Positions 1 through 64,000 of a DNA stretch of 64,000 nt are shown here, one piece after another (position 1 is the stretch's first letter; every line of letters starts with the position of its first letter). The position numbers and the translations under genes were made by a program. The stretch comes from Dokdonella immobilis (GTDB lineage: Bacteria > Pseudomonadota > Gammaproteobacteria > Xanthomonadales > Rhodanobacteraceae). The notes beneath the pieces were generated by a model, which saw only the letters and a list, made by a program, of their open reading frames with translations, made no database searches and had not been told where the DNA came from. The stretch is taken from NCBI RefSeq assembly GCF_900115085.1, contig NZ_FOVF01000007.1, forward strand, positions 1 to 64,000, given 5' to 3'.

Positions 1-1
1 G

Positions 2-97
<96 letters not shown>

Positions 98-106
98 TTT
101 GAACCC

Positions 107-186
107 GGGATTCGGGATTGGGGATTCGGGATTCGGAAAGGCGTAGAGGCGCTTCCACGAATCCCGACTATCGAATCTCGAATCCC
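107..186. repeat. GGGATTCGGGATT inverted-repeat hairpin, copy A
   Basis: Left arm 107-136 is built of GGGATTCGGGATT(G) units and the right arm 158-186 of CGAATCCC/CGAATCTCG units, so the RNA can fold into a long stem with a loop of about 20 nt. It separates tuf from rpsJ. Related elements occur at 6817, 8279, 13503 and 22076. No T-run follows, so it is not a simple terminator. Confidence 0.85.
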
Positions 187-249
187 AAGCGAATGAAATG
201 AGCGGTTAGGGGTGTGCGCGCCCCTTGCCCCAACCAGGAAAACACGGCA

Positions 250-561
250 ATGGCAGACCAGAAGATTCGTATCAGGCTCAAGGCTTTCGATCATCGCCTG
301 ATCGATCGTTCGGCGAGTGAAATCGTGGAAACGGCGAAGCGCACGGGTGCGCAGGTGCGTGGTCCGATCCCGCTGCCGACCAAGATCGAGCGCTACACCA
401 TCCTGGTGTCGCCTCATGCGGACAAGGATGCACGTGACCAGTACGAGACACGTATTCACAAGCGCGTGCTGGATATTGTTGACCCCAACGACAAGACCGT
501 GGATGCCCTGATGAAGCTTGACTTGGCGGCCGGTGTGGACGTTCAGATCAAGCTCTACTGA
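250..561 (+). CDS. rpsJ: 30S ribosomal protein S10
   Basis: 103 aa, full length for the family, beginning [19 protein letters not shown] and ending [10 protein letters not shown]10 is a small-subunit head protein and also the NusE partner of NusB in antitermination. The ATG at 250 is preferred over an upstream ATG at 214 because family members begin MADQKIR and AGGAAAA lies about 9 nt before it. First gene of the S10 operon; rplC follows after 22 nt. Confidence 0.98.
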
Positions 562-583
562 TAGCGGCAGATAGGACACGACG

Positions 584-1225
584 ATGAGTATCGGATTGGT
601 AGGCCGCAAATGCGGCATGAGCCGGATCTTCACCGAAGACGGACGCTCGATTCCGGTGACGCTGATTGAAGCGACACCGAATCGCGTAACCCAGGTGAAG
701 ACGACGGAAATCGATGGCTACAACGCCATCCAGGTGACTGCGGGCAGCAAGCGCGCGGCGCTGGTGAACAAACCGCTGGCCGGGCATTACGCCAAGGCCA
801 AGGTCGAAGCCGGACGCGGTCTCTGGGAATTCCGCCTCGAGGCGGACGAACTGGCCAAGTTCAGCGTCGGCGGCGAACTCAAGGCCGACGAGATCTTCAC
901 GGTCGGCCAGATCGTGGACGTTGCCGGCACCACCAAGGGCAAGGGCTTCCAGGGCACCATCAAGAAGCACAACTTCAAGATGGGCGACGCGACGCACGGC
1001 AACTCGTTGTCGCATCGTGCGCCGGGCTCTATCGGCCAGCGCCAGACGCCGGGACGCGTTTTCCCCGGCAAGAAGATGTCCGGCCACATGGGTGCCGTGC
1101 GCCGTTCGGCGATGAACCTCGAAGTCGTCAAGATCGACAGCGAGCGTCATTTGATCGCGATCAAGGGCTCGGTGCCGGGTGCGCAGGGCGGCAACCTGAT
1201 CATCCGTCCCGCGGTCAAGGCTTAA
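584..1225 (+). CDS. rplC: 50S ribosomal protein L3
   Basis: 213 aa, normal length. It starts [19 protein letters not shown] and has the L3 extension [20 protein letters not shown] whose tip reaches the peptidyl-transferase centre; the Gln in this loop is the residue methylated by PrmB in E. coli (family knowledge). L3 is an early 23S rRNA assembly protein. It lies between rpsJ and rplD in the S10 operon with 8 nt to rplD. Confidence 0.98.
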
Positions 1226-1233
1226 GGAGCACA

Positions 1234-1839
1234 GTGATGGAACTCAATGTCATAGGCTCCAAGCCGGTCCAGGTTTCCGACGCCGTGTTCGGCAAGGAAT
1301 TCCGCGAAGATCTGGTTCATCAGGTCGTCGTCGCGTACCGCAATGCGGGCCGCTCCGGCACCAAGGCCCAGTTGACCCGCTCCGAAGTGAACGGAACGAC
1401 CAAGAAGTCCAAGGCCCAGAAAGGTGGCGGCGCGCGTCATGGCGCCCTCAAGGCGCCGATCTTCATCGGTGGTGGCGTCACCTTCGCGGCGAAGCCGCGC
1501 AGCTTCGCCCAGAAGGTCAATCGCAAGATGTTCCGCGGCGCCATGGCTTCGATCCTGTCGGAGCTCAACCGCACGGGTCGTCTGCGCATCATCGAGTCGT
1601 TCGGCATCGACAAGCCGAAGACCCAGAGCCTGGTCAGCAAGCTGGCCGAGCTCGAAGCGTCGGGTCGTTGCGTGCTGGTCGCCGAGAATGCACCCGAGGC
1701 GCTGTACCTGGCCGCGCGCAACATCCCATACGTCCATGTGGTTGACGGTGCGGCGATCGACCCGGTCAGCCTCGTTGGCGCCGACCACGTGCTGATGACC
1801 GTCGATTCGCTCAAGAAGATCGAGGAGTGGCTGGCATGA
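1234..1839 (+). CDS. rplD: 50S ribosomal protein L4
   Basis: 201 aa. It contains the long arm around [20 protein letters not shown] that lines the peptide exit tunnel. In E. coli L4 represses its own S10 operon through the leader RNA; whether that holds here cannot be seen because the operon promoter is outside the window. Its stop overlaps the rplW start by 4 bp (ATGA at 1836), indicating translational coupling. Confidence 0.98.
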
Positions 1840-2126
1840 AAGAGTCTCTCTACAGCGTGCTGCGCGCTCCGTTGATCTCCGAGAAGACGGCGCGTCTGCA
1901 GGAAACAAACCAGTATGTTTTCGAGGTTGCGCAGGGCGCGACCAAGGCCGACGTCAAGGCGGCCGTCGAGCAGCTGTTCAACGTGCAGGTCGAAACGGTG
2001 AATGTGGTCAACCTCAAGGGCAAGACCAAGGCATTCCGCCAGAAGACCGGTACTCGCGGCAACAAGCGCAAGGCATATGTACGTCTTGGCGAAGGTCAAT
2101 CCATCGACGTGATGGCCAAGGCCTAA
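1836..2126 (+). CDS. rplW: 50S ribosomal protein L23
   Basis: 96 aa, beginning [21 protein letters not shown]23 sits at the exit of the peptide tunnel and docks trigger factor and SRP. The ATG at 1836 is chosen over 1827 because it forms the ATGA overlap with the rplD stop and matches the family N-terminus. Followed by rplB after 12 nt. Confidence 0.98.
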
Positions 2127-2138
2127 GGTGAATTATCC

Positions 2139-2966
2139 ATGGCACTGATCACACTCAAGCCCACATCCGCAGGACGTCGTTCGGCGGTTCGTGTTTCGAC
2201 CCCGGGCCTTCACAAGGGCGCGCCTTATGCGCCTTTGACGGAGTCGCAGAGCAAGACGGGCGGACGCAATCATTACGGACGCATCACCACCCGTCACAAG
2301 GGCGGTGGCTCCAAGCAGCACTACCGCATCATCGACTTCAAGCGCGACAAGGAAGGCATTGCCTGCCGCATCGAGCGCATGGAGTACGATCCGAACCGCA
2401 CGGCGCATATCGCGTTGCTGCTGTACGCCGACGGCGAGCGTCGCTACATCATCGCGCCGAAGGGTGCGAAGGTCGACGACCAGCTGATGGCCGGCCGCGA
2501 GGCGCCGATCAAGATCGGCAATTCGCTGCCGCTGCGCAACATCCCGATCGGTTCGACCGTGCATTGCATCGAGTTGAAGCCGGGCAAGGGAGCGCAGCTG
2601 GCTCGTGCAGCCGGTGCTTCGGCCCAGCTCGTCGCCCGTGAACAGGGCCATGCCACGCTGCGTCTTCGCTCCGGCGAAATGCGCAAGGTGCCGGCCGAGT
2701 GCCGGGCGACCATCGGCGAAGTCGGCAACTCCGAGCACAGCCTGGAGAAGCTCGGCAAGGCTGGCGCCAGTCGCTGGCGCGGTGTTCGCCCGACCGTTCG
2801 TGGCGCAGCCATGAACCCGGTCGACCATCCGCATGGTGGTGGTGAGGCGAAGGCTGGCCAGGGCAACCCGCATCCGGTGTCCCCATGGGGCATGCCGACC
2901 AAGGGTTACAAGACGCGCAAGAACAAGCGCACCGACAAGTTCATCGTGCGCGATCGCAGAGGTTGA
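2139..2966 (+). CDS. rplB: 50S ribosomal protein L2
   Basis: 275 aa, full length. It carries the conserved [15 protein letters not shown] segment and the C-terminal [15 protein letters not shown] loop with the His near the peptidyl-transferase centre, and ends with a basic tail. L2 is needed for subunit association. ATG at 2139; rpsS follows after 8 nt. Confidence 0.98.
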
Positions 2967-2974
2967 GATAGATC

Positions 2975-3259
2975 ATGGCTCGTTCATTGAAGAAAGGCCC
3001 GTTCATCGACCACCACCTTCTGAAGAAGGTCGAGGCCGTTTCGACTGGCAGCAACAAGCGTCCGATCAAGACCTGGTCGCGCCGTTCCATGGTCTCGCCG
3101 GAGATGGTTGGGCTGACCCTGGCGATTCACAACGGGCGCCAGCACGTGCCGGTCCTCGTCAACGAGAACATGGTCGGCCACAAGCTCGGCGAATTCGCCG
3201 TGACCCGCACCTTCAAGGGTCACTCCGGCGACAAGAAATCCGCCGACAAGAAGAAATAA
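2975..3259 (+). CDS. rpsS: 30S ribosomal protein S19
   Basis: 94 aa, beginning [19 protein letters not shown] with the conserved [19 protein letters not shown] core and a Lys/Asp-rich end (KKSADKKK). S19 binds 16S rRNA in the head together with S13. Co-transcribed in the S10 operon; AAGGAGATAG follows its stop and serves as the ribosome-binding site of rplV. Confidence 0.98.
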
Positions 3260-3271
3260 GGAGATAGCATC

Positions 3272-3601
3272 GTGGAAGCCAAAGCGATATTGCGCAGCGC
3301 GCGCATCTCCGCCCAGAAGGTCCGCCTCGTCGCCGATCAGGTGCGTGGCATGCCGGTTGGGAGTGCGACAAACCTGCTCGCCTTCAGCAACAAGAAGGCC
3401 GCACATCTGGTCAAGAAGGTGCTGTTGTCGGCGGTCGCCAATGCCGAGAACAACCTCGGCGCCGATGTCGATGAGTTGCTGGTCTCGAAGATCTTTGTCG
3501 ACGAAGGCCCGTCTCTCAAGCGTATGCATGCACGTGCCAAGGGCCGTGGTAACCGTATTACCAAGCGCACCAGCCACATCACCGTGGTCGTGGGCGAGTA
3601 A
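3272..3601 (+). CDS. rplV: 50S ribosomal protein L22
   Basis: 109 aa, starting at GTG (3272) after AAGGAG. Protein begins [20 protein letters not shown] and contains the beta-hairpin [18 protein letters not shown] that reaches the exit tunnel, the site where macrolide-resistance changes occur in other bacteria. 12 nt separate it from rpsC. Confidence 0.98.
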
Positions 3602-3613
3602 AGGACGCTAACG

Positions 3614-4315
3614 ATGGGTCATAAAGTCAATCCGATTGGGTTCCGCCTTGGTGTCTCGAAGGACTGGAACTCCAAGTGGTTCGCCAACAAGCGCGATTTC
3701 GCCGGCTATCTGGCCGCCGATCTGAAGGTGCGCGAGTTGCTCAAGAAGAAGCTCGCCCAGGCGGGTATCTCGAAGATCACGATTGAGCGTCCGGCGAAGA
3801 CCGCGCGGGTGACGATCCACACGGCGCGTCCGGGTGTCGTTATCGGCAAGAAGGGCGAGGATATCGAGAAGCTGCGCAAGGAAGTCACCGCGGTCATGGG
3901 CGTACCCGCCCATATCAACGTGACCGAAGTCCGCAAGCCCGAGCTCGATGCCCAGCTCGTCGCCGAGTCGATCGCGCAGCAGCTCGAGCGCCGCATCATG
4001 TTCCGCCGGGCGATGAAGCGCTCGGTCCAGAACGCGATGCGCCTCGGCGCCCTCGGCATCAAGGTCAACGTAGGCGGACGTCTGAACGGCGCGGAAATCG
4101 CGCGTTCGGAGTGGGCCCGCGAAGGTCGGGTTCCGCTGCACACGCTGCGTGCGGACATCGACTACGGCCTGGCCGAGGCAAAGACGACCTACGGAATCAT
4201 TGGCGTCAAGGTCTGGATCTACAAAGGCGAGATTTTCGACCTTCATGCTGCCACGCAGGAAGCCAAGGCCGAGGCCAGCGAAGAACGCGCGCCTCGTCGG
4301 CCTTCGGCGAAGTAA
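3614..4315 (+). CDS. rpsC: 30S ribosomal protein S3
   Basis: 233 aa. The N-terminal half has a KH type II fold with the GxxG loop [10 protein letters not shown] near residue 78; the C-terminal half has the [20 protein letters not shown] signature. S3 forms part of the mRNA entry channel with S4 and S5. It ends in a charged Glu/Arg-rich tail of low complexity. rplP starts 11 nt downstream. Confidence 0.98.
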
Positions 4316-4326
4316 GGAATTGAATC

Positions 4327-4740
4327 ATGTTGCAACCGAAGCGAACCAAGTACCGCAAGGTGCAAAAGGGCCGTAACCCGGGCCTGTCGTATGTCGCCAC
4401 CAAGGTGAGCTTCGGCTCATTTGGTCTGAAGGCGACCACGCACGGCCAATTGACGGCACGTCAGATCGAGGCCGCTCGCCGCTGCATCACGCGTTTCGTC
4501 AAGCGTGGCGGCAAGCTCTGGATCCGCGTGTTCCCGGACAAGCCGATCAGCAAGAAGCCGATCGAAGTGCGTATGGGCAACGGCAAGGGCAGCGTGGAAT
4601 TCTGGGTGGCTCCGATTCAGCCGGGCCGCATGCTTTATGAAATCGAGGGTGTTGACGAGACCACCGCACGCGAGGCGTTCCGCCTGGCCGCTGCCAAGCT
4701 CTCGGTCCAGACCCAGTTTGTAACTAGAACGGTGCTGTGA
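4327..4740 (+). CDS. rplP: 50S ribosomal protein L16
   Basis: 137 aa, beginning [17 protein letters not shown], with the family segment [20 protein letters not shown], including the Arg hydroxylated by YcfD-type oxygenases in other gammaproteobacteria. L16 organises the A site of the large subunit. The stop TGA shares one base with the rpmC ATG (TGATG at 4738-4742), so the two are probably translationally coupled. Confidence 0.98.
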
Positions 4741-4925
4741 TGGAACTGAAAGAGCTTCGCCAAAAGTCGGAGAAGGAACTGAACGAGCATCTCGGCGAGC
4801 TTCGCCGCGAACAGTTCAACCTTCGCATGCAGAAGGGCTCCGGTCAGCTTACCCAGACCCACCAGTTCGGACGTGTCCGGCGCGAAATCGCGCAGGTCAA
4901 GACCGTCCTTGGCAGCAAGAAGTAA
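4740..4925 (+). CDS. rpmC: 50S ribosomal protein L29
   Basis: 61 aa two-helix protein, [19 protein letters not shown], located at the tunnel exit next to L23. A GTG 3 nt upstream at 4737 would add one residue; the ATG at 4740 is preferred because it overlaps the rplP stop as TGATG and matches family N-termini. rpsQ follows after 12 nt. Confidence 0.97.
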
Positions 4926-4937
4926 GGACGACCTGCG

Positions 4938-5201
4938 ATGAGCGAATCAGAAAAGAACGTGCGCACGCTCGAAGGGCGTGTCGTCAGCAACAAGATGCAG
5001 AAGACGGTCACCGTCCTGCTCGAGCGCCAGGTGCAGCATCCGCTGTACGGCAAGATCGTGCGTCGGTCGAGCAAGGTGCACGCGCACGACGCCGAAGGCA
5101 CATGCCAAGAGGGCGACGTGGTGCGTATTTCCGAGACGCGGCCGATGTCGAAGACGAAGAACTGGCGCGTGGTCGAAATCGTCACGCGGGCCACGCAGTA
5201 A
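4938..5201 (+). CDS. rpsQ: 30S ribosomal protein S17
   Basis: 87 aa OB-fold protein containing [19 protein letters not shown] and [11 protein letters not shown]. It binds helix 11 of 16S rRNA. It is the last gene of the S10 operon. The short gap to rplN (28 nt, with a ribosome-binding site TAAGGAG) has no terminator, so transcription probably continues into the spc operon. Confidence 0.98.
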
Positions 5202-5229
5202 CCGGCCCGGGACGTAAGGAGCTAGCAAC

Positions 5230-5598
5230 ATGATCCAGATGCAGACCACGCTTGCCGCAGCGGACAACAGCGGCGCACGCGAACTGATGTGCATCAAGGT
5301 GCTTGGTGGTTCGAAGCGCCGTTATGCCCAGATCGGCGACGTGATCAAGGTATCCGTGCGCGAAGCGATTCCGCGCGGCAAGGTAAAGAAGGGTGAGGTC
5401 TACGACGCCGTCGTCGTGCGTACCCGCAAGGGAGTCCGCCGCGCCGACGGTTCGCTGATCCGTTTCGACGGTAACGCGGCCGTGCTCCTCAACAACAAGC
5501 TCGAGCCAATCGGTACCCGCATCTTCGGGCCGGTCACGCGCGAGCTGCGCAGCGAGAAGTTCATGAAGATCGTCTCGCTCGCTCCAGAAGTGCTGTAA
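5230..5598 (+). CDS. rplN: 50S ribosomal protein L14
   Basis: 122 aa, beginning [21 protein letters not shown], the classic L14 start, and ending [15 protein letters not shown]14 contributes to intersubunit bridges and is the docking site for the silencing factor RsfS. TAAGGAG lies 11 nt before the ATG. First gene of the spc operon. Confidence 0.98.
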
Positions 5599-5612
5599 AC
5601 GGGAAAGCCGAC

Positions 5613-5927
5613 ATGAACCGTATCCGCAAGGGCGACCAGGTCATCGTGATCGCCGGCAAAAACAAGGGCCAGAAAGGCGAAGTCTCGCGCGTGGTCGGTG
5701 ACCACGTGTTCGTGCAGAACGTCAACCTGGTCAAGCGTCACACGAAGCCGAATCCGCAGGCCAACCAGCCGGGTGGAATCATCGAGCGCGAGGCTTCGAT
5801 CGACATTTCTAACGTACAGTTGTTCAACTCCGCTACGGGCAAGGGCGCACGGGTCGGCTTCAAGACACTTGAAGACGGCCGCAAGGTTCGCGTTTTCCGT
5901 CCGTCCGGCGAAGTTGTCGACGCTTGA
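5613..5927 (+). CDS. rplX: 50S ribosomal protein L24
   Basis: 104 aa with an N-terminal KOW motif ([18 protein letters not shown]). L24 starts 50S assembly by binding the 5' end of 23S rRNA. It is followed by rplE after 10 nt. The C-terminal [14 protein letters not shown] matches the usual end of the family. Confidence 0.98.
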
Positions 5928-5937
5928 GGCTGCCGCA

Positions 5938-6480
5938 ATGACAACGCGTCTTGAAACCATCTACAAAGAAACGATTGTTCCGAAGCTGATCGAGCGTTTC
6001 GGCTACAAGAATCCGATGCAGGTGCCACGGTTGACCAAGGTCACGCTGAACATGGGCGTGGGCGAGGCCGTCGGCAACAAGAAGATTCTCGAAAACGCGG
6101 TCGCCGACATGGCGAAGATCGGCGGACAGAAGCCGATCATCACTTTGTCGAAGAAGTCGATTGCGACGTTCAAGATCCGCGACAACTGGCCGATCGGCTG
6201 CAAGGTCACCTTGCGCCGCGCGCAGATGTTCGAATTCGTCGATCGCCTGGTCAACGTCTCGTTGCCGCGCGTTCGCGACTTCCGCGGCATCTCGGGTCGC
6301 TCGTTCGACGGCCGTGGCAACTACAACATGGGCGTCAAGGAACAGATCATCTTCCCGGAGATCGATTTCGACCAGGTCGATGCCATGCGCGGCATGGACA
6401 TTGCGGTGACCACCACTGCGCGCACCGACGACGAAGCCAAGGCATTGCTCGAAGCCTTCGGCTTTCCGTTCCGCAACTAA
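5938..6480 (+). CDS. rplE: 50S ribosomal protein L5
   Basis: 180 aa, starting [19 protein letters not shown] at the ATG at 5938. A longer reading frame opens upstream inside rplX but that part is rplX out of frame. It contains [20 protein letters not shown] and [19 protein letters not shown]5 carries 5S rRNA in the central protuberance. Confidence 0.98.
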
Positions 6481-6504
6481 TCAAGCGAAGCAGGAATACC
6501 GGCA

Positions 6505-6810
6505 ATGGCCAAGACTTCAATGATCATGCGCGAGCACAAGCGCACGAAGCTCGTCAAGAAATACGCCGCACGGCGCGATGAACTCAGGAAGATCGTCAGC
6601 AGCGTCAAGGCGACCTATGAGGAAAAGCTCGAGGCAGCCGAGAAGCTGCAGAAGCTTCCGCGCGATTCGAGCCCGGTTCGCCAGCAGAGTCGCTGCGCGC
6701 TGACCGGACGCACGCGCAGCGTCTACAAGAAATTCGGCCTCGGCCGCATGAAACTCCGCGAAGCCACCATGCGCGGCGACGTGCCCGGCTTGCGTAAGGC
6801 CAGCTGGTAG
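6505..6810 (+). CDS. rpsN: 30S ribosomal protein S14
   Basis: 101 aa long form, ending [13 protein letters not shown]. It has a single Cys (in SRCALTGR) and no CxxC pairs, so it is the zinc-independent type. S14 binds the 16S head near S3 and S10. A 144-nt gap holding a GGGATTCGG hairpin separates it from rpsH, unusual for neighbours in the spc operon. Confidence 0.98.
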
Positions 6811-6816
6811 CTTGCC

Positions 6817-6910
6817 GGGATTCGAGATTCGGGATTCGGGATTGGTCAGAAGCAGCAGCTTCGCGCCCCCGGCTCATGCGAATCCCGAATCCCGAATCCC
6901 AAATCTCGGA
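6817..6910. repeat. GGGATTCGGGATT inverted-repeat hairpin, copy B
   Basis: Left arm 6817-6844 (GGGATTCGAGATTCGGGATTCGGGATTG type) and right arm 6879-6909 (GCGAATCCCGAATCCCGAATCCC type) enclose a 34-nt loop. It lies between rpsN and rpsH inside the spc operon and has no poly-T tail. Confidence 0.85.
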
Positions 6911-6954
6911 TCCTCACAGATTCGGATATCGATGCTTGAAAGGAAAACAGATTC

Positions 6955-7350
6955 ATGAGCATGACTGATCCCATCGCCGATATGTTCACGCGTATCCGCA
7001 ACGCCCAGGCTACCGGCAAGCGCGCGGTGCGCATGCCCTCGTCGCGCGTGAAACTCGCCATCGCGACCCTGCTCAAGGACGAAGGCTATGTTGCCGAATT
7101 CCAGGTGCAGGCGAAGGAAGGCAAGCCTGAACTCGAGATTGCCCTCAAGTACTACGAAGGCAAGCCCGTCATCGACCGTATCGAGCGCGTCAGCCGTTCC
7201 GGCCTGCGCGTCTATCGCGGCAAGAACGAGCTGCCGAAGGTGCTCAACGGGCTCGGAATTTCCATCGTCTCCACATCGTCCGGCATCATGACCGACGCGC
7301 AGGCCCGTACCCAGGGTCTTGGCGGCGAAGTCATCGGCATCGTGGCCTAA
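6955..7350 (+). CDS. rpsH: 30S ribosomal protein S8
   Basis: 131 aa, beginning [19 protein letters not shown] and ending [10 protein letters not shown]. In E. coli S8 is the translational repressor of the spc operon, binding mRNA near rplE; no equivalent structure was identified here by eye. GAAAGGAAAACAG precedes the ATG at 6955; a second in-frame ATG at 6961 would remove two residues. Confidence 0.97.
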
Positions 7351-7362
7351 GGAGAGAGAATC

Positions 7363-7890
7363 ATGTCACGCGTTGCCAAGAAACCCGTAGTGCTGCCGAA
7401 GGGCGTCGACGTCCAGGTGGCTGCCGAAGCGATCACCGTGAAGGGTCCGAAGGGCACCCTCAAGCTGGATACGCCGCCAGGCGTGCAGGCCAGCATCGAG
7501 AATGGCCAGGTATTGCTGAGCGGCAAGACCGACAACGACATCAAGATGGCGGGTACCGCCCGCGCCCTGATCAACAACATGGTGGTCGGCGTCAGTGAAG
7601 GCTACCAGCGCAAGCTGGAACTGGTAGGCGTCGGCTATCGTGCCGCGCTTGCCGGCAAGGACCTCAACCTGACTCTCGGCTTTTCGCATCCGGTGCTGTT
7701 CAAGGCGCCCGAAGGCGTCACGCTGGAGGTTCCGACCCAGACCGAGATCCTGATCAAGGGTACGGACAAGCAGGTCGTTGGCCAAGCCGCCGCGAAGATC
7801 CGTTCGTTCCGTCCGCCGGAGCCCTACAAGGGCAAGGGCGTCCGTTATGCCGGCGAGAAGATCACCTTGAAGGAAGCCAAGAAGGCCTAA
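7363..7890 (+). CDS. rplF: 50S ribosomal protein L6
   Basis: 175 aa with two repeated alpha/beta domains and the C-terminal signature [21 protein letters not shown]6 sits near the factor-binding site of the large subunit. AAGGAGAG precedes the ATG. It is followed by rplR after 30 nt. Confidence 0.98.
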
Positions 7891-7920
7891 TAGGGCGCTT
7901 CCGCTTCCCGGAGAAAGACA

Positions 7921-8274
7921 GTGGACAAGAACATCGCAAGACTCCGTCGCGCCAAATCGACGCGCATGCACATTCGCTCCCTTGGTGTTCCGCGCCTCAG
8001 CGTGCATCGCACGGGCCAGCATCTGTATGCGCAGGTTTTCAGCGCCTCGGGAGACAAGGTCATCGCATCGGCATCGACCGTGCAGAAGGCGGTTGCCGAG
8101 GGTCTCAAGAGCACCAAGAACAAGGACGCTGCCGCGGCCGTCGGCAAGGCCATCGCGGAGCGCGCGATCAAGGCCGGCATCGAGAATGTCGCCTTCGATC
8201 GCTCGGGCTTCCGTTACCACGGACGCATCCAGGTCCTGGCCGATGCGGCGCGTGAAGCGGGTTTGAAGTTTTAA
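7921..8274 (+). CDS. rplR: 50S ribosomal protein L18
   Basis: 117 aa, starting at GTG (7921), CCCGGAGAAAGACA just upstream. It contains [15 protein letters not shown] and ends [20 protein letters not shown]18 binds 5S rRNA with L5 and L25. A repeat hairpin of about 95 bp follows directly after the stop. Confidence 0.97.
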
Positions 8275-8278
8275 GTAT

Positions 8279-8374
8279 CCGGGATTCGGGATTTGGGATT
8301 CGAGATTCGACAGAGCGATGCAGTACACGCGCTTTTGCGAATCCCGAATCCCGAATCCCCAATCCCGAATCCCA
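8279..8374. repeat. GGGATTCGGGATT inverted-repeat hairpin, copy C
   Basis: Left arm 8279-8310 and right arm 8338-8373 consist of three to four GGGATTC units and their complements. It sits between rplR and rpsE, giving a 182-nt gap in the spc operon where most bacteria have only a few bases. No T-run. Confidence 0.85.
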
Positions 8375-8456
8375 ACCTAGAGAACCACCACAACTCCAAG
8401 CGGTACCAACCGCAAGCAGAAGTCCGGACCCTCGTTGGCCGGCACAAAGGTGAAAC

Positions 8457-8966
8457 ATGTCAAGCAATGATCGTGAGACCAGCGACGGCCTCCTCGAGAA
8501 GTTGATCGCGGTAAATCGTGTCGCCAAGACCGTCAAGGGCGGCCGCCAGATGAGCTTCACCGCGCTGACCGTGGTCGGCGATGGCGAAGGTCGTGTCGGC
8601 TTCGGTTACGGCAAGGCGCGTGAAGTGCCGATCGCCATCCAGAAAGCGATGGAGCGTGCGCGCAAGAACATGGTGCGGGTCGACCTCAAGGAAGGCACGC
8701 TCTGGCATGCCGTCAAGGCGAACCATGGCGCGGCACGCGTCTACATGCAGCCGGCCTCCGAAGGTACCGGCGTGATCGCGGGCGGCGCCATGCGCGCGGT
8801 CCTCGAAGTGGTCGGCGTGAAGAACGTCCTGGCCAAGGCCGTCGGTTCGCGCAATCCGATCAATCTGGTTCGCGCCACCATCAACGGGCTCCAGGCCATG
8901 GCAACGCCGCAGGGTATCGCGTCCAAGCGCGGCAAGACGATCGAAGAGGTATTGGGCAATGGCTAA
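8457..8966 (+). CDS. rpsE: 30S ribosomal protein S5
   Basis: 169 aa with the double-stranded RNA-binding-like N-terminal domain ([20 protein letters not shown]) and the GHMM-like C-terminal half ([19 protein letters not shown]). S5 shapes the decoding centre. Its last 8 bp overlap rpmD, whose ATG is at 8959. Confidence 0.98.
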
Positions 8967-9156
8967 GGAAAAGAACCAGACCGTGCGCGTGCGCCTGGTC
9001 AAGAGTCCCAACAGTTGCCAGGGGCGCCATCGTCTCAGCGTCAAGGCCCTCGGCCTGCGCAAGCTCAACGATGTGCGCGAACTGAAAGATTCGCCGTCGG
9101 TCCGGGGTCTGATCAATCAGGTCAGCTACCTGGTCAACGTCGAAAGTGACGCGTAA
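8959..9156 (+). CDS. rpmD: 50S ribosomal protein L30
   Basis: 65 aa, [18 protein letters not shown], with the family block [20 protein letters not shown]. The ATG lies inside the end of rpsE (8-bp overlap), indicating coupled translation. rplO follows after 28 nt. Confidence 0.97.
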
Positions 9157-9184
9157 GCGTCCTGCAGAATCAGGAGTCGATTCC

Positions 9185-9619
9185 ATGCGTCTCAATACTC
9201 TCAAATCCGCGCCGGGTGCCCGCAAAGAAGGCGTGCGCGTCGGTCGCGGTATCGGATCCGGCCTCGGCAAGACTTGCGGTCGCGGCCACAAGGGCCAGTT
9301 CGCGCGTTCCGGCAAGGGCAAGGTCAAGGCCGGTTTCGAAGGCGGCCAGATGCCGCTGCAGCGCCGTTTGCCCAAGGTGGGCTTCCGTTCGAAGATGTCG
9401 ATGGACATCAGTGAAGTCCTGCTCTACCAGCTCGACAAGCTGAACCTCGACGTGGTCGATTTCGCCGCGCTGAAGGCCGCCGGCCTGATCGAAACGCGCG
9501 CCACCCGCGCCAAGATCGTCAAGAAGGGCGAAGTGACCCGAGCCATCAAGCTGAGCGGCGTTGCCGTGACGGCGGGCGCCCGTGCGGCCATCGAAGCGGC
9601 TGGCGGGAGCGTCGAATAA
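9185..9619 (+). CDS. rplO: 50S ribosomal protein L15
   Basis: 144 aa, beginning [20 protein letters not shown], with the Gly-rich [19 protein letters not shown] segment. The ATG at 9185 is preferred to 9146 because the upstream part overlaps the end of rpmD and lacks family similarity; TCAGGAGT lies about 9 nt before it. L15 is a late assembly protein. Confidence 0.97.
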
Positions 9620-9621
9620 CC

Positions 9622-10935
9622 GTGGCAGCCTCGAAATCCAGCGGATTGGCATCGCTCGGCAAGCTGACCGAGCTGAAGCAGCGTCTTTTGTTCGTGATCG
9701 GTGCGCTGGTCGTGTTCCGCCTGGGCTCGTTCATTCCGGTTCCCGGCGTGAACCCCGAGGCGATGGCGCGCCTGGTTTCCAACAGCGGCGGCCTGATTGA
9801 CATGTTCAACATGTTCTCGGGCGGCGCGTTGAGCCGGTTTTCGTTGTTTGCCCTGGGTGTCATTCCGTACATCTCGGCGTCCATCGTCGTGCAGCTGTTC
9901 AGCTCGGTCGTTCCGGCCTGGCAGGCATTGAAGAAGGAAGGTGAGTCGGGACGGCGCAAGCTGACCACCTACACGCGCTTCGGCACGGTCGGCCTGGCCG
10001 CGTTCCAGTCTTTCGGCGTCGCCACGATGCTGCAGACGCAGGCTGGCGTCGTCTACGCGCCGGGCCCGAGTTTCATCTTCGGTACCGTGGTCGGACTGAC
10101 CGCCGGCACCCTGTTCCTGATGTGGCTGGGTGAGCAGATCACCGAGCGCGGCATCGGCAACGGCATTTCGCTGATCATCTTCGCCGGCATCGTCGCCGGG
10201 TTGCCGACCGCTGTCGTGCACACCCTCGGCATGGCCAACAGCGGCGAGCTGACCTGGCTCAAGCTGATGATGGTGCTGGTTGCCGTGCTCGTGGTGACTG
10301 CCTTCGTCGTTTTCATGGAGCGCGGCCAGCGCCGCATCACCGTGAACTACGCACGCAAGCAGGGTGGCGCAGGCCGCGCCTACATGAACCAGAGCTCGCA
10401 CCTGCCGCTCAAGATCAACATGGCGGGCGTGATTCCGCCGATCTTCGCTTCGAGCCTGATCATGTTCCCGGCCACGGCCGCGGCATGGTTCAACAATTCG
10501 AACGAAATCCGCTGGTTGCAGACACTGACCGCGGCCTTGGGCCCGGGCGAACCGCTGCACATGCTGATCTACGCGATCATGATCATCATCTTCGCCTTCT
10601 TCTACACGGCGCTGGTGTTCAATTCGCAGGAAACGGCCGACAACCTGAAGCGTTCGGGCGCGCTGATTCCGGGCATTCGCCCGGGCAAGGCCACGGCTGA
10701 CTACATCGATGGTGTGATGACCCGATTGACCGGCATCGGCGCCCTGTACCTGGTCGCCGTCTGTCTGGTTCCGGACCTGCTTCGAAACGCCTGGCACGTG
10801 CCGTTCTACTTCGGCGGTACATCGTTGCTGATCGTGGTCGTGGTGGTCATGGATTTCACCGCCCAGATCCAGGCCCATCTGGTTTCACACCAGTACGAAA
10901 GCCTGCTCAAGAAGGCAAACCTCAAGGGCCGCTGA
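9622..10935 (+). CDS. secY: Protein translocase subunit SecY
   Basis: 437 aa integral membrane protein with ten hydrophobic helices, the channel of the Sec translocon with SecE and SecG. The start is GTG at 9622, two bases after the rplO stop; the protein begins [20 protein letters not shown]. The cytoplasmic loop [18 protein letters not shown] that contacts SecA and the ribosome is intact. rpmJ, which follows secY in many bacteria, is absent here. Confidence 0.97.
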
Positions 10936-11019
10936 GCCGGGCCCCGGGGACTGCCGTGACCGCTCCCGGAGGGGGCGGGAACGGGAATTCCAGGGGTTCC
11001 AGTTTCCCCTGAAAACAGA

Positions 11020-11025
11020 TAGAAT
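11020..11025 (+). promoter_or_regulatory. Possible -10 element before rpsM
   Basis: TAGAAT matches the sigma-70 -10 consensus at five of six positions, 44 nt before the rpsM ATG in the 133-nt secY-rpsM gap. The best -35 at 17-18 nt spacing is poor (TTCCAG or GTTCCA). It would give the alpha operon its own promoter. Weak by itself. Confidence 0.3.
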
Positions 11026-11068
11026 ACGAAGTTCACTGCGCATTTAGTTCTTTCGGAGACATTCAAAC

Positions 11069-11425
11069 ATGGCGCGCATTGCGGGTGTCAATCTGCCGGT
11101 CCAGAAGCATGCTTCGATCGGTCTGCAAAGCATTTATGGAATCGGCCGCTCGCGGTCGCGCAAGGTCTGTCTGGACGCGGGTGTCGCGCCGTCGACCAAG
11201 ATCAAGGACCTGACCGAAGCGGAAGTCGAAAAGATCCGTCACGAGGTTGCGAAATACACGGTCGAGGGCGATCTGCGCCGCGAAGTGGGTATCGCGATCA
11301 AGCGCCTGATCGACCTCGGCTGCTATCGCGGTCTGCGTCATCGCCGCGGCTTGCCGATGCGCGGCCAGCGCACTCGCACCAATGCCCGTACCCGCAAGGG
11401 TCCGCGCCGTGCGATCAGAAAATAA
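11069..11425 (+). CDS. rpsM: 30S ribosomal protein S13
   Basis: 118 aa, [20 protein letters not shown], ending with the basic tail [15 protein letters not shown] that contacts P-site tRNA. It has a helix-two-turn-helix fold and interacts with S19 and L5. First gene of the alpha operon, preceded by TTCGGAGAC. Confidence 0.98.
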
Positions 11426-11443
11426 TCTGCCCGGAAACGAATC

Positions 11444-11833
11444 ATGAATAAGCCGGTCGCCAAGCCGAAGAAGAAGATCAAGCGCGTTGTGACTGACGCC
11501 ATCTGCCACGTGCAGGCGTCTTTCAACAACACCGTGGTCACGATCACCGACCGCCAAGGCAATGCCCTCTCCTGGGCAACCGCTGGCGGCGCCGGGTTCC
11601 GTGGCTCGCGCAAGTCCACGCCATTCGCCGCACAGGTTGCAGCGGAAAAGGCTGCCCGCGTTGCTGCCGAATACGGCGTGAAGACGATCGAAGTGCGTAT
11701 CAAGGGCCCAGGCCCGGGTCGCGAATCGGCCGTTCGTTCGCTGAACAACGTCGGCTTCAAGGTCACCAACATCATCGACGTGACGCCCATCCCGCACAAC
11801 GGGTGCCGTCCGCCGAAGAAGCGTCGCGTCTAA
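11444..11833 (+). CDS. rpsK: 30S ribosomal protein S11
   Basis: 129 aa with [19 protein letters not shown] and the C-terminal [16 protein letters not shown]11 lies on the platform near the Shine-Dalgarno helix. 18 nt after rpsM and 11 nt before rpsD. Confidence 0.98.
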
Positions 11834-11844
11834 AGGATACTGAA

Positions 11845-12471
11845 ATGGCTCGTTATATCGGACCCACCTGCAAGCTGGCCCGGCGCGAAGGCGCTGACCT
11901 CAGCCTCAAGAGCCCGGCGCGCGCGATCGATTCGAAGTGCAAGCTGGAACAGAAGCCCGGCCAGCATGGCGCCGCCCGCAAGGGACGCCTGTCGGACTAT
12001 GGCGTGCAGCTGCGCGAGAAGCAGAAGGTCAAGCGCATCTATGGCCTGCTCGAGCGCCAGTTCCACAAGTACTACGTCAAGGCGTCCAACCAGAAGGGCA
12101 ACACCGGTGAAAACCTGTTGCGCCAGCTCGAGACTCGCCTCGACAACGTCATCTATCGCATGGGTTTCGCGGTCACCCGCGCCCAGGCTCGCCAGCTGGT
12201 CGCCCACCGTGCAGTTTCGGTGAACGGCAAGCGCGTCAACCTGCCGTCCTACCAGGTCCGGCCGGGCGACGAGATTTCTCTCACCGAGAGCGCGCGCAGC
12301 CAGTTGCGCGTGCAGGAATCGGTCACCGTCTCGCAGGAGATGGATCTGGTTCCGGCCTGGGTCGAAGTCGACCCGAAGAAGTTCAGCGGCGTCTTCAAGG
12401 CGTTGCCTGAGCGTTCGGATCTGCCCTCGGATATCAACGAGAGCCTCATCATCGAGCTTTACTCGAAGTAA
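11845..12471 (+). CDS. rpsD: 30S ribosomal protein S4
   Basis: 208 aa, [20 protein letters not shown]. The S4 RNA-binding domain lies around residues 97-160 ([20 protein letters not shown]). In E. coli S4 initiates 30S assembly and represses the alpha operon. The ATG at 11845 is used; an upstream in-frame ATG at 11803 falls inside rpsK. Confidence 0.98.
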
Positions 12472-12499
12472 TTCACCGCAACTTTCGGAGTCCCTGTTC

Positions 12500-13495
12500 A
12501 TGGCAGGATCCACCAATGTGCTGCGTCCCCGCGGCATTCAAGTCGAGCGCATCGGTCTCAACCACGCCAAAGTCGTGGTCGAGCCGCTGGAGCGTGGCTT
12601 TGGTCACACCCTGGGCAACGCATTGCGTCGCGTTCTTCTGTCGTCCATTCCGGGCTGCGCGATCGTCGAAGTCGAGATCGACAACGTCCTGCACGAGTAC
12701 ACGACCCTGGAAGGCCTCCAGGAAGACGTCATCGAAGTCCTGCTCAATATCAAGGACATCGCGATCCGCATGCATGGCCATGACGAATCGACCCTGACCC
12801 TGAGCAAGAAGGGCAAGGGCGTCGTCACGGCTGCAGACATCAAGGTCGATCACACCGTCGAGATCATCAATCCCGACCACGTGATCTGCAACCTGACCAA
12901 GGACGTCGCGCTGAACATGCGCCTCAAAGTTGTTCGTGGCGTCGGCTACCAGCCTGCCGTCTCGCGCCGCCTTCCGGACGAGGAAGCGCGTCCGATCGGC
13001 CGCCTGCAGCTCGATGCATCGTTCTGCCCGGTTCGCCGCGTCGCCTACCAGGTCGACAGCGCGCGTCTCGAACAGCGCACCGATCTGGACAAGCTCGTCC
13101 TCGAGATCGACACCAACGGTGCGATCGATGCCGAGGAAGCCGTACGCAAGGCCGCCGAGATCCTGCAGGACCAGATTTCGATCTTCGGTGACTTCACCCG
13201 TCGCGAGAGCGCCGATGCGAAGACCGACAAGAGCGGCGTCGATCCGGTCCTGCTGCGTCCGATCGACGACCTCGAACTGACCGTGCGTTCTGCCAACTGC
13301 CTCAAGGCCGAGAGCATCTACTACATCGGCGACCTCGTGCAGAAGACCGAAGTCGAGCTGCTGAAGACCCCGAACCTGGGCAAGAAGTCGCTGACCGAAA
13401 TCAAGGACGTGCTCGGACAGCGTGGTCTGTCGCTGGGCATGAAGCTCGAATCGTGGCCGCCGCCGGGCATTGCGCACGGCATGCAGTTGGGTTGA
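12500..13495 (+). CDS. rpoA: DNA-directed RNA polymerase alpha subunit
   Basis: 331 aa. The N-terminal domain (about residues 1-230, with [20 protein letters not shown]) dimerises and binds beta/beta'; the C-terminal domain (about 245-331, [20 protein letters not shown]) contacts UP elements and activators. Located in the alpha operon between rpsD and rplQ as expected. Start ATG 12500 after TTTCGGAGTC. Confidence 0.98.
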
Positions 13496-13502
13496 TTCAA
13501 AG

Positions 13503-13595
13503 CCGGGATTGGAGATTAGGGATTCGGGATTCGAAACGGCAACGTCCTCGCGAGGAACGCTTTTCCGAATCCCCAATCACGAATCCCGTATCCCT
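13503..13595. repeat. GGGATTCGGGATT inverted-repeat hairpin, copy D
   Basis: Left arm 13503-13533 and right arm 13565-13595 frame a loop that contains its own short CCTCGCGAGG palindrome. It is placed between rpoA and rplQ, extending that gap to 177 nt. Confidence 0.85.
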
Positions 13596-13672
13596 AAATA
13601 ATAAGCGGGTAACCGCGGGAAGTCGGACACAGGCGCCGGCTTTTCATAACAACAGACAGTGAGAACATTGCC

Positions 13673-14059
13673 ATGCGCCACCAGAAATCCGGACGCAAAC
13701 TCAACCGCACGAGCAGCCATCGCGAAGCGATGTTCAAGAACATGGCTGCCTCGTTGTTCAAGCACGAGCTGATCCGCACGACCTTGCCGAAGGCCAAGGA
13801 GCTGCGTCGGGTCGCCGAGCCGCTCATCACGCTGGCCAAGACCGATGGCGTCGCCAACCGTCGGCTCGCGTTTGCCCGCCTGCGCGACAAGCAGGCCGTC
13901 GGCAAGCTGTTCGTCGAACTCGGCCCGCGCTTCCGCGAGCGCAAGGGCGGCTATCTGCGCATCCTCAAATGCGGATTCCGTGCAGGTGACAGCGCACCGA
14001 TGGCCTATGTCGAGCTGCTCGATCGGCCGCAGTCCGGCGCTGTGGCCAGCGAAGACTGA
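13673..14059 (+). CDS. rplQ: 50S ribosomal protein L17
   Basis: 128 aa, beginning [20 protein letters not shown]; the family core [13 protein letters not shown] is present. L17 lies near the tunnel exit. Last gene of the ribosomal block; a rho-independent terminator begins 21 nt after its stop. Confidence 0.98.
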
Positions 14060-14080
14060 GCCAGATAACCGGCAGCAGAG

Positions 14081-14107
14081 AAAGCCCCGCCCGTGCGGGG
14101 CTTTTTC
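14081..14107 (+). terminator. Rho-independent terminator after rplQ
   Basis: Ten-bp stem AAAGCCCCGC/GCGGGGCTTT with a 4-nt loop, followed by a T-run. It ends the ribosomal protein transcription unit. Confidence 0.92.
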
Positions 14108-14241
14108 GTTTGCGGGATACTGGGTAACCGCGGAATCCAGGCCCTGGGTTTTTTTGCGCCCTGGCGCCGACGCCGGGGAACCGCGCCCACAACCGCCTGT
14201 CAGTATGCAGGTCCCCTGACCACTGAGCTGGAGCCCACGCA

Positions 14242-14736
14242 ATGAGTCGAGCCATTTCCTCGCGCAAGATCTTCCTGCTGATCGCTTGCGCCTGTGCATT
14301 GCTGATGGGCTATGCGCTGTTCGCCCAGTACGTCCAGGGCTACCAGCCCTGCATGCTGTGCATGGTCCAGCGCGTGTTCGTCGGAGCGGTCGGCCTGGTC
14401 GCGCTGCTGGCCGCGCTGCACGGTCCGGGTCGACTCGGTGTTCGCCTGTACGGAATCGTCACGGCCCTGCTCGCCGCCGGCGGCGCCTACGTGGCCGGCC
14501 GCCATGTCTATCTGCAGCATCTGCCGCCCGAGCAGCTCGATGGCTGCGCCCCATCGTTCGAATACGCGCTCGAGAACTACGATGCGCTGAAGTTCCTCAA
14601 GACCATCTTCATCCGCGACCAGGACTGCGGCACGATTGACTGGACCTTCCTTGGCCTGTCGATGCCGACCTGGGTCCTCGCCTGTTTCATCGGATTGTTC
14701 CTGGCCGCACTCTGGGCCGGCTTCAGGCGGGCCTGA
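14242..14736 (+). CDS. dsbB: Disulfide bond formation protein DsbB
   Basis: 164 aa inner-membrane protein with four hydrophobic helices. DsbB reoxidises periplasmic DsbA and passes electrons to quinone. Both redox pairs are present: CMLC at residues 37-40, and Cys102 with Cys129 in the second periplasmic loop (DGCAPSF, DQDCGTID). Length and topology are normal. GAGCTGGAGCCC precedes the ATG. It stands alone between the rplQ terminator and the DAHP synthase gene. Confidence 0.95.
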   Translation: MSRAISSRKIFLLIACACALLMGYALFAQYVQGYQPCMLCMVQRVFVGAVGLVALLAALHGPGRLGVRLYGIVTALLAAGGAYVAGRHVYLQHLPPEQLDGCAPSFEYALENYDALKFLKTIFIRDQDCGTIDWTFLGLSMPTWVLACFIGLFLAALWAGFRRA

Positions 14737-14737
14737 T

Positions 14738-14765
14738 TTGACTGCGGGGCCGCCTGTGGCATGAT
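14738..14765 (+). promoter_or_regulatory. Candidate promoter before the DAHP synthase gene
   Basis: TTGACT at 14738-14743 (five of six to -35) and CATGAT at 14760-14765 (four of six to -10) with 16-nt spacing. Transcription would begin near 14772, which favours the downstream ATG at 14797 as the DAHP synthase start. Read by eye only. Confidence 0.4.
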
Positions 14766-14796
14766 GGATGCCGCAGTGCAGCATGAGCAGGCCCCG

Positions 14797-16182
14797 ATGA
14801 AGCGCGAACGAAACATCGCTCCGGTCCGGCAACCCGAAAACTGGACGCCGGCGTCCTGGCAGGCTTTTCCGGCCGTCCAGCAGCCGACCTATCTCGATCC
14901 GGCCGAACTCGACCTGGCCCTCGATCAGCTGCGCGAACTGCCTCCGCTGGTCACCTCCTGGGAGATCCTCGCCTTGCGCGGCCTGCTCGCCGATGCCGCC
15001 GAGGGCCGTCGCTTCCTCCTGCAGGGCGGCGACTGCGCCGAGAGTTTCGACGACTGCACTTCGCCGCTGATCTCCAACCGTCTCAAGGTCATGCTGCAAA
15101 TGAGCCTTGTGCTGACCCACGGCCTCAAGCTGCCGATCGTGCGTGTCGGGCGGTTCGCCGGCCAGTACGCCAAGCCAAGGTCGGCGGATTCCGAGACCCG
15201 TAACGAAGTGACCCTGCCGTGCTACCGCGGCGACATCGTCAACGGTCCGGCTTTCGATGCCGAGAGCCGGCGCGCCGATCCGCGCCGCCTGATCAAGGGC
15301 CATGCCCGATCGGCGATGACGATGAACTTCGTGCGCGCCCTGATCGACGGCGGTTTCGCCGACCTTCACCATCCCGAATACTGGGATCTGGCCTGGGTGG
15401 CGCATTCGCCGCTGCAGAGCGAATACCGCCAGATGGTCGAGTCGATCGGCAACTCGCTGCGCTTCATGGAAACCCTGGCCGGCAGTGCGGTCGGCGAGTT
15501 CCAGCGCGTCGATTTCCATACCTCGCACGAAGCCCTGCTGCTGCACTACGAGGAGGCGTTGACCCGCCAGGTACCGCGTCACTGGGGCTGGTTCAACCTG
15601 TCCACGCACTTCCCGTGGATCGGCATGCGTACGGCGGATATCGGCGGTGCCCATGTCGAATACTGTCGTGGCATCCGCAACCCGATCGGGGTCAAGGTCG
15701 GCGTATCGACCCAGCCAGACCAACTGCTGCGCCTGATCGACGTGCTCGACCCCGATAATGAACCGGGACGCCTGACCCTGATCCACCGGATGGGCGCGAA
15801 GCACGTCGCCAAGGCCTTGCCACCCTTGCTGTCCGCGGTGCGTGCCTCTGGCCGCAAGGTGCTCTGGTGCTGCGACCCGATGCACGGCAATACCGAATCG
15901 CTCGGCAGCGGCGTGAAGACGCGGCGCTTCGAGAATATCCGCGACGAGCTCGACCAGGCTTTCGATATCCATGCCGCCGCGGGAACCCGACTCGGCGGCG
16001 TGCATCTCGAACTGACCGGCGAAAACGTCACCGAGTGCATGGGCGGCGCCCGCGACCTGACCGAAAGCGACCTGACCCGGGCCTACAAGTCCTCGGTCGA
16101 CCCGCGCCTGAACTACGAACAGTCGCTTGAACTGGCGATGCTGATCGTGCGCAAGCGCGGCGACCAGGGCCGGCTGGATTGA
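14797..16182 (+). CDS. aroG: Class II 3-deoxy-7-phosphoheptulonate synthase
   Basis: 461 aa from the ATG at 14797 (473 aa from 14761). It condenses phosphoenolpyruvate and erythrose 4-phosphate in the first step of the shikimate pathway. It belongs to the plant-like class II (AroA-II) family: RFLLQGGDCAESFDDC, VRVGRFAGQYAKPRS, and WCCDPMHGNTE are the conserved metal- and substrate-binding segments. The start at 14797 fits a candidate promoter at 14738-14765 and GAGCAGG upstream; 14761 or 14764 remain possible. Monocistronic; convergent with the PAP2 gene. Confidence 0.94.
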   Translation: MKRERNIAPVRQPENWTPASWQAFPAVQQPTYLDPAELDLALDQLRELPPLVTSWEILALRGLLADAAEGRRFLLQGGDCAESFDDCTSPLISNRLKVMLQMSLVLTHGLKLPIVRVGRFAGQYAKPRSADSETRNEVTLPCYRGDIVNGPAFDAESRRADPRRLIKGHARSAMTMNFVRALIDGGFADLHHPEYWDLAWVAHSPLQSEYRQMVESIGNSLRFMETLAGSAVGEFQRVDFHTSHEALLLHYEEALTRQVPRHWGWFNLSTHFPWIGMRTADIGGAHVEYCRGIRNPIGVKVGVSTQPDQLLRLIDVLDPDNEPGRLTLIHRMGAKHVAKALPPLLSAVRASGRKVLWCCDPMHGNTESLGSGVKTRRFENIRDELDQAFDIHAAAGTRLGGVHLELTGENVTECMGGARDLTESDLTRAYKSSVDPRLNYEQSLELAMLIVRKRGDQGRLD

Positions 16183-16244
16183 TTCCTGCGAGGTAAGGGC
16201 CGGACATCGGCTTGCGGCCGCAGGCCGCGAGCAATGCCGGGCAT

Positions 16245-16787
16245 TCACCCAGTCTGGAAAACCCACATGATCGACAGCTCGGCGAGGGCGAGTCCGATCA
16301 GCATCGCCATGATCACGTCGCTCGGATAGTGAAGTCCGAGCACGATCCGGGAAAGCGCGATCAGCAGGGTCAGCGGCAGCAAGAGCACGAGCAAACCGGG
16401 AAACCAGGCCAGGGCGACGAGGCTGAAGCTGACCGCGTGCAACGTGTGCCCGGAAGGAAAGCTGAACTCGTCCAGCGGAGGTATGTGGGCGACGATGCCG
16501 ACGTGGCTGCGATACGGCCGCGGTCGGCGCGTCCAACCCTTGAGCAGCTTGTAAAGACTCGCTGCGACGATGCCGACGGCGGCCATGTGCAGGGCAGCCC
16601 GCCAGCCATCTTCGCCGCCGAGCACGGCCAGGCCGAGCATCAGCGCGTACCAGATCAGCCCGTCACCGAGACGGCTGATGATGCGGAAGAAGGTCACCAC
16701 GGACCTGCCGGCGACCCAGCGATTGCACGCCAGGCACAGGCGCCATTCGCCACTGAGCACTTCGAAGCGGTGCCAACCCTGATTCAT
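16245..16787 (-). CDS. PAP2 superfamily membrane phosphatase
   Basis: 180 aa with several hydrophobic helices and the three phosphatase motifs in order: KGWTRRPRPY (KxxxxxxRP), FSFPSGHTLH (PSGH) and SRIVLGLHYPSD (SRxxxxxHxxxD). The family removes phosphate from lipid phosphates such as undecaprenyl-PP, phosphatidylglycerol phosphate or phosphatidate; the substrate here is not determinable. The ATG overlaps the stop of the upstream glycosyltransferase gene by 4 bp, so the two are translationally coupled and may act on the same lipid. The longer upstream frame is antisense-like sequence within the neighbour and was not used. Confidence 0.88.
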   Translation of the reverse strand: MNQGWHRFEVLSGEWRLCLACNRWVAGRSVVTFFRIISRLGDGLIWYALMLGLAVLGGEDGWRAALHMAAVGIVAASLYKLLKGWTRRPRPYRSHVGIVAHIPPLDEFSFPSGHTLHAVSFSLVALAWFPGLLVLLLPLTLLIALSRIVLGLHYPSDVIMAMLIGLALAELSIMWVFQTG

Positions 16788-17923
16788 GCCGCGTTTTCCT
16801 TGCACAGGGACCCCATCAGATCGGCGAAACCGCGGCTGACGGCATCCGGACTCAAGCAGGAGACTGTCTCGCGTGCCCGGCCCGCCATTCGCGAACGGCG
16901 GGCTGGATCGCCCGCCAGGGCAACCGCAGCGGCAACGAAGGCGTCGGCATCGGCAAATGGCACGCATACCCCGCAGTCGGCTTCGCGGATGTGTTCTCGC
17001 GCGGCTCCGTAATCGAAGGTGACAACGGGCAGGCCACTGGCCATCGCTTCGAGCGTGACGTTGCCGAAGGTTTCAGTCAGGCTCGGAAACAAAAACAGGT
17101 CGCCGCTCGCATAGTGACGGGCCAGCGCTTCGTCCCGATGCATACCGGCAAAGATGAAATCCGGGTTCGTGTCGGCCAGGCGGCCACGCTCCGGACCGTC
17201 CCCGACCACGATGAATCGGGCCCCGGCGTGCACGCGCTCGATCTCGCGAAAGGCGCGGACCGCGAGGTCGAGGTTCTTCTCGGCGGCCAGGCGCCCGACG
17301 TGGATCACGGCCAGTCCGTCATCGGTCAGGCCCCAGCGGTCGCGCAGCGTCGCGTCCCTGCGCGATGGGGCGAACAGGTCGACATCGACGGCGCGGCTGA
17401 GCACGCTGATATTGGCAAACGCCCGGCTACGCAGGAAATCGGCCAGCTCGCGGGTCGGCACGAGGGTCGTGGCAGCGCGATTGTGGAAACGCCGCATGCC
17501 GGCGAAGACGAACGGACTCAGCCACGGGAACCCGTAGTGGGTGATGAAGTCATCGAAGCGGGTATGGAATCCGGTGCAGGCGGGGATGCCGAGGCGGCGT
17601 GCCGCGCCGAGCGCACTGTGGCCGAGCGGTCCTTCAGTGGCGACGTAGATGGCTTGCGGACGACTGCTCGACCAATGCCGGACCAGGCGCGACTGAGCCG
17701 GCAGGCCGACGCGCAAGCCGGGGTAGCGTGGCAGTCCCGTGCTGCGGACCCGCAGCTCGGCGAATTCGTTGGCGCTGATGGTTGCGGCGTCTCCGGGCCG
17801 ATCCGGCCTGACCAGTTCGACCGAGTGTCCGAGCCTTCGCAAGCCGCGCGCCAGCGATTGCACGGTCAGGGCGACGCCGTTGATCTCCGGCGGCCAGGTT
17901 TCCGTGACGATCGCAGTGCGCAT
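16784..17923 (-). CDS. GT4-family glycosyltransferase
   Basis: 379 aa from the ATG at 17923, which has GGGAA 8 nt upstream; an ATG at 17938 would add five residues. GT-B fold: N-terminal Rossmann domain begins MRTAIVTETWPPEINGVALT, and the C-terminal nucleotide-sugar domain has HVGRLAAEKNLDLAVRAF, VVGDGPER and the ExxxxxxxE segment SLTETFGNVTLEAMASGLP. It resembles GDP-mannose-dependent alpha-mannosyltransferases that modify lipids. Coupled to a PAP2 phosphatase, suggesting glycolipid synthesis, but acceptor and donor are not known. Confidence 0.88.
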   Translation of the reverse strand: MRTAIVTETWPPEINGVALTVQSLARGLRRLGHSVELVRPDRPGDAATISANEFAELRVRSTGLPRYPGLRVGLPAQSRLVRHWSSSRPQAIYVATEGPLGHSALGAARRLGIPACTGFHTRFDDFITHYGFPWLSPFVFAGMRRFHNRAATTLVPTRELADFLRSRAFANISVLSRAVDVDLFAPSRRDATLRDRWGLTDDGLAVIHVGRLAAEKNLDLAVRAFREIERVHAGARFIVVGDGPERGRLADTNPDFIFAGMHRDEALARHYASGDLFLFPSLTETFGNVTLEAMASGLPVVTFDYGAAREHIREADCGVCVPFADADAFVAAAVALAGDPARRSRMAGRARETVSCLSPDAVSRGFADLMGSLCKENAA

Positions 17924-18039
17924 GCCGAATTCCCGCATTCCGTAGTGGACATGCTGGGCCCCGGTTTTTAAGGGCGTGTGGCGGTGGCGTGACGAATCGG
18001 TGACGCCCGGGTGGGTATGGCGCGAGACAGCGCGTCGAT

Positions 18040-18495
18040 TTATCCGGCCAGTTCGGCGGCGCGGCGTTTGATCGTCGCCAGCATCGCCGCGAGACCGTTT
18101 GATCGGGTCGGCGAAAGGTGTTTGGACAAGCCAATGGCCTCGACGAAGCGCGGTTCGGTGTCGAGGATTTCCCGTGCCGATCGTCCCGAGTAGACACGCA
18201 ACAGCAGTGCGATCAGGCCGGAGACAATCGAGGAATCGCTGATGGCTGTGAAATCCAGCCGATCCGCGTCCCCCCGGCCGAGCAGCCAGACCTGGGATTG
18301 GCAACCGTTGACCTTGTTCTCCTCAGTGCGCGCCTCGTCGGGAAACGCCGGCAGCTTGCGGCCAAGATCGATCAGGTACTGGTAGCGCTCGGTCCAGTCG
18401 CCCAAGTAGCCGAACTCTTCGGCGATGGCCGCCTGGGCCGATTCTGCGCTCGGTTCCACCGGTGCGTCCGTGGTCTGTTCGCTGCTCACGTTCAT
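18040..18495 (-). CDS. sufE: SufE family cysteine desulfuration protein
   Basis: 151 aa. SufE accepts persulfide sulfur from the desulfurase SufS and delivers it for Fe-S cluster assembly. The sulfur acceptor Cys65 is in NGCQSQVW, and the family block SDSSIVSGLIALLLRVYSGR follows. The first about 25 residues are a nonconserved Ser/Ala/Glu tail. No other suf genes are nearby; it lies between cysS and the glycosyltransferase, all on the minus strand. Confidence 0.92.
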   Translation of the reverse strand: MNVSSEQTTDAPVEPSAESAQAAIAEEFGYLGDWTERYQYLIDLGRKLPAFPDEARTEENKVNGCQSQVWLLGRGDADRLDFTAISDSSIVSGLIALLLRVYSGRSAREILDTEPRFVEAIGLSKHLSPTRSNGLAAMLATIKRRAAELAG

Positions 18496-18586
18496 CCTTT
18501 TGATTTAAGGGCAGGCATCGGGAATTCCAGACGGTGCCGGTCCGCTCCTCGAGCGCGAAGCCCGAGTGGCGAAGTCCGCGATGACT

Positions 18587-19990
18587 TCAGGGCGTCGTCT
18601 GTCCCGGCTCGACCACCTTCCAGCGCGTCCCGCCCGCGCCATCCTCGATGACCACGCCCCTGGCGGCCAGTTCCTCGCGGATCCGGTCAGCGCGCGAAAA
18701 GTCCCTGGCGGCGCGTGCCGCGACGCGCTCCTCGAGCAGTCGCTGCACCCAGTCCGCATCGACTTCATTGCCGGCCGCGGTCTGTTTGAACCAGTTCTCG
18801 GGATCTTCCTGCAGCAGGCCGATCAGCCTCGCGCAGCCGAGCAGGGCTGCCAGGGTCCGCCGCCTGGTCTCGGCGCTGGCGGCCTTGCGTGCCTCGTCGG
18901 CGAGTCCGGACAGGATGGCGAATGCCGCCGGTGTATTGAGGTCGTCGCACAGGGCCGCCTCGAAATCGGGTGTGACGATCCATTCGTCTTCGGCGAGCTC
19001 GATGTCGGCGCGGTCGCGCAATACGCCGTACCAACCGTCGAGGGTGGCCCGGGATTGCGCCAGCGTGCTTTCGGACCAGTCCAGCGGCTGCCGGTAGTGG
19101 GCACGCAGGAGCAGGAAGCGCAGCACCTCGGGCGGGTATTTCTCGAGCAACTCGTGCAGGATCATCACGTTGCCGAGCGATTTCGACATCTTCCTGCCGC
19201 CAAAGGTCAGCATGCCGTTGTGCAGCCAGTAGCGGGCAAAGACCTTGCCGCCGTGTGCACAGGTGCTCTGGGCGATCTCGTTTTCGTGATGCGGAAACAT
19301 CAGGTCGTTGCCGCCGGCATGGATGTCGATGGTGTCACCGAGATGGGCCTCGGCCATGGCCGAGCACTCGATGTGCCAGCCGGGCCGACCGCGTCCCCAC
19401 GGGCTGTCCCAGCCGGGCAGGTCATCGGTCGAGGGCTTCCAGAGTACGAAATCGCCGGGCCCCTTCTTGTACGGGGCGACATCGATGCGCGCGCCCGCGA
19501 TCATGTCCTCGGTCGAGCGCCCAGACAGCTTGCCGTAGTCGGCATAGCTTTCGACATCGAACAGGACATGGTTCTCGGCGGCGTAGGCGTGGCCGCTGGC
19601 GATCAGGCGTTCGCACATGGCGATGATCTCGGCGATGTGTGCCGTCGCGTGCGGAACGATGTCGGGCGGGTCCACCCCCAGCCGGGCCAGATCCTCGTGG
19701 TAGGCCTGGGCAAAGCGCGTGGTGATGGTCGCAATCGGCGCCCCGGCTTCCCTGGCCGCGGCGTTGATCTTGTCGTCGACGTCGGTGATGTTTCGGGCGT
19801 AGACGACGTGCTTGTGATGTCGGCGCAACAGGCGTGCAAGCAGGCCGAAGACGACCGCCGGACGCGCGTTGCCGACATGGATGTAGTTGTAGACGGTCGG
19901 TCCGCACACGTACATCGTGATCCGTTCAGGATCCAGCGGTACGAAGTCCTCGACGCGGCGCGTCATCGAATTGTGCAGGCGCAGATTCAT
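18587..19990 (-). CDS. cysS: Cysteinyl-tRNA synthetase
   Basis: 467 aa class I synthetase. The HIGH-like motif is in [14 protein letters not shown], the KMSKS loop is RKMSKSLGN, and Cys/His zinc ligands are present ([21 protein letters not shown]). Length matches the family. The ATG at 19990 gives the expected N-terminus [16 protein letters not shown]; the upstream in-frame extension to 20062 lacks family sequence. Divergent from the glycine-zipper gene at 20219. Confidence 0.97.
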
Positions 19991-20218
19991 GGTGGCTGAC
20001 GGCTTGGCATCGTGGTCAGCCGCGGATGATAGCAGTCCCCGGGCCGCCGCCGTTTTGGCCACGGAAATCCATGAATCCTTAGGTAAGCATTCAGTAAGCC
20101 TGTGCTGTAATCCTGCCCAATACGAGGCTGTCAGGCGCCACCAGGAAGCCGATTCATTCCATCAGGCAGGCCCGCAGAAGGCCCGGCTCGATAGCCCGAC
20201 CCCGATTTGGAGATTGCA

Positions 20219-20764
20219 ATGCTCAAGAATGTTCTGCTGGCCGCCCTCGCCGGAGCTGCCTTGTTCGCCGGCTCTGCGCAGGCGCAGGATCGTGGCTATG
20301 GCGACGATCGCGGCCCCGACAACGTGCGCCTGGCCTGGGCCGACGTGCTGCGTGTCGATCCGGTCTACGACGAGGTCGTCTCCACGCGTCCGCGCGAGGA
20401 ATGCTACGACACCGAAGTCGAGCGTCGTGATTCCCGCGGCAACAACGGAGCCGGCACGGTCATCGGCGCCATCGTCGGCGGTGCCCTCGGCAATCAGGTC
20501 GGCAAGGGCGATGGCCGCAAGGCGGCCACGGTCGCCGGCGCCCTGATCGGCGGCGCGATCGGCAACAATGCCGCCCGCCGTGACGATCGCTACTACGCGG
20601 AGCCGGAAACGCGCTGCCGCACGGTCAGCGAGCGCTACAGCGAACGCCGCATCGTCGGCTACGACGTGCAGTATCGCTATCGCGGCGACGTGTTCATGTC
20701 GCATCTGGACTACGACCCGGGCGAGCGCATGCGGGTGCGGGTCAGCGTCGCGCCGGCCGAATAA
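20219..20764 (+). CDS. Glycine-zipper (2TM) envelope protein
   Basis: 181 aa. Signal peptide MLKNVLLAALAGAALFAGSAQA with probable cleavage before Gln. A charged region is followed by a glycine-zipper pair, GTVIGAIVGGALGNQVGKG and VAGALIGGAIGNNAA, as in the 17 kDa surface antigen/SlyB-type proteins, then a Tyr/Arg-rich C-terminal segment (VQYRYRGDVFMSHLDYD). Probably outer-membrane or periplasmic; no lipobox Cys. The ATG at 20219 has GGAG 7 nt upstream. Monocistronic, with a hairpin terminator at 20791. Confidence 0.85.
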   Translation: MLKNVLLAALAGAALFAGSAQAQDRGYGDDRGPDNVRLAWADVLRVDPVYDEVVSTRPREECYDTEVERRDSRGNNGAGTVIGAIVGGALGNQVGKGDGRKAATVAGALIGGAIGNNAARRDDRYYAEPETRCRTVSERYSERRIVGYDVQYRYRGDVFMSHLDYDPGERMRVRVSVAPAE

Positions 20765-20790
20765 ACCGCACACTCCGCAGGGGTCGAACG

Positions 20791-20817
20791 CAGGGCCGCC
20801 CATTGGCGGCCCTGTTT
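20791..20817 (+). terminator. Probable terminator after the glycine-zipper gene
   Basis: Ten-bp stem CAGGGCCGCC/GGCGGCCCTG with loop CATT, then TTTGCATTTT. The stem is strong but the T-run is short and interrupted. Confidence 0.65.
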
Positions 20818-20885
20818 GCATTTTGGTCTGCCGCAAGAGGCATCTGTTGCACTGCGGCAGAAATGCCGGTAACGTCAGTCCCGCC

Positions 20886-20990
20886 ATGAACCGACAGCCG
20901 ACCGCCGCCACGATCCTGACCAGCGCCCGCATGGCCGCCGGCATGACCTCGCGCGCGCGCCGACCGATGACCTCCAATCCGGTCGGGTAG
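20886..20990 (+). CDS. Candidate arginine leader peptide before argF'
   Basis: A 34-codon frame from ATG 20886 to TAG 20988. It contains five Arg codons, three of them in the stretch Ser-Arg-Ala-Arg-Arg-Pro at codons 22-27 (CGC GCG CGC CGA). It is placed just before a hairpin series and terminator upstream of argF', as in amino-acid attenuators. Against it: no clear Shine-Dalgarno sequence precedes the ATG. A weak promoter (TTGCAC 20847, TAACGT 20870) would make the mRNA nearly leaderless. Coding status is an inference. Confidence 0.45.
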   Translation: MNRQPTAATILTSARMAAGMTSRARRPMTSNPVG

Positions 20991-21047
20991 CTGTCGCGCG
21001 TTCCAAGTGTTTCGACGAAGACCCGGCCCACGTGCCGGGTTTTTTTG
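20960..21047 (+). promoter_or_regulatory. Candidate transcription attenuator of the arginine cluster
   Basis: Four segments can pair in alternative ways: segment 1 CCGACC (20960-20965, within the Arg codons), segment 2 GGTCGGG (20981-20987, just before the leader stop), segment 3 CCCGGCC (21022-21028) and segment 4 GCCGGGT (21034-21040). 1:2 allows the 3:4 terminator; 2:3 (seven pairs, one G-U) prevents it. A ribosome stalled at the Arg codons would cover segment 1 and favour 2:3, turning on argF' when charged Arg-tRNA is scarce. Inferred from sequence complementarity only. Confidence 0.5.
21021..21047 (+). terminator. Rho-independent terminator upstream of argF'
   Basis: Seven-bp stem ACCCGGC/GCCGGGT, loop CCACGT, followed by seven T residues. 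It lies 22 nt before the argF' GTG with no gene ending nearby except the short Arg-containing frame, so it is best explained as the terminator half of an attenuator. Confidence 0.8.
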
Positions 21048-21068
21048 TTTTCTGCAGGGGGTAGCGCC

Positions 21069-22097
21069 GTGAACACCAAGCATTTCCTGAGTACGCAGGA
21101 CTGGAGCCGGTCCGAACTGGACACGCTGCTCGATCAGGCCCGGGCGTTTCGCGAGTCCCGCCTGGGCGACCAGCTCGCCGGCAAGGCGATCGCGCTGCTG
21201 TTCTTCAATCCCTCGATGCGCACGCGCACGAGTTTCGAGCTGGGCGCCCATCAGCTCGGTGGCAAGGCCATCGTGCTCGCTCCCGGCAAGGATGCCTGGC
21301 CGATCGAGTTCGAGGTGGGCAGCGTCATGGATGGCGAGACCGAGGAGCACATCGCCGAGGTGGCCCGGGTGTTGAGCCGTTACGTCGACCTGATCGGCGT
21401 GCGCGCCTTTCCGAAGTTCCAGGACTGGTCGGTCGATCGCGAGGACACGGTCATCCAGGCCTTCGCGAGATATTCGACCGTACCGGTGATCAACATGGAA
21501 ACGATCACCCACCCGTGCCAGGAACTGGCCCACATCATGGCCCTGCAGCAGCACCTGGGCACGGAGCTGAAGGGGCGCAAATACGTCCTGACCTGGACCT
21601 ACCATCCGAAGCCGCTGAATACCGCCGTGGCCAACTCGGCCCTGCAGATCGCTACGCGCTATGGCATGGACGTGACCCTGCTGTGCCCGTCCGGGGCCTA
21701 TCTGCTCGATCCGCGCTACATGGATTTCGCCCGGGAAAACGTCGCCGCCAACGGCGGCAGCCTGCGCGTCAGCCACGACATCGAAAGCGCCTACCGCGAT
21801 GCCGACGTCGTCTACGCCAAGAGCTGGGGCGCCATCCCGTTCTTCGGCCGCTGGGACGAAGAACGCCAGATCCGAGAGGGCAACAAGCACTTCATCGTCG
21901 ACGAGGCGAAGATGGCCCTGACCAACCATGGCCTGTTCAGCCATTGCTTGCCGCTGCGCCGCAATGTCAAGGCCACCGATGCGGTGATGGATTCGCCTTC
22001 CTGCATCGCCATCGACGAAGCCGAGAACCGGCTGCATGTGCAGAAAGCGATCATGGCTGCGCTGGTGGCGCAGCCGGGATTCGGGATTCGGGAATGA
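21069..22097 (+). CDS. argF': N-acetylornithine carbamoyltransferase
   Basis: 342 aa from GTG 21069 (GGGGGT upstream). It transfers carbamoyl from carbamoyl phosphate to N-acetylornithine, giving N-acetylcitrulline, in the Xanthomonas-type arginine pathway. Carbamoyl-phosphate loop SMRTRTS at 49-55, HPCQ at 148-151 and HCLPLRR near 292-298 are present. Glu92, which selects acetylated ornithine in the X. campestris enzyme, is conserved, and Lys301 matches its carboxylated Lys302. The last seven residues (PGFGIRE) are encoded by a GGGATTCGG repeat that reaches into the gene. First gene of the arg cluster. Confidence 0.96.
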   Translation: MNTKHFLSTQDWSRSELDTLLDQARAFRESRLGDQLAGKAIALLFFNPSMRTRTSFELGAHQLGGKAIVLAPGKDAWPIEFEVGSVMDGETEEHIAEVARVLSRYVDLIGVRAFPKFQDWSVDREDTVIQAFARYSTVPVINMETITHPCQELAHIMALQQHLGTELKGRKYVLTWTYHPKPLNTAVANSALQIATRYGMDVTLLCPSGAYLLDPRYMDFARENVAANGGSLRVSHDIESAYRDADVVYAKSWGAIPFFGRWDEERQIREGNKHFIVDEAKMALTNHGLFSHCLPLRRNVKATDAVMDSPSCIAIDEAENRLHVQKAIMAALVAQPGFGIRE

Positions 22098-22236
22098 TGA
22101 AGCCGAGAATGGGGAATGGGGAATCGAGAATGGTTGGAAGCCCGTTCCTCGCACGCCTGCCTTTCATGCCATAGCCAACAGGAAAGTCCAATGTCGCAAG
22201 CTTCTTCCATTCCCGATTCCCCATTCCCCATTCCCG
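22076..22236. repeat. GGGATTCGG / GAATGGGGAAT inverted repeat spanning argF' end and argG start
   Basis: Left arm 22076-22133 consists of GGGATTCGGGATTCGGGAA then GAATGGGGAATGGGGAATCGAGAATGG; right arm 22207-22236 is CATTCCCGATTCCCCATTCCCCATTCCCG. The left arm supplies the final codons and stop of argF', and the right arm supplies codons of the ArgG N-terminus ([11 protein letters not shown]). The element thus lies across two coding ends, unlike the four purely intergenic copies in the ribosomal region. Confidence 0.85.
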
Positions 22237-23438
22237 AACAACGAAACGTTGTTCTCGCGTTCTCCGGCGGCCTCGACACGAGTTTCTGCATTCCGTACCT
22301 GCAGGAACGCGGCTATGCCGTGCATACGGTGTTCGCCGACACCGGCGGCGTCGATGCCGACGAGCGCGCCTTCATCGAGGCACGCGCGGCCGAGCTCGGC
22401 GCGGCCAGCCACGTGACCGTCGACGGCGGTCCGGCGATCTGGGAGGGCTTCGTCAAGCCCTTCGTCCGGGCCGGGGAGGGCTATCAGGGCCAGTATCCGC
22501 TGCTCGTCTCGGATCGTTACCTGATCGTCGAAGCCGCGTTGCGGCGGGCCGGCGAGCTCGGCACGCGCGCCATCGCCCACGGCTGCACCGGCATGGGCAA
22601 CGACCAGGTGCGCTTCGACCTGACCGTCAAGGCGCTCGGCGACTACGAGATCATCGCGCCGATCCGCGAGATCCAGAAAGAGCACACCGAGGTTCGCGCC
22701 TACGAACAGAAATATCTCGAAGCGCGCGGGTTCGCGGTGCGCGCGAAACAGATGGCCTACACGATAAACGAGAACCTGCTCGGCCTGACCATGTCGGGTG
22801 GCGAGATCGATCGCTGGGAGGCGCCTGGCGAGGGCGCGCGTGGCTGGTGTGCGCCGAAGGCGGAATGGCCAACAAGTGCCTTGCAGGTGAAGTTGACCTT
22901 CCGGCACGGCGAAGCGGTGGCACTCGACGATGAGCCTCTGGCGGGGCATGTCCTGCTGGCCCGCCTCAACCAGATGTTCGCCCGCTTCGGGGTCGGTCGC
23001 GGCCTCTACACCGGCGACACCACGATCGGCCTCAAGGGTCGCATCATCTACGAGGCGCCGGGACTCGCTGCGTTGCTGGTCGCCCATCGCGCGCTCGAGG
23101 AAGCGGTGTTGTCCAAGGCCCAGAACCGCTTCAAGCCGGTGGTCGCGCGGCAGTGGGTGGAACTGGTCTATGAAGGCTTCTTCCATGATCCCTTGAAGAC
23201 CGACCTCGAGGCTTTCCTGGCGGCCTCGCAGCGTTGCGTCAATGGCGAGGTGACCTTGCAGACCGAAGGCGGCAACGTGCACGCGGTGGCGATCCGCTCG
23301 CCGCACATCCTCACTGCCAAGGGCGCGACCTACGCGCAGTCGGCCGACTGGGGCGTGGCCGAGGCCGAGGGTTTCATCCGCCTCTATGGCATGAGCTCGA
23401 CGCTGTGGGCCGAGGTCAACCGGAAGCCGGCGCAATGA
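22191..23438 (+). CDS. argG: Argininosuccinate synthase
   Basis: 415 aa. It ligates citrulline and aspartate with ATP. The P-loop-like motif is [12 protein letters not shown], and [12 protein letters not shown] and [12 protein letters not shown] belong to the active site. The ATG at 22191 (AGGAAAG upstream) gives an N-terminus of about 15 residues, [13 protein letters not shown], that is repeat-derived and precedes the conserved NVVLAFSGG. Its stop overlaps the argE' ATG (ATGA at 23435), so the genes are coupled. Confidence 0.95.
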
Positions 23439-24523
23439 GCGCATTGCTCGATGCCACGCTGGCCCATCTGCGCGCGCTGGTTGCGTTCGATACGCGCAAT
23501 CCGCCGCGCGCCATCGGCACTGGCGGCATCTTCGATTACCTGCGCACGAACCTGCCCGGGTTCGAGATCAGCGTGACCGACCACGGCGCCGGTGCGGTCA
23601 GCCTGTTCGCCGTGCGCGGCAAGCCGCGGTTCCTGTTCAACGTGCATCTCGACACCGTGCCCGATTCGCCGCACTGGAGCGCAAGCCCGTTCGAACTGCG
23701 CCGGACCGACACGCGTGCGATCGGCCTCGGTGCCTGCGACATCAAGGGTGCAGCCGCTGCGCTGCTCGCCGCGGCGAATCGCGTCGACGGCGACGCGGCC
23801 TTCCTGTTCAGCTCGGACGAAGAAGCCAACGATCCGCGTTGCGTCGCCGCGTTCCTCGCCCGCGGCATGCCGTATGAAGCGGTGTTGGTGGCCGAACCGA
23901 CCCGCGCCGAGGCCGTGCTCGCCCATCGCGGCATCAGTTCCGTATTGATGCGTTTCGCAGGCACCGCTGGACATGCCTCGGCCGAACAGACCGTGGCCGA
24001 CAGCGCGCTGCACCAGGCGATCCGCTGGGGCAACCGCGCCCTGGCCCATGTCGAGGCCTGCGCGCACGAGCGCTTCGGCGGACTGACCGGGCTGCGCTTC
24101 AACATCGGTCGCATCGAAGGCGGCATCAAGGCCAACATGATCGCCCCGCAAGCCGAACTGCGCTTCGGCTTGCGGCCGCTGCCCTCGACCGATGTCGACG
24201 ACCTGCTCGATGCCTTTCGCAGTTTCGCCAATCCGCCCGCCGCAGAGTTCAGCGAGACCTTTCGCGGGCCGAGCCTGCCCTCGGGCCTGATTGCCGATGC
24301 CGAAGCACGCCGGCTTGCGGCACGCGATGTCGCCGATGCCCTCGACCTTCCGATCGGCAATGCGGTCGACTTCTGGACCGAGGCCTCGCTGTTTTCGCAG
24401 GCCGGCTACACCGCGCTCGTCTACGGGCCGGGGGATATCGCCCAGGCCCACACTGCCGACGAATGGGTAGCGTTGGACCAATTGGACGCCTACGCCGAAT
24501 CGGTCACCAGGATCCTGCAATGA
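23435..24523 (+). CDS. argE': Acetylcitrulline deacetylase
   Basis: 362 aa M20-family metallohydrolase. In this pathway it removes acetate from N-acetylcitrulline to give citrulline for ArgG. Metal ligands: FNVHLDTVP (His, Asp), SSDEEAND (catalytic Glu and metal Glu), VAEPT and, near the end, [10 protein letters not shown]. The dimerisation domain lies around residues 165-275 ([15 protein letters not shown]). Generic ArgE-type acetylornithine activity cannot be excluded, but the neighbouring argF' makes acetylcitrulline the expected substrate. Overlaps argG and argB/A by 4 bp each. Confidence 0.92.
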
Positions 24524-25857
24524 ACAAGGCCACGCGCCAGACCCGCCAGACCATCGTGCGTCTGCTTTCGAGCATGGCCAGTGCGAAGGAGATCTCGCAA
24601 TACCTCAAGCGCTTCTCGCAGCTCGATGCGAAGCGCTTCGCCGTGGTCAAGGTCGGCGGCGCGGTGTTGCGTGACGACCTCGATGCGCTGACCTCTTCGC
24701 TGGCCTTCCTGCAGGAAGTCGGCTTGACCCCGATCGTCGTGCATGGCGCCGGCCCGCAACTGGACGAGGAACTGGCCGCCGCCGGCATCGGCAAGCAGAC
24801 CGTCAACGGCCTGCGCGTGACGACGCCCGAAGCGCTGGCGATCGTCCGCCGCGTGTTCCAGGCGCAGAACCTCAGGCTGGTCGAGGCCCTGCAGGAAGGC
24901 AACACGCGGGCCACCTCGATCACCGCCGGCGTGTTCGAGGCCGAGTATCTCGATCGCGACACACTCGGCCTGGTCGGCCGCGTCTGCGGCGTCAACCTCG
25001 CGCCGATCGAGGCCAGCCTGAATGCCGGCTCGATCCCGGTCATCGCCAGCACCGGGGAAACAGCCGGCGGCCAGATCCTCAACATCAATGCCGACTTCGC
25101 CGCCAACGAACTCGTGCAGGTACTGCAACCGTACAAGATCATCTTCCTGACCGGCACCGGCGGCCTGCTCGACGGCGAGGATCGCGTGATCGACTCCATC
25201 AACCTGTCGACCGAATACGCGCATCTGCTCGCCCAGCCCTGGCTGCACTCGGGCATGCGCGTGAAGATCGAGCAGATCAAGGACCTGCTCGATCGCTTGC
25301 CGCTGACCTCGTCGGTTTCGATCACCAAGCCGGCCGAGCTGGCCAAGGAACTGTTCACGCACAAGGGCTCGGGAACCCTGATCCGGCGCGGCGAGAAGGT
25401 CCTGCGCGCGACCTCGTGGAACGAACTCGACCTGCCGCGCCTGCGCGAGCTGATCGAGTCGAGCTTCTCGCGCACGCTGGTGCAGGACTACTTCGAAAAG
25501 ACGCCGCTGTTCCGTGCCTATGTCAGCGAGAACTATCGAACCGCACTGATCCTGCTCGAAGCCGAGGGCGGTGCCTACCTCGACAAGTTCGCCGTGCTCG
25601 ACGACGCCCAGGGCGAAGGTCTCGGTCGCGCCGTCTGGCAGGTCATGCGTGAAGAGAACCCCCGGCTGTTCTGGCGCTCGCGCCACGGCAATCCGGTCAA
25701 TCCGTTCTACTACGCCGAGTCCGATGGCTGCTACAAGATGGCGCAGTGGAAGGTGTTCTGGTACGGCATCGAAGACTTCGCCGAGATCGAGCGCTGCGTC
25801 GAACAGTGCCGCTCGCGCCCGGCCACGCTGGCCAGCCCGGTCGGGGTGGCCTCGTGA
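24520..25857 (+). CDS. argB/argA: Bifunctional N-acetylglutamate synthase/kinase
   Basis: 445 aa fusion. Residues about 35-290 form an amino-acid kinase domain ([39 protein letters not shown]); residues about 300-440 form a GNAT-like acyltransferase domain of the vertebrate-type NAGS ([29 protein letters not shown]). It makes and phosphorylates N-acetylglutamate, the first two steps of arginine synthesis. Such fusions are typical of Xanthomonadales; in them the kinase domain also carries the arginine feedback site (family knowledge). Starts at ATG 24520 overlapping argE'. Confidence 0.95.
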
Positions 25858-26828
25858 CGCGCCGCGCGATCGGACTGGTCGGCGCGCGCGGTCATACCGG
25901 TGCCGAACTGATTCGCCTGGCCGGCGCCCATCCGGGCCTCGAACTCGGCTTCGTCTCCTCGCGTGAACTGCAAGGCCAGCGCGTGGCCGATCATGTCGGG
26001 GGTTACCACGGCGACTTGCGCTACGGTCTGCTCGATGCCGAGGCCGTCGCCGCCGAGGCGCTCGATGCGATCGTGCTCGCGCTTCCCAACGACAAGGCCG
26101 CACCGTACGTGCAGGCGCTCGATGCCGGGGGCAGCGAAGCGGTGATCGTCGATCTCTCGGCCGACTACCGCTTCGATGAGCGCTGGTACTACGGTTTGCC
26201 GGAACTGACCCGGGCTCGTTATGCCGGGCAGCGGCGGATCAGCAATCCGGGCTGCTACGCGACCGCGATGCAGCTTGCCATTGCGCCACTGACCGAAATG
26301 CTGACCGGGCCGCCGCAGTGCTTCGGCGTTTCCGGCTATTCCGGCGCCGGTACCACGCCATCGGACCGCAACGACTTCGACAAGCTGCGAAACAACCTGA
26401 TGCCGTACGCGCTGGTCGGCCACGTGCACGAACGCGAGGTGTCGCGCCACCTCGGCTTGCCGGTCGAATTCATGCCGCATGTCGCGCCGCACTTCCGCGG
26501 CATCACGATGACGGTCAACCTCTGGCTGCAGCACCCGGTCAAGCGCGAGGCGATCATCGATCGCTATCGCGCCTTCTATGCCGACGAGGCGCTCGTACAT
26601 GTGGTCGAGGAGGCGCCCTGGGTCAGCCGCATCGCTGGCCGTCATCATGCCGAAATCGGCGCCTTCGCCGTCGCTGCAGGCGGCCGGCGCGTGGTCATCG
26701 TGGCCACCCTCGACAACCTGCTCAAGGGTGCCGCGACCCAGGCCCTGCAGAATCTCAATACGGCCCTGGGCTTCGATGAACTCGAAGGCATTCCGGCCAA
26801 CGGCACGACCACGGAGGCGACGGCATGA
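25854..26828 (+). CDS. argC: N-acetyl-gamma-glutamyl-phosphate reductase
   Basis: 324 aa, starting at GTG 25854, which overlaps the argB/A stop as GTGA. NADP-binding [16 protein letters not shown] at the N-terminus, catalytic Cys134 in [13 protein letters not shown], and catalytic-domain segment [12 protein letters not shown]. It reduces N-acetylglutamyl phosphate to the semialdehyde. The stop overlaps the argH ATG by 4 bp. Confidence 0.96.
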
Positions 26829-28117
26829 GTGACCTGCTCTGGCAGAAGTCGGGAATCGCGACCGATCCGCGCATCATGCGCTTCCTCGCCGGCGACGATG
26901 TGTTGCTCGATCGCGAGCTGTTCGTTTACGACATCGAGGCGAGCAAGGCGCACGTCGAAGGCCTGGCCAACATCGGCATCGTCAGCGCCGACGAGGCGGA
27001 CCCGCTCGTTCGCGAGCTCGATGCCCTGGCCGCCGATTTCCGCGATGGCCAATTTGTCCTCGATGAGCGTTTCGAGGACGGCCATTCGGCGATCGAGGCG
27101 CGCTTGATCGAGCGCCTCGGCGATACCGGCCGCAAGGTCCACACCGGGCGCAGCCGCAATGACCAGGTGCTGGTCGCCAGTCGACTCTGGCTCAAGGCGA
27201 AACTGGAAGGGTTGCGCGCGACCTGTACCGCCATTGCCGAAGTCTGCCTCGATCGGGCCGGGCGCGAGGTGCTGCCAATGCCTGGCTACACGCATCTGCA
27301 GCGGGCCGTGGTGTCGTCCACGGCGATGTGGTTCGCCGGCTTCGCCGAGGCCTTCATCGACAATGCCTGGCGCGCGCGCCAGACCCTCGAACTGATCGAT
27401 GCGAACCCGCTCGGCACGGCCGCTGGCTACGGCGTCAACTTGCCGCTCGATCGCGCGCACACGACACGCAGGCTCGGCTTCGCGCGCCTTCAGGTCAGCC
27501 CGATCTACACCCAGCTCTCGCGCGGCAAGTTCGAGATGGCGGCGCTCGATGCGCTCGGTGCCGCCGTGCTCGACCTGCGCCGGCTGGCCTGGGACCTGTC
27601 GCTGTTCACCACGGCCGAATTCGGCTTCGTACGCTTGCCGTCGCAGTACACGACCGGCAGTTCGATCATGCCGAACAAGCGCAACCCGGATGTCATCGAA
27701 TTGATGCGTGCCAGCTACGCCAGCGTCGCCGCCGCCCGCACCGAGATCGAACAGCTACTGTCCTTGCCCAGCGGCTACCAGCGCGACCTGCAGGCCAGCA
27801 AGGGCTCTGTCCTGCACGGCTTCCATCGCGGACTCGACGCCCTGGCGTTGTTGCCGGACCTGCTGGCCGCGCTCGAATGGGATGCGGCGCGGATGCGCGC
27901 GGCGATCGAGCCGGCCATGCATGCGACCGACGTCGCGATCGAGGCGTCGATTGCCGGTGTGCCGTTTCGCGAGGCCTACCGGGCGGCGGCAGAAGGTGCC
28001 GGCGAAACCGGGCAGGGCCGCACACCCGAATCCAGCCTGGCCGCACGTACCTCGCCCGGCGCCGGTTCGGATCTGCGTCTCGATGCGCTGCGCACACGCC
28101 TTGCTGAATTGACATGA
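26825..28117 (+). CDS. argH: Argininosuccinate lyase
   Basis: 430 aa member of the fumarase/aspartase superfamily. Signature loop with the catalytic Ser is [25 protein letters not shown] and [10 protein letters not shown] are also present. It splits argininosuccinate to arginine and fumarate, the last step of the pathway. Start ATG overlaps the argC stop. The C-terminal residues after about 400 ([17 protein letters not shown]) are Ser/Gly-rich. It ends 30 bp before a REP tandem array. Confidence 0.96.
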
Positions 28118-28147
28118 ACCACGCACGAGTCGTCAGCAATGAATCTC

Positions 28148-28582
28148 GTAGGGGCGGCTTCAGCCGCGATGCTCCTGTCGAATCGTGCCGAAGAGCATCG
28201 AGCCTGAAGGCTCTTCCTACAGGGAGAGCGAACAGGCGGCGCGGGTTTCCTGGGCGGCTTTCGCGTTTCGGCTTCGTTGTTGGAGCGGCTTTCAGCCGCG
28301 ATGCTCTTGTCGATTCGCGCCGAAGCGCATCGAGCCTGAAGGCTCTTCCTACAGGGAGAGCGAACAGGAGGCACGGGTTTCCTGGGCGGCTCTCGCGTTT
28401 TGGCTTCGTTGTAGGAGCGAACTTCAGCCGCGATGCTCTTTTCGATTCGTGCCGAAGCGCATCGAGCCTGAAGGCTCTTCCTACAGGGAGATCAAACAGG
28501 CGGCGCGGGTTTCTTGGGCGGCTCTTGCGTTTCGGCTTCGCTGTAGGAGCGGCCTTCAGCCGCGATGCTTTCCGATTGCGCC
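28148..28582. repeat. Tandem array of 132-bp REP units between argH and proB
   Basis: Copies begin at 28148, 28279, 28411 and 28543 (period 131-132 bp); three are complete and the fourth is cut short after about 40 bp. Each unit starts with GTAGGAGCGGCTTTCAGCCGCGATG, a REP-type palindrome, continues to an inverse copy CATCGAGCCTGAAGGCTCTTCCTAC, and ends with a constant 60-bp stretch. Two REPs facing each other per unit make this a BIME-like structure. The open plus-strand frame through it is a by-product of the repeat and not a gene. Confidence 0.9.
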
Positions 28583-28601
28583 GGCAACAGGCAACGCGCC
28601 C

Positions 28602-29762
28602 ATGAACATCGATTCTGCGGCCCGTCCTTCAGGTGGATTTTCGGAACAACCGCTGCCCAGTTGGCGCCGCGCCGTTCTCAAGGTCGGCAGCAGCCTGCTG
28701 ACCGAGAATGGCGCCGGGCTCAGTCGGCGTCATGTGGTCGGCCTCGCCGCATTCGTTGCCGACAGTCTCGCCGCCGGGCGTGAAGTCATCATCGTCTCGT
28801 CAGGCGCGGTGGCCGCCGGCCGCGCGATCCTGCCGACCCAGCCTGCCCGCGGCGCCGCCATGGCCGCTCGCCAGGCCTTCGCCGCGCTCGGCCAGGCACG
28901 CATGGTCGGGCTCTGGCAGGACTGCCTCGCGCGACCCGTCGCCCAGGTCCTGCTGACCCATGACGATCTGCGCAACCGTCGTCGTTACCTGAATGCAAGG
29001 GCGACCCTGAGCGAATTGCTGCGTCTCGGCGCGGTGCCGGTGATCAACGAGAATGACACGGTTTCGGTCGACGAACTCAAGCTCGGCGACAACGACAACC
29101 TGGCCGCGATCGTCGCTGCCCTCGTCGAAGCCGACCTGCTGCTGATCGCGACCGATATCGACGGTCTGTTCACGGCCAATCCCCGAACCGACCCGACCGC
29201 GCAACCGGTCGAGACCATCGACAGCACCGATCCAAAGGCGCTGGCCATGGCCGGCGGGGCAGGGACGGCGACCGGCACCGGCGGCATGCGCACCAAGCTC
29301 GAAGCGGCGACACGCGCGGCCCGAGCCGGCATCGACACGGTGCTGTTCAACGGCACCGACGCCGTCGCCGTCGCCCTGCTCGGCGCGGGCCGCCTGCGCG
29401 GCACACGGCTGCGGGCCGGTCAGACGCGACTGGCCGCACGCAAGCACTGGCTGCAGCAGGTGCCATTGGCTTCGGGGTCGCTGCTGGTCGACGAAGGCGC
29501 AGCCCGGGCCCTGGTCGGGAAGGGTGCATCGCTGCTGCCCGGTGGCATCCTTGCCGTGCGCGGTGAGTTCGCCCGCGGCGACATGGTCGCCATCGCGGCC
29601 GGACCGGCCGATGGCGAGCAGCCTGTCGCGCGCGGGCTGACCCAGTATTCCGCCGCCGATGTGCGCCGCATCGCGCGCCGTCACAGCCGCGACATCGAAA
29701 GCCTGCTCGGCTACAACTACGGTGAAAGCGTGATCCATCGCGACGACATGGTGACGGACTAG
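28602..29762 (+). CDS. proB: Glutamate 5-kinase
   Basis: 386 aa. Amino-acid kinase domain to about residue 270 ([60 protein letters not shown]) and a C-terminal PUA domain (about 290-375). It phosphorylates glutamate for proline synthesis. The ATG at 28602 is the first Met after the repeat array and gives a family-length N-terminus. proA follows 4 nt after the stop. Confidence 0.95.
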
Positions 29763-29766
29763 TTCT

Positions 29767-31047
29767 ATGAATCCCGATATGAAAACGCTGGCCCTGGCCT
29801 GTCGCGAAGCGGCCGTCGCCATCGCCGCCCTCGGCCCGGCCGCCAAGCGCGACCTGCTGCTCGACATGGCCGCGCGCATCGAGGCCAACGCGGCGGGCAT
29901 CCTCGATGCGAATGCGGTGGACCTGCGCCGGGCCGAAGGCAGCGGCATCAGCGCGGCCCTGTTCGATCGCCTGCGCCTGGACCCTGCGCGCATTGCCGGC
30001 ATCGCACACGGGCTACGCGAAGTGGCGGGGCTGCCCGACCCGGTCGGCCAGGTCACCCATCGCGATACGCGACCCAATGGCGTCCTTGTCGAACGCGTGC
30101 GCGTTCCGCTCGGCGTCATCGCGATGATCTACGAGGCGCGACCCAATGTGACCGTCGATGCCGCCGCGCTGTGCCTGAAGGCCGGCAATGGCGTGATCCT
30201 TCGCGGTGGTTCCGAGGCCATCCATTCGAATCGGGCCCTGGCCGCACTGCTCGGCGATGCACTCGCCGCGGCCGGACTGCCGCGCGCCGCCCTGACTCTG
30301 GTCGAGGACCTGCGTCGCGAGACCATGGTCGAGCTGCTGCAGCTCACCGACATCATCGATCTCGCCATCCCGCGCGGCGGCGAGGGTCTGATCCGCTTTG
30401 TCGCCGAACATGCGCGCGTGCCGGTAATCAAGCACTACAAGGGTGTTTGCCATCTCTACGTCGACAAGGATGCCGACATCGATATTGCGCTCGGCCTGCT
30501 GATCGACGGCAAGACGACCCGCCCGAGCGCCTGCAACTCGCTCGAGACCCTGCTCGTGCACGAGGACATTGCCGGGGAGTTCCTTGCCCGGGCCGCCGTG
30601 CTGCTCGAAACGCATCATGTCGAGATGCGCGGCTGCGAGCGCACACGTGCCCTGGTTCCAACGGCGCACGCCGCCAGCGAGGCCGACTACGCCGCCGAAT
30701 TCCTCGATCTGATCATTGCGATCCGCGTGGTCGATGACCTCGATGCGGCGATCGCGCACATCCGACGCTATGGCTCCGATCACACCGAGGTGATCGCGAC
30801 GGGCGATGACGCCGCCGCGCGCCGCTTTGTCGATTCGCTGCGTTCGGCCGTGGTCATGGTCAATGCCTCGTCACGCTTCAGCGATGGCGGCGAACTCGGT
30901 CTAGGTGCCGAAATCGGCATCTCGACCACGCGCCTGCACGCCTATGGTCCGATGGGGCTCGAGGCGCTGACGATCGAACGCTATGTGCTGCACGGAAACG
31001 GCCAGATCCGGCATCCGTCCTCTCAGGGCAGGGTCGGCCCAGGCTGA
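29767..31047 (+). CDS. proA: Gamma-glutamyl phosphate reductase
   Basis: 426 aa aldehyde-dehydrogenase-fold enzyme reducing glutamyl 5-phosphate to glutamate semialdehyde. Catalytic Cys256 lies in [32 protein letters not shown] and [11 protein letters not shown] are conserved substrate/NADPH segments. Co-transcribed with proB (4-nt gap). End of the arginine/proline block. Confidence 0.96.
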
Positions 31048-31278
31048 TTCCCGTTCGCCACAGCGGGTCCGGTATGGGCGTGGTTCGCGAAGTGTGATCC
31101 AGTGGATCAAATACCCGTTGAACCGACCCGACCGCTGGCAATCCCGTGAGGCTTTGGTCGGCACGGTCACGGCGCTGGTCATCACCTCCAGCACTCAACT
31201 GGCAGGCACATGCGCTAGTCTTCAAGGGCGATCGACCAGATTTCACCGGACCACCCCTCACAGGCACGTGACCTACGC

Positions 31279-32319
31279 ATGACAGATGGACTCGAATTCC
31301 GCGCCGGCGAGCGATGGCTGATCGCGATTCCGCATCCGGATGACGAAACCGTGGCAACAGGCGGTCTGATCCAGCAGCTGATCGCGGCTGGCGTGACGCT
31401 TCGCGTCCTGGTCGCCACCGACGGCGACAACAATCCGTGGCCGCAACGCTGGCTCGAAAGGCGCTGGCGAATCGACGGCGAAGCGCGCGCGCGCTGGGGT
31501 CGGCGGCGGCGCGACGAGGCCCGTGCAGCCCTGGCCGTGCTCGGCGTCGGGGCATCGGCCATCCGCTTTTTTGGCTGGCCCGACCAGGGTCTGACCGATC
31601 GGCTCATGGACGACGCCCTGGCCGAGGAACTTCTGCTAGCCGAGATTGGCGAGTTCCGGCCCTCGGCCATCGTTGCGCCCGCACTGTCCGACCGCCATCC
31701 TGACCATAGTGCACTCCGCATTCTCGTCGAACTCGCGCTAGTGCGCGCCGGGCTGCAGGATTGCCGGAAGCTCGACTATGTCGTGCACGGCCGGTTGCCC
31801 GATGGTGGCAGCCGGATCCTGCCACTCGCTGCCGACGAACTGCAGACGAAGCAGCGCGCCCTGCAGGCCCATGCCACGCAACTGGCGCTCAGCCGCAGGC
31901 GCATGCAGGCGATCTGTGATCGCCCTGAACGCTATGCGCTCGAAACCCGACCCCCATCGACCGCCGCCCCTGGCCATTCGATCGCCTGGACCATGCCCTG
32001 GTCCCGACGCAGCCGCCTCGTGCACCGGCACGAGTTGTTGTTAGTCCTCGCCCATGGCGGCAGGATCGTGCGAATTCGACGGCCTCTCGATCCGCACTCT
32101 GGAATTGGCTCGATCACGATCGAATCCGACCCGCTTCCGCCCGTTCAAGTAAACATCGAAGTCCTGCCCAGCGCGCTCCGCATCGAGCTCAATGCTCCGA
32201 TCGACCTGCAACTCATCTTCGCCAAGATCGATCGCAAGTCGCCACGCCTCGTGATCTACGACTTCCATGGATGGGCAAAGATCGCCGACAGCTCGCCGAG
32301 GGACTTCGAAGCGGGATAA
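31279..32319 (+). CDS. PIG-L/LmbE family deacetylase
   Basis: 346 aa. N-terminal PIG-L domain with the zinc motif PHPDDE at residues 18-23 and a second ligand segment SDRHPDHSALR. Family members deacetylate N-acetylglucosamine conjugates or related amides. Residues about 230-346 form an extra basic then beta-rich region that I do not recognise. It ends 44 bp before a RAYT pseudogene. No neighbours suggest a pathway; substrate unknown. The 231-bp gap after proA shows no clear promoter. Confidence 0.82.
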   Translation: MTDGLEFRAGERWLIAIPHPDDETVATGGLIQQLIAAGVTLRVLVATDGDNNPWPQRWLERRWRIDGEARARWGRRRRDEARAALAVLGVGASAIRFFGWPDQGLTDRLMDDALAEELLLAEIGEFRPSAIVAPALSDRHPDHSALRILVELALVRAGLQDCRKLDYVVHGRLPDGGSRILPLAADELQTKQRALQAHATQLALSRRRMQAICDRPERYALETRPPSTAAPGHSIAWTMPWSRRSRLVHRHELLLVLAHGGRIVRIRRPLDPHSGIGSITIESDPLPPVQVNIEVLPSALRIELNAPIDLQLIFAKIDRKSPRLVIYDFHGWAKIADSSPRDFEAG

Positions 32320-32363
32320 CAGCCAAACCCGAGAACTGCCGAGCCATTCGCCTGTATGTGACC

Positions 32364-32843
32364 GGTCTCAGGCGGAGGTTTGTGCAGTATTTCAACCATA
32401 CCCATCGGCGGACGGGGACCTTGTGGGAAGGGCGTTGCACGTCAACGCTTGTCGATGCCGATAGCTAACTGTTGGCGGTGTATCGCTATATCGAGCTGAA
32501 TCCAGTGCGCGCCGACATGGTCAGCCACGCCTCGGACTACCCGTGGTCGAGTTACCAAGGCAATGCAGTTGGAAAGCCCATTGCGTTGCTGACGCCGCAC
32601 TTGCTCTATCGGCAATTGGGCAAGACAAACGAAGAACGCCAACGCGCCTACCGCGCCCTGTTTCGAGGGCGGATGCCGGAGCGTGACGTGACAGCGATAC
32701 GCGAAGCGACCAACAAGGCATGGGTACTGGGAAGCGATCGATTCAAGGCGCAGGTCGAGGCAAAGACCGGTCGGCAATCCGTTCCATCAGGTCGAGGCGG
32801 GGACAGGAAGTCAGCCGAGTTTCGGAAGGCCAGGTATCAATGA
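32364..32843 (+). pseudogene. REP-associated tyrosine transposase (RAYT) remnant 1
   Basis: Only the C-terminal two thirds remain. One frame reads GLRRRFVQYFNHTHRRTGTL and WEGRC, hits TAA at 32466 where the family has a Tyr (S-Y-L-L), then continues in the same frame as AVYRYIELNPVRADMVSH and DYPWSSYQGNAVG. The N-terminal half with the metal-binding HUH motif is missing. RAYTs move or maintain REP sequences such as the array at 28148; this copy cannot be functional. Confidence 0.85.
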
Positions 32844-32860
32844 CTCTGACCCCTTTGATC

Positions 32861-34708
32861 CTAGGCGCACTGATTTCCCAACCAGGCGTCGATCAGGGTG
32901 GCCAGCGGAACCGGTCGGCTGAAAAGAAATCCCTGGTATTGGGTGCACCCGATCCGCTGCAGGGTTGCCCGTTCGGATTCCGTCTCGACGCCTTCGGCGA
33001 TCAGATCGATGTCGAGGGCGCGGCCGAGCGCGATGATGGTGCCGACGATGGCCTGGTTGCCGGAATCGGAGTCGATGTCACGCACGAAGCTTTGATCGAT
33101 CTTGATCGTTTCGACCGGTAGCTGGCTCAGATACGCGAGGGACGAGTAGCCGGTGCCGAAGTCGTCGACCGCGACCTCGATGCCGTGTTCATGCAGCAAT
33201 GCCATTTTTGCGGCTGCGCCATGACTGTTTCTGATCAATGCGCTTTCCGTCAATTCGATGGCCACCAGTCGCGCATCGACCTCGTGGCGTTCAATCGCAC
33301 CCAGCAACGTCTCGACGAAGTCTGCGTGGTTGAACTGGACGGCACTGATGTTTATCGAGATTCTTCGAAAGCCTGGAGGCAGCGCGCGGGTCTGCAGCTG
33401 GCGAATGTCCTCGCAGGCGCGATCGATCACCCAGCGGCCGAGATCGAGCATGAGGCCGGTTTCCTCCGCGATCGAAACGAACAGATCGGTCGCCAGCAAC
33501 TCGCGGCCGGGACGGTGCCAGCGCAACAGGGCCTCGGCTCCGATGCATGAACCGTCGAGATCATGCTGGGTCTGGTAGTGGAGTTCGAACTGGGCGGTAT
33601 CCTTCAGCGCCGATTGCAGGTCCTTCTCGATCTCCCTGCGCCGTTCGAGATCCGAGGACAATTGCCTGTCGTAGTAGACACTGCTGTTGAGCCCGGCCAG
33701 TTTTGCCTGGTACATCGCCGTGTCGGCGCGTCGCAAAATCTGCTCGGCGCTGCAATCGCCATCGGGGAAAAGTTCGATGCCGGTCGAGGGCGTGACATGC
33801 AGTCGATGTTCGCCCGCGATCATCGAGTCCGAGAATTCCGCACGAATTTCCTCGAGCAGATGATCCACGCGCGAGCGTGCCTGTTCCAGGTCTCCGCCGA
33901 GGTTGCCGAGCAGAATCACGAACTCGTCGCCACTCAGGCGATGGACGATGCCCCGTTCGCCGACCACACGTTCCAGCTTCCTCGCGACCTCGACCAGCAA
34001 CCGGTCGCCGACCGAGTGTCCCAGCGTGTCGTTGACCATCTTGAAACGATCAAGATCGAGAAACAGCAGGGCGCCAAGCGATCGGTTGGCGATCTCCGTC
34101 GCGCGCATCTCTTCGAGCGTCTGCATCAACTGGCGTCGATTCGGCAGGTGGGTGAGATCATCGTGCCGAAGCTGGAAGAGAATCGTTTCCTCCGCCTTGT
34201 GCCGGGCCGCTACCGCGACCAGGAGTTCCTCGTGTTCCAGCGAAGCCCGGCAGCTTACGCCGAGCCGGGCCATCAGTGGTTTGAGCAGCTCGATGATCGG
34301 CTGCTCGAGGCCAGTCTGCATTCGCTGCAGGGTGATGATGCCGATCCGCCCCAGATTGAACGAGTAGAAGTGGCTGTCCGCTTCAATGCCGTGTTCAAGC
34401 CGATAGGCGCACTCGACCCGGTTGCCGTCCAGCGCCGGCAGGTCGGGAATCGGGGTCATCGAGGCATTGTGCGGAACGCTGAGATAGTGCGTGAGCGTCG
34501 GGTTGCCGGCGCTGCCATCCGCCGGGCTCAGGTCATCGTGGCGTTGCACGAAGTGGAAATGGATGGCGGCCAGGCCGAGGCGTCGAAGGGTCACCCGTGA
34601 AAAGGCACTGAGCATCGGATGTAGGCGAAGGGCCATGCCGATGGCCATGCCGAGTTCGTGCTGGATGGAAACGTATTTGAGCGTGTGCTGCATGGGCGGC
34701 GTCGGCAT
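32861..34708 (-). CDS. GGDEF-EAL protein (probable c-di-GMP phosphodiesterase)
   Basis: 615 aa, no membrane segment. Residues 1-180 are an unrecognised, possibly GAF-like sensor region. The GGDEF domain (about 185-345) has DDLTHLPNRRQL and FLDLDRFKMVNDTLGHSVGD but SGDEF in place of GGDEF, and the inhibitory RxxD site is absent. The EAL domain (about 355-610) is complete: GAEALLRW, NISAVQF, ELTESAL, DDFGTGYSSL, KIDQSFV, EGVET. So c-di-GMP hydrolysis is the safer prediction. The ATG follows directly on the stop of the FIST gene (TGAATG), implying coupled translation. Confidence 0.92.
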   Translation of the reverse strand: MPTPPMQHTLKYVSIQHELGMAIGMALRLHPMLSAFSRVTLRRLGLAAIHFHFVQRHDDLSPADGSAGNPTLTHYLSVPHNASMTPIPDLPALDGNRVECAYRLEHGIEADSHFYSFNLGRIGIITLQRMQTGLEQPIIELLKPLMARLGVSCRASLEHEELLVAVAARHKAEETILFQLRHDDLTHLPNRRQLMQTLEEMRATEIANRSLGALLFLDLDRFKMVNDTLGHSVGDRLLVEVARKLERVVGERGIVHRLSGDEFVILLGNLGGDLEQARSRVDHLLEEIRAEFSDSMIAGEHRLHVTPSTGIELFPDGDCSAEQILRRADTAMYQAKLAGLNSSVYYDRQLSSDLERRREIEKDLQSALKDTAQFELHYQTQHDLDGSCIGAEALLRWHRPGRELLATDLFVSIAEETGLMLDLGRWVIDRACEDIRQLQTRALPPGFRRISINISAVQFNHADFVETLLGAIERHEVDARLVAIELTESALIRNSHGAAAKMALLHEHGIEVAVDDFGTGYSSLAYLSQLPVETIKIDQSFVRDIDSDSGNQAIVGTIIALGRALDIDLIAEGVETESERATLQRIGCTQYQGFLFSRPVPLATLIDAWLGNQCA

Positions 34709-35851
34709 TCAGAACAGGGAAACCAGGGTGGATTTGTTCATGAGTTCGATCACGCCTCCGCGCGAACTGGCGATCTCGCCGATCGACAATGCGCCATACA
34801 GCCGTTCGGCGCCCGGCAGCGCGTGTTCGATCGCGCGAATTTCATCCGCAAACGCTTCGTCCAGGAAAAGCACCCGACTGATGCAGTCGAAAACCAGGGC
34901 GGTGTAGCCGACCGGGGCAGATTCGCGCAGGCGTCGCTGGCGTGTGGCCAGCGCATCCGAGGCGGCCTGTCCCGCGGAGGCGATGAGCGTGGGTGATTCG
35001 CCCTTGAGGAGATAGAGGGTCGCGTTTTGCGGAACCTCGCCGACACAGACCAGGGTGTCGCCGGTCTGCTTGATCGGGTCGCGAACCAGAAACTCGCCGT
35101 CGATGCTTTCGATGCCGAGCGGGTAGGTTTTCGAGATCGCGAAGAAGTCCTCATGGTCAAAGCTGCGGCCCGAATGGGCTTCGACCAGCTTCCGATAGGT
35201 CTGGAAGGCGCCGGAGAAATTCAGTTCCTCGAGCACGTTTCCGTGTGAGCGCGTGACCAGGAAGGGACCCTCCAGCTTCTTCCAGCCATGCGCGATGCCG
35301 CGGTCGATGCCGCATGGCATGGCGACCAGGAGGGCGGCGTCCTCGATCATCCCGGAACCGCTCAGCAGACAAGGACGCGGCACCAGGTCGAGGTAGCCGG
35401 CGCCTCCGCCGACGACGGTTGTGCGCACGCCCACGGCCTCATAGAGACGCTCGACGAAGGTCTCCAGGTTCGAGGACAGTCCATCGACCAGGGTGATCAG
35501 GCTGCCGGCACGTTCGAGCATCGGCGCCAGCCCCTGCAACTGTGTTTCGACGCCCGCGCCTTGCGAAAGGTGGCTGACGATGGCTACGTCAAAGTGGTCG
35601 GGAAAGCCGATCACCAGGGTTCCGCGCGAAAGGCGACGACCGCCATGGATGATGCTCGGAAAGATGCCGCCGAAGACAGGCAATCCGAGCGACTGCAACA
35701 GGGGAGACAGGGTTTGCGGGCGCCAGGATTCGCCCTGGCAGGCCAGGATCATCACACTCTTTGCGCCATTCCTGCGCAGTTGCGCGATCGCCCCTTCCAG
35801 CGCCTCGATTCCGGCCTTCTCCAGAAAGACTTCGTGCTGGCCTTCCTTCAC
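34709..35851 (-). CDS. FIST signal-transduction protein
   Basis: 380 aa with FIST N and FIST C domains (LGLPVFGGIFPSIIHGG, TTVVGGGAGYLD, LYGALSIGEIASSRGGVIEL). FIST proteins are proposed small-molecule, perhaps amino-acid, sensors that act with histidine kinases or c-di-GMP enzymes. The GTG at 35851 is chosen because GAGGAGG stands 5 nt upstream; an ATG at 35917 would add 22 Arg/Gly-rich residues without a ribosome-binding site. Forms a two-gene operon with the GGDEF-EAL gene, so it probably controls it. Confidence 0.88.
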   Translation of the reverse strand: MKEGQHEVFLEKAGIEALEGAIAQLRRNGAKSVMILACQGESWRPQTLSPLLQSLGLPVFGGIFPSIIHGGRRLSRGTLVIGFPDHFDVAIVSHLSQGAGVETQLQGLAPMLERAGSLITLVDGLSSNLETFVERLYEAVGVRTTVVGGGAGYLDLVPRPCLLSGSGMIEDAALLVAMPCGIDRGIAHGWKKLEGPFLVTRSHGNVLEELNFSGAFQTYRKLVEAHSGRSFDHEDFFAISKTYPLGIESIDGEFLVRDPIKQTGDTLVCVGEVPQNATLYLLKGESPTLIASAGQAASDALATRQRRLRESAPVGYTALVFDCISRVLFLDEAFADEIRAIEHALPGAERLYGALSIGEIASSRGGVIELMNKSTLVSLF

Positions 35852-36150
35852 CGGACCTCCTCGTCTGCGCCCTTGCCGAGACCATGCTCCACCAATGCAC
35901 AGTGCGCGCCAGAGCACCTTGCGGCTGGGATCGAAGGCCGGTCATGCCCATCCAATCCCGCGATGTCCACTGTGCACTGCAGCAAGCCGGAATCTCCCCT
36001 TGCTGAACGCTACCAGATTGTCCCCGACTCCGGGACGTTGAGGGCAGCAACCACCCGCTGCGCCTTCTGCACAGGATCGACGGGACCGGAGTCGTTGATT
36101 TGGGAGCGACCAACGGATAACCTCGGCGCGGTAGGCGTATCGAGCTATTC

Positions 36151-36555
36151 ATGGCACGCCGCCCCGACCCTGTCGGCCCGATCGTGCCCAGCAATGTGAT
36201 TCGATTCGGCAACAACCGCGAAGCGTCCTTCTACGACGAGGCGGACTGCGAGACCTGCCTGACCTTCCTCGAGGAGGCGGCGATCGAGACGAAGTCGCCA
36301 TTCATGCTTTCGTGTTGACGATCGATCTAGTGCATTTACTTGTAGCGCCCAACTTCGAACGTTGTACGGGCGACAAGATGCGGACCTTGGGTCGAGGGCT
36401 TGCGGAGTAATTCAATCACGCCCATCGGCGTACCGACATCTTGTGGGAAGGGCGCGACAAATCAACGATAGTCGGTGCGGATACCGAGCTACCGAGGGAG
36501 TGGCGCCATATCGAGTTGAATTCGGTGCGTGCCGGCCTGGTATGGCATGCATCGA
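36151..36555 (+). pseudogene. REP-associated tyrosine transposase (RAYT) remnant 2
   Basis: Nearly the whole transposase can be traced. Frame 1 (36151-36296) reads MARRPDPVGPIVPSNVIRFG and FYDEADCETCLTFLEEAA. A frameshift near 36297 leads into frame 2: AIHAFVLTIDLVHLLVAP, then MRTLGRGLAE, stop TAA at 36408 where Tyr is expected, then FNHAHRRTDILWEGRDKSTI and HIELNSVRAGLVWHAS. The family's NHxH metal motif has become DLVH. Decayed by frameshift, stop and active-site loss. The 300 bp before it (35852-36150) contain no gene I can support. Confidence 0.85.
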
Positions 36556-36592
36556 TTCTGGCGGGCATTTCCCGACCGGCTGGAGAGTTTTC

Positions 36593-37168
36593 ATGGGCCT
36601 GCGCACACTTGCGACACTGATCGTGCTGATTGCCATGATGCTTCTGCTTGCTTGCGCCTCGAACCCCACGCACCTACCGCCGCTCAGGTCCTCGGCCACG
36701 ATCGACCTGCAGCGGTACATGGGCGCCTGGCATGTGATCGGACGGATCGACTATTTCGGCGAGCGCGGCGACTTCGCCAGCGAGGATGTGTATTCACTCG
36801 ACAAGGACGGCAATGTCGATACGGTCTACCGCTACCGCAAGGGTTTCGACGCGAATTCGCCGGTCAAGACCCTCAAGTCGGTCGGCTTGGTCCAGCCCGA
36901 GTCCGGCAATGCGTACTGGCGCATCCGATTCTTCGGACTGTTCAAGGCCGATTATCTGATTCTCGAAGTCGCCGACGACTATACCTGGGCGCTGATCGGG
37001 CAACCGAGCCGCAAGCTCGGCTGGATTTTCGGGCGCGAGGCGGTGATGCCGGATGCGCTGTACGCGCAATTGCTCGACAAGATGCGCGGCTACGGCTACG
37101 ACACCTCGAAACTGCTGCGCGTGGCCCAGGTGCCGGAACAGGTTGGCAAGCCCGGATTCCACGAGTAG
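36593..37168 (+). CDS. blc: Bacterial lipocalin lipoprotein (Blc-like)
   Basis: 191 aa. Lipoprotein signal MGLRTLATLIVLIAMMLLLAC with lipobox LLAC and acylated Cys21. The lipocalin barrel shows the GxW motif (YMGAWHVIGRID) and FKADYLILEVADDYTWALIG near the end. Outer-membrane lipocalins bind lysophospholipids or fatty acids and appear under envelope stress. The ATG at 36593 with CTGGAGAG upstream is used; the frame upstream is RAYT debris. Confidence 0.9.
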   Translation: MGLRTLATLIVLIAMMLLLACASNPTHLPPLRSSATIDLQRYMGAWHVIGRIDYFGERGDFASEDVYSLDKDGNVDTVYRYRKGFDANSPVKTLKSVGLVQPESGNAYWRIRFFGLFKADYLILEVADDYTWALIGQPSRKLGWIFGREAVMPDALYAQLLDKMRGYGYDTSKLLRVAQVPEQVGKPGFHE

Positions 37169-37222
37169 CACTGCGGAAGCGAAGGCCGTTCCATCCTGCG
37201 TCGATCCCCCGTTTCGGGGCGC

Positions 37223-37978
37223 CTACAGGATGCCGGGCAGCAGCCACCAGCTGCGTTTCCGGTACGCGGCCCATTCCGGGTAGCGCGCCATGCTCGATTC
37301 CTTCATGACCATGTTTGTCGAGAACAGCAGGCCCCAGAAATAGGCCAGGACCAGCCACGGAATCCAGTGCCAGGCGAGCAGGGCGAAGGCGCCGTAGACC
37401 ATCATTTCACCGAGATAATTCGGATGCCGGATCCGGCTGAACACGCCATCCGTGATAAGACCCCGGCGCAGTTTCAGCGTGCAGTATTTCTGCACGTCGG
37501 ATGCGGTCATGATGATGCAGCCGAGCAGGCACAGGCTGACGCAGAGCGCATACCAGGCGGGCGCCGGCAACGGATAGGCCATCGAGGTGCGACCCGAGAT
37601 GATCAACCATCCGGCCAGCCAATAGGCGGCCAGGCCGATCGCGCCGAGCACCGAGCTCGCGATCGTCGCGCGACCCTGCCACTTGGCGTCGGGAAACAAG
37701 AGGTCCTTGAGCAGCCAGTTGAGGCCATAGCTGCCGTGCAAGGCCAGATAGAGCCAGGCCGCCGTCGAGGTGGCCGCCGGCGTCCTGTCGGCATAGAACC
37801 AGATCAGGCATCCGAAGAACGGAAACGAGCCGGCCTTCTGCAGGTTGATGACCCAGGCCAGCTTGAGCGGCCGCGGACCGCCGCCGAGGTCGAACATCAT
37901 CCACTGGTTCAAGCGCTGCAAGGCCCGAGCCCAGGCAGGCGCCGCCTCGGTGCGTCTCGTCGAATCGGACATGGGCAT
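37223..37978 (-). CDS. Isoprenylcysteine methyltransferase-like membrane protein
   Basis: 251 aa with five to six hydrophobic helices. The C-terminal part shows RIRHPNYLGEMMVYGAFALL and a final YPEWAAYRKRSWWLLPGIL, the pattern of ICMT/DUF1295-type membrane methyltransferases or steroid-reductase-like proteins. Activity is not predictable. Start ATG 37978 (or 37972); no strong ribosome-binding site. Convergent with the lipocalin gene. Confidence 0.75.
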   Translation of the reverse strand: MPMSDSTRRTEAAPAWARALQRLNQWMMFDLGGGPRPLKLAWVINLQKAGSFPFFGCLIWFYADRTPAATSTAAWLYLALHGSYGLNWLLKDLLFPDAKWQGRATIASSVLGAIGLAAYWLAGWLIISGRTSMAYPLPAPAWYALCVSLCLLGCIIMTASDVQKYCTLKLRRGLITDGVFSRIRHPNYLGEMMVYGAFALLAWHWIPWLVLAYFWGLLFSTNMVMKESSMARYPEWAAYRKRSWWLLPGIL

Positions 37979-38345
37979 CCCGGGGCGCAGTGAACAGGTC
38001 CCGATCTTCCCGCCGCGGAACAGGCCGTGGCAAGCCCGATTGGCGCGCAGGAGCCACTGACCCTGCTTCGACTCCGGGACAAGGTCCGGCCACGTCGGCC
38101 TGCGAGCATTCGAAGGAAAAGTGTATTGAGGACAGATGTGCATTTCATCGCATGAATACGTATGCAGGGCATTGTCGAGCACGGTCGGCGCGCCTAGTCT
38201 CGATGCGGCGCATGCAGGCGCCTTGCAGTCCCGTCGGCAAGGGGGCGATCGGTCACGATCGTTCGACGGTTCCCCGGCCTGACTGCCGTATCCGCCGTGG
38301 CCCTGCGCCACGGACATCCATTGCCGTCGAACCCGGGAGAGTTTG
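37979..38345. other. Intergenic region before the GH13 gene; no gene seen
   Basis: 367 bp between divergent genes. Only a weak sigma-70-like pair is visible, TTGTCG (38172) with TAGTCT (38195) at 17-nt spacing, pointing to the GH13 gene, plus a short GATCGGTCACGATCG palindrome-like stretch near 38247. No coding or RNA gene recognised. Confidence 0.4.
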
Positions 38346-40532
38346 ATGAAAGCGACCGATACCGATTCAGCCGTCCATTCGAAGCGCGTTTCGACACCGT
38401 GCCATTGCTGGGCGCGCGTGGCCATCGTGCTCGCCGCCGGGCTCCTTGCCGCGGCTCCCCTGGCGGCGCAGAGCCTGCGCGCAGGTTACAACCGCGACGT
38501 CATCTATCAGGTCTTCGTCGATCGCTTCTTCGATGGCAGCAGCGCCAACAACGATCCCTCCGACCCCCTCTTCGACGCCAGCGGGACCGATCTGCAGCGC
38601 TACATCGGCGGCGACTTCCAGGGCCTGACCCAGAAAGTCGGCTACCTGAAGAACATGGGCATCTCGGCCGTTTGGGTGACCTCGCCGCTGGACAACCGCA
38701 ACCTGCAGACCCTGAACGGCTCGTTCGCGCCGTACCACGGCTACGAGATGCGGGATACGCTCAAGCCCGATGAGCATTTCACCGATGCCGCGCGCAACTG
38801 GGCCGCGTTCGACAGCTTCGTCACGGCGGCGCACAACGCCGGCATCAAGGTCATTGTCGACTTCGCGCCAAATCATTCGAACGTGCGCAATTCGGGCGAG
38901 AACGGCAGCCTGTCGGCCAATGGCGTTTTCCAGGCGAACTATGCGACCAATCCCGGCGGGTTCTTCCACACCGGTGCCAATCTCGCCGGTGGCCAGTTCG
39001 ATTCGGCCTACGAGACCCAGTACCTGACCCTGTTCGACCTGACCGACCTCAACCAGGAAAACGCCACGGTCGATGCGCTGCTCAAGGGCGCCGTGGGCAA
39101 CCTGCAGAACCATGGGGTCGACGGTTTTCGCATCGATGCGACCAAGCATGTGAACTGGGGCTGGCAGTACAGCCTGGCCAACGCGATCTACAGCAACCGC
39201 ACAAGCTTCATCTTCGGCGAGTGGGTGGCCGACGACAGCGGCAATCCGCTTTATCGCGACATGCTCAAGTTCAGCAACCGGAGCGGCATCGCCGAACTGA
39301 ACTTCCCGCTGTTCACGCGGGCCAGCAGCGTGTTCGCCCAGGGCGGTTCGTTCATCGATCTCGACAACGTCATCGGCCAGCAGCAGGGCGATTTCGCCTA
39401 CCAGAACGATCTCGTCAACTTCATCGACAACCACGATCGCCAACGCTTCCTGACCGTCGACACGAGCAGCAACGACCGCAAGCACCTGCACGAGGCGCTG
39501 GCCTTCATCCTCACCGCACGCGGCATTCCGTGCATCTACTACGGCAGCGAACAGTACCTCGAGGGTGGCAACGATCCGGACAACCGGCGCAGGATGCCGG
39601 CCTTCGACGAGACCACGACCGCGTTCAAGCTGATCAAGGCGCTGTCGACGCTGCGCAATGCCAACGAGGCGCTGGCCTTCGGTTCGACCAGCGAGCGCTG
39701 GATCAACAGCAATGTCTACATCTACGAGCGCAAGTTCTACGACAGCGTGGTCGTGGTCGCGATCAACAAGGGGACGGCTGCGCAGAACATCGGCGGCCTG
39801 GTCACCTCGTTGCCGACCGGGTCCTATGCCGACTATCTCGACAACCTCGTTGGCGGCGTTTCGCTGTCGGTCCTTGCCGCGACCGCGGGCGGTTACAGCA
39901 CCGCGAACTTCGCCCTGCCGGCCAACAGCGTTTCGATCTGGCAGCGCGATCCGGCGACGACGACTGCGCAACTGGGCAACGTGACACCGACGGCGGCGCA
40001 ACCGGGGGTCAAGGTAATCATCAGTGGCCAGGGCTTTGGCACGAGCACTGGCAGCGTCAAATTTGGCGCGAGCAGCGCCGCGATCACGAGCTGGAGCGAC
40101 CGGCAGATCGTTGCGACCGTACCCAACGTCGGCCAGGGCAGCTCGGTCGTCACGGTGACACGCTCGGGCAGTTCGACGGCCTCGAACGGCTTCAACTTCA
40201 GCGTCTACCAGGCCAGGCTGGTGCCGGTCACGTTCACCGTCTACAACGCCGCGCCGACCAATCCGGGCGACGCCATCTACCTGACCGGCAACACGGTCGA
40301 ACTCGGCAACTGGGCGACCACGCCGGCCAGCGCGGTCGGGGCGATGCTGACCAATGCCAGCACCTATCCGAACTGGTGGCTGACGGTCAGCGTGCCGGCC
40401 GGCAAGACCATCCAGTACAAGTTCATCCGCATCCGTGCCGACGGCAGCGTGACCTGGGAAAACGGCGGCAATCACAGCGTTGCGGTGCGGGCCTCCGGGG
40501 TCGGGGCGGTCAATGTGAGCTGGCAGTACTGA
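38346..40532 (+). CDS. Secreted GH13 enzyme, cyclodextrin glucanotransferase-like
   Basis: 728 aa. Long n-region then signal peptide ending near APLAAQ (about residue 41). Domain order A/B (GH13 barrel, to about 440), C (beta, to about 535), IPT/TIG (about 538-622, NVTPTAAQPGVKVIISGQGFG) and CBM20 starch-binding (about 623-728, GDAIYLTGNTVELGNWAT). This A-B-C-D-E order is that of cyclodextrin glucanotransferases and maltogenic amylases. Catalytic Asp264 (GFRIDATKH), Glu292 (FGEWVADD) and Asp364 (FIDNHDRQR) are present. Transferase versus hydrolase cannot be settled by sequence. ATG 38346 after GGGAGAG. Confidence 0.88.
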   Translation: MKATDTDSAVHSKRVSTPCHCWARVAIVLAAGLLAAAPLAAQSLRAGYNRDVIYQVFVDRFFDGSSANNDPSDPLFDASGTDLQRYIGGDFQGLTQKVGYLKNMGISAVWVTSPLDNRNLQTLNGSFAPYHGYEMRDTLKPDEHFTDAARNWAAFDSFVTAAHNAGIKVIVDFAPNHSNVRNSGENGSLSANGVFQANYATNPGGFFHTGANLAGGQFDSAYETQYLTLFDLTDLNQENATVDALLKGAVGNLQNHGVDGFRIDATKHVNWGWQYSLANAIYSNRTSFIFGEWVADDSGNPLYRDMLKFSNRSGIAELNFPLFTRASSVFAQGGSFIDLDNVIGQQQGDFAYQNDLVNFIDNHDRQRFLTVDTSSNDRKHLHEALAFILTARGIPCIYYGSEQYLEGGNDPDNRRRMPAFDETTTAFKLIKALSTLRNANEALAFGSTSERWINSNVYIYERKFYDSVVVVAINKGTAAQNIGGLVTSLPTGSYADYLDNLVGGVSLSVLAATAGGYSTANFALPANSVSIWQRDPATTTAQLGNVTPTAAQPGVKVIISGQGFGTSTGSVKFGASSAAITSWSDRQIVATVPNVGQGSSVVTVTRSGSSTASNGFNFSVYQARLVPVTFTVYNAAPTNPGDAIYLTGNTVELGNWATTPASAVGAMLTNASTYPNWWLTVSVPAGKTIQYKFIRIRADGSVTWENGGNHSVAVRASGVGAVNVSWQY

Positions 40533-40650
40533 GCGACAAGGACGACCGAGGCTCCAGGCGCGGGCACCCGTTGCCAAGGCCAACGATGCCTGCCGGCTTG
40601 GTCGCCAGGCGGTGATCGCCTATCATGCTGCGCCTCGCGAAGGGGGCAGC

Positions 40651-41442
40651 ATGGCGGTGACTTCATCCTCGGTTCGCCCGGGTATTTCGGGTGCTTTCGG
40701 CTGGCGCGTGCTCAACGCGCTGCAGCTTCTGTTTACCGTGCTATGGACCGGCGCCCTGCTCGGCCCGGCCTTGTTGCTGCTCGTGCTCTGCGGGGGGCGG
40801 CGGCGCTGGCCATTGCGCATGGCCTCGCGGATCTGGGCGCCCGGCCTGCTCGCGGGTGCGGGCGTGCGCCTCGATCTCGAGGGTTTCGACGCGATCGATT
40901 TCTCGAAGCCGCATATCGTCGTGGCCAACCACCAGTCGATGATCGATGTGTGCGTCTTGTACCGGGCATTGCCGGTACCGTTGCGTTTCGTGCTCAAGCA
41001 GGAACTTGCGCATGTGCCGCTGATTGGCTGGTACGCGCGAGCCATGGGCATGGTCTTCATCGAGCGCGAAGCGGCGCGCAAGGCGGCCCGTCGCCTGCAT
41101 GCCGCGCACGACCTGTTCGCCGCTGGCGACAGCCTGTGCGCCTTTCCGGAGGGCACGCGCAGCCGCGACGGCCGGGTCGGTGCGTTCAAGGGTGGCGTCT
41201 TCAAACTGGCCATCGAGTCGGGCGTGCCGATCCTGCCGGTCGCGATCGAAGGCAGCGGACGGGTGCTGCCGGCTTCCGGTTTTAGCGTGCGTCCGGGTTG
41301 CATTCGTCTGCGCGCAGGCGATCCGATCAGTACGGATGGGCTGCAGGTCTCCGATCGCAACCTGCTCGCCCGGCGCTGTCACGACGCCGTGATCGCACTC
41401 CTCGATCAGGCCTTGCCCGGGTCGGCCCCTGCAGGCCACTGA
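40651..41442 (+). CDS. plsC: 1-acyl-sn-glycerol-3-phosphate acyltransferase
   Basis: 263 aa membrane-associated acyltransferase. HX4D motif NHQSMID (His94, Asp99) and FPEGTRSRDG motif are intact, with an N-terminal hydrophobic helix (LLFTVLWTGALLGPALLLLV). It acylates lysophosphatidate to phosphatidate. A second function in ornithine-lipid synthesis is possible for members of this family. The ATG at 40651 has AGGGGG upstream. Confidence 0.88.
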   Translation: MAVTSSSVRPGISGAFGWRVLNALQLLFTVLWTGALLGPALLLLVLCGGRRRWPLRMASRIWAPGLLAGAGVRLDLEGFDAIDFSKPHIVVANHQSMIDVCVLYRALPVPLRFVLKQELAHVPLIGWYARAMGMVFIEREAARKAARRLHAAHDLFAAGDSLCAFPEGTRSRDGRVGAFKGGVFKLAIESGVPILPVAIEGSGRVLPASGFSVRPGCIRLRAGDPISTDGLQVSDRNLLARRCHDAVIALLDQALPGSAPAGH

Positions 41443-41553
41443 GGATTCCGAGGCCGGTCGAGGGCTCTCGTCGGCACTGCGCTTGCGTGCATGACTGCCG
41501 ACATATCGCGGGTGTAGGCTTGGAACTTCCCAGGCGCCGCCGAGGTGATCGCG

Positions 41554-42024
41554 ATGAAGCTCGATATCAATGGTCGGGAGCATGAAGTCGATGTCCCGGC
41601 CGACATGCCGTTGTTGTGGGTATTGCGCGACGTGGTCGGCCTGACCGGCACCAAGTTCGGCTGCGGCATTGCCCAGTGCGGTGCCTGCACGGTGCACGTG
41701 GATGGCCAGCCGACGCGCTCCTGCGTGATGCCGGCGTCGGCCCTGGCCGGAAAGAAGATCACGACGATCGAGAGCCTCGGCAGCGACGGCTCGCACCCGG
41801 TCCAGCGCGCCTGGATCGAGCACGATGTGGTCCAGTGCGGCTATTGCCAGTCCGGCCAGGTCATGTCGGCGGTGGCCCTGCTGGCGAGCAAACCGAAACC
41901 GACCGATGCCGATATCGACGCCGCCATGGCCGGCAACATCTGTCGCTGCGGCACCTACCAGCGCATCCGCTCCGCCGTGCATCGCGCGGCCGAACTGGCC
42001 GGGGAGAAGCACCATGAGTCCTGA
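41554..42024 (+). CDS. iorA: [2Fe-2S] subunit of a molybdenum hydroxylase (IorA-like)
   Basis: 156 aa small subunit with a plant-type [2Fe-2S] site ([18 protein letters not shown]) and a second all-helical site ([19 protein letters not shown]). Passes electrons from the molybdenum subunit encoded next. The ATG at 41554 is used because GAGGTGA lies 6 nt upstream; a GTG at 41545 would add three residues. Overlaps the large-subunit ATG by 11 bp. Confidence 0.93.
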
Positions 42025-44185
42025 TTCCGGCAACCCGATGCTGCCGTCGCGGCGGCAGTTCCTGGCGACCTCGGCGACACTGGCCGGCGGTCTCGTCATC
42101 GCCTGTTTCGTGCCGTTCGGCACGCGCCGACTGTTCGCCCAGGAAGGCGGGCCGCCGCCGGCGCCGCCAATGGATCCGAATGCCTTCGTGCACATCGGCA
42201 GCGACGACAGCGTGACTGTCGTGCTCAAGCATTCGGAGATGGGCCAGGGCGTGTGGACGTCGATACCGATGGTCGTCGCCGAGGAACTCGATTGCGACTG
42301 GTCGAAGGTGCGCGTCGAGAATGCGCCGAATGCGCAGGTCTACGCGAATAATGCGTTCGGCATCCAGGGCACTGGCGGATCGACCAGCACGCTCGAATCG
42401 TTCGGCCAGATGCGCGAGGCCGGGGCGATGGCGCGCGCGATGCTGGTCGATGCCGCGGCGCAGCGCTGGAAGGTCGATCCCTCGACCTGCCGCACCGAGA
42501 AGGGTCGGGTCATTTCGGGCACCCACAGCGCGCGCTATGGCGAACTTGCCGATGCCGCCGCCAAGCTCAAGGCGCCGGAAAAGGTTGCCCTCAAGGACCC
42601 GTCGAAGTGGACCCTGATCGGCAAGCCGACGCCGCGCCTGGACAGCCTGGCCAAGGTCACCGGGACGGCCGGATTCGGCATCGACGTGCAGCGACCGGGC
42701 CTGCTGGTCGCGATGGTCGCGCGTGCGCCGGTATTCGGCGGCACGGTCAAGTCGTTCGATGCGACCAAGGCCAGGGCGGTCGATGGCGTGGTCGACGTGC
42801 TCCAGGTACCGAGCGGCGTCGCCGTGCTCGGCAAGCACACCTGGGCCGCGAAGAAGGGCCGGGATGCCCTCGTCATCGACTGGGACAACGGCGCCGGGGC
42901 GACGATGTCGACCGAGGCGATGCGCGCCGACTATCGAAAGCGGGCCGGCACGCGCGGCCTCGTGGCCAAGACGCAGGGCGAGGTCGACGCCGCACTCGAG
43001 GCCGCCGAGAAGCGGATCGAGGCCGACTACGAAGTCCCGTTCCTGGCGCACGCGCCGATGGAGCCGCTCAACTGCACCGTGGAGATCGGCAAGGACGGTT
43101 GTGAGATCTGGACAGGCACCCAGTTCCAGGGCGTCGACCAGGGCGTGGTCGCGCAGATCCTCGGCATCGAGCCCGGCCGGGTGAAGATCCACACACAGTT
43201 CCTCGGCGGCGGTTTTGGCCGCCGCGCCAACCCCGTTTCGGATTTCGTCGCCGAGGCCGTGCAGGTGGCCAAGGCTGCCAACAAGCCGGTCAAGCTCGTC
43301 TGGACGCGCGAGGACGATGTGCGTGGCGGCTACTACCGTCCGATGTGGTTGTCGCGGTTTTCGGCGGCGCTCGGCAAGGATGGCAAGCCGAGCGCGTGGT
43401 CGCACACGATCGTCGGCCAGTCGATCATCGCCGGTACTCCGTTCGCGCCGGTGATGATCAAGGATGGCATCGATGCGACCTCGGTCGAAGGTGCGGCGGA
43501 CTCGCCATATCTCGCCGCGATTCCCGCGCATCGCGTCGACCTGCATACGCCGACCAGCCCGATCCCGGTACTCTGGTGGCGTTCGGTTGGCCACTCGCAT
43601 ACCGGATTCGTGGTCGAGAGCTTCATCGACGAACTCGCGCATGCGGCCAGGACCGATCCGCTCGAGTTCCGGCGCAAGCTTTTGCCAGCCGATTCACGCA
43701 ACCTGCGCGCGCTCGAACTCGCGGCCAGGGAATTCGGCTGGGGCAAGCCGTTGCCGAAGGGCCATGCAGCCGGCCTCGCCGTGCATGAATCCTTCGCCAG
43801 CCATGTCGCCCAGGTCGCCGAAGTTTCGGTCGAGGACGGCAAGATCCGCGTCCACCGCGTGGTCTGCGCCGTCGATTGCGGCCCCGTGGTCAATCCGATG
43901 ACGATCGAGGCGCAGATGCAGTCGGCGATCGCCTTCGGTCTCGGCGCGGCGCTGCACAGCAAGATCACGTTCAAGGACGGCAAGGTCGAACAGGGCAATT
44001 TCAACGACTACCTGGTGCTGCGCCTCGACGAGATGCCAAAGGTCGAGGTGCATATCGTCAAGAGCACCGACAAGATGGGTGGTGTCGGCGAACCGGGCCT
44101 GCCGCCGATCGCGCCGGCGGTGGCGAATGCGGTGTTTGCCGCGACCGGGAAGCGGTTGAGGTCGTTGCCATTCGTCTTGACCTGA
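42014..44185 (+). CDS. iorB: Molybdopterin-binding subunit of aldehyde/isoquinoline oxidoreductase (IorB-like)
   Basis: 723 aa. Tat signal [16 protein letters not shown] (Arg13-Arg14) directs a folded cofactor-bearing enzyme to the periplasm. Mo-cofactor domains: [23 protein letters not shown], and the active-site Glu in [18 protein letters not shown]. IorB-type enzymes hydroxylate aldehydes or N-heterocycles. With iorA it forms a two-gene operon; no dedicated electron acceptor or XdhC-type chaperone gene is adjacent. Substrate unknown. Confidence 0.92.
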
Positions 44186-44293
44186 TCTTGCGGGGGCACT
44201 GAGGGTTGTCGCGCGCAACCTTCGGCAGGCTCAGGACAGGCGGGACTTCGCCCGGGCAGGGGGCCAGTGACTCAGCTTCATCTCTTGCTCGGG

Positions 44294-44660
44294 CATCGCT
44301 ACGCGGCGCATTCCTGGCGCGGGTGCAGAGCTTTCACTCGCCCGCGGCGAGCGAGTCACTCCGATTCCCCTGTAGGAGCGCCTTCAGGCGAAATGCTTTT
44401 CCGCACGATTCGAACATCCACTCCGTTGTCCCTATGCAGGCAGGGATCCAGTGACTTTGCTGTCCGCGCTGCTGTGCATCGCTTCGCGGCGCATTCTTGG
44501 GGTAGTAGCAGAGCTTTCACTGGCCTTCGCCGAGCGAGTCACTCCGCTGCCACTGTAGGAGCGCCTTCAGGCGCGATGCCTTTCCGCACGATTCGAACAT
44601 CCACGCTGTTGTCCCTATGCAGGCAGGGACCTTGTGACTCCGCTTCTGCGCTTGATCGTG
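44294..44660 (+). repeat. Direct repeats of about 183 bp
   Basis: Two copies start at 44294 and 44477 with CATCGCT(A/T)CGCGGCGCATTC, run through GAGCTTTCACTCG...GAGCGAGTCACTCC, the REP-like CTGTAGGAGCGCCTTCAGGCG(C/A)(G/A)ATGC, and TGTCCCTATGCAGGCAGGGA. A third copy begins at 44661 but departs after about 70 bp into the inverted-repeat sequence. Confidence 0.85.
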
Positions 44661-44955
44661 CATCGCTTCGCGGCGCATTCTTGGAGTAGGAGCGGAGCTT
44701 TCACTCGCCTTCGGCGAGCGAGTTACTTTCTCTTGCGTGGCCAAGAGAAAGTAACCAAAGAGAAGGCCACCCCAAAGCGGTGGTCGCCGGGCATCCTGCC
44801 CTGCGACTGCGCGGCCGGGCTACGGGGGTTCGCTGACAGCACCTCCGTGTGCTGGCAGCGAACTGGGCGCAATCCATTGCGCCCACCCTGCGGGCCTTTC
44901 CTTCGCCCGACCGCCACCGCTTACGGGGCCCGCTTAGCGCGCATCCTGCGCGCCA
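44520..44955. repeat. Left arm of a large imperfect palindrome
   Basis: Includes CTGTAGGAGCGCCTTCAGGCGCGATGC, CATCGCTTCGCGGCGCATTCTTGG, TTACTTTCTCTTGCGTGGCC, AAGAGAAAGTAACCAAAGAG, GCATCCTGCCCT, and CACCCTGCGGGCC. Each block recurs in reverse complement and reverse order in 45240-45710. No gene is recognisable. Confidence 0.8.
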
Positions 44956-44976
44956 GAGCGGAGAGCAAGGGCAACA

Positions 44977-45069
44977 GCCAAAGCCAAAGCCGAAGCCGAA
45001 GCCGAAGCCGAAGCCGAGGCCGAAGCCGAAGCCGAAGCCGAAGCCGAAGCCGAAGCCGAAGCCGAAGCC
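44977..45069. repeat. Hexanucleotide (GAAGCC)n microsatellite
   Basis: About 15 tandem copies of GCCGAA with two GCCAAA units at the start and one GCCGAG in the middle, in the loop between the palindrome arms. A change in copy number would be silent for neighbouring genes because no gene crosses it. Confidence 0.95.
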
Positions 45070-45239
45070 CCTCATCCGCCTTTGGCAACTGAACTCGCAC
45101 CCTCCATGGCGCTCGCCCTGCGGGCAGCATTCGCTGCGCAAAACGGCCGTCCTGCCGTTTGGTCTCCCGCACGGCGGGAGAAGGAACTTCAAGCGCAGAG
45201 ACGAAGCCGCATCCGCAGGCTCGCGGGAATCTGCTTCGT

Positions 45240-45710
45240 CTTGGCTGCGCAGGAGGCGCAGTGAATGGGGCCCCTATGCAGTGGCGCAGCGGCGGAGAAA
45301 AGGCCCGCAGGGTGGCTCGCAAGGAGGCGAGCCAGTTGGCTGCCAGTCCAGGGATGGACTGTCAGCCAACCCCGGAGCCGCTGCGCGGAGTCGGAGGGCA
45401 GGATGCCCGGAGACCGCTGCATCGGGGTGGCCTTCTCTTTGGTTACTTTCTCTTGGCCACGCAAGAGAAAGTGACTCGCTCGCCGAAGGCGAGTGAAAGC
45501 TTTGCTCTTAACTCCAAGAATGCGCCGCGAAGCGATGCACGAACAAGCGGAAAGGCCAAGGCACTGGGTCCCCACCCGAACGAAGTCCGGCCTGTCCTGA
45601 GCCGGTCGAAGGGCAGAGACGACGGCGTACAAGTTCGAATCGGGCGGAAGGAGCATCGCGCCTGAAGGCGCTCCTACAGTTAAAACGACGTGAGTCGCTC
45701 GCCGCAGGCG
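45240..45710. repeat. Right arm of the large imperfect palindrome
   Basis: Reverse-complement counterpart of 44520-44955: GGCCCGCAGGGTGGC, AGGGCAGGATGCCC, CTCTTTGGTTACTTTCTCTT, GGCCACGCAAGAGAAAGT, CCAAGAATGCGCCGCGAAGC and GCATCGCGCCTGAAGGCGCT occur in mirrored order. From 45711 to 45926 no gene is seen either. Confidence 0.8.
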
Positions 45711-45926
45711 GTTTAGAGCCTTTCCTCAATAGGATGCATCGCGAATCGCTGTGCAATTTCACGTAGGCCTGGGGCGCCGAGTTCTACCTCACGCCTTCAA
45801 GCAATCGTGCGCATCGGCACGCCGACACCACAAGCAGAGCCCAACTGCATTCCAGGCGCGATGCGCCTCATGTCACCCATCGAGGCGCCCGGAAAGGCCG
45901 AATCGAACGAAACCAGGGCCAACAAT

Positions 45927-48014
45927 TCAGTCCGACTGCCCGGCCAGCAAGTCCGTCTCCCGGGCAGTGTGAAAATGCCGCTTGAAGACAACCTCGCCGG
46001 TCTCCGGCTCCTCGAGCTCGCGCGCATAGCGATGCCCGGCGTAGACGGCGTGGGCGATCAGGCCCGGGGCTTCGGCGTCGCCAATGCAGCGGACGGCCTG
46101 GATGCCGGCGTCGGACCATTCGGATCCGCGCAGCAGCAGCGCCTGGTGCAGCGCGTCGTTCGGGATGCGTGCGGTGATGGTGACTACGGCATCGCATTCG
46201 CGTTCGATGCGCGAGTGGTTCCAGACATTCTCGAGCGTGAGGCGGGTATCCGAGTAGTCGAGCACTGCATGCGAGACCAGGGTCCCGATGCCGAGTTCGG
46301 CGATACGCTTGCGGATGTGCCGGTAGTCGAGCGTGTGCATGCTCCATGGGGCAAGCTGGTCGTCCGGGGTCAGCCAGGTGACCTCGCAACCCTGCTTGTG
46401 CAGCAATTCGGCGACCACGCTGGACAGGTAGAAGCCGTCGTCATCGAGCACGACCACGCGCCCTTCCGGCAGGTGGCCATCCATCAGGTCGTCGGGCGTG
46501 AACACGCGCGGGTTGTCGGTGAAGCCGGCAATGGCCGACCCATGGCTGCGGCCGTAGCCGTCGCGGCGCCAGTGGCAGCCGGTGGCGAGCACGACATGTT
46601 CGGCGCCGAAGTCGAGCACATCCTGCGCGCTCAGCATCGAATCGAGATACACGCCAACATTGGCCAGCTTGTTGATCTGGCCGATGCGCCAGTCGCGCAC
46701 GCGGGCCCATTCGGCGAGCCCGGGCAGTCGCGCTTCGCGGGTGACCCGACCGCCGAGTTCCGTGCTTGCCTCGGCGACGTTGACTTCGTAACCGCGCTGG
46801 CCGAGCGCGCGCGCCGCTTCGAGTCCTGCCGGGCCGGCGCCGACGACGAGGACGCGCCTGGGCGAGCGTTTCGGCGCAATGCGTTCGGGATGCCAGTCGC
46901 GCCGCCACTCCTCGCCCATGGTCGGATTCTGCGTGCAGCGGATCGGCGAAGTGGTCATGTCGCCCGAGACGCAGATGTTGCAGCCGATGCATTCGCGGAT
47001 GTCTTCGATGCGACCTTCCTCGATTTTCCTGGGCAGGAATGGATCGGCGATCGAGGGGCGCGCGGCGCCGATCATGTCGAGGACGCCGCGGCGGATCTGC
47101 GCGACCATGGTGTCAGGTGAGGTGAAACGGCCGACGCCAACCACGGGCTTGCTCGTGGTCTTCTTGACGAAATCGATGAACGGTTCCTGGGCGCCCTCGG
47201 CGGCGAAGCGCGAGGGGATCGAATCGTTGTACCAGGCGGCGACGTTGACGTCCCAGAGGTCGGGTAGTTCGGCCAGCATCGCGACGATGTCGCGCGCTTC
47301 GGAGATCTCGACGCCGTTGGCACCGAGCAGTTCCTCGGTGGCGAAGCGCAGGGCCACGCCGCAGGTGTCGCCGACGGCATCCCTGGTGTCTTCGAGCACT
47401 TCGCGCAACAGGCGTACGCGATTCTCCAGCGAGCCGCCGTACTCGTCGCTGCGCTGGTTGCGCCGGCGTTGCAGGAAGTGCATGGCCAGCGAAAGGTCAT
47501 GCGCCGCATAGACGTAAATGATGTCCATGCCGGCGCGCTTGCCGCGGATCGCCGCCTCGCGATGCCAGCGCCGGTACTCGCGGATGTCGTGGCGCGTCAT
47601 CGCCCGCGCCTGCGACGGATAGCCGTACTTGGACGGCTGGTGCGACGGCCCGATCAGGACCTCGCGCGAATACAGGTTCGAGGCGGTCGGTCCGTTGTGG
47701 GTCAGTTCGAGCGCGGCCAGCGCGCCATGTGCATGAACCCGGTCGCACATCAGGGCCAGGGCCGGGATGTCGCGGTCGTCCCACAGGCGCGCCTCGACGT
47801 AAGGCGTCAAATCACCGCTCGGATGGATTTCGCATTCCTCGGTCGAGACCACGGCCCAGCCGCCCTCGGCCTTGACCTCGCGCATGGCCGCGTGGGCCAG
47901 CGGCATGGCATGGCCCATGCCGTTGCAGTGCGGAACCTGGAAGAAGCGGTTCTTCGCGGTGACCGGGCCGATCCGTACCGGGGTGAAGAGAATGTCGTAA
48001 CGGGGGTCGCGCAT
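45927..48014 (-). CDS. Trimethylamine/histamine dehydrogenase-family flavoprotein
   Basis: 695 aa. N-terminal TIM barrel with Cys30 in QVPHC (6-S-cysteinyl-FMN site of trimethylamine dehydrogenase), Tyr169 and His172 in YVYAAH, and Asp264; a 4Fe-4S site C342-I-G-C345-N-I-C348 with Cys360; then FAD/ADP-binding halves (RVLVVGAGPAGLEAARALG). Of the three aromatic residues that hold trimethylammonium in TMADH, the equivalents are Glu60, Trp261 and Asp352, closer to histamine dehydrogenase (Gln, Trp, Asp). Probably oxidises a cationic amine or N-methyl amino acid. Start ATG 48014 aligns with TMADH; 48065 would overlap the permease gene. Confidence 0.88.
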   Translation of the reverse strand: MRDPRYDILFTPVRIGPVTAKNRFFQVPHCNGMGHAMPLAHAAMREVKAEGGWAVVSTEECEIHPSGDLTPYVEARLWDDRDIPALALMCDRVHAHGALAALELTHNGPTASNLYSREVLIGPSHQPSKYGYPSQARAMTRHDIREYRRWHREAAIRGKRAGMDIIYVYAAHDLSLAMHFLQRRRNQRSDEYGGSLENRVRLLREVLEDTRDAVGDTCGVALRFATEELLGANGVEISEARDIVAMLAELPDLWDVNVAAWYNDSIPSRFAAEGAQEPFIDFVKKTTSKPVVGVGRFTSPDTMVAQIRRGVLDMIGAARPSIADPFLPRKIEEGRIEDIRECIGCNICVSGDMTTSPIRCTQNPTMGEEWRRDWHPERIAPKRSPRRVLVVGAGPAGLEAARALGQRGYEVNVAEASTELGGRVTREARLPGLAEWARVRDWRIGQINKLANVGVYLDSMLSAQDVLDFGAEHVVLATGCHWRRDGYGRSHGSAIAGFTDNPRVFTPDDLMDGHLPEGRVVVLDDDGFYLSSVVAELLHKQGCEVTWLTPDDQLAPWSMHTLDYRHIRKRIAELGIGTLVSHAVLDYSDTRLTLENVWNHSRIERECDAVVTITARIPNDALHQALLLRGSEWSDAGIQAVRCIGDAEAPGLIAHAVYAGHRYARELEEPETGEVVFKRHFHTARETDLLAGQSD

Positions 48015-48019
48015 GCGGT

Positions 48020-49333
48020 TCAGATCTTGATGGGGTCGGCCATTTTGCGGTGCATGCGCATCCATGCATAGAGCGGCAGGCCTGCCGCGATGAGGCCCAA
48101 CGCATAGAGGAACGGCTCACCGCCTATCCCGACGAAGGCGAAGATCACGAAGGCCAGACCGATGACGGCAGACGCCAGTACGGCTCGACCCGTGCCATGC
48201 CCGGCGCCGCGACGGCACAACGCGATCAGACCCAGCGAACAGGCCAGATAGAGAGGCAGGTTGGCCGCCGTCACCACGCGGGTGAGGAAGGTGAAGGCGG
48301 CAACCAGCGACTGGCTGTAGCTCATGGCGATCATCAGCGAACCCAGCGCCCCGGACAGCAGCAGCGCGAACATCGGCGCGCCGCGGCGGTTGTTGCGCGA
48401 GAGCACATTCGGCAGGACGCCGTTGATGGCCATGGTCCGGGTCATTTCACCAACCAGCAGGGTCCAGCCGTTGAGCGCACCAAGACCGCTGACGACGACG
48501 AACAGGGCCAGCCAGCGGCCTGAACCGACTTGGCCGAAGCGCTCCATGAGCAGCGCGAACGGCGCGCCGGCCTCGGCCAGTTCGCCTTCCGGAATCAGTA
48601 GCAGCGGTACGGTGGAAACGATGATGTAGACGACGGCGACGATCACGGTACCGATCATGGTCGCGCGAGGAACCGTGTGAGCGGGATCTTCGACGCGCGA
48701 CGCCGGCACGCTGGCGGACTCGAAACCGAGCATCGCGAACAGGGCGATCGTCATCGCCGCCATCACGCCGCCGAGCGTGATCGGTGCAGTGGGCGGGTGG
48801 GCGACATAGCTTTCCGGCGTCGTCAGCAACACCCAGGCGCCGAGGATCGCAATGGCGACCATCGGCAGCAGCTTGAGCACCGTGGTAACGATCTGCACGG
48901 CGCCGCCGGTGCGCACGCCGAACAGGTTGACCACGACCATCGACCACAACAGCAGCAGGGCGAGCAAGGCCGGCTGCATCGCATCGGCCTGCGGAAAAAC
49001 GATCGCGATGTAGCCGACCACGCCGGTGGCGATGGCGGCGTTCGACAGCCAGCATGAGATCCAGTAGGCCCACATGGCCATGTAGGCCGGCAGATCGCCG
49101 AGTGTCTGGCGAATGTAGCCATAGGGTCCGTCGGCGTCGGGCATGGCGCGGGCCAGATGCGAAAAGACGCGGGCCAGGGTCAGGCAGCCGACGATGACGA
49201 TGCCCCAGCCGATCAGGGCGTTGAAGCCGAACGGCGCAAGCGAGGCGGGCAACAGGAAGATGCCCATGCCGATGACGTTGCCGACGACCAGGGCAGTGCA
49301 GGTCCAGATGCCGATCTTCTTCGTTTCGTTCAT
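48020..49333 (-). CDS. APC-family amino acid/amine permease
   Basis: 437 aa, about 12 hydrophobic helices, with the APC substrate segment VVGNVIGMGIFLLPASLAPF in TM1 and GFESASVPASRVEDPAHTVPRA in TM6 and its loop. It most resembles putrescine/arginine-type (AdiC/PotE) permeases. Ends 5 bp before the start of the flavoprotein gene, so the two are likely one transcript and the permease a candidate importer for the flavoprotein substrate. Confidence 0.88.
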   Translation of the reverse strand: MNETKKIGIWTCTALVVGNVIGMGIFLLPASLAPFGFNALIGWGIVIVGCLTLARVFSHLARAMPDADGPYGYIRQTLGDLPAYMAMWAYWISCWLSNAAIATGVVGYIAIVFPQADAMQPALLALLLLWSMVVVNLFGVRTGGAVQIVTTVLKLLPMVAIAILGAWVLLTTPESYVAHPPTAPITLGGVMAAMTIALFAMLGFESASVPASRVEDPAHTVPRATMIGTVIVAVVYIIVSTVPLLLIPEGELAEAGAPFALLMERFGQVGSGRWLALFVVVSGLGALNGWTLLVGEMTRTMAINGVLPNVLSRNNRRGAPMFALLLSGALGSLMIAMSYSQSLVAAFTFLTRVVTAANLPLYLACSLGLIALCRRGAGHGTGRAVLASAVIGLAFVIFAFVGIGGEPFLYALGLIAAGLPLYAWMRMHRKMADPIKI

Positions 49334-49429
49334 GACTGGGCCTCCGGTTTCGATAGAGCGGGATCAACCGCCATGGCGGACGTGCGTACGCGCTGTGGTT
49401 GCCGTTCCAGGTATCCCTGGGTGTAGCGA

Positions 49430-49465
49430 AGTCACTGGGTCCCTGCCTGCGCAGGGACGACGGGG
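49430..49465. repeat. REP-like palindrome at the amidohydrolase stop
   Basis: GTCCCTGC-CTGC-GCAGGGAC (49439-49458) flanked by GTCACTGG and GACGGGGG. The amidohydrolase frame runs into it, so the last residues VVPAQAGTQ and stop come from the repeat. Related GTCCCT...AGGGAC stems occur in the repeats around 44430 and 44615. Confidence 0.75.
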
Positions 49466-50787
49466 GCATGTGTCGATTCGCGCGGAGCATCGTCGAGGCA
49501 GACCGGTTCACCATCCTTGATGACGCCGCGCACCCGACTCAGGCAGGCCACATCCTTGAGCGGATCGCAGGCGACCGCGACGAGGTCGGCGCGCTTGCCG
49601 ACCGTGATCGAGCCGAGGTCCTTTTCCTTGCCGAGCAGGCGCGCGCTGTCGATCGTCGCCGACTGGATCGACTGCAGCGGGGTCAGGCCGTAACGGACCA
49701 TGTAGGGAAACTGCAGCGCGTCATCGCCATAAGGATAGACTCCGGCATCGGTGCCGAAACTGATCCGCACCCCGGCCTTGACCGCCTTGCGGAAGCCTTC
49801 GCGCTGCGCCTCGGTGGTTTCGGTGTTCTTGCGCAGGATCTCGGCCGACCAGCCCTGCTGGCGACCGACCGTGTCGATGTAGTCGCCGTTGTAGATGTCG
49901 GCATCGAGCCAGGTGCCGTGCTCCTTCATCAGGGCGATGCCTTCGTCGTCGATCAGCGAGCCGTGCTCGATCGAGCGCACGCCGGCGCGCACGGCACGCT
50001 TGATGCCTTCGGCGCCATGCGCGTGGGCGGCGACGAAGGTGCCGCGCTTGGCCGCCTCCTCGACTGCGGCGCGGATTTCCGCTTCGGTGTACTCGGACTG
50101 GCCCGGCTCGGTGCCGGCGGTCAGCACCGCACCGGTGGCGATGACCTTGATGAAGTCGGCGCCGCCGTCGAGCACGGCGTTGACCTTCTGCCGTACCTCC
50201 GCTTCCGAATTGGCCACGCCGCGACGGAATTCCTCGGGCACCACGGTGCCGGGCTTGAGGCCGGTGATCTCGCCGCCACCGTGGGTGATCGTGATGTAGG
50301 CGCCGGCGACGAACATGCGCGGACCGGGGACCCGGCCCGCGTTGATCGCATCACGAAGGGCGACGTCGGCAAAGCCGCGGTAGACGCCGACATCGCGCAC
50401 CGTGGTGAAGCCGGCTTGCAGGGTCACGCGCGCGTTGTTGGCGCCGATGAAGGCATCGCGCGCCGGCGTGCTGTGCAGCGGCGCAGCCGGATCGGCGGTC
50501 TGGCCCTCATCGGCGAGATGGGTGTGCATGTCCATCAGGCCCGGCACGACGTAAAGGGTGCTCCAGTCGAGGCGCGGTGTCCCCCCGGGCTGTCCTGCTG
50601 CATGCGGCGCGATCGAGCGGATGCGGCCGTCCTCGATGCGGATGTCCTGATCGACCAGCACCTTGCCGGTCTCGACATCGAGCACGTGGCCGGCGCGCAC
50701 GATAAGGTTGCCGGCGGCGGGGGCGGCCGACGCCATTGGCTGGGTGCAGGCGATGAGCAGGCAGGCAAGCGTCGCGAACATCTTCAT
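49432..50787 (-). CDS. Exported amidohydrolase (Xaa-Pro dipeptidase/imidazolonepropionase-like)
   Basis: 451 aa metal-dependent amidohydrolase. Signal sequence with a lipobox-like LIAC (residues 11-14) or a cleavage after ASA. Ligands: MDMHTHLAD (HxH), FIKVIATG (probable carboxylated Lys), AAHAHG, SIEHGS and FGTDAGVYPYG. Relatives cleave Xaa-Pro/Xaa-Lys/Arg dipeptides and acylated amino acids in the periplasm. The ATG overlaps the Rieske gene stop by 4 bp. The C-terminal nine residues are repeat-encoded. Substrate unknown. Confidence 0.88.
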   Translation of the reverse strand: MKMFATLACLLIACTQPMASAAPAAGNLIVRAGHVLDVETGKVLVDQDIRIEDGRIRSIAPHAAGQPGGTPRLDWSTLYVVPGLMDMHTHLADEGQTADPAAPLHSTPARDAFIGANNARVTLQAGFTTVRDVGVYRGFADVALRDAINAGRVPGPRMFVAGAYITITHGGGEITGLKPGTVVPEEFRRGVANSEAEVRQKVNAVLDGGADFIKVIATGAVLTAGTEPGQSEYTEAEIRAAVEEAAKRGTFVAAHAHGAEGIKRAVRAGVRSIEHGSLIDDEGIALMKEHGTWLDADIYNGDYIDTVGRQQGWSAEILRKNTETTEAQREGFRKAVKAGVRISFGTDAGVYPYGDDALQFPYMVRYGLTPLQSIQSATIDSARLLGKEKDLGSITVGKRADLVAVACDPLKDVACLSRVRGVIKDGEPVCLDDAPRESTHAPVVPAQAGTQ

Positions 50788-51851
50788 GCGTCGTTTTCTC
50801 CATGCGCATAGGCCGCGCGCAGCAGGTTGTGGAAATGCCAGACGCCGCTTTCGCGCTTCGGGCAGAGCCGCCCGGCATCGTAGGTGCCCGAGGCGAGTCC
50901 GTGCTGCACGGCCTCGCAGATCGCGACATCCTCGAGCTGCACCTCGTCGCTGAACTCGGCATCGCGGGCGATGCGCGATTGCGCCTTGTCGTCCTGGGCA
51001 TAGTAGAAGTCGAACTCGACGCGGCAACGGCCGGGTCCGAGCGGGAGCACGCGGTTGGTCTGCAGGCGGCCCGGCATGATGTTGAGCATGGTGTTCGGAT
51101 AGATCTGGTAGTAGAAGGCCTCGCCCTCGCCATAGATCTCGCCGCTGTCGCGCAAGGGCGAGGTCTGCAGGATCTGCCACGGGAACAGCTCGGTGTCGTA
51201 GGCGCGGTAGTCGAGCACCTTGCACAGGCCCGGATGGACATGGGGCAGGTGGTAGCCCTCGAGGAAGTTGTCGATGTAGACCTTCCAGTTGCAGGCGATG
51301 TCGTAGGTTTCCCGACGCAGGTAGCGCATCGCGCCGAGGTCGATCGGTGCGATGCGTTCGACGATGCCAGCGTAGACTTCCTCGAACGGCGCGACGCCGG
51401 CATCGAGGGCGACGAACACGAGTCCCTGCCATTCGTGCACGCGCAGCGGCGGCAGGCGGATGTCGGCGACTTCGAAATCCTTGGCGTCCTGCATCTCGGG
51501 CGCACTGCGCAACTGGCCTTCGAGGGTATAGGTCCAGCCGTGGTACTTGCAGTGCAGCGCATTGGCGCCCTTGCCGTTGCACAGGGCCAGCGGCCCGGCG
51601 CGATGGCGGCAGACGTTCGGGAATGCGCGCAGCACGCCATCCTTGCCGCGGACGACGAGGATCGGAACCTTGCCGATGGTCTCGACGATATGGTCGCCCG
51701 GCTCGGCGAGCTGTGCGCGGTGGCCGACCAGCTGCCAGCTGCGCGCGAACACCGCCTCGTGCTCACGCCCGAGCATGGCTTCGCCGAAGTAGTAGCGCGC
51801 CGGCAGCGCATGTGCGTGTTCCAGGTCAACAAAGGATTCAACGGTTGGCAT
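50784..51851 (-). CDS. Rieske non-haem iron oxygenase alpha subunit
   Basis: 355 aa. Rieske [2Fe-2S] ligands C-R-H...C-K-Y-H in VCRHRAGPLALCNGKGAN and ALHCKYHGWTY; mononuclear iron region NWKVYIDNFLEGYHLPHVH. The layout is that of the GbcA/choline-monooxygenase/stachydrine-demethylase group, which oxidises N-methyl groups of quaternary ammonium compounds. No separate reductase gene is adjacent. Coupled by 4-bp overlap to the amidohydrolase and divergent from the DmpA-type peptidase, whose start is 59 bp away. Confidence 0.9.
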   Translation of the reverse strand: MPTVESFVDLEHAHALPARYYFGEAMLGREHEAVFARSWQLVGHRAQLAEPGDHIVETIGKVPILVVRGKDGVLRAFPNVCRHRAGPLALCNGKGANALHCKYHGWTYTLEGQLRSAPEMQDAKDFEVADIRLPPLRVHEWQGLVFVALDAGVAPFEEVYAGIVERIAPIDLGAMRYLRRETYDIACNWKVYIDNFLEGYHLPHVHPGLCKVLDYRAYDTELFPWQILQTSPLRDSGEIYGEGEAFYYQIYPNTMLNIMPGRLQTNRVLPLGPGRCRVEFDFYYAQDDKAQSRIARDAEFSDEVQLEDVAICEAVQHGLASGTYDAGRLCPKRESGVWHFHNLLRAAYAHGENDA

Positions 51852-51909
51852 GCGCGTGGCTCGTATCGTTGTAGGATTCAGGCCTGGCCCCTGCAAAGCG
51901 GAGACGCCG

Positions 51910-53058
51910 ATGGCCCGTTCTGTCTGTGTTCTCGCGTTGTACGCGATTTGCGCGCTGGCGTCCGCAGCCGAGCCGCGCGCCCGCGACCTCGGCGTGCCGT
52001 TCGAGGGCAAGCCGGGGCCGCTCGATGCGATCACCGACGTCGCAGGCGTCACGGTTGGCCAGGTCACCCTGATCGAGGATCTGGCCGATGGCCACAAGGT
52101 GCGCACCGGAGTCACCGCGATCCTGCCGCGCGGCAAGGCCAGCGCCAGCAGCCCGGTGTTCGCCGGCTGGTTCGCCCTCAACGGCAATGGCGAGATGACC
52201 GGCACGGCGTGGATCGACGAGTCGGGCCAGCTCGAAGGCCCGGTCATGTTGACCAACACGCACAGCGTCGGCGTGGTCCGCGATGCCGTGATCGCCGAGC
52301 GCGTGCATGCCGGCGGTGCCGATGCATCGGGCTACTGGTGGTCGCTGCCGGTGGTGGCCGAGACCTGGGATGGCCACCTCAACGACATCAATGGATTCCA
52401 CGTCAAGCCCGAGCACGTGACCCTGGCCCTGGCCACGGCCCGCGGCGGCCCGGTCGAGGAAGGCAATGTCGGCGGCGGCACCGGCATGATCTGCCACGAG
52501 TTCAAGTGCGGTATCGGCACGGCGTCGCGGAAAATCGAGATTCGCGACAATGCGTATCTGGTCGGCGCGCTCGTGCAGGCCAACTACGGCGTGCGCGATC
52601 CATTGCGCATCGCCGGTGTGCCGGTCGGGCAGTACCTGCGCAACGACCGCATCTACACCGATCCGAAACTGATCGGCGACACCGGCTCGATCATCGTCGT
52701 GGTCGCCACCGATGCGCCGCTGCTGCCGCACCAGCTCAGGCGCGTGGCGAAGCGCGCCGGCATGGGCCTCGCGCGCATGGGCAGCTATGCCGGCAACGGC
52801 TCGGGAGACATCTTCATTGCATTCTCGACCGCCAACGCAGAACCGTTCAAGAACGGTGCGCTGGGGCAGGTCAGCTACATCGGCAACGACGATCTCGATG
52901 CGCTGTTCGAAGCGACCGTGCAGGCGACCGAGGAGGCCATCGTCAATGCGATGGTCGCCGCGCGCGACATGAAGGGCGAGGGCGGGCACTACGCCAAGGC
53001 GATTCCGCATCGCGACCTCGTGCGCCTGCTCAAGCGCTTCGGGCGCTATAGGAAATAG
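51910..53058 (+). CDS. P1-family (DmpA/beta-peptidyl) aminopeptidase
   Basis: 382 aa with signal peptide MARSVCVLALYAICALASA. P1 (S58) peptidases self-cleave before a Ser that becomes the nucleophile; here Ser298 in GNGSGDIF, together with GNVGGGTGMICHEF and TNTHSVGVVRDAV, matches DmpA/BapA. Such enzymes release N-terminal D- or beta-amino acids, including beta-alanine from carnosine-like dipeptides. ATG at 51910 has GGAG upstream; the ATG at 51850 lies inside the Rieske gene start. It is the only plus-strand gene between 45.9 and 63.7 kb. Confidence 0.88.
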   Translation: MARSVCVLALYAICALASAAEPRARDLGVPFEGKPGPLDAITDVAGVTVGQVTLIEDLADGHKVRTGVTAILPRGKASASSPVFAGWFALNGNGEMTGTAWIDESGQLEGPVMLTNTHSVGVVRDAVIAERVHAGGADASGYWWSLPVVAETWDGHLNDINGFHVKPEHVTLALATARGGPVEEGNVGGGTGMICHEFKCGIGTASRKIEIRDNAYLVGALVQANYGVRDPLRIAGVPVGQYLRNDRIYTDPKLIGDTGSIIVVVATDAPLLPHQLRRVAKRAGMGLARMGSYAGNGSGDIFIAFSTANAEPFKNGALGQVSYIGNDDLDALFEATVQATEEAIVNAMVAARDMKGEGGHYAKAIPHRDLVRLLKRFGRYRK

Positions 53059-53156
53059 CCCCGACCCGGCGGCAGGATCGCCCCGGCCAGCGGCTCGCGC
53101 CTGAACGGCGTCGTGCACGCATCGATTGCCACGGGCCGCGCCGGCAGTGATCGCAC

Positions 53157-55166
53157 TCATGGCCTGAGGAAGTGCTGGTACCAGGCCAGGTTGCGTTGCA
53201 TGCGATCACGCAGGTAGCTCGGTATCGAAAGCCCGTGGTTCTCGCCCGGATAGATGACAAGCCGAGTCGGCACATCGCGCTCGCGCAGGGCCTGGTACAT
53301 CTGTTCGGCGCCGAGACAGGGCACGTTGAAATCCTTTTCCGCGCACTGGAACAGGGTCGGCGTGGTGATGCGCCCGGCACTCAGGAACGGAAAGCTGGCG
53401 CGGTCATACAGCGCGCGATCCTTCCACGGCGATCCGAGCTCGAGCGTGTATTCGCGGATGTACTGGTCGTGCCCGTACATCGCATACATGTTCGATGCGC
53501 CGGCACCGCTGACCGCGGCCTTGAAGCGCGCGTCGCTGGCGATCACGGCATTGGTCAGGATCGCGCCGTAGCTCCAGCCACCGACCCCCAGTCGCGCAGG
53601 GTCGGCGATTCCGAGTTTCACGACATGGTCGACGCCGGCGAGCACGTCCTGCACGTCCTTGTTGCCCCAGTCGGCGTAGATCGCGCGGGCAAAATCGAAG
53701 CCGCGTCCCGAGCTGCCGCGCGGATTGATCGCAAGGACCGCAAACCCGTTCGCCGCATAGACCTGCCAGTCGGCCATGAATTCGCGGCTGAACTGGTACA
53801 CCGGCCCGCCGTGCAGGCGCACGATGGTCGGGTAGCGCGTGCCGGGCCGGTAACCGACCGGCTTGACCAGCAGGCCCTCGATCGCGGTGCCGTCGGCGCT
53901 GTCGAAACGGATCGCCTCGGCCTTCGCCAGGGTCTTTTTGTCCAGCCAGGCGTTGTGATCGCCGAGCGCGCGCAGGCCGTTCGCTTCGACCGCGGCCAGT
54001 GCGTAGGGATGCAGGTCGTCGCCGCCGAGCACGACGATGCGGTCCTTGCCGGCGACGTCGAGGTCGTAGTCGAAGCGGGCGCCGTGGTCGAGTTCGGCAA
54101 GCGTGCCGTCGGCGAGGTCGATGCGGGCGACATGGGTGACCAGGCTCTGCTCGACCAGGGCGAAGATGTGGCGTCCGTCGGCCGCCCAGCGCGGGTGCGT
54201 GAAGCAGCGGTCGATCGGTGCCGGAATGCGGGACTTGCCGCTGGCCACATCGATCACCGCCAGTTGCCACGGCGCGTAGTAGACCCACTTGTCTTCGCCA
54301 CTCTGCAGGTAGGCGATGCGCGTGCTGTCCGGACTCCAGGCCGGATAGGTTTCCCAGTAGGGATCGAGGTCGGCGCCCGGGAACGTGGTCAGCTGCCGCT
54401 CCGGTGCTCCGGCCTTCGGCGCTATCAGGTAGATGTCGTAGTTCAGGTGGCGATCCGGATCGGCGCCGCGCTTGGTCACGTAGGCGATGGTCTTGCCGTC
54501 GGGCGACCACGCCGGCAGCTGTTCGTCATGCGCGCCGGGGGTCAGAAGTTCGGCCTTGCCGCTGGCGATGTCGAACAAGTAGAGGTGCTTGCGTCGTGCA
54601 TCGAGATAGCCAGCTCCATCTTCCTTGAACTGATAACGTTCGGTGACGATCGGCGGCGGGTTCTTCGGCTTCTCCGTATCGGCCGGAAACTCGGGGTCGA
54701 TCGCGATCACGGCCAGCTGTTTCGCATCGGGCGACCAGACGAAATCCTCGACACCGTCGGCGAAATCGGTCAGGCGCCGGGCTTCACCGCCATGGGCCGG
54801 CATCAGCCAGACCTGGGTCGTCGCGTCGTCACTCGACGCGTCGGCATCGCGCGGGCGATTGGACAGGAAGGCGACCCAGGCGCCGTCGTTCGACCAGCGC
54901 GGCCGCCATTCGTTGCTGTCGGGTGTGTGCGTCAGCTGGATGCGCTGGCTGCCGTCGTAGCGCACGCGCCAGAGGTCGGAATGGCTCTGGTCGTCGTCCG
55001 CGTTGGCGCTGCTGATCGTGTAGGCGACCCAGTTGCCATCGTGCGACAGGGCCGGATCGCCGAGGTCGGCGATGCGGCTCAGGTCGGCCGGCTGGAACAG
55101 GGTGTCCTCGTCGGCATGGGCGATGCAGACGACACAGACCATCAACAGGCAGGCGATTCGTTTCAT
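53157..55166 (-). CDS. S9-family prolyl oligopeptidase (acylaminoacyl-peptidase-like)
   Basis: 669 aa with signal peptide MKRIACLLMVCVVCIAHA. N-terminal beta-propeller with TolB-like WSPDG/WSNDG repeats (to about 400) and C-terminal alpha/beta hydrolase with Ser532 (GGWSYG), Asp612 (EKDFNVP) and His644 (GENHGLS). Cleaves short peptides or acyl-peptides. Its ATG overlaps the stop of the propeller-PHP gene by 4 bp. Confidence 0.92.
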   Translation of the reverse strand: MKRIACLLMVCVVCIAHADEDTLFQPADLSRIADLGDPALSHDGNWVAYTISSANADDDQSHSDLWRVRYDGSQRIQLTHTPDSNEWRPRWSNDGAWVAFLSNRPRDADASSDDATTQVWLMPAHGGEARRLTDFADGVEDFVWSPDAKQLAVIAIDPEFPADTEKPKNPPPIVTERYQFKEDGAGYLDARRKHLYLFDIASGKAELLTPGAHDEQLPAWSPDGKTIAYVTKRGADPDRHLNYDIYLIAPKAGAPERQLTTFPGADLDPYWETYPAWSPDSTRIAYLQSGEDKWVYYAPWQLAVIDVASGKSRIPAPIDRCFTHPRWAADGRHIFALVEQSLVTHVARIDLADGTLAELDHGARFDYDLDVAGKDRIVVLGGDDLHPYALAAVEANGLRALGDHNAWLDKKTLAKAEAIRFDSADGTAIEGLLVKPVGYRPGTRYPTIVRLHGGPVYQFSREFMADWQVYAANGFAVLAINPRGSSGRGFDFARAIYADWGNKDVQDVLAGVDHVVKLGIADPARLGVGGWSYGAILTNAVIASDARFKAAVSGAGASNMYAMYGHDQYIREYTLELGSPWKDRALYDRASFPFLSAGRITTPTLFQCAEKDFNVPCLGAEQMYQALRERDVPTRLVIYPGENHGLSIPSYLRDRMQRNLAWYQHFLRP

Positions 55167-57745
55167 GGCGAGGGTAGGGACTCCGCTTCGTCGGCGATCT
55201 TCCGGTAGGCGTCGCGGGCTGCCGCCAGATAGGCCAGCGTGGCCGTCTTCTCTTCCGCGGTATTGAAGTCCTCACGCGCCGCGACCACGGCCAGGCTGCG
55301 CCCGAGCCAGTCGGCGAACCAGGTGGCATCGGCGCCGGCGCTCGCGGCGCGTACGTTGTCGCCGAGCCAGACCGGATTGGTCGTCGCGTAGGGATACAGG
55401 TCGAGCACGCCCGGATCGGCAGCCTCGTTCCAGGCGCGCAGCAGCAGCCAGCCACCGTCGGCCAGGTTCAGCGAGCCCTCGGCATCGAAATCGCGGCGTT
55501 CTCCGGTCAGCGTGAAGCGCCTGACCACGGCGCCGTTGTGCACGAGTTCGAGATGGTCGATCGCGACCGGCGAACGCAGGGCGATGCGGTAGCGCGTGGT
55601 CCTGGCCAGGGCCACGGTGTCGCCCGGCTTGCCGCCATCGACGATCAGGCCGAGCAATGGCCCGTTGCTGACGAAGCCGTGGCCGCCCTTGAGCGCGGTG
55701 GCGATCGCGGTGGCGTCACGCTGGCCGCCGGTGTCGAGGAAGACGCGATTGAGGCCGACCGGTCCGCGCAGCGAGGCGTAATTGGCCATCGCATCGGTGC
55801 CGGCGCCGGCAGCCAGATGGAAGCCGAGGTTGAGCAGGCGGTACCAGACCGCGGCGGTCGTCTTGTGGTCCGAGAAACCGACCACTTCGAGATAGTCGAC
55901 CTTGCCGTTGATCACGTCGGCGGGCAACTGGTGGCTCAGCCCCGCGTCGTTGGTCGGGTCCGGCAGTGTGTCGTACGGATGCACGTAGCCGACCAGGGCA
56001 TGCTGGGCGTGGGCGAGGTCGGCGACGATGCCGTTGTGCGGGTACGGGCTGGCCATCGCGGTATGCCGATAACTGGCGAAATCCGGCAGCAGCAGATGGT
56101 CGTCGAGCTGGAGCAGGCCGAGATGGCCCCAGAAGCTGCTGTGGTATTCCTGAGCATGCCAGAGCCGGGTCTGCGCGGTGCTGGCGGGGTCGACGTCGGT
56201 GCGGAAGCGGTCGATGTCGGGAATGCGCTCTTCCTTGTTGACGATCAGGTTGAAGACCACGTCGAGATCTTCGGCGCGGGCCTGGCGGACCAGGTTCTCC
56301 GGCGTGTTGCGGTAGTGGCCGCCATAGTTCATGTGCACGTGCAGGTCGGCACTGATCCAGTTGCCGAACGCCTCGGGCAGCGCATGCCCGGCCAGTCGGG
56401 CCTGCAGGCGGGTTTGCCGGCCGGCCGTGGCGGTGGTCCTGGTCTGCCATGGCTGGCTGGCAAACCCGCGCCGCACCGACACGCTGACCGCCCCGGCCGG
56501 AACATCGATCGTGCAAGGCGGCTGGCAATGGAAATATTGGGTCTCGAACGGCTGCCGTTTGCGGTCGAAGCCGTCGTCGGCGTGCATCCAGGCGTCGGCC
56601 GGCGCATGCGCGCGACCGTCGCTGCCGATCACGCTGACCCGAGCCGGCACCGCCTGGCCATCAGCGTCGGCGATGTCGAGAACGAGTTGCGCCTGCGCCG
56701 AGAGGGTCTTGCGCTGGTTTGCGGCGACCCGCGTGGTCGCGCCGCCGACGACCTCGAGGACGCGCAGTTCGGTGTTGCCGGAGCGGTTGTCGATGCCGGC
56801 GATGCGTTTGCCGTCGGGCGACCAGCGGGCGTTGCGGCGGTCGAAGTCGCCGAAGCTCAGCGGCAGCGGCGCGGCGCCGTCGAGGGTGGTCAGCCACAAC
56901 TGCTGCGTCTGGCGGCCGTGATAGCTCGAAAAAAGCACGCGCCGGCCATCCGGCGCGATTTCCGGGTGCGCGTTCCAGCTCGTTTCCTCGCCGAGGATGC
57001 GTCGTGGATGGTCCGGGTCGTCGATCGCCACGGCGTAGATATCACCGCTGCCCCAGGCGACCTCGGGGTTGCCGACGAAAACCAGAGAGCGGCCATCGGG
57101 CGACCAGGACGGATTGATCGCGTGGTCCCAGGCCGAGTAGTAGTAGCGATCGATCGCGCTCTTGCGCGCAGCCAACAACGGACGTGCGTTGTGCAGGCCG
57201 GCCGCGTCGATGTCGGCGATGAAAAGGTTGAAATGTCCGCTGCCTTCGGTGCCGACCCAGGCCAGCCGCCGGCCATCCGGCGACAGGCGCGGTTCGACAT
57301 CGACCGCATTGCCCGTGGTCAGGGCCGACTGTCGGCCGGATTCGAGATCGATGCGCCACAGGCGCAGGGCCTGGCCGTCATAGCGGACAAACACGGCGCT
57401 GCGTCCATCGCTGGCGACGTCGGGCTGGTAGTCGTAGGCGCCATTGGGGTGGGTCAGCTCGACTGCGCTGTCACTGTCGATGCGCTGGCGCCATAGCGAA
57501 CCAGCCATGCTGTAGACCAGTTCTTCGCCGTCCGGCAGGAAGGCGGCCGACGACGGCCCGGTGGTCAGCTGCGGCAGGTACAGTTCGCGCCAGTAATAGC
57601 TGTGCGGCAGATCGACCTGGCCGAGGACCGGCGCGCGATCGGCGCTGGCGCTGGTGCCGACAGCGAGCAGCAGAACGGCGAGCGTCGTCCGCCACGCGTT
57701 GCGGGCCGGCGCGCCATCGCGGCGGACGGGTTCAGGCCGGGTCAT
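55163..57745 (-). CDS. Exported beta-propeller and PHP-type (CehA/McbA) hydrolase
   Basis: 860 aa. Signal peptide ends near SASAD (residue 36). Residues about 55-370 hold six or so TolB/PD40 blades (LSPDGRRLAWVG, WSPDGRSLVFVG, IAPDGRRVLFSS). A linker domain is followed from about 460 by a PHP metallohydrolase domain: SADLHVHMNYGG, GIVADLAHAQHALVGYVHP and GAGTDAMANY. CehA/McbA relatives hydrolyse phosphoesters or carbaryl; this combination has no function I can name. Starts 14 bp inside the end of the aminotransferase gene and overlaps the S9 peptidase gene by 4 bp. Confidence 0.82.
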   Translation of the reverse strand: MTRPEPVRRDGAPARNAWRTTLAVLLLAVGTSASADRAPVLGQVDLPHSYYWRELYLPQLTTGPSSAAFLPDGEELVYSMAGSLWRQRIDSDSAVELTHPNGAYDYQPDVASDGRSAVFVRYDGQALRLWRIDLESGRQSALTTGNAVDVEPRLSPDGRRLAWVGTEGSGHFNLFIADIDAAGLHNARPLLAARKSAIDRYYYSAWDHAINPSWSPDGRSLVFVGNPEVAWGSGDIYAVAIDDPDHPRRILGEETSWNAHPEIAPDGRRVLFSSYHGRQTQQLWLTTLDGAAPLPLSFGDFDRRNARWSPDGKRIAGIDNRSGNTELRVLEVVGGATTRVAANQRKTLSAQAQLVLDIADADGQAVPARVSVIGSDGRAHAPADAWMHADDGFDRKRQPFETQYFHCQPPCTIDVPAGAVSVSVRRGFASQPWQTRTTATAGRQTRLQARLAGHALPEAFGNWISADLHVHMNYGGHYRNTPENLVRQARAEDLDVVFNLIVNKEERIPDIDRFRTDVDPASTAQTRLWHAQEYHSSFWGHLGLLQLDDHLLLPDFASYRHTAMASPYPHNGIVADLAHAQHALVGYVHPYDTLPDPTNDAGLSHQLPADVINGKVDYLEVVGFSDHKTTAAVWYRLLNLGFHLAAGAGTDAMANYASLRGPVGLNRVFLDTGGQRDATAIATALKGGHGFVSNGPLLGLIVDGGKPGDTVALARTTRYRIALRSPVAIDHLELVHNGAVVRRFTLTGERRDFDAEGSLNLADGGWLLLRAWNEAADPGVLDLYPYATTNPVWLGDNVRAASAGADATWFADWLGRSLAVVAAREDFNTAEEKTATLAYLAAARDAYRKIADEAESLPSP

Positions 57746-59078
57746 GGCTGCCGACCAGCGCCTCTTCGAGGCTGGCGTCGAGCAGTTCGACCGCTTCGTC
57801 GACTTCGGCGACGCTCGTATTCAGGGGCGGCATGAAGCGCACCGTGCTGGCCCCGCAGGAGAGCAGCAGCAGGCCGTTGTGGAAGGCACGCGTGATCACC
57901 GCATCGCAGAGTGCGCGTGCCGGCTTGCGGCTGCCGTCGGTCCCGATCAGTTCCAGGCCGATCATCAGGCCGCGCCCGCGCACTTCGCCGATGCAGGGAT
58001 ACCTGCGCGCCAGTTCGCCGAGCCGATCCATGAAATGCGCGCCGACCGTGGCTGCGTTTTCGGCAAAGCCACCCTCGACCAGGTCGAGGGTCGCGTTGGC
58101 CGCGGCGCAGGCGATCGGATTGCCGCCGTAGGTGTTGCCGTGGGCGCCGCGCTTCCATTGCGCCATGATCGACTTCTTTGCGACCACCGCGCCGATCGGC
58201 AGGCCCGATCCGAGACCCTTGGCCGAGGTCAGGATGTCGGGCGCCACGCCCCAGTGCTCGCAAGCGAACATCCGGCCGGTGCGGCCGACGCCGGACTGCA
58301 CTTCGTCGAAGATCAACAGGATGCCATGGCGGTCGCAGAGGGCGCGCAGGCCGGCGAGGAAACCGTCCGGTGGCACGATGTAGCCGCCTTCGCCCTGGAT
58401 CGGCTCGACCAGGATCGCGGCGACTTCGGCGGCCGGCACGCTGCGTTCGAACAGCAGGCCGATGTAGTCGAGCACGGCCTGGCCCTGGTCGGCGCCGGCG
58501 AACAGGGGGCGATACGGATCGGGGTAGGGCACGTGGGTCACCCCAGGCATGGTCGGAGCGAAGCCGAGCTGCTGGGTGTACTTGCTCGAGGTAAACGACA
58601 GTGAGCCCATGCTGCGGCCGTGGAAGCCGCCAAGGAATCCGATGAAGCGCGGGCGCCGGGTTACATAGCGGGCCAGCTTGATCGCGCCTTCGACGGCCTC
58701 GGTGCCGGACTGGCAGAGGAAGCTCATCGCCGCCTCGCCGGCCAGTGTGCGCATTGGCGCCAGGCGCGCCAGGCGTTCGCCGAGGCCGACCATCTGCTCG
58801 TGCCAGTAGTCGCTGGAAATGTGCAGGAATTCTCCGGCGGCCTGCCGCACTACCTCGACCACGCGCGGATGTGCGTGGCCGGTCGCGCAGACCGCGATGC
58901 CGGCGGCGAAGTCGAGGAAGCGGTTGCCGTCCACGTCCCAGACCTCGGTGCCGCGGCCGTGCGACATCGCGAACGGATAGTCGCGCGGATAGGAAGGCGA
59001 GATCACCTCGGCATCGCGTGCGATCAGGGCTTGCGCGCGCGGGCCGGGAAGCGGGGTCCGGATGTGCGATGTCTTCAT
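57732..59078 (-). CDS. Class III omega-aminotransferase (GABA transaminase-like), copy 1
   Basis: 448 aa PLP enzyme. PLP Lys287 in SAKGLGSGLPIGA, and LIFDEVQSGVGRTG and AILVEPIQGEGGY are the class III signatures. It is closest in pattern to 4-aminobutyrate/5-aminovalerate or acetylornithine-type aminotransferases. Start ATG 59078. Gap of 34 bp to the CoA-transferase genes upstream; co-directional. Confidence 0.92.
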   Translation of the reverse strand: MKTSHIRTPLPGPRAQALIARDAEVISPSYPRDYPFAMSHGRGTEVWDVDGNRFLDFAAGIAVCATGHAHPRVVEVVRQAAGEFLHISSDYWHEQMVGLGERLARLAPMRTLAGEAAMSFLCQSGTEAVEGAIKLARYVTRRPRFIGFLGGFHGRSMGSLSFTSSKYTQQLGFAPTMPGVTHVPYPDPYRPLFAGADQGQAVLDYIGLLFERSVPAAEVAAILVEPIQGEGGYIVPPDGFLAGLRALCDRHGILLIFDEVQSGVGRTGRMFACEHWGVAPDILTSAKGLGSGLPIGAVVAKKSIMAQWKRGAHGNTYGGNPIACAAANATLDLVEGGFAENAATVGAHFMDRLGELARRYPCIGEVRGRGLMIGLELIGTDGSRKPARALCDAVITRAFHNGLLLLSCGASTVRFMPPLNTSVAEVDEAVELLDASLEEALVGSHDPA

Positions 59079-59112
59079 CGGTGGCCTGCCTGGCGAATTG
59101 CGGTAGTGGGGT

Positions 59113-59934
59113 TCATGCGGGTATCGACACCGGGAGGGCATATGCCGCGCGCGTCCTTGCCTGCAATCCGCGCAGCGTCTCGAGTTCGAACGCACTCGGC
59201 GGGGCGATCGGTTCGAGCTGGTCGGCGACGCCCAGTGGCCAACCGACGGCCGCCCGCGCTTCCGCGACGGAGGCATCGCCGAACAGGCCACTCAGGGACA
59301 GCTCGCCGGAATCGGCGCGCGGTGTCAGTACGCCGAAATCGGTGATCACCGCGCTCGGTCCGTGGCTGCTTTCGTCGCGCGGCGCGCGCGCAACGCCCTC
59401 GCGCCCGGCGTTGTTCCGGGATGGCACGGAGGCGGCCCTGCAATGGCCTGCGGTGGTGCGGAAATCGAGGCGCTCGACGAAGCTGCGCGGTGTGGCCTTG
59501 AGCATGACGAAGGTCTCGCGTGCGTGCAGCGCGATTTCCGGCGCGCCGCCGGCGCCGGGCAGGCGTGTCGATGGCGCGCCATAGGGACCGATCACCGTGC
59601 TGTTGAGGTTGCCGTGGCGATCGATCTGCGCGGCGCCGAGAAAGCCGACATCGACCCGTCCGGCCTGCAGGTAGTAATTGAACAGTTCGGGCAGGGGCAC
59701 CACGCAGCTCGCCGTTTCGGCCAGCTCGCCATCGCCGATCGACAGCGGCAGGACCTGCGGGCGCGCGCCGATCGTGCCCGATTCGTAGATCAGCACGATG
59801 TCCGGCGCGTGGGTCAGCCGGGCCAGGTTGCAGGCGGCGCTGGGCAGGCCGATGCCGACGAAGCAGACGCAGCGGTCGCGCAGCATGCGCGCCGCGACCA
59901 CGGTCATCCACTCGTCGCGCGTACAGTCGCTCAT
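59113..59934 (-). CDS. CoA-transferase family subunit B
   Basis: 273 aa class I CoA-transferase beta-type subunit: VGIGLPSAACNLARLTHAPD, the ESGTIGARP segment where class I enzymes carry the catalytic Glu, and VDVGFLGAAQIDRHGNLNS. It pairs with subunit A encoded upstream (ATGA overlap at 59931-59934). Similar to glutaconate/3-oxoacid CoA-transferases and to IpdB ring hydrolases, so transfer or hydrolysis of a CoA ester are both possible. Confidence 0.88.
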   Translation of the reverse strand: MSDCTRDEWMTVVAARMLRDRCVCFVGIGLPSAACNLARLTHAPDIVLIYESGTIGARPQVLPLSIGDGELAETASCVVPLPELFNYYLQAGRVDVGFLGAAQIDRHGNLNSTVIGPYGAPSTRLPGAGGAPEIALHARETFVMLKATPRSFVERLDFRTTAGHCRAASVPSRNNAGREGVARAPRDESSHGPSAVITDFGVLTPRADSGELSLSGLFGDASVAEARAAVGWPLGVADQLEPIAPPSAFELETLRGLQARTRAAYALPVSIPA

Positions 59935-60788
59935 GCCGCTTCCCGGTGCAGGCTGTCGAGAAAGCCGCGGTGATCGGTGGTACCGAGCACGTGGCGGTCG
60001 ATCCAGGCGAGGAAGCGCTGGCGGTCGCGGGCGATCTCGTCCCAGTGCTGGTAGAAGGCGTTGTCGCGGGCGTAATGGCCCTGCGCGTAGGACGGATAGG
60101 CGCCACCCGGGCAGGCGACCACGGCGGCCACGACCCACCAGGGCAGGACGATGCCATTCATGGCCGGCGGCAACGCATCGACGATTTCCTCGACCGTCAC
60201 GAGCAGGGTCCTGGCCGCCAGCGCGGCCTCGCGCGCGGCGCCGACGATGCCGTGGATAGCGACATTGCCCTGGCGGTCGGCCTGTTGTGCGTGCAGGATC
60301 GTCACGTCCGGATTGAGCGCCGGCACCGCGGCGATGCGCTCGCCGCTGAACGGGCAATGCACGTGCCGGATGCGCGGATTGTGCGCGGCGAGATCGTTGT
60401 CCTGGTAGCCACGCAACAGGCCGAACGGCAGCCGCGCTGCGCCTGCGCAGAACGCAGCGGCCATGCCGGCATGGCTGTGTTCGTCCAGTTGCAGTGGTTG
60501 CGGCCAGCCGCGTTCGACCGCATCGCGCAGCCGGTGCAGGGACCCGACGCCGGGGTTTCCGCCCCAGGAAAAACTCAGCTTGCGTGCGCAGCCCATGCCG
60601 ATCATCTGGTCGTAGACGAGATCGGGTGTCATGCGCACGAGATGCAGGTCGCGGCGGCGCTGGCGGATGATCTCGTGGCCGGCGGCGAATGGAATCAGGT
60701 GGGTGAATCCTTCGAGGGCGACGCACATGCCGTCTTCGACGAACTCGGCAATGGCCTCGGTCAGGCTGCAGTGGCGCGGCGTGGTCAT
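59931..60788 (-). CDS. CoA-transferase family subunit A
   Basis: 285 aa, beginning MTTPRHCSLTEAIAEFVEDG, with ALEGFTHLIPFAAGHEIIRQ, SFSWGGNPGVGSLHR and ALNPDVTILHAQQADRQGN. IpdA/glutaconate-CoA-transferase alpha type. Together with subunit B it should activate (or open) an acid produced by the adjacent aldehyde dehydrogenase. Overlaps the aldehyde dehydrogenase stop by 4 bp. Confidence 0.88.
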   Translation of the reverse strand: MTTPRHCSLTEAIAEFVEDGMCVALEGFTHLIPFAAGHEIIRQRRRDLHLVRMTPDLVYDQMIGMGCARKLSFSWGGNPGVGSLHRLRDAVERGWPQPLQLDEHSHAGMAAAFCAGAARLPFGLLRGYQDNDLAAHNPRIRHVHCPFSGERIAAVPALNPDVTILHAQQADRQGNVAIHGIVGAAREAALAARTLLVTVEEIVDALPPAMNGIVLPWWVVAAVVACPGGAYPSYAQGHYARDNAFYQHWDEIARDRQRFLAWIDRHVLGTTDHRGFLDSLHREAA

Positions 60789-62353
60789 TCCACGACCGTG
60801 CGCGACTGTTCGCGCTGGTACTGGGCCAGGTAGTAGAACGAGGCGATGGCCTTGCCGGTGGAGCCCGAGCCCTTCCAGCCCCCGAACGGCTGGTAGCCCG
60901 GCCAGGCGCCGGTGGTCGCGCCTTGCGGGCGGTTGGCGTAGGTGACGCCGGCTTCGATGTTTTCGAAGAACCAGGCGACGTCATCGTCATCACCGTAGCA
61001 ACCGGCGGTCAGGCCGAGCGGCGAATCGTTGGCCAGGCGCATGGCCTGCTCGCGATCGCGCACGCGGCAGAGCATGACGATTGGCAGGAACATTTCCTCG
61101 CGGAACAGCGGATGGTCGGCCGGTGCCTCGGCCAGGGTCGGGGCGACGAAGTAGCCATGCTCGAGATCGCCTTCACGCAGGCGCTGGCCGCCAGCGAGGA
61201 TGCTGCTGCCGTCATCCTCGAGGCTCGGAATGTAGCGGCCGAAGTTGCGCAATGCGTTGGTGGTCGCCATCGGCCCCAGCCAGGTTTCCCTCAGGCAGGG
61301 ATCGCCGATGCGCAGCGCTGCCATCTTTTCGACCAGTTTTTCGATCAGGGTGTCGGCGACCGCGGCATCCACATACAGGCGCGACAGCGCCGAACACTTT
61401 TGCCCGCCCATGCCGAATCCGGAACGGATGATGCCGAGCGCGGCACGCTCGAGATCAGCGCTGGCGGTGACGATGCAGGCATTCTTGCCGCCCATTTCGG
61501 CGATACAGGGACGCGGATAGGCGCCGCTGGCCATGGCTCGCACGATCCGCGAACCGACCGCAAACGAACCGGTGAAGGTGATGCCGGCCGTGTGCGGGTC
61601 CTCGACCAGGAGCTGGCCAATGTCCTTGCCGTGGCCATTGAGGTAATTGAATACGCCGGGCGGAAAGCCGGCGTCGCGCAGGCAATCGGCGAGCAGGCGC
61701 CCCGACCACGGGGTATCGGTGGCGCTCTTGAAGACCACCGTGTTGCCGGTGACCAGGGCCGCGGCGACAGGTCCGCCGGCCAGCGCGAACGGAAAATTGA
61801 ACGGCGCGATCACGACCCAGGCCCCGTACGGGCGCATCACGCTGCGATTGCGCGAACGGAAACCGCTCAATGGATCATCCGGCAGGGCATGTTCGAAGCC
61901 GTCGTGGCGTTCGAAGTCGTCGGCGTAGATGCGGAAGAAGTCGGCGGTCTCCTGCACTTCGCCGAGCGCTTCCATGCGGTTCTTGCCGACTTCGAGGGTG
62001 AGCGCCGCCGAAATCGTGTAGATGCGCTGCTCGATCAGGTCGGCGACGCGCCGCAGCAGGCGCGTGCGCTCGGCCATCGGCGTCGCCCGCCAGCCGGCGA
62101 AGGCCTTCTGCGCGGCGGCCATGGCGTGCTGGGCCTGGGTGCGGTCGGCGAGCGGAAAATGCCCGAGGATGCGGCGCTCGTCGATGGGGCTGCTGCGCGT
62201 GTCGGTTTCGACCGCGGTGATGTCGACGCCATCGATGTGCAGGGCATGCGTCGCACCGAGTGTCGAGGCGACCTCGACCAGGGCCGCATCGAAGCGTTCA
62301 TGGAGCTCGGCGGGGGGATCGAACATCGTGGCATAGGTCAGCTTGAAGCTCAT
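60785..62353 (-). CDS. NAD(P)-dependent aldehyde dehydrogenase (P5C dehydrogenase-like)
   Basis: 522 aa. Catalytic Cys320 in GMGGQKCSALSR, the general-base Glu in CIAEMGGKNACIV, and cofactor loop ITFTGSFAVGSR. The long N-terminus and overall pattern resemble 1-pyrroline-5-carboxylate/glutamate-semialdehyde dehydrogenase (RocA type). In context it would oxidise the semialdehyde made by one of the two aminotransferases. Start ATG overlaps by 4 bp with the stop of aminotransferase copy 2. Confidence 0.92.
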   Translation of the reverse strand: MSFKLTYATMFDPPAELHERFDAALVEVASTLGATHALHIDGVDITAVETDTRSSPIDERRILGHFPLADRTQAQHAMAAAQKAFAGWRATPMAERTRLLRRVADLIEQRIYTISAALTLEVGKNRMEALGEVQETADFFRIYADDFERHDGFEHALPDDPLSGFRSRNRSVMRPYGAWVVIAPFNFPFALAGGPVAAALVTGNTVVFKSATDTPWSGRLLADCLRDAGFPPGVFNYLNGHGKDIGQLLVEDPHTAGITFTGSFAVGSRIVRAMASGAYPRPCIAEMGGKNACIVTASADLERAALGIIRSGFGMGGQKCSALSRLYVDAAVADTLIEKLVEKMAALRIGDPCLRETWLGPMATTNALRNFGRYIPSLEDDGSSILAGGQRLREGDLEHGYFVAPTLAEAPADHPLFREEMFLPIVMLCRVRDREQAMRLANDSPLGLTAGCYGDDDDVAWFFENIEAGVTYANRPQGATTGAWPGYQPFGGWKGSGSTGKAIASFYYLAQYQREQSRTVVE

Positions 62354-63699
62354 GGGGCCTCCAGTTCGCCAAGCAGGCGGTCGAGCAGGGCCAGCGCGTC
62401 ATCGAGTTCCTTTTCTTCGATCACGAGCGGCGGTGCGAGGATGATCAGGTTGCCGCGCGTGGCCAGCGAGACCCCCGCATCGAGCGCCTTGCCGACCAGG
62501 CGCCTGAGCGCCGGCGGAGTCTGCGGCCACGGTGCGAGCGCGCTGCGCCGCTCGCGGTCGGCAACCAGTTCGAGCACGGCGAACAGGCCATGTCCGCCGC
62601 GCACGTCGCCGATCACCGGGTGGCGTGCCTGCAGGGCCTTCAGGCAGGCGAACAGGTACGCACCCAGCTGCCGCGAACGCTCGATCAGGCCTTCGTCGCG
62701 ATAGGCCGCAAGCGCGGCGAGGCCGGTCGCGCAGGCCAGCGGATGGCCGCAGTAGGTCAGTCCGGTGTAGAGCATCTCGTGTTCGAGCCTGGCCGACACG
62801 GCCGCCGACACGACCACGGCGCCGAGCGGGACATGCGCGCCGGTCAGGCCCTTGGCCAGGGTCATCAGGTCCGGTCGCGCGCTCTCGCCGTGGCGCTGCC
62901 AGGCGAACCATTCGCCGCACCGACCGAAGCCGCTCATGACCTCGTCGGCGATCAGCCACACGCCACGCTCGCGCGTCAGCGCGCGCAGGGCCGGCCAGTA
63001 GGTGTCCGGCGCGACGATGCCATTGGTGCCGGCATTCGGTTCCATGAGCACGGCGGCGACCGTGTCGGCACCGTGCCGGTCGATCGCCGCGGCGACCGCC
63101 GCGGCCGCGCGCTCGCCGCACTCGGCGTCGCTGGCACTGCCGAACGGGCAGCGGTAGGCGTACGGCGGCGCCACGTGGCTGACCTGGAACGACTGCGCAT
63201 CGACCTGGCCCTGCGTGCGCGTGTCGCCGGAAAGGGCCATGCCGGCATAGCTGGCGCCGTGGTAGGAACGGTCGCGCGCGATCACCTGGCCGCGCGGGAG
63301 GCCGCGGGCCTGGCGCGCGAACTTGACCGCGTTCTCGTTGGCGTCGGCGCCGCCGAGGGTGAAGAACACGCGTCCGCCCGCGAAGCCTGACAGTTCGAGC
63401 AGGGCTTCGGCCAGCTCGGCCCGCGGCTGCGCGCCCCAGGCCGAGGTGACGAAGCACAGGCGCGATGCCTGCTCGCGGATCGCCTCGACCAGGCGCGGAT
63501 GCTGGTGGCCGAGGTTGCTGCATTCGGCCAGGCTGCTCATGTCGAGATAGCTGCGCCCATCGCTGTCGAACAAGCGCGCTCCGCGGCCGCCGGTGATGGT
63601 CGGTGCCTGCCACTCCGACTGCACGCACCAACTGTGCAGAACGCTGGCGCGCTCGTCGCTCAATCGACACTCCAGAGAAAATGTGCGATCTGCGCACAT
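62350..63699 (-). CDS. Class III aminotransferase, copy 2
   Basis: 449 aa from ATG 63699. PLP Lys283 in LAKGLTGAHVPLGA; WLIADEVMSGFGRCGEWFAW and AVLMEPNAGTNGI are family signatures. Only distantly similar to copy 1, so a different substrate is likely. Start uncertain: no ribosome-binding site stands before 63699, whereas a TTG at 63663 has CTGGAG 6 nt upstream and would give 437 aa, leaving the 63680-63700 palindrome in the untranslated leader. First gene of the minus-strand cluster, divergent from the IclR gene. Confidence 0.9.
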   Translation of the reverse strand: MCADRTFSLECRLSDERASVLHSWCVQSEWQAPTITGGRGARLFDSDGRSYLDMSSLAECSNLGHQHPRLVEAIREQASRLCFVTSAWGAQPRAELAEALLELSGFAGGRVFFTLGGADANENAVKFARQARGLPRGQVIARDRSYHGASYAGMALSGDTRTQGQVDAQSFQVSHVAPPYAYRCPFGSASDAECGERAAAAVAAAIDRHGADTVAAVLMEPNAGTNGIVAPDTYWPALRALTRERGVWLIADEVMSGFGRCGEWFAWQRHGESARPDLMTLAKGLTGAHVPLGAVVVSAAVSARLEHEMLYTGLTYCGHPLACATGLAALAAYRDEGLIERSRQLGAYLFACLKALQARHPVIGDVRGGHGLFAVLELVADRERRSALAPWPQTPPALRRLVGKALDAGVSLATRGNLIILAPPLVIEEKELDDALALLDRLLGELEAP

Positions 63700-63700
63700 T
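63680..63700. promoter_or_regulatory. Perfect palindrome, candidate IclR-type operator
   Basis: AATGTGCG-ATCTG-CGCACATT, 8-bp arms with a 5-bp centre, lies in the intergenic region between the aminotransferase cluster and the divergent IclR-family gene. Position, downstream of a TTGACA promoter facing the cluster, suits repression or ligand-dependent control. Confidence 0.55.
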
Positions 63701-63718
63701 AATTCGTATTGCGAACCC

Positions 63719-63748
63719 ATTGGAATCCGAATAGGCTCGACCTGTCAA
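63719..63748 (-). promoter_or_regulatory. Candidate sigma-70 promoter of the minus-strand catabolic cluster
   Basis: On the minus strand TTGACA (63748-63743) and TCCAAT (63724-63719) with 18-nt spacing: -35 perfect, -10 four of six. Transcription would start near 63712, so an ATG at 63720 cannot be the start of the aminotransferase on this transcript. Confidence 0.5.
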
Positions 63749-63764
63749 CCGGACCGGGGAGGCG

Positions 63765-64000
63765 ATGGCCACGAGCGCTTTCGAGCAGGGACCCGACTAT
63801 GTGCAGTCGCTTGCACGCGGCCTGCGCGTGCTCAGCGTGTTCGGTCACGAGCTGTCCAGTCCGAGCCTGAGCGAGGTCGCCGAACGCAGCGGACTTTCGC
63901 GCGCGGCGGCGCGGCGCAGCCTGCTGACCCTGCAGCACCTCGGCTACGTCGGCAGTCGCGGACGCAGCTTCTTCCTGACCCCGCGCGTGCTCGAACTCGG
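63765..64000 (+). CDS. IclR-family transcriptional regulator (partial, cut by window end)
   Basis: The first 78 codons are present, from ATG 63765 with GGGGAGG 5 nt upstream, and the frame is still open at the end. It reads DYVQSLARGLRVLSVFGHE, then a winged-helix HTH, LSEVAERSGLSRAAARRSLL. The pattern matches the PcaR/PobR/PcaU branch of IclR proteins that control aromatic or related catabolic operons in response to a pathway metabolite. Divergent from the cluster it probably regulates. Confidence 0.88.
   Translation, partial: MATSAFEQGPDYVQSLARGLRVLSVFGHELSSPSLSEVAERSGLSRAAARRSLLTLQHLGYVGSRGRSFFLTPRVLEL

Follow-up and report, generated by a model that had tools for sequence, protein, structure and literature searches.

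A predicted arginine attenuator with a conserved leader peptide in front of the argF' cluster of Dokdonella immobilis and related bacteria

In Salmonella, the Arg codons of a short upstream ORF (orf34, in the speF leader) sense arginine availability (PMC6386406), which makes this leader similar to the element of Dokdonella immobilis described here. The Salmonella leader differs in that it controls ornithine decarboxylase via Rho-dependent termination and mRNA stability (PMC6386406), and that, unlike the D. immobilis leader, it has no intrinsic terminator in front of arginine biosynthesis genes. A further likeness is provided by carA of Pseudomonas aeruginosa, a gene of arginine and pyrimidine synthesis, for which a leader peptide and proposed attenuation are cited in PMC4997734. 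That system acts with ArgR and has a proposed pyrimidine link; it also concerns another gene in another lineage.

A different type of counterpart is sRNA-Xoo5 of Xanthomonas oryzae, which sits between PXO_00354 and PXO_00353 (PMC3039613); the latter gene is listed elsewhere in the same paper as N-acetylornithine carbamoyltransferase. Xoo5 was described as a small RNA, in a paper which mentions no leader peptide and from which the word "leader" is absent (PMC3039613), and the Rfam family RF02242 ("Xoo5") is typed 'Gene; sRNA'. Northern blots revealed RNAs of ~130 and ~100 nt in X. oryzae, both present early in growth and the short one alone later (PMC3039613). We found that RF02242 matches the argF' leaders of Xanthomonas and Stenotrophomonas (90-144 bits, above the gathering score) over a stretch that begins 2 nt ahead of the leader ATG and stops immediately short of the terminator. 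The D. immobilis element scored 30.8 bits (E 7e-5), below the gathering score of 50, and judging by its sequence and location it is a syntenic homologue of RF02242, not a member under Rfam's rule. From its position, Xoo5 looks like the terminated (attenuated) argF' leader. The cloned X. oryzae 3' end lies just before the terminator and not after it, and the mapped RNA may therefore be trimmed.

We analysed a 64,000-nucleotide stretch of the D. immobilis genome (the window) and propose, with a probability of roughly 0.9, that the element in front of argF' is a ribosome-mediated transcription attenuator which ties the arg cluster to charged tRNA-Arg. This interpretation had been put forward in an earlier note, made from the sequence alone, and is now strongly supported by conservation, pairing comparisons, spacing and stall modelling. 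No description of an arg attenuator in this order was found in the open literature searched, and an earlier prediction may exist elsewhere.

Layout of the leader region and its promoter

The promoter, the leader with its switch segments and the genes of the cluster lie on the forward strand. The first gene of the cluster presumed to be under attenuator control is argF' (21069-22097), which encodes N-acetylornithine carbamoyltransferase (NCBIfam NF003384 equivalog, 599.6 bits vs a cut-off of 288) and is 95% identical to argF' of the closest named relative. It is followed by argG, argE, argB, argC, argH, proB and proA (22191-31047, assigned by NCBIfam matches), the argB product being an acetylglutamate kinase with a C-terminal extension. 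Two of the intergenic gaps contain repeats. The argF'-argG gap (22098-22190) carries short GGGAATGG-type repeats, whose translated frames show MGNGES and MGNREW, and the argH-proB gap (28114-28605) harbors an intergenic repeat element with the unit SRDAxVxSCRxASSLKALPTG in ~3 copies in a translated frame.

The features expected of an attenuator, i.e. a translatable ORF, Arg control codons and a predicted intrinsic terminator before the first gene, can all be recognized in the sequence. The leader peptide ORF (34 codons, MNRQPTAATILTSARMAAGMTSRARRPMTSNPVG), present as a single copy in the genome, extends from the ATG at 20886 to the TAG at 20990, and its stop codon is separated from argF' by 78 nt. 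The control codons (20952-20966) are Arg23 CGC, Ala24, Arg25 CGC, Arg26 CGA and Pro27 CCG, with Arg26 CGA (20961-20963) as the predicted stall site. They overlap segment 1, CCGACC (20960-20965), which is directly complementary to segment 2, GGTCGGGT (20981-20988), the putative 5' arm of the antiterminator, located where the leader ORF ends. Segment 3, ACCCGGCC (21021-21028), would be common to the antiterminator and to the intrinsic terminator, a hairpin of segments 3 and 4 (21017-21044) with a run of seven T (21040-21046). The earlier note had described a 34-codon frame and placed CCGACC at 20960-20965, GGTCGGG at 20981-20987 and CCCGGCC at 21022-21028, and all of its coordinates proved to be exact; the hairpin with a T-run that it had described before argF' was also recovered by the terminator scan, at 21017-21044.

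The gene upstream of the leader ends at 20764 and has its own terminator, detected by the same scan at 20790-20815. The N-terminal half of the product of this small gene (20207-20764) is rich in alanine and glycine. Between this gene and the leader lies a predicted promoter (20847-20875) composed of the -35 box TTGCAC (20847-20852), a 17-nt spacer and the -10 box TAACGT (20870-20875). The pattern TTG[CTA]NN-N16..18-NANNNT is present upstream of the leader ATG in 92 of the 93 loci, compared with a mean of 3.0 in shuffled sequences. The distance from the -10 box to the ATG is bimodal (6-10 nt and 22-40 nt), and equals 10 nt in D. immobilis; most Xanthomonas have 9 nt. The RNA start of X. oryzae was placed 2 nt before the ATG by 5' RACE (PMC3039613), which fits both the 9-nt spacing of Xanthomonas and the first bases of the RF02242 alignment. 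The D. immobilis RNA is predicted to start ~3 nt before the leader ATG.

Conservation of the leader in close and distant families

The close set comprised 110 loci of the Rhodanobacteraceae and Xanthomonadaceae, i.e. 80 named argF' loci and 30 found in relatives. All 110 have TSRARR, or a version that differs by one residue, upstream of argF', as part of a near-frozen core, SARMAAGMTSRARRP-x5-AG-stop. Among the 99 non-redundant loci, hardly any variation is seen in A-G-M-T-S-R-A-R-R-P: each residue is kept in 97-100%, apart from the first, which is Ala or Ser, and the Pro (96). Six of the core codons are free at the third base while the encoded residues (T, R, A, R, A and G) are fixed in these 99 loci; such synonymous variation indicates that the leader ORF is translated or selected as a coding sequence, and we consider it, on this comparative evidence, to be a conserved coding sequence. 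The variable parts are the N-terminal third and the linker, usually of five residues, which precedes the last two codons (Ala-Gly) carrying segment 2. Neither Pfam nor NCBIfam contains a model for the peptide. The earlier note had suggested that the short frame and its Arg codons be sought in relatives; both are kept in all of the close loci, and other Arg runs occur in distant families.

The control codons of the close families include three Arg only, and these are not consecutive (R-A-R-R). Three codons are fixed at the level of the codon itself: TCG (99/99), CGA (99/99) and CCG (96/99). Thus, CGA occupies the third leader Arg position in every one of the 99 loci, vs 12 of the 249 Arg codons (5%) in the eight operon genes from which its frequency was computed. 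CGA ranked with the slowest Arg codons when tested in a his leader assay of the E. coli type (PMC4046918).

Several natural leader variants were observed (L005, L087, L010, L015, L091 and L100), in which the conserved Pro is replaced by Asn or Arg, one Arg is replaced by His, or an early stop codon leaves segment 2 beyond the ORF. Moreover, in four Dokdonella relatives (L002, L003, L004 and L089) the stop codon of the leader is 166-497 nt away from argF', with added sequence, partly repetitive in translation, between the terminator and the gene.

The distant set consisted of 72 argF' upstream regions from nine families (f3-f11) and two extra f2 genomes. A mechanical detector, which requires a terminator and, upstream of it, the end of an ORF with three or more Arg within six codons, recognized the leader-terminator layout in 62 of these 72 regions and in 94 of the 99 close ones. 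The same detector gave no hit in 30 hisG upstream regions of the same genomes, which served as the negative control. The hisG regions had also been searched for a second leader with which conservation could be compared, but no His-rich leader was found in them. The Rfam Thr and His leader models, used as controls, gave no match above the gathering score in the order. One could argue that Arg-rich frames are common by chance in G+C-rich DNA, and that such a frame merely happens to precede an ordinary terminator of the upstream gene. That gene has a terminator of its own, a promoter separates it from the leader in 92 of the 93 loci, the hisG control was negative and the codons are invariant across 99 loci; this reading, to which we attach a negligible probability, is refuted by the conservation data.

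The frozen core fades with distance. TSRARR is still kept in f3 and f4, while other families carry different Arg-rich leaders: NPRRRRV (f7), LRRRRRL (f5), VVVRRRRP (f9), RRLRRP and its relatives (f8), RRRSRRP (f10) and RRRPRPR (f11). As judged from these regions, Arg codons are the sole feature shared by every leader-bearing family. The layout was not found in the single f6 genome examined (L115), nor in half of the f10 genomes; neither a leader nor a terminator was detected before argF' of L118, L172-L175 and L185 (f10) and of L115. In L115, a gene similar to the one at 20207-20764 of D. immobilis ends directly before argF', and hence the neighbourhood is kept though the attenuator is absent.

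The conservation of the core raises the question of what the peptide does. The nascent peptides TnaC and SpeFL are known to stall ribosomes in response to tryptophan and ornithine, respectively. By analogy, SARMAAGMTSRARRP might stall the ribosome from within the exit tunnel in response to arginine or a precursor, instead of or besides the slow decoding of Arg codons. Such a sensor would account for the ~13 residues before the CGA, which are nearly invariant despite synonymous codon changes and would occupy the upper tunnel during CGA decoding, and for the Pro that follows the CGA in 96 of the 99 loci. For a classical attenuator, control codons alone suffice. Yet the families f5 and f7-f11 lack the conserved core and retain the Arg codons alone, which indicates that Arg codon decoding is the common principle. 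In addition, if arginine caused the ribosome to stall at the Arg codons, the sign would be wrong for a biosynthetic operon; to fit, the stalling would have to take place at the stop codon. We therefore consider a peptide sensor unlikely and retain the codon-based attenuator as the preferred reading. Nevertheless, a peptide frozen beyond its Arg codons goes beyond what a codon sensor needs. We tentatively suggest that the SARMAAGMTSRARRP core may act as a nascent chain which tunes or strengthens the CGA-CCG stall, or in trans after its release. If this is true, a single element joins codon-based arginine sensing with a peptide-based function. The invariant CGA and the frozen peptide make the leader well suited to examining how codon context and the nascent chain affect attenuation.

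Alternative pairings, spacing and modelled stalling

The earlier note had proposed three alternative pairings (1:2, 2:3 and 3:4). Two of them, 2:3 and 3:4, persist while the sequence changes, but support for 1:2 is weak and comes mainly from the two closest families. The comparison of all loci shows that 2:3 and 3:4 are conserved together with their spacing. Across all loci, the 2:3 duplex is more stable with its own partners (-19.2 kcal/mol) than with swapped ones (-16.5 kcal/mol; the best of 200 permutations reached -17.0). The paired sequences vary from group to group, being GCCGGGT/ACCCGGC or GCTGGGT/ACCCAGC, while f9 has CCAGGTT/AACCTGG or TCTTTGG/CCAAAGA. In the close families the penultimate Ala codon matches the terminator arm, GCC occurring with CCCGGC in 55 loci and GCT with CCCAGC in 41, with two exceptions, one of which is a G-U pair. 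These changes represent few independent events on the tree. When covariation was calculated in a fixed register on 17 distinct rows, 2:3 was not significant (0.832 vs 0.818 for swapped partners, maximum 0.840), because most columns are invariant and a few loci shift register. In f8 own and swapped partners gave equal values, since the arms are uniform.

In D. immobilis itself, the 2:3 pairing includes one G-U pair, while 1:2 is a perfect helix of 6 bp (-20.3 kcal/mol for wider segments). The exact helix CCGACC:GGTCGG is peculiar to this sequence, segment 2 of most relatives being GGCCGG, and conservation is lower for 1:2 than for the other two pairings: in the close families own partners gave -17.8 vs -16.9 kcal/mol for swapped ones; the two values hardly differ in f8 and are alike in f9. 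The unaided fold of the single sequence is slightly more stable than shuffled controls (z = -1.7), so folding alone is insufficient as proof, which is supplied by conservation.

The spacing between the control codons and segment 2 is also constrained. With the stall site set by rule (the last Arg in the densest cluster) and not by fit, segment 2 follows the last Arg codon at a median distance of 17 nt across families, 95% of the values falling within 12-30 nt; the majority of the close loci have 17-18 nt and the majority of the distant ones 12-22 nt. How far segment 2 lies from the stop codon is, in contrast, variable. The conserved distance appears to be the one required by a ribosome stalled on an Arg codon.

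The behavior of the putative switch was modelled on nascent RNA, by masking the transcript as far as 12 nt beyond the Arg codon and folding the remainder before arm 4 exists. With a ribosome at the Arg codon, the 2:3 pairing reached a probability of at least 0.5 in 146 of the 160 loci, vs 7 of the 160 with a shuffled linker. In the model, placing the ribosome at the stop codon yields the terminator in all 160 loci, and naked RNA favours it in 147 of the 160. For D. immobilis with the ribosome at the CGA, the probability of 2:3 was 0.99 in nascent RNA and 0.76 at full length; that of the terminator was 0.97, whether the ribosome was at the stop codon or absent. At full-length equilibrium with a stalled ribosome, 2:3 reached at least 0.5 in only 22 of the 160 loci, and the terminator prevails in most. 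The switch must therefore be kinetic, i.e. decided during RNA synthesis. In classical attenuators, the choice of hairpin is likewise made while the RNA is being synthesised. The duplex comparison, the spacing and the modelling point to an antiterminator (2:3) which is exclusive with the terminator (3:4) and would be released when a ribosome stalls on the control codons.

The proposed attenuator would operate as follows. Transcription would begin directly upstream of the leader ATG. When arginine is low, the ribosome would stall on the Arg codons, most likely on the slow invariant CGA, and cover segment 1, leaving segment 2, ~17 nt downstream, free for segment 3; the 2:3 pairing would block the terminator, so that RNA polymerase could continue into argF' and the later genes. 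When arginine is ample, the ribosome would reach the stop codon and mask segment 2, the 3:4 terminator would form and transcription would end at ~21046. If no ribosome is present, 1:2 and 3:4 would form, and transcription would likewise end. We infer ribosome stalling on the Arg codons in living cells, arginine-dependent read-through and the expression of the entire cluster as one transcript.

ArgR, small RNAs and known attenuators

A search for ArgR (PF01316), which included positive controls, gave no match in the D. immobilis genome. Within the order, ArgR is absent from 143 of the 151 genomes and the eight which encode it all belong to f12. No leader was found before argF of f12, a distant relative (38-39% identity). 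In two f12 genomes (G046:C17:19701-21064 and G055:C52:16429-17791), ArgR is encoded on the strand opposite to argF, at a distance of ~1.3 kb. Since ArgR occurs only in the leaderless f12, the attenuator and ArgR are mutually exclusive in this sample, and one of them may have replaced the other during the evolution of the order. Neither a leader nor ArgR was found in the f6 genome and in some f10 genomes. An arginine T-box or riboswitch was also sought: no Rfam family reached the gathering score in the 64-kb stretch, and the weaker matches included neither a T-box nor such a riboswitch. The attenuator, found in every family examined but f6 and f12, offers an answer to how arginine synthesis may be controlled without ArgR in an order which includes Xanthomonas, Stenotrophomonas and Lysobacter.

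The homology with Xoo5 raises the possibility that the element is mainly a trans-acting small RNA, the hairpin before argF' being merely its terminator. The sRNA typing of RF02242 and the discrete Northern bands, which vary with growth (PMC3039613), are in line with this, and attenuator RNAs can acquire trans functions, as did rnTrpL of Sinorhizobium meliloti (PMC7298713). Conservation, on the other hand, tracks the codons and the alternative pairings, always before argF', and the distant families retain just the Arg codons and the switch. A trans role would add to the attenuator and not replace it, and we regard a mainly trans-acting RNA as very improbable. The attenuator reading would suggest what an Rfam family, so far classed among the small RNAs, is likely to do.

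The attenuator RNA of S. meliloti trpL (rnTrpL) resembles the predicted argF' leader RNA in that the leader ATG is its start point and that it builds up in the cell as a small RNA (PMC7298713). It differs in responding to tryptophan and in having demonstrated trans functions (PMC7298713).

To conclude, the argF' element can be compared with the classical enteric attenuators of the trp, his, leu, ilv, thr and phe operons. As in these systems, a leader ORF carries codons for the product of the pathway, and a 2:3 antiterminator would be exclusive with a 3:4 terminator, accompanied in the D. immobilis sequence by a putative 1:2 protector. Unlike them, the element would respond to arginine, and in the close families it contains few, non-consecutive control codons with an invariant rare CGA, a long frozen peptide core and, in about half of the loci, almost no 5' untranslated stretch.
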